In this document: piece by piece, positions 1 to 34,622 of the stretch
Numbering within the stretch: position 1 is the first letter of the stretch
Layout of the letters: each line of letters starts with the position of its first letter
NCBI GenBank assembly: GCA_016934825.1
Contig: JAFGSB010000050.1
Location: 1-34,622, forward strand
DNA length: 34,622 nt
Source of the DNA: Candidatus Zhuqueibacterota bacterium
GTDB lineage: Bacteria; Zhuqueibacterota; Zhuqueibacteria; Residuimicrobiales; Krinioviventaceae
Direction of reading: 5' to 3'
Notes under the pieces: model-generated
Seen by the model: the letters and a program-made list of their open reading frames with translations, nothing else
Database searches by the model: none
Told to the model about the DNA's origin: nothing
Translations under genes and position numbers: made by a program

Positions 1-143
1 AAAATAATTGAGTCTCACCAGGTTATATCAACGACTATATATTAAGCACTTTGAAAAATTATTATTTTTGAATCACACAATAAATCAAAATTTAAAGTAT
101 TATTCAGATTAATAAAGAAATATATAATATTTTAAAAAAGTAA

Positions 144-166
144 GGGAATTTACATCTTAAATTCCC
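144..166 (+). promoter_or_regulatory. 5'-leader hairpin upstream of the CsgG-like gene
   Basis: A perfect 9-bp inverted repeat (GGGAATTTA at 144-152, TAAATTCCC at 158-166) with a 5-nt loop sits 8 nt before the ribosome-binding site of the first gene. No U-tract follows, so it is not a classical terminator of an upstream gene. It would fold in the leader RNA and could affect stability or translation. That role is inference; only the inverted repeat is seen. Confidence 0.4.
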
Positions 167-186
167 CAAAGACAGTGGAGGTTTTT

Positions 187-1128
187 ATGCTATCACAATC
201 AAAATTAATAATTTTGATGCTTTTAGTCGTATTGACTTTATTTTGCAGTTTTAAACCAAATTTTGCTCAGAACAATGAAAAACCCCGGATTGCAGTATTA
301 CCCTTTGCCGATACAAATACGCAGGCAAAAAATGAGGGCTATGGTGAAGCAATTTCCGGAATGCTCATGACGGACCTGATCAACGACAACATATTTCAGG
401 TTATTGAACGAAGTGAAATTGACAAGATGATGAATGAGCTGGCTTTTCAAATATCAGGAGCCGTTGATGCCAACACGGCAAAACAAATCGGCGCCATATT
501 GGGTGTGGACATACTGGTTTTTGGAACGGTAGCAAAATTTGACGAACTTGTGGAAACAGACATACGGCTTGTTGAACCAAGTCATGGTGAAGCTATACTT
601 GCCGCGAGTGAGAGTTGTGAAAGCGGAGCGGGTATCAGGGACATGGTTATGAATCTGGCCCAAAAAATTGAAAACCAGTATTTAACTAAAGAAAAAAGTC
701 TGGTAAACATCAATTCAACACCCTCCGGCGCAACAGTCTATATAGACAATTCAAATGCGGGTGTTACTCCCTTAAGGATTGGTATCAACCCGGGTCAGCA
801 TACCATAAAAATTTTTAAAACCAACTATAGCGACTGGGAAAAAGTGGTTCAAATAGATCAGGGGGAAAATAATTTTGTTGCTGAACTTTCACTCCTGCCG
901 GGCATGGCTCCGGCGGCGATAGATAAAACGACGGATATGGATCAGGGCATACCAGAAATCCCGTCATCCGATACCGGGGAAAAGAAAAAAGGCGGCAGCA
1001 AAAAATTACTCTATATATTGGGCGGAGCGGCAGTCGTTGGCGGAGGATATGCTCTACTCAAACCAAAATCGGACTCTGAGCCGGATATCGCCAAATCCAA
1101 AGTCACAATTAACGTTACGATTCCATAA
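187..1128 (+). CDS. CsgG/FlgO-like envelope protein with PEGA domain
   Basis: 313-residue exported protein. The start is set at the ATG at 187 because a GTGGAGG ribosome-binding site lies at 175-181; the in-frame GTG at 175 is inside that site. Residues 1-28 are a signal peptide (hydrophobic core, NFAQ end). Residues 33-165 resemble the CsgG/curli-assembly type fold, with RIAVLPF near the start and a V-I-E-R-S motif at 72-76. Residues 171-235 form a PEGA domain (STPSGATVYID). A glycine-rich hydrophobic segment at 274-291 may be a C-terminal membrane anchor. CsgG relatives form outer-membrane pores or periplasmic lipoproteins, and PEGA domains are surface or cell-wall associated. No curli subunits lie nearby, so a curli role is not claimed. 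It is 19 nt upstream of the next lipoprotein gene and probably co-transcribed with it. Confidence 0.75.
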   Translation: MLSQSKLIILMLLVVLTLFCSFKPNFAQNNEKPRIAVLPFADTNTQAKNEGYGEAISGMLMTDLINDNIFQVIERSEIDKMMNELAFQISGAVDANTAKQIGAILGVDILVFGTVAKFDELVETDIRLVEPSHGEAILAASESCESGAGIRDMVMNLAQKIENQYLTKEKSLVNINSTPSGATVYIDNSNAGVTPLRIGINPGQHTIKIFKTNYSDWEKVVQIDQGENNFVAELSLLPGMAPAAIDKTTDMDQGIPEIPSSDTGEKKKGGSKKLLYILGGAAVVGGGYALLKPKSDSEPDIAKSKVTINVTIP

Positions 1129-1147
1129 AACAGCAGCGAGGTGAAAA

Positions 1148-2854
1148 ATGTTTCGATATATTAAAGATACCAGATATACTGCCTTGATTCTGTTGATTGG
1201 CTGTTTCGTTTTCCTGATGTGCACCAAAGATATGCCGACAATTTCCAAAAACAAAACCAGCAATATTGTATTGAATATTACAATCAATCAAATTCTGCAG
1301 CGAATCACTCCACAATTAGAAAAGAAAACCGTGATAACCCAGGTCACCGTTACAGTTACCGCATCCGATATGGAGACGATCACAAAAAACCTTACCGGCA
1401 GCGATGATACGTACTCCGGTGTCATAGAAGTACCCCAGGGTTCACGCAGAACATTTTCTATCGAGGCAAAAGACGCGAAAAATATCGTGCAATACAAAGG
1501 CTCGACATCAAAAGATCTGAAAGCATCAACCGAAACCATCGATATTACGCTGGATCCGCAATATCCCAATGCCGTAACGCTAAACGCGGGTACGGTTACC
1601 GGCAATTCGATAACCCTGAACTGGACCGAGAGTACGGATGCGGATTTCAATTTTTACCGCATCACACGAAAGGAAACAAGCGGTTCGCATGATGTTAATA
1701 ACGATAAACTGGTTGATATAACAACGTCCAAATCAACAACAAGCTATACCGATACGGGATTACAATCATTAAAAACCTATTATTACAAAGTATGGGTGGT
1801 GGATACTGAAATGCTGGCAAAATCAAGCAATGAAGTAAACGCCACGACTATATCTTCAGAACCGAATTTAGACCGGTACCTCGGTACAGGATCGGTACTG
1901 AATTATTCCTACAACAGCACAACTCATGTCCTTTCTTATGACTGGAGTGTTGAAAATAACGGCTCCGGTGCTGCAGGCTCATTCCGGATCGGCATTTATT
2001 TGTCGGATAATACAACAATTACGTCACTTGATCACTTTATAGCATATGAAATCGTCAGCAATCTTGCGGCCGGCGCTTATGTAAATGTCAGTGGCACCAA
2101 AAACCTGTGGGATTTTGATTGCAGCACACTGCCTTCAGACACTTATTATGTTGGTGTTATTATTGACTATCAGGACGATATAACCGAATCCGATGAAACG
2201 GATAACGAATATTATTTCACAACATCATTCAGTTATACATGTCCAGCCGGACAGGCGAATTTGACAAGGTACGAAGGTAGCGGTGCTATTAGAGGTTACA
2301 GTTACGATAATACAACTCATGTCCTTACGCTTAATTATAGCGTGTTGAATAACGGTACGGCAAATGCCGGCTCTTTCAAGGTCGGCTGGTTCTTGTCAAC
2401 TAATACATCCATAACAACAAGTGATGTATTCCTCGTATCCTGGAGCCAGGTTCTCCTGTCATCCGGTTACTATGTTAATACAAACAATACAAAGGACCTG
2501 GATGATATTTCATGCTCCACTCTACCGTCCGGTTATTATTATGTGGGAGTTATGATAGATTATGAGAAAAATGTGTCCGAATCCGATGAAACCGATAACG
2601 ACTATTATTTTACATCACAGATCTACTGGGACGGATGCGGTGCTTTATCAAATGAAAAACAAGCCGTGGATTCTCTGCCTTATTCGGGAAGTTTGTCCAA
2701 TTCGTTGATCACTACGGATCGTATCAGTCAAATGAATGATAATAATAAATACACACCGGATTTAAATAAACAACCGGAACAAATTATATGTAAAAAAACC
2801 CGGCCGAGCGATAACATTAGTTCGGAAACAGGAATAAATGTATCTATAGACTGA
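1148..2854 (+). CDS. Lipoprotein with fibronectin type III and two CARDB-like repeats
   Basis: 568-residue predicted lipoprotein. The N-terminus carries a good lipobox, LLIGC, with Cys19; a second cysteine at 25 is less suitable. Residues about 35-135 are an uncharacterised beta-rich region. Residues about 139-236 look like a fibronectin type III domain (YYYKVWVVD). Two tandem repeats follow at about 240-358 and 370-489, each containing CSTLPS, YYVGV and a terminal ES-DETDN, typical of CARDB-type extracellular adhesion domains. The repeats are clearly homologous and arose by internal duplication. A low-complexity tail of about 80 residues ends the protein. The ATG at 1148 is preceded by GAGGTGAAAA. 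It likely lies on the outer membrane and partners the upstream CsgG/PEGA protein. The function (adhesion or ligand binding) is inferred from domain type only. Confidence 0.7.
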   Translation: MFRYIKDTRYTALILLIGCFVFLMCTKDMPTISKNKTSNIVLNITINQILQRITPQLEKKTVITQVTVTVTASDMETITKNLTGSDDTYSGVIEVPQGSRRTFSIEAKDAKNIVQYKGSTSKDLKASTETIDITLDPQYPNAVTLNAGTVTGNSITLNWTESTDADFNFYRITRKETSGSHDVNNDKLVDITTSKSTTSYTDTGLQSLKTYYYKVWVVDTEMLAKSSNEVNATTISSEPNLDRYLGTGSVLNYSYNSTTHVLSYDWSVENNGSGAAGSFRIGIYLSDNTTITSLDHFIAYEIVSNLAAGAYVNVSGTKNLWDFDCSTLPSDTYYVGVIIDYQDDITESDETDNEYYFTTSFSYTCPAGQANLTRYEGSGAIRGYSYDNTTHVLTLNYSVLNNGTANAGSFKVGWFLSTNTSITTSDVFLVSWSQVLLSSGYYVNTNNTKDLDDISCSTLPSGYYYVGVMIDYEKNVSESDETDNDYYFTSQIYWDGCGALSNEKQAVDSLPYSGSLSNSLITTDRISQMNDNNKYTPDLNKQPEQIICKKTRPSDNISSETGINVSID

Positions 2855-2863
2855 TTATTCTTT

Positions 2864-2900
2864 AAAAACCTCAAAGGCTTTTTTCCCTTTGAGGTTTTTT
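2864..2900 (+). terminator. Strong intrinsic terminator after the lipoprotein gene
   Basis: A 14-bp perfect stem (2864-2877 with 2886-2899) with an 8-nt loop ends in a run of six T. It begins 9 nt past the stop codon at 2854. Because the stem begins with A5 on the other side it could also work on the minus strand, but no gene ends there. Confidence 0.85.
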
Positions 2901-2982
2901 CATATAAATATATCAAGGAACAGTGTTTAAAAATTATCAGATTATCCATCTGTATAATTCTCCGCATTTTTCAAGATCGTTA

Positions 2983-3002
2983 GGTAATTATATTATATTA
3001 CC
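2983..3002. promoter_or_regulatory. Candidate TetR operator (inverted repeat)
   Basis: GGTAAT at 2983-2988 and ATTACC at 2997-3002 form a 20-bp inverted repeat with an 8-bp AT-only spacer, 62 bp upstream of the TetR-family gene. A further related half-site (AATTACTTAAC) follows at about 3004-3014. TetR-family repressors commonly autoregulate through palindromes of this size. Binding is inferred. Confidence 0.4.
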
Positions 3003-3064
3003 AAATTACTTAACTTTTATAGATACCCGGTTTTAAATTAAGATTAATTCTTCTGCGAGGTTAG

Positions 3065-3691
3065 ATGAAAAGGAATACCAAAGAACTCATACTGCAAAAG
3101 GGAGCGGAAATTGTTCGTTTAAAGGGATTTCATCATTCCGGCATACAGGAAATTCTCAATTCTGCGGGCGTTCCCAAAGGTTCTTTTTATTTTTATTTTA
3201 AAAGTAAAGAAGATTTCGGCCTGCAATTAATTGATTATTACTCCAATTTCTTTTTGGGTAACGCTGATGTATTCATTAAAGACGAAAATTTTAGTTATTT
3301 GGACAGACTCAGGCGGTTTTTCGAGTTTTTTTTGAATTACTTTGAAACAACAAATTATATGGGCGGCTGTTCCATTGGAAATCTTGCACAGGAATTGGGT
3401 GACATTAATGTCAGGTTCAGGGTTAAATTGAATGAAGTATTTGAAAAAATGAAAACCAAGGTGGAAACTTTTTTACGCTATGCCCGGGATGAAAATGAAA
3501 TATCTGAGGAAATTGATATCAAAAAAGTATCCGATTTCATTATTAACAGTTGGGAAGGCGCCCTGTTGCGAACCAAAGTCACAAAAAGTTCGGAACCGTT
3601 AAGAATTTTTGAAAAATTTATATTTGAACAATATCTTGGAAAAAGCATTGTTCCTTTCAGTCCGGGAAAGGACCAACAGCAAATTGCCTGA
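3065..3691 (+). CDS. TetR/AcrR-family transcriptional regulator
   Basis: 208 residues, normal length for the family. Residues about 1-55 form the TetR DNA-binding domain: helix-turn-helix around GIQEILNSAGVPKGSFYFYF and the following K-S-K-E motif. The C-terminal ligand-binding region carries GCSIGNLAQELGD (101-113), characteristic of the LmrA/YxaF/AcuR-like branch. The start ATG has an AGG box a few bases upstream. It stands alone after a terminator, with a palindromic candidate operator in its promoter region, so autorepression is likely. The next gene on the same strand starts 136 nt downstream and encodes a phosphoesterase, not an efflux pump, so the controlled genes and the ligand cannot be deduced from context. 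Confidence 0.9.
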   Translation: MKRNTKELILQKGAEIVRLKGFHHSGIQEILNSAGVPKGSFYFYFKSKEDFGLQLIDYYSNFFLGNADVFIKDENFSYLDRLRRFFEFFLNYFETTNYMGGCSIGNLAQELGDINVRFRVKLNEVFEKMKTKVETFLRYARDENEISEEIDIKKVSDFIINSWEGALLRTKVTKSSEPLRIFEKFIFEQYLGKSIVPFSPGKDQQQIA

Positions 3692-3817
3692 GATTGGTCC
3701 CTTTATTATATTAAATTTTGTAAAAACCGTAAATCCGGTATAAACAAAACAGTCGTCAGGAAACGGAACGTGCCGGTTATAATAACCATACATATATTTA
3801 CAGGTATACACTTAATC

Positions 3818-3821
3818 AGGA
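3818..3821 (+). promoter_or_regulatory. Shine-Dalgarno AGGA supporting a non-AUG start
   Basis: AGGA lies 6 nt before an ATT codon at 3828, the position at which the phosphoesterase homology must begin. No ATG, GTG or TTG exists in frame between the upstream stop (TAA at 3814-3816) and the first catalytic motif. Confidence 0.4.
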
Positions 3822-3827
3822 CATCTT

Positions 3828-4892
3828 ATTATCAGCCCTCGTCCCACTGTTAAAATCCTGTTTTTATCCGACACCCATCTCGGGTATGATTTTCCTTTAA
3901 AACCCAGAATAAAAAAAAGGCGTCGTGGACCGGACTTTTTCACAAACTACAAAACCGCCCTCCAGCCTGCTCTCGCCAAAAAAGTGAACCTGGTTATACA
4001 CGGCGGTGACCTGTTCTTCAGGAGCCGTGTTCATCCATTCATCATCGAACAGGCATTTGAACCCCTGCTGCGCATTGCCGATTCGGGTATTCCGGTTTAT
4101 ATTGTTCCGGGCAACCACGAACGTTCCAATATTCCGCAGTCATTGCTGGAAACGCACCCCAATATAAAAATCTTTAGTACGGCAAAAACTTTTATACATG
4201 AATCCGATGGACTTTTAATTGCCCTGGCCGGGTTTCCGTATTACAGGAACGGGATCAGAAAAGAATTTACGGAAATCATCAAACAAACAAATCTTTTAAC
4301 AACGGATGTCGATTTACGTTTCCTGTGTATGCATCATATTATGGAAGGCGCGTTCGCGGGAATACAGCATTATATATTTCGTAACGGTGATGACGTTATA
4401 AAATCCGCAGAGATTCCGGCCAACATCGACGCCGTCCTGTCCGGCCATATCCATACGAAAGAGATCATGAGATACGATACCTCAGGCAGGCCTCTTGCCG
4501 TGCCAGTATTTTATCCGGGTTCCACAGAAAGGACATCGTTTGCCGAACGGGAAGAAATAAAGGGATATTTTATATTGACATTGTCCGCCGATCCCTTTAC
4601 AAAAGAAACCTCGAAAACCAGCAGGTTCGTCAAACTGGATACCCGGCCGATGATTGAACTTGAAATTTTGATGAACGACATGTCGGTGGAAGAATTGAAA
4701 CAAATACTCATCGGCAAAATAAAAACTCTGTCCCCGGAGAGCATAATACGGTTAAAACCACAGGGAACAATCCCGAAACATTTACTGCCCTGTTTTCGGG
4801 CTGGTTTTCTCCGTACTATTGTACCCGCGACAATGAATATTTATAGTACATTACAATTTCAAGAAAACCGGACAAATAAACGTCTGAATTGA
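3828..4892 (+). CDS. SbcD/Mre11-like metallophosphoesterase, probable ATT start
   Basis: 354 residues if begun at ATT 3828. The reading frame is open from 3817, and translation upstream of the first normal start (GTG 3984) gives KILFLSDTHLGYD, the essential first metal-binding motif (Asp15, His17). A GTG start would delete it. The remaining motifs are complete: GGD (Asp61), GNHE (Asn96, His97), a HH pair (169-170) and GHIH (His207, His209). This arrangement matches calcineurin-like phosphoesterases of the SbcD/Mre11/YhaO DNA-repair nuclease group. No SbcC/Rad50 ATPase gene adjoins it, so it may act alone or with a partner elsewhere. Its stop codon abuts the stop of the convergent gene inside the palindrome TGATCA. 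The family is secure; the start and the DNA substrate are inferred. Confidence 0.8.
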   Translation: MISPRPTVKILFLSDTHLGYDFPLKPRIKKRRRGPDFFTNYKTALQPALAKKVNLVIHGGDLFFRSRVHPFIIEQAFEPLLRIADSGIPVYIVPGNHERSNIPQSLLETHPNIKIFSTAKTFIHESDGLLIALAGFPYYRNGIRKEFTEIIKQTNLLTTDVDLRFLCMHHIMEGAFAGIQHYIFRNGDDVIKSAEIPANIDAVLSGHIHTKEIMRYDTSGRPLAVPVFYPGSTERTSFAEREEIKGYFILTLSADPFTKETSKTSRFVKLDTRPMIELEILMNDMSVEELKQILIGKIKTLSPESIIRLKPQGTIPKHLLPCFRAGFLRTIVPATMNIYSTLQFQENRTNKRLN

Positions 4893-5426
4893 TCAGCCGT
4901 TTTCCTCTTTACTGAAAAAAGTTATTATGACCTCCTCCCCTGTTCTTTTTGACCATGAAGTATAACCTTTTGCCCGGACGTTTTTTATCAACGGCGCGGG
5001 TAAAAATGCCGTCGTTAATTCATAGATATCACCCGAACCCAGTTCCTGGACGTCCTTTAAAACGACTGTCAGAGGATTTCCGCCCTTTTCTAACAAAGGA
5101 CGGGCATCCAGCCGTTTTACGATCCGTTCTTCCGAAAACCAGCCGGGTTTTTCCGCGTCCAAATGATCAATTTCGGAGACGCTATCTTCCATTTTTTCCT
5201 GACATGCTTTTTTTCTTAATTCGTTAATCAGTTTATCCACCGGCACATTTCCGACGACGGCGGCCTGCTGCAAAGTTGTCACCCGGGCAATGGTCTTTCG
5301 CAAAACAGGATTCCGCAATTTTTTAAATTGCGGCGCCATTTCGATCAGAATATCCTGCAGTTGCGGATAGGCTTCCAATAACTCGGCGATTTTGGTTTTG
5401 GGAGTAATTATCAATTTTTCCGGCAT
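4893..5426 (-). CDS. DUF1858-DUF2249 protein
   Basis: 177 residues from the ATG at 5426, chosen because GAGG lies 9 nt upstream and the start follows the previous gene's stop by one base (TAA-A-ATG), indicating translational coupling. Residues about 5-65 resemble DUF1858 (ScdA_N-like helical domain, KTKIAELLEAYP), and about 103-172 resemble DUF2249 (RLDARPLLEKGG, a TusA/SirA-like alpha-beta fold). These domains commonly occur beside hemerythrin/DUF438 proteins and in proteins tied to iron-sulfur repair or nitrogen-oxide respiration. The cysteines often seen in DUF1858 proteins are missing here (only Cys75 is present), so direct cluster binding is doubtful. It is cytoplasmic and probably works with the preceding gene. 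Confidence 0.8.
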   Translation of the reverse strand: MPEKLIITPKTKIAELLEAYPQLQDILIEMAPQFKKLRNPVLRKTIARVTTLQQAAVVGNVPVDKLINELRKKACQEKMEDSVSEIDHLDAEKPGWFSEERIVKRLDARPLLEKGGNPLTVVLKDVQELGSGDIYELTTAFLPAPLIKNVRAKGYTSWSKRTGEEVIITFFSKEENG

Positions 5427-5427
5427 T

Positions 5428-6660
5428 TTACTTTTCCTCATAAGACAATAACCGCCGTTCACCCGACAGTTTTCGTTTTTCTGTCAAATCCTGGGAGACC
5501 TCGATCGTACCATAGTATTCTCCCTTTTCATCCCGAACGGCAAAATATTCAATATGAATAAACCGGTCGTTCACCCGGATCCAGAACGGCGCATGGTTTT
5601 GTTTGCCGGTTTTAAAATCGTTCAATATCTGTTCTACAATATGTACACTTGCCGGGGGATGACACAGTTTTACATCCCTTCCCAGGATTGAACGGTTACG
5701 GTCAAAAATCTTGTGACTTCCCTGGGTAAAATACGCGACTTTATCATCTTTGTTGACAAATGTTATATCAACTGGCAGAGTATTCAAAAGCGCGGTCAAT
5801 TCCGAAACAGAAAAACTGCCGCTCGGCAGTATTATCGCATCACCTTTTGTTTCAAATTTTTCCTGAATGATATTACCTTCCGGCTGCCATTTTTCCTTTG
5901 GGTCATATAGACAAAAACCGATTTCAGGTATTTGACGATAGATCTCATACCAGTCGGTATCAGTAAGAGTGTCAAGACTCATGGGAAATAGAATTTCCTC
6001 CTCTTTCATTGTCATATCGACAACTGCCTGCGAGGCGGGTTTAAAAATCATATCGACGGAAACCTGAACCTCGTCAGGCGTTACATTTTGTCTTACTCCT
6101 GCCGTTTCAATCGCCGCTTTCAACAAATCCCGGGCTTCATCATGTTTACCCCACATGACTTTTGGCGGACCGGTTATTCCGTATTTTTCCAAAAACGGAA
6201 ACAACAGGTTTTCCTTTTTCCGGTAATGTTTATCAACTTGTATTAAATCATTAAAAAGAGACCTGATCCGGTTTAAATATTCGGGAACGTCCTCAGGTCC
6301 CAATTCAGCCGATTCTGAATAAAGCAAATTGAGGTTTTCAGCCACTTTGACAAGCTCGCGGTTTTCCTTTTTGAGGATATCCACCGGATGGCCCGCCGGT
6401 ACCTGCCTGGCGCCGGTTTGATCAATATGTCCCTCAAGCACCTGGGTATGAACATCACACAACTTGAGCACTTCTTCCGCCGGCAATCCCTCGTTAATTA
6501 ATTCCTGTTCAACCTCGACAACATGATCATAGGGTATTTTTTGTAGCAGTTCCACGAGTTGTTTTCTTACCCGCTCAGGGGCTTCACCCTGGTGTAACTG
6601 CAGGATCATATGTTTAAGCAGGTTTTTTCTTTCCTCCGAATTATTAATTAATTTACTCAC
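5428..6660 (-). CDS. DUF438-hemerythrin-PAS protein
   Basis: 410 residues from GTG at 6660; a GGAGG site at 6666-6670 lies 5 nt upstream, which rules out the TTG at 6672. The domain order is DUF438 (about 3-80, LQLHQGE and DVHTQVLEGH), a hemerythrin-like HHE four-helix domain (about 90-232) with candidate iron ligands His91, His145, Glu150, His173 and Glu221/222, then a PAS domain (about 283-396, containing CHPPASVHIVEQIL and YFAVRDEKG). This three-part architecture is a known family whose members are thought to sense oxygen, nitric oxide or redox state. No kinase, HTH or other output domain is present. It heads a two-gene unit and is divergent from the lipoprotein gene at 6763. Confidence 0.88.
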   Translation of the reverse strand: MSKLINNSEERKNLLKHMILQLHQGEAPERVRKQLVELLQKIPYDHVVEVEQELINEGLPAEEVLKLCDVHTQVLEGHIDQTGARQVPAGHPVDILKKENRELVKVAENLNLLYSESAELGPEDVPEYLNRIRSLFNDLIQVDKHYRKKENLLFPFLEKYGITGPPKVMWGKHDEARDLLKAAIETAGVRQNVTPDEVQVSVDMIFKPASQAVVDMTMKEEEILFPMSLDTLTDTDWYEIYRQIPEIGFCLYDPKEKWQPEGNIIQEKFETKGDAIILPSGSFSVSELTALLNTLPVDITFVNKDDKVAYFTQGSHKIFDRNRSILGRDVKLCHPPASVHIVEQILNDFKTGKQNHAPFWIRVNDRFIHIEYFAVRDEKGEYYGTIEVSQDLTEKRKLSGERRLLSYEEK

Positions 6661-6723
6661 GAATTCCTCCAAAAAGAGTTGTTTTTATTTATTAATTTCT
6701 TTAACATTAATCCGAACAAAATC

Positions 6724-6742
6724 ATTTCATATTAAATGAAAT
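6724..6742. promoter_or_regulatory. Inverted repeat in divergent promoter region
   Basis: ATTTCAT (6724-6730) and ATGAAAT (6736-6742) form a 7-bp inverted repeat with a 5-bp spacer, in the 102-bp gap between the divergent DUF438 and FG-GAP genes, 20 bp before the latter's start. It may be an operator or chance in AT-rich DNA. Confidence 0.25.
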
Positions 6743-6762
6743 TTGATATAACAGGAAATTTT

Positions 6763-8940
6763 ATGAAAATTAAAGTTTTTATATTTTTAATATTATTACT
6801 TTATTCCTGCACCCGGGCAGATGATATCATCGATCCCCTCCCGTCCGCTTTACCGGCCCCTGAATACGGAGAATTCCCATTATTCGAATCCAATACGATT
6901 GACAGCGATGTTCCCGACGGTTACCGGGTTTACGTTACCGATTTAAATAATGACTACAGACCGGACATTATCGCGTTATCAACCTACCCGTCTCAATTGG
7001 TCTGGTACCGGAATCCTGACTGGGGAAAGCACATTATAACAACCGCAACAAACCGGAACATTGACATCGCTCTATACGACATCAACGGTGACGGTCTGGT
7101 AGACCTTGCCCTGGCAAGCGACTTTGACCTGCAGGAAACAACCACAGGCGGTGTTTTGAACTGGCTCAAAAATCCGGGTCCAATAGATCAGGAATGGCCG
7201 ATCTTTAAAATCGGGGAGCAACCCACCTCGCACCGTATTCGCTGGGCGGATATAAACTGGGACGGAGAAAAAGAACTGATCAATCTGCCGATTTTGGGAC
7301 CCGGCGCCCGGGAACCCGAGTATAACTCGGGTGTGAAGTTTACATACTATACCATCCCGGACCCGCCCGACAGCGCATTGTGGGAGGGGCACATTATTGA
7401 TTCTACCCTCACGGCTGCGCACGGGATATCAGTCATCAGCAGAGGTGAGGATTTCCGGGAAGATCTGCTTACTGCAAGTTTTGAAGGCATAAATCTTTTT
7501 TCCGCATCGGGATTCGGCAATAATCTCACCTGGACGAAAAAGCTATTAACAGGCGGATTCCAGTCTGCGACAGACCGCCGCGGCTGCAGTGAAGTTGTTC
7601 AGGGGAAACTGTATTATTCAAATACTTCTTTCCTGGCAACAATTGAACCCTGGCATGGTAATCAACTGGTTGTTTATTTGCAGGAAAACGGTCAGGATAC
7701 ATTATGGAGTCGTCATGTTATCGATAACACCTTCACAGACGGTCACGCGCTGGCTTGCGCCGATCTTGATTTTGACGGTAATGACGAAATTGTTGCCGGA
7801 TATCGCGGCGGCAATACTTCTCTGTATCTGTACCGCAGTTATGACGGTAAGGGAATCAGGTGGCAGCGGACTGCTCTGGATGAAGGAAATATGGGGGCTG
7901 CGGGAGTTTATATTGAAGATATTAACCAGGATGGCCTGCCGGACATAGCCGCCATCGGCACCAAAACCCGAAATATCAAATGGTATAAAAACATCGGTCC
8001 CGGTTATAATCGACTGGAAGAATTATTCAACGGACCGGAATTGATCGTTGTGGAAAAGGGATTGCATGCGGTCAGTTTTTATACTTTTATGGGAAATTAT
8101 ATCAAAAGTATTGACACAGGTATCCATCCGCATGAAATGGTCTTATCCGCAAACGGCAGATTCGCCTATATCACCGATACCGGAACGATGCGTGATACCG
8201 ATACCGGCGAGGGCGGTGAAACCATAACCGTTATCGACCTGCAAAAAAAACAAAAAGCCGGAATCATCGGGACGGGACAATTTAGCCGTCCGCATGCCAT
8301 ACGGCTGGATGCGGAAACCGGACTGCTGGCGGTCGGTACGGAAAATCCGGGCAGGGTAATTTTTATTGACCCATACACACAGGAGATTATTAAAGATTAT
8401 GAGCTACAAGGCACAGTCCCGCATTTTTTATCGGTCAGTTCAGGGGCGGAATGGGTGTATACAAGCAACACGCAATCCGATAGTATTACGGCGATAAACA
8501 GAATGTCTGATGAAATCAGGGTGATTCCGGTCGGCAAAAACCCTCAGGGCAGCGTTCTTTTCGAGGAGGGGAATAAATTATTTGTAACCTGCAGGGATTA
8601 TATATCTGTCATCGATGTTCTAAAAGTTGAAGAGGTTGACAGGATCAACAGGGGCGCGCTGCGCATTGCTTTAACGCCGGACCGTAAACAATTGATATAC
8701 GCGTCCCGCGATAAAGGTATCGGGTTCGCCGATCCGGAAACGTACATCGAACACGCCTATATTCAGTTACCCGATCAGCCCTGTTCTCTTTCCATTTCCC
8801 GGGATGGGAAATATGCTTTTACCGCCGCCGAGCTTGAAGAATATATATATATTATCTCAATTGAACAGCAAAAAGTTATTCAGCGATTCAAAACCAGGAC
8901 CGGTTCCATGCCCGATCCGGTTATGGACATTCCTGAATAA
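6763..8940 (+). CDS. Lipoprotein with FG-GAP repeats and a beta-propeller
   Basis: 725 residues from ATG 6763, chosen because CAGGAAA lies just upstream and the resulting N-terminus is a clean lipoprotein signal ending LLYSC (Cys16). The first half carries FG-GAP/VCBS-type calcium-loop repeats: DLNNDYRPDII (60-70), DINGDGLVDLA (107-117), DINWDGEKEL (163-172), DLDFDGNDEI (about 331-340) and DINQDGLPDI (about 386-395). The second half (about 435-725) is a YVTN/cytochrome-cd1-like beta-propeller with repeated RFAYITD, EWVYTSN and KYAFTAA strands. It is probably a surface or periplasmic binding protein. Two propeller types in one chain is notable. The isomerase gene starts 49 nt downstream, so a shared carbohydrate-related role is plausible but unproven. 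Confidence 0.75.
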   Translation: MKIKVFIFLILLLYSCTRADDIIDPLPSALPAPEYGEFPLFESNTIDSDVPDGYRVYVTDLNNDYRPDIIALSTYPSQLVWYRNPDWGKHIITTATNRNIDIALYDINGDGLVDLALASDFDLQETTTGGVLNWLKNPGPIDQEWPIFKIGEQPTSHRIRWADINWDGEKELINLPILGPGAREPEYNSGVKFTYYTIPDPPDSALWEGHIIDSTLTAAHGISVISRGEDFREDLLTASFEGINLFSASGFGNNLTWTKKLLTGGFQSATDRRGCSEVVQGKLYYSNTSFLATIEPWHGNQLVVYLQENGQDTLWSRHVIDNTFTDGHALACADLDFDGNDEIVAGYRGGNTSLYLYRSYDGKGIRWQRTALDEGNMGAAGVYIEDINQDGLPDIAAIGTKTRNIKWYKNIGPGYNRLEELFNGPELIVVEKGLHAVSFYTFMGNYIKSIDTGIHPHEMVLSANGRFAYITDTGTMRDTDTGEGGETITVIDLQKKQKAGIIGTGQFSRPHAIRLDAETGLLAVGTENPGRVIFIDPYTQEIIKDYELQGTVPHFLSVSSGAEWVYTSNTQSDSITAINRMSDEIRVIPVGKNPQGSVLFEEGNKLFVTCRDYISVIDVLKVEEVDRINRGALRIALTPDRKQLIYASRDKGIGFADPETYIEHAYIQLPDQPCSLSISRDGKYAFTAAELEEYIYIISIEQQKVIQRFKTRTGSMPDPVMDIPE

Positions 8941-8989
8941 AACGGATTAACAATATTTTACTGGAAATTTTATTCAAGAGGTGTTGGTC

Positions 8990-9907
8990 ATGAAAATAAA
9001 AACGAATCGAAGAAAATTCCTTATCAGGTCATTGGCATTACCGGCTATGGCGGTCTTTGCCTCGTCGCCTCAAAAACTCAACGCGCAAAATAAAGTTAAA
9101 AGGACGGATGGGGCAAAACTAAAAATCAGTCTGAACGCCTATTCATTCAATAAACCTCTAAATGAGGGCAGTATGACCCTGGACGATCTTGTTGAATACT
9201 GCGCTGAGCAAGGCTTTGACGCCGTAGACCTGACAGGTTATTATTTTCCGAATTATCCGGAAGTACCGGCCGATGATTATATCTACCATATCAAGCGAAA
9301 GGCTTTTATAAACGGCCTGGCAATCAGCGGGACCGGTATTCGTAATGATTTTACAATCCCCGATACAGAAAAAAGAAAGGCGGATATTCAACTCATTAAA
9401 AACTGGATAAATATCGCCGTGAAAATTGGCGCGCCGGTTATCCGCATTTTTACCGGCGGAAATGTACCGGACGGTTATAGCCGGGAACAGACCGAGGAAT
9501 GGATGGTTAAAGACATTCAGGAATGCACGGAATTCGGGAAAGAACACGGGATAATGGTTGCGGTCCAGAATCACTGGGATTTTCTCAAAACCGCCGATGA
9601 AACATTAAATCTGTTAAAAAAAGTCAATTCCGATTGGTTCGGTCTGGTACTCGATATTGGCAGTTATCGGTCCGAAAATCCGTATGAGGAAATCGCCCGG
9701 ATGGCGCCGTACGCCGTTTCATGGCAGTTCAAAGAAAATATCTATGTAAACGGACAGCAAACCGAAACGGATGTCAACAAAATTGCGTCTATTCTTAAAA
9801 GTTCAGGTTACCGCGGTTATGTACCGATTGAAACACTGGGAGAAGGCGATCCCAAAATTAAAGTAAAAGCGCTGCTGGCCAAAGTACGCACCGCTCTGAT
9901 GCAATAA
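8990..9907 (+). CDS. Tat-exported sugar phosphate isomerase/epimerase-like TIM barrel
   Basis: 305 residues from ATG 8990, with an AGAGG site about 6 nt upstream of the alternative GTG/TTG codons that precede it. The N-terminus shows a twin-arginine signal (NRRKFLI at 6-12, hydrophobic stretch, then NAQ). The body is an AP-endonuclease-2/xylose-isomerase-like TIM barrel: AEQGFDAVDLTGYYFP, GAPVIRIFTGG, VAVQNHWD, LVLDIG and a final VPIETLGEGDP. Such proteins bind metal through Glu/Asp/His at the barrel mouth and isomerise or epimerise sugars; related secreted forms are common in saccharolytic marine bacteria. At the usual E-N-H motif this protein has QNH, so one ligand is altered. Probably co-transcribed with the FG-GAP lipoprotein. 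The substrate is unknown. Confidence 0.82.
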   Translation: MKIKTNRRKFLIRSLALPAMAVFASSPQKLNAQNKVKRTDGAKLKISLNAYSFNKPLNEGSMTLDDLVEYCAEQGFDAVDLTGYYFPNYPEVPADDYIYHIKRKAFINGLAISGTGIRNDFTIPDTEKRKADIQLIKNWINIAVKIGAPVIRIFTGGNVPDGYSREQTEEWMVKDIQECTEFGKEHGIMVAVQNHWDFLKTADETLNLLKKVNSDWFGLVLDIGSYRSENPYEEIARMAPYAVSWQFKENIYVNGQQTETDVNKIASILKSSGYRGYVPIETLGEGDPKIKVKALLAKVRTALMQ

Positions 9908-9994
9908 GAAACCATAGCGTTTTTACGGAAGAGAGTGCAAGGCACGGTAAATTTCGGAATTTATTCAAATATACAATTTGGAATATAGAAAAGA

Positions 9995-10414
9995 ATGGAA
10001 TGGTATAAAGACGAATACGTTATATCCGATGACAGAAACAGAGTTGACATCGGTAAAGTAGCTGAATTATTATCGGACACTTATTGGGCAGCGGACAGAC
10101 CCCCCGAACTCGTCAGTAAAAGTATCGAGAATTCAATGTGCTTTTCCATTTTTTCCCACAATAAACAAATCGGTTTTGGCCGTGTTGTGACCGATTATGC
10201 GGTGTTTGCATGGATTGCGGATATTATAATCCATCCCGATCACCGGGGTAAGGGGCTGGGAAAATTTTTAATGTCAATCATCGTGGAGCATCCCAATATT
10301 CCAAAATCATTGCAGTTACTCAAAACAAAAGATGCTCACAGCTTGTATGAAAAATTCGGTTTCCGAATTGATGAATGTATGGAAAAACGGGAAATAAATT
10401 CATCACAATTATAA
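9995..10414 (+). CDS. GNAT-family N-acetyltransferase
   Basis: 139 residues, typical for a single GNAT domain. The acetyl-CoA pyrophosphate-binding motif A is intact (HPDHRGKGLGKFL at 80-92), preceded by beta-strand 4 (WIADIII), and the C-terminal YEKFGF signature (118-123) is present. It transfers an acetyl group from acetyl-CoA to an amine; the substrate cannot be read from sequence. Start ATG 9995 has an A/G-rich stretch (AGAAAAG) as a weak ribosome-binding site. It lies 87 nt after the isomerase and 316 nt before the methyltransferase fusion, so it is probably its own transcription unit. Confidence 0.88.
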   Translation: MEWYKDEYVISDDRNRVDIGKVAELLSDTYWAADRPPELVSKSIENSMCFSIFSHNKQIGFGRVVTDYAVFAWIADIIIHPDHRGKGLGKFLMSIIVEHPNIPKSLQLLKTKDAHSLYEKFGFRIDECMEKREINSSQL

Positions 10415-10730
10415 AATACTATTGTCCGGTTCACCCCGGATATATTCTCCCGATAATCAAAATAAGGTAAAACATGTTTTTTTTTAGATCAGGTTTGTTT
10501 TCAAAAGATTGATCTGAATTAAAAAATTGTCATTTGGGAATTTAGAGGACATTGACAGAGTCAGGGATACATTTCATTAACAATCTAAAAAAAACATTGT
10601 ATTTGAATAACTAATTATTTATATTTGCCGAATTTTTTTTTTAAACATTATGTTTTTAAAATAAAGTTTTAATCAGTCGACGGTAAATGACCGCCTTATA
10701 AATTAACCTATTTGTTTATGGGTATAAAAA
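10415..10730. other. Gene-free 316-bp AT-rich region
   Basis: No convincing ORF. It holds one copy of the TGTCCGGTT-type repeat at 10433 and a TTGACA hexamer at 10552-10557 without a good -10 partner. The fusion gene's promoter is expected somewhere here, but I cannot place it. Confidence 0.4.
10433..10443 (+). repeat. Solo copy of the TGTCCGGTTAA repeat (one mismatch)
   Basis: TGTCCGGTTCA, followed by CCCCGGA so that a short hairpin can form. It matches 10 of 11 bases of the terminal repeat of the MITE-like element at 16642-16812. It lies 19 bp after the GNAT stop codon. Confidence 0.45.
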
Positions 10731-12653
10731 ATGAAAAAAAGTAATGGTAAACACTCTAACCATAACCCCAAAAAGAAAAATCTGATTGAGGTGTTGGGCC
10801 CGGTAGAGGATTTGGAAAGTTATGTAAAAGCGGATTGGTGGAAACATCTGTTCAACGCGAATTATTTACGAACAGACGGAGATGTGGTCAGCGATGAAAC
10901 CATCACAATTAATGAGATAGATCTGTTCTTAAAAATACTCTCACCGGAAAAAAACAGCTTCATTCTGGATTTGTGCTGTGGTCAGGGCAGGCATTCTATT
11001 GAATTGGCTAAAAGAGGATATAAAAACATCGTTGGGATGGACCGGTCTCATTACCTGATTAACAAGGCACGTTCAATTAATTTAACAGAAGGTTTTGGAA
11101 TAACATTTAAAGAGGGTGACGCTCGTAAACTACCATTTACAAACGATAAATTCGATTTTGTGTTAATATTGGGTAACAGTTTTGGTTATTTTGAAACAAT
11201 GAACGACGATGTCCGCGTTCTGAATGAAGTATTACGCGTATTAAAACCGTCCGGAAAGGTTCTCATCGACATTACAGACGGGAATTATATGATGACCAAT
11301 TATGAACCGCGAAGCTGGGAATGGATAGATAAAAGTTATTTTGTCTGCCGGGAAAGGTCTCTCTCCAAAGACTCGCAGCGGCTGATATCCCGGGAAGTAA
11401 TTACACATGTTAAAAAGGGAGTGATTGCCGACCAGTTTTACGCGGAACGGTTATATACGGATGAAAAGATCAAAAAATTGCTGAAAAAATGCAGATTTGT
11501 CGATATTGAACTGGAACAGGAGTTGTTGACCAGTTCACAAAGGAATCAGGACCTGGGTATGATGGGCAGACGCCTGATACTGGTCGGTACGGCGAATAAA
11601 GAATGGTCGATGATCAAAGAGCCGCACAAAGCCATACGTACCGTCGCGGTTTTAATGGGTGATCCGAGAAAGCAGGATAAAATAAAACCCAATGCCACTT
11701 TTGACGACGATGACATGTACACGATAAATGAATTGAAAAAAGGGCTGAGTAAAATACATAATTTTAAATTTTCATATTTTGACAACCACAATACGATGAT
11801 AAACGACCTGAGTAAAATCAAAAAAAATGATCTGGTCTTTAATCTCTGTGATGAAGGTTTTAACAATGAGCCGACAAAAGAACTGCACGTCCCGGCATTA
11901 CTGGAGGTGGCGCAGATACCGTTCACCGGGGGAACTCCGCAATGCCTGGCTTATTGTTATGATAAATCTCTGGTCCGTGGTATCGCGGAAGAAATGGACA
12001 TACCCGTACCACAGGCGTTATTTATCAAGCCGGAAGACACAAATTTCATCGAATTGACCATCTCGTTTCCGGTAATCGTCAAGCCAAACTTTGGAGATTC
12101 CAGTTACGGTATAACCCAGGACAGTGTTTGTTATAATATTGAAAGCCTGGAAAACGCGATCAATATAATCAGGGAAAAATTCGGATATCAGCAGCCTATA
12201 CTGGTTGAGGAATTCCTCACCGGAAAGGATATCAGCGTCGGCATTATCGGAAATCCGCCCAACTCTTATTTAACCTTACCCATCATCGAGGAAGATTATT
12301 CCGAACTGCCCGAAGGGCTGCCCAAGATTTGCGGTTATGAAGCAAAATGGGACCCCGCTTCACCTTACTGGAAGATCAAATCCATCCCCGCGAAACTGGC
12401 CCCGGATAGGGAACGGTTTTTAATTGCAAGTTGTATCAAACTCTTTGAAAGACTGGGTTGTCGTGATTACGCGAGATTTGACTGGCGTCTGGATAATAAT
12501 CGTACACCGAGACTGCTGGAAGCGAACCCGAATCCCGGATGGTGCTGGGACGGACACCTTGCCAAAATGGCAAAAATCGCCGGTATTTCATATTCGGGAA
12601 TGCTGCAAAAAATTATCGAAGCCGCCATGGATAGAGTTACACCGGTGGGTTAA
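10731..12653 (+). CDS. SAM methyltransferase/ATP-grasp ligase fusion
   Basis: 640-residue cytoplasmic protein joining two enzymes. Residues about 36-288 are a class I SAM-dependent methyltransferase with motif I ILDLCCGQGRHS (78-89), acidic loop VGMDRS, post-I EGDARKLPF (128-136) and LRVLKPSGKVLID (168-180). Residues about 300-640 are an ATP-grasp domain of the D-Ala-D-Ala ligase type: VIVKPNFGDSSYG (448-460, phosphate-binding loop), LVEEFLTGKDISVG (491-504), ARFDWRLD (581-588) and LLEANPNPGW (595-604), which supplies Mg/ATP ligands. The ATP-grasp half would form an amide or peptide bond through an acyl-phosphate, and the methyltransferase half would modify the same or a related molecule. The true cell-wall Ddl is normally unfused and about 300-360 residues, so this is unlikely to be the housekeeping enzyme. 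The substrate is unknown. Confidence 0.85.
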   Translation: MKKSNGKHSNHNPKKKNLIEVLGPVEDLESYVKADWWKHLFNANYLRTDGDVVSDETITINEIDLFLKILSPEKNSFILDLCCGQGRHSIELAKRGYKNIVGMDRSHYLINKARSINLTEGFGITFKEGDARKLPFTNDKFDFVLILGNSFGYFETMNDDVRVLNEVLRVLKPSGKVLIDITDGNYMMTNYEPRSWEWIDKSYFVCRERSLSKDSQRLISREVITHVKKGVIADQFYAERLYTDEKIKKLLKKCRFVDIELEQELLTSSQRNQDLGMMGRRLILVGTANKEWSMIKEPHKAIRTVAVLMGDPRKQDKIKPNATFDDDDMYTINELKKGLSKIHNFKFSYFDNHNTMINDLSKIKKNDLVFNLCDEGFNNEPTKELHVPALLEVAQIPFTGGTPQCLAYCYDKSLVRGIAEEMDIPVPQALFIKPEDTNFIELTISFPVIVKPNFGDSSYGITQDSVCYNIESLENAINIIREKFGYQQPILVEEFLTGKDISVGIIGNPPNSYLTLPIIEEDYSELPEGLPKICGYEAKWDPASPYWKIKSIPAKLAPDRERFLIASCIKLFERLGCRDYARFDWRLDNNRTPRLLEANPNPGWCWDGHLAKMAKIAGISYSGMLQKIIEAAMDRVTPVG

Positions 12654-12695
12654 TATTATATTATTTTGATATTATTCTAATCAATTCATTTTCAG

Positions 12696-12738
12696 AAAAC
12701 CGGCGCCAATTATGTATCAAACTGACGCCGGTTTTTTT
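12696..12738 (+). terminator. Intrinsic terminator after the fusion gene
   Basis: AAAACCGGCG (12696-12705) pairs with CGCCGGTTTT (12726-12735), followed by a T run to 12738. The loop is 20 nt and may hold a few extra pairs (CCA with TGA). It lies 42 nt after the stop codon. Confidence 0.75.
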
Positions 12739-12755
12739 ATATTACGATGTCTTTA

Positions 12756-12766
12756 TGTCCGGTTAA
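12756..12766 (+). repeat. Solo copy of the TGTCCGGTTAA repeat
   Basis: Exact 11-bp match to the terminal repeat of the element at 16642-16812, in the gap between the fusion gene's terminator and the glucoamylase promoter. No matching inverted copy lies within the gap. Confidence 0.5.
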
Positions 12767-12830
12767 CTCAGGATAGGCTCTTAAACTCAAAACATAAATA
12801 ATACTTTGAAAATATATAACTTTTCTTAAC

Positions 12831-12859
12831 TTGACATGGCACTAAACATTTTATAAAAT
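12831..12859 (+). promoter_or_regulatory. Sigma-70-like promoter of the glucoamylase-like gene
   Basis: Perfect -35 TTGACA (12831-12836), 17-bp spacer and -10 TAAAAT (12854-12859, 5 of 6 matches), about 70 bp upstream of the ATG at 12931. It is the best match to the general consensus that I noticed in the window. Activity is inferred. Confidence 0.6.
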
Positions 12860-12930
12860 ATTTTGAATTTTGTATAATTTCCGGTTTGTTAATATTTTAA
12901 TAATCAGTTAATAAACTAATAGCTGGAAAA

Positions 12931-14655
12931 ATGGTAAAATTTAAAATTACTCTCACCGTTGTATTCCTCACAATCACAGCGTTGTATTTAGATCTTTATT
13001 CACAACTAACAGTTTATTCTTCCACAAAAAACCGGCAATATGGTGCTGCCGGCCCTGGGGCGGAAAATAAAATTTCACCCACAGATGCGGGCAACCGTTA
13101 TTCTCAAACAAATACTTCCCGGATCAGTGCAACGACCCATGCCTTACCCAAAACGTTACTTGAAAAATTACTGATCAACAGCATAGACTTTTACCGCATT
13201 ATTAGAAATACCCGGGGTGTATATTCCGACAAACTCGAGTTTAATAACGGAGCGATAAGTGTGTGCTCCATTGCTTCAATCGGCATGGGTTTGGTCTCGC
13301 TGTGTATTGCCGACAGCCTCGGATATTCGCAGGATGCGGAAAACAATATAATTGAAACGCTTGAAGCCATGCTCGGTTATGAAAAAAGGAACGGCTTTAA
13401 CCCTGCGCGAAATATGAATAACGGATTTTTTTGTCATTTTATAGATATGAATGACGGCCACAGGATATGGGACAGTGAATATTCAAGTATCGATACGGGT
13501 ATCCTGGTCTCGGGGGCGCTGTTTTGTAAAACGTATTTTCCCGACAATAACAAAATCCGTATTTTGGCCGATTCTTTGTACCTGTCCATAGACTGGATAT
13601 CCGCTATTGCCGATCCCGTCACCGGTGATCTCTATATGACTTTTAACGAATCCGGGACAGGAGAAGCAAAGACAAAACCGTTCAATGAATATATGATCGT
13701 CGCCTGGCTGGCAAAAAACGATTTCAGGGATGACGGACGGGCTATAACATCGTGGAACAATTCTTACGGAAACATATCCGGACTACCGACTAAAAAGTAT
13801 GATCAATATACATTATTGACCGACAATCCGGGCAGTTTTGTATCGAGTTTCGTGATCCAGTTTCCATATTATTTATGCCACTATTTCAGAAAAAATTCAG
13901 ACTATCTTTTTTATCTGGAAAGTGCAATGTCGGCGGATAAACGGTGGTGGCGTGACAATACGGATGCCCCTGATTATATATGGGGGCTGGGAGCGGGCGA
14001 AGTCCCCGGCGGCGGCTATCATGCGGATAGAATTAACGACAATCCGAATTTGATCTGCTCACCGCATATAATTGCGGGATTCATTCCGGTCGATACGCTT
14101 TGTTACAATAATCTGGCGCAGTTGTGGGACAACTCATCAGGCGTTTACGAGTTACCCACTACACTGGCCCCCAAAATTCTATGGAGATTCAGGTATAATA
14201 ATCCTTCACAGCAAGCCGTATTCGTTCAGGGAGTGGATTATTCCACCATGGTGTTCGGGCTGGCCGGTCACCCGTCATTGCTGGGCACAGCATTTTTTGA
14301 TGATAATACGAATTTTGAATTTCCGAAAAAGTATATTAATTCGGTAGAACCGGAAAACGATAAATCAAAAACACCCGGCCCGGCGGTTCTTTATCAAAAT
14401 TACCCGAATCCGTTTAACCCGGAAACAACAATTCCGTTTTATATTCACAAAACAATGTATGCCGAAATTTATATATATAATATAAAGGGCCAACTGATAA
14501 AAACTTTGCAAAACGGGGAATTCTCTCCCGGATTTCGCACTTTCTCCTGGGATGGAAGGGATAACAACGGAAATCCATGTGCGGGCGGAGTTTATATTTA
14601 CAAACTGGCGACCGATAATTTTATTTCCTGTAAAAAACTTTTATTGCTGAGATAA
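12931..14655 (+). CDS. Glucoamylase-like (GH144-type) secreted protein with T9SS sorting domain
   Basis: 574 residues. Residues 1-25 form a signal peptide; 70-460 resemble the PF10091 glucoamylase-like alpha/alpha-barrel, with DSEYSSIDTGILVSGALF (181-198), FNEYMIVAWLA (251-261) and late VQGVDYSTMVFG and GLAGHPSLLGT segments. Characterised relatives include GH144 endo-beta-1,2-glucanases, though other specificities exist. Residues about 484-574 are a type A T9SS C-terminal domain (YQNYPNPFNPETTIPF, WDGRDNNGNP, final KKLLLLR), which directs export across the outer membrane and attachment or release. An AGCTGGAAAA stretch before the ATG serves as ribosome-binding site. It stands alone between a clear promoter and terminator. 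Substrate specificity is not certain. Confidence 0.78.
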   Translation: MVKFKITLTVVFLTITALYLDLYSQLTVYSSTKNRQYGAAGPGAENKISPTDAGNRYSQTNTSRISATTHALPKTLLEKLLINSIDFYRIIRNTRGVYSDKLEFNNGAISVCSIASIGMGLVSLCIADSLGYSQDAENNIIETLEAMLGYEKRNGFNPARNMNNGFFCHFIDMNDGHRIWDSEYSSIDTGILVSGALFCKTYFPDNNKIRILADSLYLSIDWISAIADPVTGDLYMTFNESGTGEAKTKPFNEYMIVAWLAKNDFRDDGRAITSWNNSYGNISGLPTKKYDQYTLLTDNPGSFVSSFVIQFPYYLCHYFRKNSDYLFYLESAMSADKRWWRDNTDAPDYIWGLGAGEVPGGGYHADRINDNPNLICSPHIIAGFIPVDTLCYNNLAQLWDNSSGVYELPTTLAPKILWRFRYNNPSQQAVFVQGVDYSTMVFGLAGHPSLLGTAFFDDNTNFEFPKKYINSVEPENDKSKTPGPAVLYQNYPNPFNPETTIPFYIHKTMYAEIYIYNIKGQLIKTLQNGEFSPGFRTFSWDGRDNNGNPCAGGVYIYKLATDNFISCKKLLLLR

Positions 14656-14696
14656 GAGAAAAATCCCTTGTCCACGATAAAGGTATTCTTCAGTCG

Positions 14697-14726
14697 AGCC
14701 TGCAAATCAAAATGCAGGCTGTTTTA
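14697..14726 (+). terminator. Intrinsic terminator after the glucoamylase-like gene
   Basis: AGCCTGCA (14697-14704) pairs perfectly with TGCAGGCT (14713-14720) across an 8-nt loop, followed by GTTTTA. It lies 41 nt past the stop codon. Confidence 0.65.
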
Positions 14727-14808
14727 TGCCACAGCATATCAAATATCGACTTTTAAATTAACAAGTTTTCTTAATTAATAAACACCCCCCTTTCATTCCC
14801 CCCTCGAG
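14711..14808 (+). repeat. Duplicated intergenic segment, copy 1
   Basis: About 98 bp that align in order with 15021-15114 at roughly 70 percent identity by eye. Shared blocks are CAGGCT, an ATATC-CG block, TTAAATT, AATAAACA, CCCCTTT-CATT and CCCCTCGAG. It includes the left half of the CTCGAG palindrome. Confidence 0.5.
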
Positions 14809-14827
14809 GGGGGACTAAGGGGGGTGT
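14782..14827. repeat. 46-bp GC-rich imperfect palindrome centred on CTCGAG
   Basis: Outer arms ACACCCCCCTT (14782-14792) and AAGGGGGGTGT (14817-14827) surround a perfect 16-bp core palindrome (14798-14813: six C, TCGA between T/A flanks, six G), separated by unpaired internal bases. It is far more GC-rich than its AT-rich surroundings, which suggests a dispersed mobile or REP-like element instead of local drift. Confidence 0.6.
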
Positions 14828-15020
14828 AAATTATTACTTCATGGTTCCCAGGCTGATCCGCTGCCCAGAAAGTGTTTATTTGTTTGGTTTCTCTCCATCC
14901 AAATCGATTTATATTTATAATGTGAACATGCCATACCTGAAATTATTCATTATGTTTTTTTATTTCTGCAGACCCGGGTATGTCCGTCTAAAATAGATAC
15001 AAAGCAAAATTGAACATAAA

Positions 15021-15114
15021 AATACAGGCTATTTAATAACACGGCTTTCCGAATATCCGCTCTTAAATTTAAAGTATACTTGATAATAAACATCCCCTTT
15101 CATTTCCCCTCGAG
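15021..15114 (+). repeat. Duplicated intergenic segment, copy 2
   Basis: Diverged copy of 14711-14808, ending at CCCCTCGAG. The right half of the palindrome is absent, so the copy looks truncated or decayed. Confidence 0.5.
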
Positions 15115-15285
15115 ATGTATTCGGAGGAGGTAAAGCCTGTAAACTTGGAAATCATTTCGGAAATATTTCCACGATAATAAAGCCCGTTTTATCAGTATTC
15201 TTCCGTACAATTTCCGGGAATGAAATTCATTTATTTTTGTTAAACTTTTTAAATTTAATCATGCATCAATTTAAGGAAATATTTT

Positions 15286-15843
15286 ATGGCCAATACACCT
15301 TCAAATATGCTCCCGTTAGGGACATTAGCTCCATCTTTTACTTTGCCGGATACGATCAGCGGTAAAAATATGAGCCTCGACGAGCTCAAAGCCGATAATG
15401 CGACGGTCATTATGTTTTTATGCAATCATTGTCCGTTTGTCAAACACGTAAATCCGCAACTGGTAGCGCTTGCCAATGATTATTTGACAAAGGGTATATC
15501 ATTTATCGCCATCAGTTCCAATGACATAACAAAATATCCTGATGACGCGCCGGACAAGATGAAGCAGGTCGGGAAAAACATGCGTTATCCCTTTCCATAC
15601 CTGTACGACGAATCCCAGGACGTTGCCAGGGCATATGATGCGGCCTGCACACCCGATCTTTATATATTTGACGGAGAAATGAAGCTTGTCTACCGCGGTC
15701 AACTGGATGATTCCCGACCCGGAAACAACATCCCCGTAACCGGCAAAGATGTACGGGAAGCCCTGGACAATATTTTGAACAATCGGCCGGTAAATCCGGA
15801 CCAAAAACCGAGTCTGGGCTGCAATATAAAATGGAAAGAATAA
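15286..15843 (+). CDS. Thioredoxin-fold peroxiredoxin-like protein (PRX_like1 type), cytoplasmic
   Basis: 185 residues with no signal peptide. Thioredoxin fold of the AhpC/TSA class: LGTLAPSFTLPD (11-22), active site FLCNHCPFVKHV with Cys46 and Cys49 forming a CxxC, then CTPDLYIFD (121-129) with the cis-proline and an extra Cys121. The C-terminal GCNIKW (178-183) with Cys179 is a hallmark of this peroxiredoxin-like subgroup. Likely role: thiol peroxidase or disulfide exchange; the substrate is unknown. ATG 15286 follows AAGGAAAT. It is a monocistronic gene after a long spacer. A second member of the family lies at 30209. Confidence 0.85.
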   Translation: MANTPSNMLPLGTLAPSFTLPDTISGKNMSLDELKADNATVIMFLCNHCPFVKHVNPQLVALANDYLTKGISFIAISSNDITKYPDDAPDKMKQVGKNMRYPFPYLYDESQDVARAYDAACTPDLYIFDGEMKLVYRGQLDDSRPGNNIPVTGKDVREALDNILNNRPVNPDQKPSLGCNIKWKE

Positions 15844-15994
15844 ACTTTATTTCCCAACACAAATTTATTACGGTTCTGTGTTATCTGTGGAATACGCGTG
15901 ATCTATAATCTTTTGGGCCCAGCGATTTTAAATTTTTCAAAACTCGTTTTCAAATACTGAATATATGGGTAAATCCTCCCTGCATTGAATATAC

Positions 15995-16023
15995 TTGACA
16001 ATTTACCTGACAGGTATTAAATT
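15995..16023 (+). promoter_or_regulatory. Possible sigma-70 promoter of lspA
   Basis: TTGACA (15995-16000), 17-bp spacer, TAAATT (16018-16023, 4 of 6 matches to TATAAT), 100 bp before the lspA ATG. The -35 is perfect and the -10 is weak. Confidence 0.35.
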
Positions 16024-16122
16024 CCTGAGATTTATCACTGTTTGTTTGACATTAAAGAAACGGTCCAAAAATCTAATTCATCAGACCCGCATAAATACAT
16101 TGAACGAAAGAAGACATGCTTT

Positions 16123-16620
16123 ATGAAAAAAACAATACTCTACCCCCTATTTGTGTTAATCACGGCCGCAATTGATATCCTGACAAAATTTCTCATTGTT
16201 GACAAACTGCAACCGGGAGCGCAGGTAAACATTTTCGGGAATCTGCTGAAATTCCATCTTGTTTTGAACAGGGGTCTGGTATTCGGGCTGCCGGTCGGCA
16301 GCACGCCACCCGTTATTATTGTGTTATCCAAAACACTCGTTATCGCGCTTGTTGTATATATTTATCTGAAAATCCCGCAGAACTTTATAAAAAAGGGACA
16401 TACATTCACACAAATAGCCCTGCTATTTATTTTCAGCGGCTTTATCGGCAACGCATTCGACCGGTTGTATCATGGCGCAGTTGTGGATTTTATCGATATC
16501 GGCATCGGAAACGTACGCTGGTACATTTTTAACCTTGCGGATGTATATGTGGTAACAGGCGGACTAATGATACTCTTAGCGGTTTTATTATACGGCAAAG
16601 AGAAACATAAAGACAATTAA
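16123..16620 (+). CDS. lspA: Lipoprotein signal peptidase (signal peptidase II)
   Basis: 165 residues from ATG 16123. The longer in-frame start at 16042 adds a polar N-terminus not seen in the family, and 16123 gives the normal length and an immediate first membrane helix. About four transmembrane helices. Conserved motifs: N-R-G-L-V-F-G (49-55, usually NxGxxF), GNAFDRLYHGAVVDFID (109-125) with catalytic Asp122, and FNLADVYV (136-143) with catalytic Asp140. It cleaves signal peptides of diacylglyceryl-modified prolipoproteins at the inner membrane, and would process the predicted lipoproteins encoded in this window. It carries Arg-Gly-Leu-Val where the first motif usually has Pro-Gly-Ala-Ala. 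The upstream Shine-Dalgarno is weak (GAAGA). Confidence 0.93.
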   Translation: MKKTILYPLFVLITAAIDILTKFLIVDKLQPGAQVNIFGNLLKFHLVLNRGLVFGLPVGSTPPVIIVLSKTLVIALVVYIYLKIPQNFIKKGHTFTQIALLFIFSGFIGNAFDRLYHGAVVDFIDIGIGNVRWYIFNLADVYVVTGGLMILLAVLLYGKEKHKDN

Positions 16621-16641
16621 ATACAAATATTCATACACCAG

Positions 16642-16812
16642 TGTCCGGTTAAACCCGGACGCGACACTCACAACATATTCATATTATTATAACGTTTTCG
16701 GATAAAACAGCATTAATTGATTTATTTGTAAAAAATAGATTTTTATAATTATATAAACTGATTTTATAGAACTTGTAACTCGGATGATACGGCGGTGTCC
16801 GTTAACCGGACA
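16642..16812. mobile_element. MITE-like element with TGTCCGGTTAA terminal inverted repeats
   Basis: TGTCCGGTTAA (16642-16652) and its exact reverse complement TTAACCGGACA (16802-16812) bound about 171 bp of AT-rich noncoding DNA. Both ends can also fold locally (GTCCGG with CCGGAC; GTCCG with CGGAC). Two solo copies of the 11-mer occur in other gaps (10433 with one mismatch, 12756 exact). No transposase is encoded and no clear target duplication is visible. It fills most of the lspA-to-glycosidase gap and ends 32 bp before the glycosidase start. Confidence 0.5.
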
Positions 16813-16843
16813 TCAGTGATATTCATTAAAGAGGGGAAATAAA

Positions 16844-19800
16844 ATGCGAAAAGTAAAATTTATAAATGTTCTGCTTGCATTATTCATTTTATTTTTATTT
16901 AACTGTCAAAAGCAATCAACATCGGGGGAATCGCACAGGTTCACATCCATTAACGAATTAACCAATAATTTTCAAAATCCCCCATTAGAATACCGAACGG
17001 CGCCGTTCTGGATATGGCACGACAAAGTATCCGAAAAAGAAATTGATATCCAGCTTGAGGATTTCAAAGGCAAGGGCATCGGCGGGGTGTTCATCCACCC
17101 GCGTTACGGACTGATCACGGAATACCTGTCCGATGAATGGTTCGATCTGATCGCTTATGCCGTTGCCAAAGCGAAAGAATTGGGCATGCAGGCATGGCTG
17201 TATGACGAAAATTCTTTCCCCAGCGGATTCGCCGGCGGGCATGTACCCGCGGAGATGCCGGAATCTTATAACAAAGGTCAGGGGCTTGTACTGGACAAAG
17301 CCTCCGTCCTGCCGGATGATATAGCAGAGAAATATACCCTGATCCTGAAAAAGTCGGGTAACGCTTTTATTGAAATACTCGATCCGGCAAATGAAAAATC
17401 CGGTAAAGGCGAATATTATTTGTTCCGGGTCGCCTACTATGGAAAATCCAAATGGTACGGCGGGTTCTCATACGTGGACCTTATCTACCCCGGGGTAACG
17501 GATAAATTTATCGAGCTGACCATGACCGGTTATGAAAAAAGCATCGGCAAAGAATTCGGTAAAACCGTACCGGGCATTTTCACCGACGAACCCAATATCA
17601 GCACGCCGCAGGGGAAAAATTGTATCCGCTGGACACCCGATCTGTTTGACCGTTTTCATGAACGCTGGGGTTATGATCTTAAAATCTGTTTGCCTTCATT
17701 GTTTGACGAAACCGGAGACTGGCGGCGTATCCGGCATAACTATTACGCCACTTTGCTTGAATTGTTCATAGAACGCTGGAGCAAGCCCTGGTATCAATAC
17801 ACCGAAACGCACAATTTGAAATGGACCGGTCATTACTGGGAGCACGGCTGGCCGAGTCCGCATCACGGCGGCGACAATATGGCCATGTACGCCTGGCACC
17901 AGGTCCCGGCAATCGACATGCTGTTCAACACATTCAGCGAAGACGGCGTCCAGTTCGGCAATGTCCGCGCCGTTAAAGAGCTGGCAAGTGTGGCCAATCA
18001 AATGGACCGCCGCCGGGCGCTGAGCGAAACCTACGGCGCCGCCGGATGGGAATTGCGTTTTGAGGACATGAAACGGTTGGGTGACTGGGAATACGCGCTG
18101 GGCGTGAATTTCATGAACCAGCATTTATCCTACATGACCCTGATGGGCGACCGTAAACATGACTTTCCGCAGGCTTTTTCCTATCACGAACCCTGGTGGC
18201 CTTTTTATCGTTATATGGCGGATTATTACGCCAGATTATCCATGCTGTTGGCTTCGGGTCGACAGGTCAACAAAACTCTGGTGCTGGAACCAACCACCTC
18301 GACATGGATGTATTATTCTTCCGTGAAATCAAATCAACGGTTCGGGGAAATCGGCGCACAATTTACGGATTTCCTGAACCGTCTCGAAAAACTACAGATA
18401 GAATATGACCTCGGCTGTGAAAATATAATCAACGATCACGGTAAAATAATTGATGGAAAATTTGCCGTGGGAGAAAGGATCTATGAAATTGTTGTTCTTC
18501 CGCCGGGCATGGATAACCTGAACGCCCCGACATTTGCCCTGCTGGAAAAATTCCTGCAGCAGGGCGGTAAAGTATTATGCTTTACGGAACCACCGGATTA
18601 TATAAACGGCGTTAAAACCGATAAATGTCGAAACCTTGCCGAATCAAATAAAAACTCCTGGCTGAGTTTCAATTCCGTAACTGAAAACGCCGCAAACCGG
18701 CTTATTAGCACGAATATTCAATTCACAAATCCTGATAATTCAGGCGGTTTATTATTCCACCATCGACGCCTGTTTGACGACGGCCAACTGTTGTTTCTCG
18801 TCAATTCAAGTCTTGATGAAGCCTCAAAGGGGGAATTGTTCATCAAAGGTGCATCCGTTCAGGTTATGAACGCAATAACGGGAGAAACCGGACCATATCC
18901 CGCTTTACAGACCGGCAATAAACTCAAAATATCTTTTGATCTGCTCCCGGCCAACAGTCTCGCACTGCTGGTGAACAACTCGGGCGTTCAGGAGGTAACA
19001 GAAGAGAATGTCCAGGCCGCACGGATTATACAAACGGAAGACCCGGGAAAAATTCTACGAACAAAACCAAATACTTTTACACTTGATTATTGTACTCTAA
19101 AATTAGGCGACAATGTGTATGAAAATATCTATTTCTACACGGCGTCATTTAAAATATTCCAGCACTACGGATTCGAGGATAATCCCTGGGTTTCATCCTC
19201 GCAATATAAAACCGACATTCTGGACAAAGACAACTTTGGGGAAGATACCGGATTTGAGGCCGTATTTCCCTTTGAGATCGATTCTGACCTGGATACGGAT
19301 GGATTAAAAGTTGTTGCTGAAAGGCCGGATCTGTTCAAAATTTCCGTAAATGAACATCCCGTACAACCCATAAAAGGTGAATGGTTCCTGGACCGGTCTT
19401 TTGCCGTGTACGATATAGCGAGCCTGGTTACGAGCGGGAAAAACAACATCACGATAATCCGCAAACCCATGTCGATTCATGCCGAACTGGAACCGGTTTA
19501 CCTGCTGGGCGATTTCGGGCTGTTACCGGTGGAACACGGCTGGAAGTTAACGCCCGCGGAAAAGCTCACATATGGCGCCTGGAACGAACAGGGACTGCCG
19601 TTTTACGCGGATGGTGTGGCTTACAGTAAAACATACAAACTTTCTGCCGGTAAAAATTATAAGGTCTCCCTTTCAGGATGGAACGGCAGCGTGGCTGAAG
19701 TGCGCGTTAATGAAAAGTCCGCGGGTATTATTGGCTGGCAGCCTTACGAAGTCGATATATCGGCTTTTGTTAAAGATGGCGACAATGATATAAAGGTGGT

Positions 19801-19972
19801 AGTATATGGTACATTGAAAAACCTGCTGGGCCCGCACCATAATGTAAGAAACCGCGGTATCGTCACGCCGTGGAGTTTTAAATATGCCCCGGAAATCCAG
19901 CCAAAAGGTCTGGAATATGACGTGCTGGAATACGGTTTATATTCCGATTTTACGGTAACTGAAATTCAATAA
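16844..19972 (+). CDS. GH106-like (alpha-L-rhamnosidase-type) lipoprotein glycosidase
   Basis: 1,042-residue exported lipoprotein (lipobox LFNC, Cys21). Residues about 50-470 form a GH106/GH2-like TIM barrel: PFWIWHDK (54-61), GIGGVFIHPRYGL (78-90), QAWLYDENSFPSGFAGG (116-132), PGIFTDEPN (243-251), TGHYWEHGWP (328-337) and a LSETYGAAGW segment (393-402). Glu249 and Glu395 are plausible catalytic acids. The middle (about 475-720) resembles the alpha/beta and beta-sandwich parts seen after the barrel in GH2/GH42-type enzymes, and the C-terminus (about 770-1020) carries galactose-binding-like beta-sandwich modules. Such proteins are often annotated only as glycosyl hydrolase; GH106 members release L-rhamnose from plant or algal polysaccharides. 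Start ATG 16844 follows AGAGGGGAAA, a strong ribosome-binding site. The exact substrate is uncertain. Confidence 0.78.
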   Translation: MRKVKFINVLLALFILFLFNCQKQSTSGESHRFTSINELTNNFQNPPLEYRTAPFWIWHDKVSEKEIDIQLEDFKGKGIGGVFIHPRYGLITEYLSDEWFDLIAYAVAKAKELGMQAWLYDENSFPSGFAGGHVPAEMPESYNKGQGLVLDKASVLPDDIAEKYTLILKKSGNAFIEILDPANEKSGKGEYYLFRVAYYGKSKWYGGFSYVDLIYPGVTDKFIELTMTGYEKSIGKEFGKTVPGIFTDEPNISTPQGKNCIRWTPDLFDRFHERWGYDLKICLPSLFDETGDWRRIRHNYYATLLELFIERWSKPWYQYTETHNLKWTGHYWEHGWPSPHHGGDNMAMYAWHQVPAIDMLFNTFSEDGVQFGNVRAVKELASVANQMDRRRALSETYGAAGWELRFEDMKRLGDWEYALGVNFMNQHLSYMTLMGDRKHDFPQAFSYHEPWWPFYRYMADYYARLSMLLASGRQVNKTLVLEPTTSTWMYYSSVKSNQRFGEIGAQFTDFLNRLEKLQIEYDLGCENIINDHGKIIDGKFAVGERIYEIVVLPPGMDNLNAPTFALLEKFLQQGGKVLCFTEPPDYINGVKTDKCRNLAESNKNSWLSFNSVTENAANRLISTNIQFTNPDNSGGLLFHHRRLFDDGQLLFLVNSSLDEASKGELFIKGASVQVMNAITGETGPYPALQTGNKLKISFDLLPANSLALLVNNSGVQEVTEENVQAARIIQTEDPGKILRTKPNTFTLDYCTLKLGDNVYENIYFYTASFKIFQHYGFEDNPWVSSSQYKTDILDKDNFGEDTGFEAVFPFEIDSDLDTDGLKVVAERPDLFKISVNEHPVQPIKGEWFLDRSFAVYDIASLVTSGKNNITIIRKPMSIHAELEPVYLLGDFGLLPVEHGWKLTPAEKLTYGAWNEQGLPFYADGVAYSKTYKLSAGKNYKVSLSGWNGSVAEVRVNEKSAGIIGWQPYEVDISAFVKDGDNDIKVVVYGTLKNLLGPHHNVRNRGIVTPWSFKYAPEIQPKGLEYDVLEYGLYSDFTVTEIQ

Positions 19973-19992
19973 TAATAAATATATTCTAAATT

Positions 19993-20042
19993 AAATCGGA
20001 ATAGATGTTGGGTGCCTAAATCCCGATTTTTTATTGCATTAA
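19993..20042 (+). terminator. Possible intrinsic terminator after the glycosidase gene
   Basis: AAATCGG (19993-19999) pairs with CCGATTT (20033-20039) and the T run continues to 20042. The loop is long (33 nt), so this is a weak call. It begins 20 nt after the stop codon. Confidence 0.4.
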
Positions 20043-20233
20043 AAAAAGTAAAACTTTTTAATGCTTGTTACGTAATGTTTAAAATAGATATTAAGGCAGA
20101 AAATTATACAAAAACCATTACTGTATTGAATATAAAATCTGAAAAACGGACTGTTTATTGTATTTTTCATTATTTTTCAGGCATTCCATCACATAACTGA
20201 TGATTCAAAAAATATACAAAACCGGAGGATTCT

Positions 20234-21550
20234 ATGAAAAAGTTAAAATCCGTTTTCCTGATCCTTTTATTGGCGTCAACCCTTTCCGCCATGACCAGGT
20301 TGGAGGACGTACACACATTCACGCTGGAGAATGGAATGAAATTTTTTGTGCTGGAAGACCATTCCATCCCGAATGCCAATATGTATATATTCTGGAAGGT
20401 CGGTTCCCGCAACGAAGTTCCCGGCATTACCGGGTTGTCGCATTTTTTCGAACACATGATGTTCAACGGAGCCAATAAGTACGGACCAAAGGAATTTGAC
20501 CGGGTTATGGAGGCAAACGGGGGAGCCAATAACGCATATACTACGGAGAACAATACCGTATATACCGACTTTTTCCCCTCCGATGCGGTAAAAGTGATCT
20601 TTGATCTTGAAGCGGACCGGATCGGCCATCTTGCATTTGAAGATTCAATGATTGAAAGTGAAAGAGGTGTTGTGCTTTCGGAACGATCAATGTATCTGAA
20701 TAACAGCAACTGGTTCAAGCTGAATGAACAGGTTTTGGCTGTGGCGTTTATGGCCCATCCCTACCGGTGGGAGGTTATCGGTTATGAATCCGATATTCGG
20801 AACTGGACCAAAACGGACCTGCAAAACTATTTCAAGACCTATTACGCACCCAATAACGGCATAGTCGTCATGGTCGGTGATATTAAAGTCGAACAGATAA
20901 AAAAACTGGCAAAACAATATTTTGAACCGATTCCGTCGCACGAACCGCCCAGACCCGTGCATACAACCGAACCCGAACAACAGGGCGAAAAAAGATTGTA
21001 CGTCCATAAAGATGTGTCCTCTCCCAACATCCTGATCGCATATCACGCTCCGGAAACCAGATACAAAGATTATTACGCGGTGGAATTACTCAGTTCAATT
21101 TTATCCGCAGGTAAATCGTCCAGATTATACACAGCGCTCATTGACGAAAATCAACTGGCCGTTTCGGTTGAGACCTATTATCCGCTGGCGTTCGACCCGA
21201 CGCTTTTTTACGTTTACGCCATCTGTAATAAAGATGTGCCTGAAGACACCCTGGAAAAAGCGATCTATGAAGAAATTGAAAAGATCAAACGGGACGGTGT
21301 AACGGAAAATGAATTACAAAAGGTCAAGAACCGTAAATTGGTAGATTTTTATCATGATATGGAACAAATCGACGGCAAGGCGAACATGATCGGAACGTAC
21401 GAACTGTACTTTGGCGATTACGAACTGCTTTTCAACGCTCCGGACGAATATCAAAAAGTGACTGTTGCCGATATTAAAGAGGCGGCCGAAAAATACCTGA
21501 AAAAATCAAACCGAACCGTGGGCATTTTAAAGAAAGCCGAGGAGGAATAA
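20234..21550 (+). CDS. M16 family zinc peptidase, catalytic subunit
   Basis: 438 residues, usual for a processing-peptidase-like M16B protein. Residues 1-19 form a signal peptide, so it acts in the periplasm or envelope. The inverted zinc motif HFFEH is present (His70, Glu73 catalytic, His74), with the third ligand most likely Glu150 in VVLSERSM. The C-terminal half is the second, non-catalytic lobe. Start ATG 20234 follows a perfect CGGAGG. One base separates its stop from the next M16 gene. The pair matches the known arrangement in which a catalytic and a non-catalytic subunit form a heterodimer that degrades peptides in a closed chamber. Confidence 0.93.
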   Translation: MKKLKSVFLILLLASTLSAMTRLEDVHTFTLENGMKFFVLEDHSIPNANMYIFWKVGSRNEVPGITGLSHFFEHMMFNGANKYGPKEFDRVMEANGGANNAYTTENNTVYTDFFPSDAVKVIFDLEADRIGHLAFEDSMIESERGVVLSERSMYLNNSNWFKLNEQVLAVAFMAHPYRWEVIGYESDIRNWTKTDLQNYFKTYYAPNNGIVVMVGDIKVEQIKKLAKQYFEPIPSHEPPRPVHTTEPEQQGEKRLYVHKDVSSPNILIAYHAPETRYKDYYAVELLSSILSAGKSSRLYTALIDENQLAVSVETYYPLAFDPTLFYVYAICNKDVPEDTLEKAIYEEIEKIKRDGVTENELQKVKNRKLVDFYHDMEQIDGKANMIGTYELYFGDYELLFNAPDEYQKVTVADIKEAAEKYLKKSNRTVGILKKAEEE

Positions 21551-21551
21551 A

Positions 21552-22958
21552 ATGAAAAGATTTTTATATTTACCGATTTTCCTGTTTTTTATGGCAGGCC
21601 TTATAGTCGGAACGAATGCACCCGCGGCGGAATCAGAAAGCGCTTTTAAATTGCCCGAATATGAAAAATCTGTTTTACAAAACGGATTGACCGTCTACCT
21701 GATGGAACAGCATGAAGTGCCTTTGGTGTATGTATCATTTGTTTTCCCAGCCGGAGCGGTCAAAGATGGAAATAAATACGGCCTCGCCTCGTTAACCGCG
21801 GAGGGACTTTTATTCGGCACTAAAAACTATACAAAAAAACAAATCGAGGAAACACTTGATTTTATCGGCGCTTCATTTAATACATACGCGGCAAAAGAAT
21901 ACGCAGGACTGTCCATGTCCTTTGTGAATACCGACCGGGACCAGGTCTTTCCCATTATGAAAGATTTAGTTTTGAATCCGCTCTTTGATGCGGACGAATT
22001 CGATAAAAGAAAAACAAGATTGCTGGTTGAACTGGAACAGGCAAAAGAAAGGCCCCGAAGCGTTATCCGTTATTATTACGATAACTTCTTATACCGGGAT
22101 CATGTATACGGCAATCCCATCCCCGGTACGATAAAAAGTGTAACCGAAATTTCCGTCAAAAATCTGAAGGACTTTTATCATTCCAATTATACTCCCAAAG
22201 GCTCCGCTCTGGCAATTGTCGGGGATTTTAACATAAAAAACATGAAACAGGAAATACAGGATTTGTTCAAAGACTGGAAAGTTAAAGAAACGGCCGCCAA
22301 AATTGAGGATAAACCCGTCCCCGTACTGAATAAAACCAGAGTTTTATTAATTAATAAGGAAGACGCGACCGACACCCAATTCATGGTCGGCGGTTACGGG
22401 ATTAAACGCGGCAATCCTGATTATATTGCCATTCAGGTCATCAATACCATTTTGGGCGGCAGGTTTACGTCGTGGCTAATGGATGAACTGCGGATTAAAA
22501 GGGGATTAACATACGGCGTTTCCAGTTTTTTCCGCCCGTATAAAAATACCGGTATTTTCGCCGTATCAAGTTTTACCGATACGGAAACTACCTTTGAAGC
22601 TCTGGACGTTACCCTGGAGATATTAAACCGGCTGCATGAACAGGGAATCGACGAAGCGACATTGAACTCGGCCAAAAACTATATCAAAGGACAATACCCG
22701 CCGCAATATGAAACGTCCGGGGACCTGGCCAATCTGTTAACGGAAATGTATATTTATGATTTTGACGAATCGTTTATCAACAACTTTCAGGATAATGTTG
22801 ACAAAATGACCGTAGAAAAATCAGGACAGATCATAAGCAAATATTTCCCAAACGATAATTTACAACTCGTTCTGATCGGCAAAGCTTCCGAGTTGCGTGA
22901 CAGCGTAGCCCAATACGGTGAAATTTCGGAGAAAGAAATCAAAGCCGACGGGTTTTAA
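21552..22958 (+). CDS. M16 family peptidase-like, non-catalytic subunit
   Basis: 468 residues, signal peptide at about 1-26. It aligns with the preceding protein, but at the HxxEH position it has LTAEG (81-85): both zinc histidines are lost and only the glutamate stays, so it cannot be a zinc protease alone. The C-terminal R-G-L-T-Y-G motif (about 317-322), which contacts substrate in M16 subunits, is intact. It is translationally coupled to the catalytic gene (TAA-A-ATG). Likely the alpha-type partner that completes the substrate chamber. Reads into a bidirectional terminator at 23080-23115. Confidence 0.92.
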   Translation: MKRFLYLPIFLFFMAGLIVGTNAPAAESESAFKLPEYEKSVLQNGLTVYLMEQHEVPLVYVSFVFPAGAVKDGNKYGLASLTAEGLLFGTKNYTKKQIEETLDFIGASFNTYAAKEYAGLSMSFVNTDRDQVFPIMKDLVLNPLFDADEFDKRKTRLLVELEQAKERPRSVIRYYYDNFLYRDHVYGNPIPGTIKSVTEISVKNLKDFYHSNYTPKGSALAIVGDFNIKNMKQEIQDLFKDWKVKETAAKIEDKPVPVLNKTRVLLINKEDATDTQFMVGGYGIKRGNPDYIAIQVINTILGGRFTSWLMDELRIKRGLTYGVSSFFRPYKNTGIFAVSSFTDTETTFEALDVTLEILNRLHEQGIDEATLNSAKNYIKGQYPPQYETSGDLANLLTEMYIYDFDESFINNFQDNVDKMTVEKSGQIISKYFPNDNLQLVLIGKASELRDSVAQYGEISEKEIKADGF

Positions 22959-23015
22959 TGTAAAGTTTTTTTATTTTATAATTGTGTAATTCTATATCAA
23001 TTTGTCCATTCATTG

Positions 23016-23040
23016 CAAAAAGGGGCTGCGTCCCTTTGTT
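23016..23040. other. Small hairpin in the convergent gap
   Basis: CAAAAAGGG pairs with CCCTTTGTTG around a GCTGCGT loop. It lacks a T run and may only stabilise the 3' end of the M16 transcript. Confidence 0.25.
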
Positions 23041-23079
23041 GCATGCTCATGACAATAAAATATTTCGAACATTTAATAA

Positions 23080-23115
23080 AATACCCGCCCTTAAAATTTA
23101 TTCCGGGCGGGTATT
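23080..23115. terminator. Bidirectional intrinsic terminator between convergent genes
   Basis: AATACCCGCCC (23080-23090) pairs perfectly with GGGCGGGTATT (23105-23115) across a 14-nt loop. It sits between the M16 pair (plus) and the giant T9SS protein (minus) and could end both transcripts, though the T tracts on each side are short. Confidence 0.65.
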
Positions 23116-23164
23116 GATTATTGATTCGTAAAAATATATTGGTTCACTTTTTTGACGAACCGTT

Positions 23165-26100
23165 TTATTTTATCAGCAGCAGCTTTTTCGCCTGTGTAAA
23201 GTCACCGGCTTTAATATAATAAATATAAATTCCGGTTGAAACCTTTCGGCCGTATTTATCTATACCGTTCCACACAGCCTTATATTCACCGGGCTCGTGG
23301 AAATCATCAACCAGTACACGCACCTCGTTCCCCAACAGATTATAAATCGTCAATTTCACCGGCACCGTCTTTGGTATTTGATAACGGATCACCGTGGTCG
23401 GATTAAACGGGTTCGGATAATTATTCAGCAGGGCAAACTCTGTCGGGATCTTGTTATCTTCCTGTTTTACGCCGGACTCGATGATATGTACCCGGTAGTC
23501 CTCCACTTCACCGTCAATGGCCAGGCCTTTATAAGACCGCGGACTGAGAGTACTGAACCGGAAACGGGCAAAATTATTTTTGGATACGGCAAAATCCGGA
23601 ACATTAAAAGACATATCATTTGTCCCGGCTGTTATCCATTCATCAATAAATACATGTTCTTCGTGACCGTCCCACATACCATCGGCGTTATAATCGATCC
23701 ATACATTCAATACCCCGTCTACCGAAACGGTTACCTGAATTTTGGCCTGTTCACCGGCTTTAAGGGGAGTCAAAAAGGCAACACCGTCATCATCGTTACT
23801 GCCGTCATTGTCGTCCCCTTTCGCATCCGGATCGGGCTGGCCGTCGGGGTCCGCATCCACTTTGTCGCCGAGAAAAACTCCCGGTTCGATAATGTGGTAT
23901 GCGCCGTTATTGACCAGAAATGTCGGATACGACGGGTCAGGGGCGTCGCCAAAATCATAATTCTCGGCCGGTTCAATGGTAAACAATTCAAATGCCATGT
24001 CCCACAAAAACGGCAGTGGTTCGCCGATTTCATAAACATCGCCGCTGTCCGGCGTTGTCGGTTTGAAAATACTGACGGCGTCGTCATTGAAATAGTGATC
24101 TCTCGTTTTCCAGCCCCAGATACAGGAATCCGGTAATGTATTATATATCGCGGAAACGCTTAACCAAAAGATCGTCGAATCCGGTTCCTGGAAGAACCAG
24201 TCTTCAGGCGGAATGTTAAACGTATATTTAAAGGTCGAATCCGGTTTCTCCATACGATCCGGGAAAAAATCACCCCGGTTCACCCTTTCATTCAATGAAC
24301 TCCGGTTAACGATCCACTCCTTGATCAACATAGCCGGATGGCTGAACGGGCTGTCTTCTCCGGCGGGAACATCTTTCCATACACCGATATGGAATTTAGA
24401 CGGCGCGTTTGGCGGCGGTTTGCTCGAATCCCACTCTGCATAAGAACCCCACCATTGAATTCCTGTCAGCGGCCGCGGATCGTTGCAGAACCAGTCGTCG
24501 GCAACGATCTTTTCGGTAAAAATTGACGGCTCGTCCCACCCGAAATAACATTCCGGGTGAGGCGAATCAGGATTCAACAACGGTCTTTGCGACCACTTGA
24601 AGGGCCCTTCTCCCCCGTCGTCTTTCTTTTTGATCAGTACCGCGTAATCTTCCACTTCACCATCCGAAGCTGGACCTTTATAGGATAATCCGCCGTTTCT
24701 GTTAAAACGGAACCGGCTGTATATTTTTACCACGGGTGTTGTAGACGGGATGTTTATGACAAGAGAATTTACTCCGGCTGACAGTGCTTTATTGTTAAAA
24801 ACATGCTCATCGGCCTCTTCCCAGTCGCCATCGGCGTTGAAATCGACCCAGGCGTTAAGCATACCACTTATGGATGCGATAACATCAACTGCGACTGGTC
24901 CACCCGGATACGGTGTGGACGTAAAAATAACGCCGTCCTCATCGTCAATGCCGTTATTATCATCACCCACTGCATTGAGGGATTGTAAACCGTTAACCTC
25001 GGGATCAACGGACGGACCGAGATGAACGCCGGGAACGATTGAATGATATGCCCCGCCGTTCGCATGCAGTGTGGGGAATGACGGATCGGGCGCGTCGCCA
25101 AAGTCATAGTCTTCTTCGGTGATCAATGGTACAAAATAATAATCCTCGGTTTCGCCAAACTGGTATCCGTCCGCCGGTCCGGCACCTCCCGGAATAATTA
25201 TACCGTTTACATTTGTCGATTCCCATGGACGCTCGGAAAGTGTAATCCGCATCCAGATTGGCGGTGTAATTCCAGATGTTTCGGGATGCCAGGCCAGGAA
25301 AGTCGGAGTGTTAAAATTATAAATTCCGGGCGCGGAGAGAGTAATAACCTGGTTCTGAACGGCCCATTCTGGAACGTTATTGCCATCGGGACAGGTCATA
25401 GTATCGGTCCAGTCGCCGTCGCGGTTCCAGTCGAACCAAACATTAACGTATAATGTCTTCGTTGTAATGTTCACAACTGTAATTTCATAATTAAATGTAT
25501 TCTTTACACAATTAGCCAGCAAAAGCGGCATTTTCACGCCGTCATCGGTTTCGTCCAAATCGGGTGTATCCGTTTGCGGTTCAATGTTATTGGTCGGGTC
25601 CTCGTCCGGACCGACGTCGGCTTCGTTTTCCAGTGTTACATGCTTGCCCAGAAAAGCCAGGTCCCGTGGAAGTCTGTGTATCGGGCCATAGGGAGGAGAA
25701 CCGGCCAGATAGACGGTCGGGTAGTGAGCAATGGTGCCCGGAGGCCCTCCCGCCGGATAAGCCGTCATAGGCAGCGGCGGGAAATTATTACTGCCGTCCG
25801 GAGCGTCGCCAAGCTCGGCTTTGGGTTCTTTTTCCTCACCAATCTTGACTTTATAATCCTCAACCTCACCGTCGGGCGCAAAGCCGTCAAAGCCCAGACT
25901 GCGAACACTGCTGAACCGGAACCGTGTAAAAGTTTCACCCGGATGGGCGCTTAAAGGTATGTTGATATTAAAGGTATTCGTACCGGTTGAAACCGGTTGA
26001 GCGGCAATAATATGCTCCGCCGGTCCGGCCCAGTTGCCGTTTGCATCAAAGTCCATCCAGGCGTTCAGGGCCCCTTTTGCGGAGGCTGTTACCTCTACCG

Positions 26101-29100
26101 TCGCCGGTTGTCCGGGCTGTAAAGCAGTGGTAAATTTCACCCCGTTTTCATCATCATTCCCGTCATTGTCGTCGCCTTCGGCGTCCGGGTCAGGTTGACC
26201 GTCCGGATCCGGATCAACCCCGGTTCCAAGGTGAAATCCGCCTTTGATGATATGACGGGCGCCATTGTTAATAAGTAATGTCGGATAGGTTGGGTCCGGT
26301 GCGTCGCCAAAATCTATTTCTTCTCCGGGCTCCTCGGACGTCAATTCAAATGCCATATCCCATCTCTCACCTATGGGATGCCCTTCCATAAACACATCTC
26401 CGATTCCCGGAGCCGCCGGTGCAAAAATAACGACGGCATTATCATTAAAATAGTGTTCGCGTGTTTTCCATCCCCAAACAAAATCCTCGGGCGGCTTATC
26501 ATACAATGCGGCAATACTGATCCAGAAAACGGAAGAGTCCCCCGGCTGGTAAAACCAGGCATCCGGGGGCAAAATCAAATCATATTTATAACAGGTTTCC
26601 GGATTTTTCATATCTCCGGGAAAAAAGTCACAACCCACCGGTCGTTCATTCAATGCAGCACGATCAACCATCCATTCCCAGATTACAGTCCCCGGATGGC
26701 TCCAGGGTAAATCAGCGCCGGCGGGCACATCCTTCCATATACCGATATGGAACCGAACCGGACCATCGGGAGGCGGTTTTTCGCTGTCCCAATTCAGATA
26801 CGATCCCCACCAGTGAATATCGGTTACAGGTCGTTCATCCGTGCACAACCAGTCATCCGCAACGATTTGATGCTCATACAAAGACGGTTCATCCCACCCC
26901 CAGAAACAATCGGGGAAGGGGGAATCCGGATTGTGTAACGGAGGTTGAGACCATTTAAGTGGAAACTTTTCTTCAGTGGTAATATTTACTTCATAATCTT
27001 CCACTTCACCATCCGGAGCGGGGCCTTTATCGGACAGGCCCCTCTGGGTACTGTATCGAATTCTGGCAAATGTCTTTCCGGGTACTGCGCCGGCAGGTAT
27101 GGAAAAAGGATAAGTAGAAGTCGTTTGCATTGGAATTGTGGATGTAACCGTCCCGAATACCTGGGCATCGACGATCACATGTTCATTCACATCAAGCCAG
27201 TCACGGTCACCGTTGAAATCTATCCAGGCATTTATATAGGCCGACCCCAATCCGGTTGTTGTGACGGTAAGAATAGTCGAGGAGCTTACAGTTAATGATA
27301 CGGGCAGGATAACACCATCCTCGTCATCATTGCCGCCAATATCATCGCCCATCCCCCCGGGGAACGGTTGGCCGTCAGGTTCCGCGTCTATTAACTTACC
27401 CAAAAAAAAGCTGGGATTTATATAATGCCTGGCGCCATTGTTCGCTCTTAAAGTGGGATATTTGGGAACAAACAGCGAATCTGGCGCGTCACCCCAGTCT
27501 ATATCTTTGGAACCGGCTCCCTCTAAATAATAATCCTCGGTTTCCCCGTATTTATAACCATTGACCGGTCCCCGACCGTCTGCGATTTTTGTTCCCGGTA
27601 CCAGAGGCGCTTTTTGTTCGGCAAGTGTAATTCTCATCCAGACGGGTTGATCCGGGTGATAAGCCAGAAACGGGGTTGTCGGAAATAGAGTTTTACCATT
27701 CCCAAAACCTATCGGTTGATCCTGAACAGACCATTCATAAAGGACGGAGCCATCCTCACATTCCATAATATCGCTCCAGTCGCCGTCACGGTTCCAGTCG
27801 AACCACACATTCAAATACCGGGTGGCAAAACCGCCGACAACATTGATTTCGACCATAAAATCAGATGCTGCACAGTGATTTAAATTCAATGATCCAGTAA
27901 TAATACAATCATCTGCACCATCCTGATCGGGTACATCGGATTTGGGATCGATATTGGTAAGACCGTCTTCGTCCGGCAAATGGTCGGCTTCATTTTCCAT
28001 AGTGACTTTGGGACCAAGCCATGCATCTTCATAGGGTCTGTGATGAAAAGGCCCATGAGGCGGCGAACCGCCCTGAAAGACTGTCGGATACATAGCAATC
28101 ACTCCGGGGGGACCTCCCGGAGGGTAGGCAGTCATATATGAGCCGAAACTGTTGGTGCTGTCGGGAGCATCACCGAGGTCGCCCTGACTTTCACCCCTTT
28201 CCAGAAAAATCACATAATCTTCCACCTCACCGTCCGGCGCAGATCCGTCAAAAGGCAGACTGTCCTGCCTGCTGAAGCGGAAACGTGCGTATGTTTCGCC
28301 CGGTACGGCATTTCCGGGAATTGATATAGTTTTTGTTATTGTTTTATCAATTAAAAAATTAAAAATTGGATTTTCATTAACGTCCTTCCAGTCGCCATCC
28401 CTGTTGAAATCAAACCAGGCACTTAAAAAACCGGAATCCGACGCTGTAAAACCAAGTTCCAGCGGTCTGCCAATTATAATACTTGTAGGTATAACAACAC
28501 CGTCTTCGTCATCATTACCGTCATTATCATCCCCGGAAGCGGCCGGATCGGGCTGGCCGTCGGGTTCCGAGTCCACACCGCTGCCCAGGTATAATGTTGA
28601 ATCAATGAGATGCCGGGCGCCGTCGCTGGCCAGCAGCGTTGGGTATGTCGGGTCCGGCACATCGCCGAAATCGAGTACATCACAGACATCAACGCTGATA
28701 TACTTGTTCTTGACCTGATCATCCGAACCCTGCCGGCACTGGATACTCAGCTTGACATTATAAACACCCGGGTTATTATATGTCACAATATGAGGACCTT
28801 TACCTGTTGCCGTTGCCGGTGTTCCGCCGGTAAAATTCCAGGCCCAACTTACTGCGTCAGAAGACATATCCTCAAACGTGACAGTTAACGGGGCACAACC
28901 GGATCTTGGAGAAGCTTTAAAATCTGCAACACACCCGCAATCCTCTACAGTTATATAGCCCTGTTTATATTCCAAATCCGCTCCACCGGTGCACTCTATA
29001 TCCAGTATTACATCAAAAGTACCGGCATTGTAATAGGTTACCGTATGCGGTCCTTTGCCGGTAGCACTCGAGGGTGTGCCGCCCGGAAAACTCCATGACC

Positions 29101-29281
29101 AATGCGTTGCATCTTCGGACTTGTCTGTAAACTCAACCACCAATGGTTTGCAGCCGGATGTTTTATTTGCTGTAAAGTCAGCGTCACATACTGCGCTTGC
29201 TGATTCAATAAATGTTAAAGTAGGCAAAATCAGAAAAAGGATGAATAATATAAAACTTTTCTTACCGTTTAATACATTCAT
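23165..29281 (-). CDS. Giant multidomain surface protein: PKD, GEVED modules, T9SS sorting domain
   Basis: 2,038 residues. Signal peptide 1-30; two PKD domains (32-113 and 116-199), each with a paired-cysteine start and a GPH-VTY-N-G core. Then nine modules. Five standard GEVED modules (A 203-360, C 594-770, E 989-1148, G 1392-1552, I 1774-1935) open with DFGDAPD-like motifs and close with GEVEDY, with Asp-rich, presumably calcium-binding loops (GDDNDGNDDEDG). Two longer variants (B 368-586, F 1156-1384) close with GETEDYY. Two Trp-rich modules (D 773-985, H 1560-1770) contain W-WGSY and HIG-WKDVPAG. Order A-B-C-D then E-F-G-H repeats with nearly equal length. Residues 1946-2038 are the T9SS type A domain (NNYPNPFNP, final KKLLLIK). 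Likely an adhesin or structural surface protein; no catalytic motif seen. Confidence 0.88.
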   Translation of the reverse strand: MNVLNGKKSFILFILFLILPTLTFIESASAVCDADFTANKTSGCKPLVVEFTDKSEDATHWSWSFPGGTPSSATGKGPHTVTYYNAGTFDVILDIECTGGADLEYKQGYITVEDCGCVADFKASPRSGCAPLTVTFEDMSSDAVSWAWNFTGGTPATATGKGPHIVTYNNPGVYNVKLSIQCRQGSDDQVKNKYISVDVCDVLDFGDVPDPTYPTLLASDGARHLIDSTLYLGSGVDSEPDGQPDPAASGDDNDGNDDEDGVVIPTSIIIGRPLELGFTASDSGFLSAWFDFNRDGDWKDVNENPIFNFLIDKTITKTISIPGNAVPGETYARFRFSRQDSLPFDGSAPDGEVEDYVIFLERGESQGDLGDAPDSTNSFGSYMTAYPPGGPPGVIAMYPTVFQGGSPPHGPFHHRPYEDAWLGPKVTMENEADHLPDEDGLTNIDPKSDVPDQDGADDCIITGSLNLNHCAASDFMVEINVVGGFATRYLNVWFDWNRDGDWSDIMECEDGSVLYEWSVQDQPIGFGNGKTLFPTTPFLAYHPDQPVWMRITLAEQKAPLVPGTKIADGRGPVNGYKYGETEDYYLEGAGSKDIDWGDAPDSLFVPKYPTLRANNGARHYINPSFFLGKLIDAEPDGQPFPGGMGDDIGGNDDEDGVILPVSLTVSSSTILTVTTTGLGSAYINAWIDFNGDRDWLDVNEHVIVDAQVFGTVTSTIPMQTTSTYPFSIPAGAVPGKTFARIRYSTQRGLSDKGPAPDGEVEDYEVNITTEEKFPLKWSQPPLHNPDSPFPDCFWGWDEPSLYEHQIVADDWLCTDERPVTDIHWWGSYLNWDSEKPPPDGPVRFHIGIWKDVPAGADLPWSHPGTVIWEWMVDRAALNERPVGCDFFPGDMKNPETCYKYDLILPPDAWFYQPGDSSVFWISIAALYDKPPEDFVWGWKTREHYFNDNAVVIFAPAAPGIGDVFMEGHPIGERWDMAFELTSEEPGEEIDFGDAPDPTYPTLLINNGARHIIKGGFHLGTGVDPDPDGQPDPDAEGDDNDGNDDENGVKFTTALQPGQPATVEVTASAKGALNAWMDFDANGNWAGPAEHIIAAQPVSTGTNTFNINIPLSAHPGETFTRFRFSSVRSLGFDGFAPDGEVEDYKVKIGEEKEPKAELGDAPDGSNNFPPLPMTAYPAGGPPGTIAHYPTVYLAGSPPYGPIHRLPRDLAFLGKHVTLENEADVGPDEDPTNNIEPQTDTPDLDETDDGVKMPLLLANCVKNTFNYEITVVNITTKTLYVNVWFDWNRDGDWTDTMTCPDGNNVPEWAVQNQVITLSAPGIYNFNTPTFLAWHPETSGITPPIWMRITLSERPWESTNVNGIIIPGGAGPADGYQFGETEDYYFVPLITEEDYDFGDAPDPSFPTLHANGGAYHSIVPGVHLGPSVDPEVNGLQSLNAVGDDNNGIDDEDGVIFTSTPYPGGPVAVDVIASISGMLNAWVDFNADGDWEEADEHVFNNKALSAGVNSLVINIPSTTPVVKIYSRFRFNRNGGLSYKGPASDGEVEDYAVLIKKKDDGGEGPFKWSQRPLLNPDSPHPECYFGWDEPSIFTEKIVADDWFCNDPRPLTGIQWWGSYAEWDSSKPPPNAPSKFHIGVWKDVPAGEDSPFSHPAMLIKEWIVNRSSLNERVNRGDFFPDRMEKPDSTFKYTFNIPPEDWFFQEPDSTIFWLSVSAIYNTLPDSCIWGWKTRDHYFNDDAVSIFKPTTPDSGDVYEIGEPLPFLWDMAFELFTIEPAENYDFGDAPDPSYPTFLVNNGAYHIIEPGVFLGDKVDADPDGQPDPDAKGDDNDGSNDDDGVAFLTPLKAGEQAKIQVTVSVDGVLNVWIDYNADGMWDGHEEHVFIDEWITAGTNDMSFNVPDFAVSKNNFARFRFSTLSPRSYKGLAIDGEVEDYRVHIIESGVKQEDNKIPTEFALLNNYPNPFNPTTVIRYQIPKTVPVKLTIYNLLGNEVRVLVDDFHEPGEYKAVWNGIDKYGRKVSTGIYIYYIKAGDFTQAKKLLLIK
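23972..26317 (-). repeat. Second copy of the four-module super-repeat (E-F-G-H)
   Basis: Encodes residues 989-1770 (782 residues) of the giant protein. It is parallel in order and length to the first copy. The D/H modules match across their whole length, for example the shared VADDW, PPP-PxFHIG and HYFNDxAV segments. Confidence 0.75.
26327..28675 (-). repeat. First copy of the four-module super-repeat (A-B-C-D)
   Basis: Encodes residues 203-985 (783 residues). It is homologous in order and length to the block at 23972-26317, with only three residues between the two. Confidence 0.75.
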
Positions 29282-29618
29282 TGTTAAATCCTTTCTTTTA
29301 AATTAAGATTTGCTCATGTAAAATAATAATACATTACATAGCAGAGGATCAACATGAGAAGGTCTTCAACATTGCCGAATGCGGGTAAAGAATTGCTTAA
29401 TTATTATTTTTTTCATAGTTTTCACAAATGAATACTTTTTTTGTATTCAAAACGAAAAGTTGTCGTATAAGTAATCAGAGGGAGCAGAAGATTTTCACCG
29501 GGCCCCGGGAATACCAAACTTCTATACGGAAGGCCAACACAACTTTATATTTAATATAACAGAAAATACAAACATGTCAATATAAAAATGAATATAATTC
29601 AAATAAGGAATGTAAATT
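29282..29618. other. Divergent 337-bp intergenic region
   Basis: It holds the promoters of the giant gene (minus) and the DUF3795 gene (plus), but no hexamer pair is convincing. AAAGGA precedes the minus start. No ORF or repeat found. Confidence 0.4.
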
Positions 29619-30065
29619 ATGGATTATAACAACATATTAAAAATCCTTGCTCCATGCGGTTTGAACTGCGAAAAATGCATGGGCTTTTACAACGGTTTAA
29701 TCAAAAAACACAGTATTGAACTGAAAAATTTATTGGGCTCGTTCGACCAATATGCGAAACGGTTCTCCGAATTTATACCGGTATTTAAAAACTATCCGCA
29801 ATTCAAGGAACTGCTCGATTTTCTGACACAGGGCGACTGTCCCGGTTGCCGCAGCGGCGCCTGCCGGTATCCCGACTGCGGGGTTATCAAATGTTATCAG
29901 GAAAAAGGTGTTGATTTCTGTTTTCAATGTGACGAATTCCCCTGCGATAAAACCAATTTTGATCCCGATTTAAAACAGCGGTGGTTATCTATGAATAAAC
30001 GTATGCAGGAGATCGGCGTTGAGGGATATTATGAAGAAACAAAAAATTTGCCAAGGTATAAATAA
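29619..30065 (+). CDS. DUF3795-type cysteine-rich protein
   Basis: 148 residues with eleven cysteines at 13, 17, 20, 74, 77, 82, 87, 92, 101, 104 and 109. The pattern APCGLNCEKC (11-20), then GDCPGCR, CRYPDCGVIKC and FCFQCDEFPC (100-109), is that of the DUF3795 family, small cytoplasmic proteins presumed to bind metal, found mainly in anaerobes. No enzymatic function is established. Start ATG 29619 follows AAGGAA. It is probably monocistronic; the next gene begins 143 nt downstream. Confidence 0.82.
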   Translation: MDYNNILKILAPCGLNCEKCMGFYNGLIKKHSIELKNLLGSFDQYAKRFSEFIPVFKNYPQFKELLDFLTQGDCPGCRSGACRYPDCGVIKCYQEKGVDFCFQCDEFPCDKTNFDPDLKQRWLSMNKRMQEIGVEGYYEETKNLPRYK

Positions 30066-30208
30066 TCAAAAATCATACTAATGGTCATTTACCATAGTTT
30101 TTAAAACTAATTTTATAATCTTTCGTGAAGAAATATTCACAATAATGTTGTTGTTTATATTTGAACATAGAATTATTTTATTTCTGCAAAGTCAATCGGA
30201 GGTTTTAT

Positions 30209-30787
30209 ATGTTCGGAAAATTACTTGTTTCGCTTTCAATTATTTTTACTTTGTTCATAGCCGTGACGTGTGCGGATTCCACACAAAAAGTTGACAATTT
30301 TACACTGTCGGATTATGATCAACAATTACACAACCTGGACGATTACACAGACTCAAAAGCGATCGTGCTGATGTTCATCTCTACACGATGCCCGGTTTCG
30401 AATTCCTTCAACGAAAGAATGGAAAAACTGTATCAAACATACAGTAAAAAGGGAGTGACCTTCCTGGGACTCAATTCCAACTCATTGGAAGATATAAATG
30501 AAATAAAAAAACACGCCTTGGATAAAAATCTAAATTTTACAATATTAAAGGACACAGACAATATAATTGCGGACAGGCTGGGGGCGCGGGTAACTCCTGA
30601 AATTTTTGTTATCAACTCCGAGCGGGTTATTCTGTATCACGGTCGTATAGATGACGCTAACAAAGAAAGTGATGTTAAATCAGCAGACCTGAAAAATGCA
30701 CTGGATGAAATATTGGCGGAAAAACCGGTTACAACACCGGTGACAAAAGTCTTTGGCTGTTCCATTAAAAGAACTGAAAAAAAGTAA
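30209..30787 (+). CDS. Exported peroxiredoxin-like protein (PRX_like1 type)
   Basis: 192 residues from ATG 30209, picked because CGGAGG lies just upstream; the earlier ATG at 30161 has no such site. The N-terminus is a signal peptide with a cysteine at 21 (AVTC, a poor lipobox). Thioredoxin fold: FTLSDYD (31-37), active site STRCPVSN with a single Cys61, VTPEIFVIN (128-136) with cis-proline, and a C-terminal GCSIK with Cys184. Unlike the cytoplasmic paralogue at 15286 it lacks the second active-site cysteine, so Cys61 likely pairs with Cys184 or with a partner. Role: thiol-based peroxide or disulfide chemistry in the periplasm. Substrate unknown. Confidence 0.82.
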   Translation: MFGKLLVSLSIIFTLFIAVTCADSTQKVDNFTLSDYDQQLHNLDDYTDSKAIVLMFISTRCPVSNSFNERMEKLYQTYSKKGVTFLGLNSNSLEDINEIKKHALDKNLNFTILKDTDNIIADRLGARVTPEIFVINSERVILYHGRIDDANKESDVKSADLKNALDEILAEKPVTTPVTKVFGCSIKRTEKK

Positions 30788-30932
30788 TTGTTAACATTAT
30801 CCTGAAATTCTATTTTATATAATATAAACAAGTATAATTATGTATGATTGTTTTCTTAACATCGTTTATCAAAATAATTAGTCAGTAGATAATCAATAAT
30901 CCGAGTGGCTGATCTTTAAACCGGAAGCATCT

Positions 30933-31964
30933 TTGACACACAACATTAAAACAAATAAACGAATACGGAAACCGGATAATCCGGCAGGGCTGCAAGAAAA
31001 ACTCAAATCCATTCCCGAAACAGCAGGAATTTATAAATTCCTGAACAAAAAGGGGGTGATTATTTATATCGGGAAATCGATCAACCTGAAAAAAAGAATC
31101 ACGCAATATTTCAATTTTAATCATAATTCCCGGCACCCCAGAACACTTTTGCTCATTCGGGACATTGCGGAAATATCCTGGGAAGAGACCCATTCCGAAC
31201 TCCTGGCTCTTCTCAGGGAAGACGAACTGATCAAAGAGCACTGGCCGGAATACAATGTCAAACAAAAAGAGTTCCTGAAATATATCTATCTGACGTTTAC
31301 ACGGGACAAATTTCCAAAACTGCGGATTGTTTTTCCGGATAACATATTGCATGGACAGCATATTTTCGGTCCGTTTCGTGACCGATATTATCTTGAAGAG
31401 TTTTTAAAGGTTCTGTACGAACTTTTTCCATTACGGAGATGTAAAAACCTGAATGAGAAAACGAACTGTATTCAATATGACATAGGACAATGCGCCGGAC
31501 CATGCCGGGATGCCGTTACAAAAAAAGAGTACGACAAAATCGTTCAAGACGCCATCGATTTTATGCACGGCACAAATTTTAAAAGTTTATCCCCGATTGT
31601 CCGGGAAATGAAAGAACACAGCGCCGGATTAGATTTTGAAAAGGCCCGTGAATGTAAACGTAAACTTGATATGTATTATTTTTATGCCCGAAGGCAAAAA
31701 TTTTTCAAAGTTTTCAGAAAAAGTATTTTATTGATAAACGAAATGGGCCTGTTTGAAAACGCTTTTATTTTCAAAAATGGGATATTATTACATCATCAAA
31801 GAGAGAAAATATTTTTTAATACATTCGATGTAACCGTTATCCCGGCACAGGGTGCTGAAACAGAACCTGAACACGAATGGCGGATTATTGACAGGGCGAA
31901 TGTCATCTATTCGTGGATCAATGACAAAAAAAACAAAAAAGATATCTTTATTAAACAGACCTGA
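30933..31964 (+). CDS. UvrC-N-terminus/Cho-like GIY-YIG nuclease
   Basis: 343 residues. Start is TTG 30933 with GGAAG 5 nt upstream; no ATG or GTG lies between it and the stop at 30897. Residues about 27-110 form the GIY-YIG nuclease (GIY 32-34, YIG 45-47, R55, acidic ELLALLRED). Four cysteines at 170, 179, 187 and 191 within RRC...CIQYDIGQCAGPC match the UvrC segment reported to bind a 4Fe-4S cluster. Residues about 217-250 form a UVR motif (LDFEKARECKRKLD). The RNase-H-like nuclease and helix-hairpin-helix domains of full UvrC (about 600 residues) are missing. It therefore resembles E. coli Cho, which makes only the 3' incision in UvrB-dependent repair. The C-terminal 90 residues are not recognised. 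Confidence 0.83.
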   Translation: MTHNIKTNKRIRKPDNPAGLQEKLKSIPETAGIYKFLNKKGVIIYIGKSINLKKRITQYFNFNHNSRHPRTLLLIRDIAEISWEETHSELLALLREDELIKEHWPEYNVKQKEFLKYIYLTFTRDKFPKLRIVFPDNILHGQHIFGPFRDRYYLEEFLKVLYELFPLRRCKNLNEKTNCIQYDIGQCAGPCRDAVTKKEYDKIVQDAIDFMHGTNFKSLSPIVREMKEHSAGLDFEKARECKRKLDMYYFYARRQKFFKVFRKSILLINEMGLFENAFIFKNGILLHHQREKIFFNTFDVTVIPAQGAETEPEHEWRIIDRANVIYSWINDKKNKKDIFIKQT

Positions 31965-32005
31965 GAAAATAAGGAATAATCAGTGGAAATATAAAAATTT
32001 CATTT

Positions 32006-32026
32006 TTCGATAACCTGTTATCCGAA
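32006..32026. terminator. Hairpin between convergent genes
   Basis: TTCGATAAC pairs with GTTATC-C-GAA (one bulge) around a very short loop, 42 nt after the GIY-YIG stop and 37 nt beyond the cupin stop. There is a T5 run on the 5' side only, so its strength as a terminator is uncertain. Confidence 0.35.
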
Positions 32027-32062
32027 CCGAAATTTTCCATACCATTTTCGAGATAGTGCAAT

Positions 32063-32338
32063 TTATTTGAATGTATAATGTTTTCTCACATTATCGTGTA
32101 TTTTCCATGTACAGGACATTCCTTGCGGGAACGTGACCAGGTCGCCGGCTTCGATATTTACTGATTCACCATCCTTCGGCGTTACAGTGACCTTACCTTC
32201 CAGCAAATAACAGGTTTCTTCCATTTCATAAAACCAGAGAAATTCAGACGGTTCTTTTGTCCAGATGGGCCAGGCTGTTACTCCCAGCTCATTTAACGTT
32301 TTATCATCGGGTTGATGGATTATTTTGATGCCGCTCAT
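32063..32338 (-). CDS. Small single-domain cupin (Cupin_3/DUF861 type)
   Basis: 91 residues, one cupin barrel. WPIWTKEPSEFLWFYEMEETCYLLEGKV (23-50) with Glu40, Glu41 and the Y-LLEG turn, then GDLVTFPQG (66-74) and TWKIHDNVRKHYTF. This is the EutQ-like Cupin_3 subgroup in which usual histidine ligands are partly replaced. Function in most members is unknown; sugar or small-ligand binding is likely. A GGAG site precedes the ATG by about 8 nt. The unrecognised gene ends 35 nt upstream, so they may be co-transcribed. Confidence 0.85.
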   Translation of the reverse strand: MSGIKIIHQPDDKTLNELGVTAWPIWTKEPSEFLWFYEMEETCYLLEGKVTVTPKDGESVNIEAGDLVTFPQGMSCTWKIHDNVRKHYTFK

Positions 32339-32373
32339 ATTATATTTCTCCGAAAAAACACCTATGAATTTTA

Positions 32374-32901
32374 TTAATTATTACTCTTGTAATTTATTTT
32401 TATCTCATCGGGATTCAGTTCAAGGACCAACCTGTCCCCATACCTGATTCCGGGAATATAGGGCGCGATGATCTCAAAAACGGAATCTTCTATAAATAAT
32501 CCTCTTTTTTTTTGCTGTATATGATAAAAAACAAACGCCTCTATTGCCAACCCTTCATGAATGATCTTGCACCGGGAAAAAGAAAATGTTTCAGCATCAT
32601 GTTCCGGACTCCATTTAACATCCGGGAAAATAAATTCCGGATTATTGACAACAAAAGTGCTTGGTTTTATATTAACATTAATAGTTGCCAGAAAATTCTC
32701 GCTTAAATTCAATCCTTTCCGCTTGAAAAAAGGAGTCTGCATGGAAAGAGTGCCGCCCGGATAGAGATTATTATCCGTCATTCCCGAAGTATATTTTTGC
32801 CCTTCGATGATAATTCCCGTAACGAGGATAGAATTCTTTTTGGGAATTTTATTCGCGGTTCCGTTAATCTCCGTTTCCATATGCGACCAGATCTCCGTCA
32901 T
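32374..32901 (-). CDS. Hypothetical protein, unrecognised
   Basis: 175 residues if begun at ATG 32901. An internal ATG at 32880 (168 residues) and a TTG at 32910 are alternatives and none has a convincing Shine-Dalgarno. No signal peptide or membrane segment. The composition is mixed, with predicted beta-strands throughout: ILVTGIIIEGQKY, ATINVNIK, AETFSFSRCKIIHEGLAIEAFVFY, LVLELNPDEIKINY. There is a single cysteine near 111. I do not recognise a family. The position between a PutP-like symporter gene (66 nt upstream) and a cupin gene (35 nt downstream), all on the minus strand, suggests an operon, but no function follows. Confidence 0.6.
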   Translation of the reverse strand: MTEIWSHMETEINGTANKIPKKNSILVTGIIIEGQKYTSGMTDNNLYPGGTLSMQTPFFKRKGLNLSENFLATINVNIKPSTFVVNNPEFIFPDVKWSPEHDAETFSFSRCKIIHEGLAIEAFVFYHIQQKKRGLFIEDSVFEIIAPYIPGIRYGDRLVLELNPDEIKINYKSNN

Positions 32902-32967
32902 TAAATACAATAAATGAAAAATTGAATTTTATATTCTACAATATTATTCATTTTCACATTATTTCCC

Positions 32968-34452
32968 TCAGATGTTTGTTGTGACATGTGAAAATTCCCG
33001 CAATACATCCGGGGACGGTTGTTTATCCAATAAACTGACAAAAATAATAATCACAACAGAAAATAAAAACCCAGGAACGATTTCATATATGTCAAACAAA
33101 CCGCCGCTGAATTGTTTCCAAAATAGTACGGTTAATCCACCGACGGCCATGCCTGCCAGTGCGCCGCTGCCGGTCATACGATTCCAGAACAATGACAGCA
33201 GGATAATGGGGCCAAAGGTCGCACCGAAACCCGCCCAGGCATATGCAACAAGTTCCAAAACGCTTGAATCGGGATTCATACCGATAATACAGGCTATTAT
33301 CGCGATGACCAACACAACAAACCGGCTGATCCATACCAGTTCCTTGTCTTGTACTTTTCTACGAAAAATCAGGCGGTATAAATCCTCTGTAACAGCCGAG
33401 GATGCAACCAGTAGTTGAGAATCCGCTGTGCTCATAATGGCCGCAAGTATGGCGGCAAGCAGAAAGCCTGAAAACAGCGGGTGCACCAATTCGTTGACCA
33501 GCAGCATAAAAATTGTCTCGGAAGCCGTTTTATCAAGTAACCGGTCGATATATGCCCTGCCGGTCATTCCAATTAGTAAAGCCCCGGCAAGACACATAAT
33601 AACCCAAACCATCGCAATAAAACGAGCCGGCCGAATTTGTTTTTGACTTTTAATTGCCATAAACCGGGAAAGTATATGTGGCTGACCAAAGTATCCCAGT
33701 CCCCACGCCGCCAGAGATATGATCGATATAACTGACAGCTTTTCTCCTGAAGCGGTTTTAAAGATATTAAAATATCCGGGTAATTCATTGCTCAACATAC
33801 CCAGACTTTCCCCCTGCACACTGAGCGCTCTGAAAGTCAAAACCGGCACGACAAGAATCGCGATAAAAATGAGCGTTCCCTGAAAGAAATCAGTCCAGCT
33901 TACAGCCATAAATCCGCCGAGGAATGTATAACTAATAATGACAAACATACCTGTCAGTAATGCATAATGATATTGTATACCGAAAACAGTATTAAATAAT
34001 TTGGCTCCGGCAACAAAACCCGATGCCGTATAAATCAAAAAAAAGGCCAGAATAAAAATCGCGGAAATAATTCGAATTAAAGGGGTTTTCATTTTGAAAC
34101 GGTTCTCAAAATAAACCGGCAGGGTAATTGAATTCCCGGCGATTTCGGTATACTTTCGTAAACGGGCTGCGATAAATTTCCAGTTCAAATAAGTACCAAG
34201 AGCCAAACCGGCCGTCATCCAGATGGATTCCATTCCGGCCAAATAAGCAAATCCGGGCAAACCCAGTAATAACCACCCGCTCATATCGGACGCCTGGGCG
34301 CTCAACGACGCCACCCAGGTATTCAATCCTCGCCCCCCAAGGATATAATCGGATAAATTATTCGTCCGGTTGTAAAAATACCATCCGATTAGTAACATTA
34401 ATACCAAATAAAACAGAAAGGATATCAGGATACCGGGATTTTCTAATATCAA
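32968..34452 (-). CDS. putP: PutP-like sodium/proline symporter (SSS family)
   Basis: 494 residues from TTG 34452, selected because GGGAG (34459-34463) is 6 nt upstream and the product then begins MILENPGILISFLFY, matching PutP in length (about 500) and position of the first helix. The GTG at 34512 would add 20 residues with no ribosome site. About 13 transmembrane helices are expected. Signatures: DYILGGRGLNTWVASLSAQASDMSGWLLLGLPG (residues 35-67, the Na+/proline site region in TM2), GYFGQPHILSRFMA and MSTADSQLLVASSAVTEDLY. It imports L-proline with Na+ across the inner membrane; related SSS members take other amino acids or solutes, so the substrate is probable rather than certain. No putA neighbours it, so the gene symbol is tentative. 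Confidence 0.88.
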   Translation of the reverse strand: MILENPGILISFLFYLVLMLLIGWYFYNRTNNLSDYILGGRGLNTWVASLSAQASDMSGWLLLGLPGFAYLAGMESIWMTAGLALGTYLNWKFIAARLRKYTEIAGNSITLPVYFENRFKMKTPLIRIISAIFILAFFLIYTASGFVAGAKLFNTVFGIQYHYALLTGMFVIISYTFLGGFMAVSWTDFFQGTLIFIAILVVPVLTFRALSVQGESLGMLSNELPGYFNIFKTASGEKLSVISIISLAAWGLGYFGQPHILSRFMAIKSQKQIRPARFIAMVWVIMCLAGALLIGMTGRAYIDRLLDKTASETIFMLLVNELVHPLFSGFLLAAILAAIMSTADSQLLVASSAVTEDLYRLIFRRKVQDKELVWISRFVVLVIAIIACIIGMNPDSSVLELVAYAWAGFGATFGPIILLSLFWNRMTGSGALAGMAVGGLTVLFWKQFSGGLFDIYEIVPGFLFSVVIIIFVSLLDKQPSPDVLREFSHVTTNI

Positions 34453-34458
34453 AAATTT

Positions 34459-34463
34459 CTCCC
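34459..34463 (-). promoter_or_regulatory. Shine-Dalgarno GGGAG selecting the TTG start of the symporter
   Basis: GGGAG on the minus strand, 6 nt before TTG 34452. No comparable site precedes the alternative GTG at 34512. Confidence 0.5.
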
Positions 34464-34622
34464 AAAAAATAGACGGATTAAAAAAAGATAATAAAAATTG
34501 GTTCCATAACACAGGTGTTGTATATTAATTAATTAAAAAATTTCGTAACTCGCAACTGTTTTTTCTGTTCGCGTGAAAATAATTATAATCAGACAAAAAT
34601 AAAATCATAACCTTTACTTATT

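Follow-up and report, generated by a model that had tools for sequence, protein, structure and literature searches.

The window analysed here is a stretch of 34,622 nucleotides from a Candidatus Zhuqueibacterota bacterium (assembly GCA_016934825.1, contig JAFGSB010000050.1), in which positions 10731–12653 of the plus strand form, according to the open reading frame list, one frame with an ATG start, 640 codons and no internal stop. A preliminary description made from the sequence had read this frame as a single polypeptide joining a SAM methyltransferase to an ATP-grasp enzyme of the D-Ala-D-Ala ligase (Ddl) type. This holds, since in Pfam both Methyltransf_25 (residues 78–175, E 7e-21) and Dala_Dala_lig_C (residues 439–630, E 1.9e-24) score above their gathering thresholds, and the three motifs quoted in that description all lie in the frame. 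The GNAT gene that it placed 316 nt upstream is found at 9995–10414, and the flanking terminator that it mentioned, downstream of the gene, is real and convincing; a simple terminator scan of the downstream region gave no match, probably because it was restricted to loops of 3–8. The features are as follows:

10731..12653, plus strand: fusion gene, class I SAM methyltransferase and Ddl-fold ATP-grasp ligase, 640 aa (open reading frame list, Pfam, full-length homologues)
10794..11600, plus strand: methyltransferase half, residues ~22–290, Rossmann core and beta cap (AlphaFold, VIA-align, Pfam)
10962..10997, plus strand: SAM motif I, ILDLCCGQGRHS, residues 78–89 (D80, C83, G84 and G86 invariant in 82 sequences)
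11601..11633, plus strand: variable linker, residues ~291–301 (mean pairwise identity 32%; pLDDT <50 at 295–300)
11634..12638, plus strand: ATP-grasp ligase half, residues ~302–636, complete Ddl fold (VIA-align, Foldseek)
12081..12110, plus strand: KPNFGDSSYG, residues 451–460, ATP/donor loop (K451, G455, D456 and G460 invariant)
12519..12569, plus strand: EANPNPGWCWDGHLAKM, residues 597–613, family-specific acceptor loop preceded by the metal ligands E597 and N599 (82-sequence alignment)
12694..12738, plus strand: intrinsic terminator of the fusion gene, with a T tract (folding energy of 12694–12737, −17.3 kcal/mol; z −4.42)

The AlphaFold model of the full-length protein has a mean pLDDT of 84.5, with 89 for the methyltransferase half. 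The structure prediction called for in the preliminary description yields two intact folds, while the placement of the two domains relative to each other is unreliable (pTM 0.54). Among the matches listed (n = 50), the methyltransferase half aligns with methyltransferase structures at VIA-align Z scores of 20.9–24.6, and its Rossmann fold and SAM motif I place it among the class I SAM methyltransferases. The ligase half aligns with Ddl and Van ligase structures at Z ~30 over ~295 residues (Foldseek E 7.7e-24), and the fusion reaches 86.8 bits against PF07478 (ATP-grasp, Ddl type; cut-off 24), with the fold and the ATP and Mg residues of that family. Throughout an alignment of 82 sequences, D80, G84, G86 and D104 of the SAM site are invariant, as are K451, E493, K539, R582, D584, E597 and N599 of the ligase half. 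The earlier proposal of a bifunctional tailoring and ligation enzyme is therefore supported at the level of conserved catalytic residues, and the loss of such residues from one domain, named at the time as an argument against it, is seen in neither half. Mean identity is 65% and 67% for the two halves as compared to 32% for the linker, and pairwise distances in the methyltransferase half correlate with those in the ligase half (0.86); judged by these comparisons, the two halves evolve together and share a history, with the linker free to vary.

The fusion is neither a chance event nor a local join, since full-length versions recur across genome samples. A search of 60 genomes recovered them in five, the window genome included, at 82% identity to the window fusion in the same genus and 62–68% within the class, and further samples gave 6 of 82 genomes (phylum), 7 of 369 (Gammaproteobacteria, centre genome included) and 4 of 149. 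Scanning 84,980 species genomes with two patterns from the methyltransferase half returned ~440 relatives, the best 80 of which are all full-length fusions, 60–82% identical and spread over ~20 phyla. The genome that holds the window is a relative of candidate division KSB1, and one locus (L024) is apparently the contig of a genome (G043) from the same class. Carriers belong to the Planctomycetota, Pseudomonadota, Spirochaetota, Bacteroidota, Nitrospirota, Cyanobacteriota, candidate phyla and archaea. Several phyla are non-contiguous in the tree of fusions, which suggests horizontal transfer, to which misbinned contigs could contribute. The archaeal occurrence is real, as one locus bears archaeal-type PheT and PheS (L055), another TiaS and archaeal GatD (L066), and as matches to the fusion occur in 45 of the 295 genomes searched in one archaeal phylum, several of them on megabase contigs. 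Through gene decay or assembly error, the reading frame is split or interrupted by a stop in some of the archaeal copies (G651:C53, G846:C27, G767:C2, G754:C11 and C69). A phage or plasmid origin was considered and rejected, as the searches gave no full-length match, and ATP-grasp matches on rhizobial plasmids were set aside (~32% identity, ligase half only, context not shared). No published description of the fusion was found in the open-access library searched, a coverage that takes in few subscription papers. The fusion is real, joins two known kinds of enzyme and is unusually widespread.

Most copies of the fusion gene are orphans, in agreement with the earlier view that it likely works without an operon partner. 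The GNAT gene, which had been singled out as the only obvious neighbouring chemistry, is absent from the sister species, where a TetR gene takes its place while the downstream genes are syntenic; nor is GNAT among the recurrent neighbour families in a survey of the fusion's neighbours. Two adjacent M16 peptidase genes of the window (20234–22958, plus strand) are syntenic in the sister genome, and a 2038-aa protein (23165–29281, minus strand) combines GEVED, DUF7901 and PKD domains with a weak type IX sorting-like C-terminus. Archaeal neighbourhoods are conserved within lineages only. Three archaeal genomes (L194, L196 and L203) share one neighbour family beside the fusion, the L196 member of which resembles, by eye, a NifB-type radical SAM protein. 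Planctomycetes of the Phycisphaerae type have the gene in the rpsP-trmD region; at one locus trmD is 3 nt upstream (L082), and at another the fusion and TrmD share one open frame of 911 aa (L073:9254-11989). A RimK-like gene is found near some copies.

The standout family among immediate neighbours is AstE_AspA_cat (9 of 116 neighbours), and this deacylase is the only recurrent partner of the fusion. The preliminary description mentions neither it nor the very wide distribution. The adjoining deacylases belong mostly to one subfamily with an SDLSRRRLP-like motif and occur in SAR324, Cyclobacteriaceae, Thiotrichaceae, Myxococcota, TA06 and others. They have the AstE/AspA catalytic domain (PF24827) with zinc and catalytic residues of the HGDE, HND and ELG type, and H42, E45, H130 and E194 do not vary among 22 aligned rows, a number that includes duplicate rows of one gene. 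A search with one protein of this subfamily places the deacylase in 19 of 50 fusion genomes, a figure biased upward because 8 of them were previously known from adjacency. The deacylase is absent from the other 31 and from the window's own genome, so it is not required everywhere. The deacylase is rare: the single genome that has it among 81 of the KSB1 phylum is a fusion carrier, and all four among 369 gammaproteobacterial genomes (centre included) carry the fusion. With the centre left out, the fusion is present in all three deacylase carriers but in only six of the 368 genomes as a whole (p 2.4e-6 by a hypergeometric test, uncorrected for kinship and for possible joint transfer). The two genes are on different contigs in 2 of these 3 carriers, which argues for a functional tie and not for linkage alone; they are linked in G418 and G101. 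In the Planctomycetota sample the deacylase occurs only in the chosen centre genome. No second recurrent partner was found beside unlinked deacylase genes.

The explanation we favour, with about an even chance of being right, is that the fusion is bifunctional, ligating and methylating, and that its product is a methylated small molecule with an amide link, cleaved by the deacylase in some carriers. With ATP, the C-terminal half would convert a carboxylate into its acyl phosphate and join it to an amine by Ddl-type chemistry with substrates other than D-Ala, the donor probably being amino-acid-like and the acceptor an amine. With SAM as methyl donor, the N-terminal half would methylate that molecule or one of the units it is built from, most probably at a nitrogen and not at oxygen or carbon, yielding a dipeptide-like product, presumably a small molecule and not a protein. 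Where a dedicated DoeB-like zinc deacylase (AstE/AspA) is also encoded, it would cleave this product, to turn it over or to set free a protected intermediate. The N-methyltransferases of amino acids and amino sugars among the structural neighbours of the methyltransferase half, and the amino-acid chemistry suggested by the operons of unfused ATP-grasp relatives, speak for this reading, as do the shared history of the two halves and the co-occurrence with the deacylase. We take the chemistry from the enzyme families of the halves, and infer the catalytic activity of the fusion, the action of both halves on one molecule and the part played by the deacylase; the identity of the substrate does not follow from the observations. 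That fusion and dedicated deacylase constitute a two-gene system for making and cleaving an undescribed metabolite of this kind, common to bacteria and archaea, is put forward more tentatively, as falling somewhat short of an even chance. That an enzyme so patchily distributed, and in most cases an orphan, keeps ~60% identity from bacterial to archaeal phyla points to a single fixed reaction acquired by many unrelated microbes. If the product is a metabolite, present annotation misses it, as domain models label the protein only in general terms, as methyltransferase or D-Ala-D-Ala ligase. Experimental handles are provided by the partner deacylase and by cultured carriers such as Desulforhopalus vacuolatus DSM 9700 (L084).

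The main rival, though an unlikely one, is protein or peptide modification, in which the fusion would add an amino acid to a ribosomal protein or short peptide and methylate it, with the AstE-like enzyme as eraser. RimK acting on S6 is the model for such a writer. The rpsP-trmD location and the in-frame joining to TrmD fit this reading, as do the RimK-like gene near some copies and the presence of CypM, an N-terminal peptide methyltransferase, among the structural neighbours. However, the ligase half is of the Ddl and not the RimK type, the trmD link was seen in planctomycetes only, and no recurrent small precursor gene adjoins the fusion in the neighbourhoods examined.

Production of a low-molecular-weight thiol, or modification of bacillithiol after the manner of NmbA, has little probability. 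It draws on the fact that the solved methyltransferase nearest by sequence is 9RI2 (~225 residues aligned, E 2.7e-28), which is NmbA, the bacillithiol N-methyltransferase acting on the cysteine nitrogen of bacillithiol (PMC12719100). By fold, NmbA (VIA-align Z 23.3) is tied by several small-molecule N-methyltransferases, the structural neighbours of this half comprising N-methyltransferases of amino acids and amino sugars besides NmbA. In contrast to the fusion, NmbA is free-standing, and BshC is present in only 9 of 52 fusion carriers and absent from 43; archaea lack bacillithiol (PMC12719100). The window genome moreover encodes a shorter NmbA-like methyltransferase directly followed by bshC (G000:C106:14008-15860), from which the organism may make N-methyl-bacillithiol. 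Given the distribution of BshC and this separate gene, bacillithiol was rejected as the common substrate. Similarly improbable is that one half alone is catalytic and the other a regulatory or scaffold domain: an ATP-grasp-only relative exists as an indirect hint, but neither half varies at its cofactor and catalytic positions across the 82 sequences.

Returning to the favoured amide-linked, methylated small molecule, the known systems closest to the ligase half are DdlB and the Van ligases, with which the fusion has in common the complete fold, the ATP and metal residues and the YEAK motif, although it is only 20–26% identical to them and below their family cut-offs (110.6–112.3 bits against TIGR01205, D-alanine--D-alanine ligase, curated cut-off 245.65). 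At the position that we take to be Tyr216 of DdlB, where a Ddl would have Tyr or Phe, the fusion has a tryptophan (W540) invariant in the 82 sequences, and its acceptor loop reads NPGWCWDGHLAKM in place of what is presumably PGMTSHSLVP in DdlB. The positions GWCWDGHLAKM of this loop are nearly or fully invariant in the same alignment; within EANPNPGWCWDGHLAKM, E597, N599, G603, W604, C605, D607, G608, H609 and M613 are fully so, and the region is unlike that of Ddl or of unfused ATP-grasp relatives. Considering this loop, the low score and a separate Ddl of 349.7 bits in the window genome, the fusion is, on sequence grounds, not the cell's D-Ala-D-Ala ligase. The same facts, together with the many archaeal carriers, make it very improbable that it is a cell-wall enzyme producing D-Ala-D-X or the peptidoglycan-like precursor earlier suggested, despite its Ddl fold and family.

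For the partner deacylase, the nearest named family is DoeB/EutE (N-acetyl-diaminobutanoate deacetylase), yet at 62–71 bits it lies far under that family's cut-off of 403, which makes a different substrate likely. The nearest unfused ATP-grasps found in the class are paired in tandem, with GNAT and, in several genomes, lysine 2,3-aminomutase genes after them; such operons, with two tandem Ddl-like ATP-grasps, GNAT and often lysine 2,3-aminomutase, recur at L105–L111 (e.g. L106:7030-10721). Their ligases are 31–39% identical to the fusion and share FNLCE-like and YEAKW motifs with it, whereas the two ligases are separate, a methyltransferase is absent and the acceptor loops differ. The lysine 2,3-aminomutase and GNAT genes point to amino-acid chemistry for these unfused relatives. 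One ATP-grasp-only relative (G442, 43% identical) carries NPAWCWDGKLALM, so a closely similar acceptor loop occurs unfused and a fused methyltransferase is not needed for the ligase to act. We know of no fused methyltransferase in PylC of pyrrolysine synthesis. Compared by description only, this member of the Ddl/carbamoyl-phosphate-synthetase superfamily offers a precedent for an amide-forming ligase in the superfamily of the fusion, given the proposal that it links two amino-acid parts through an amide bond (PMC2933860).
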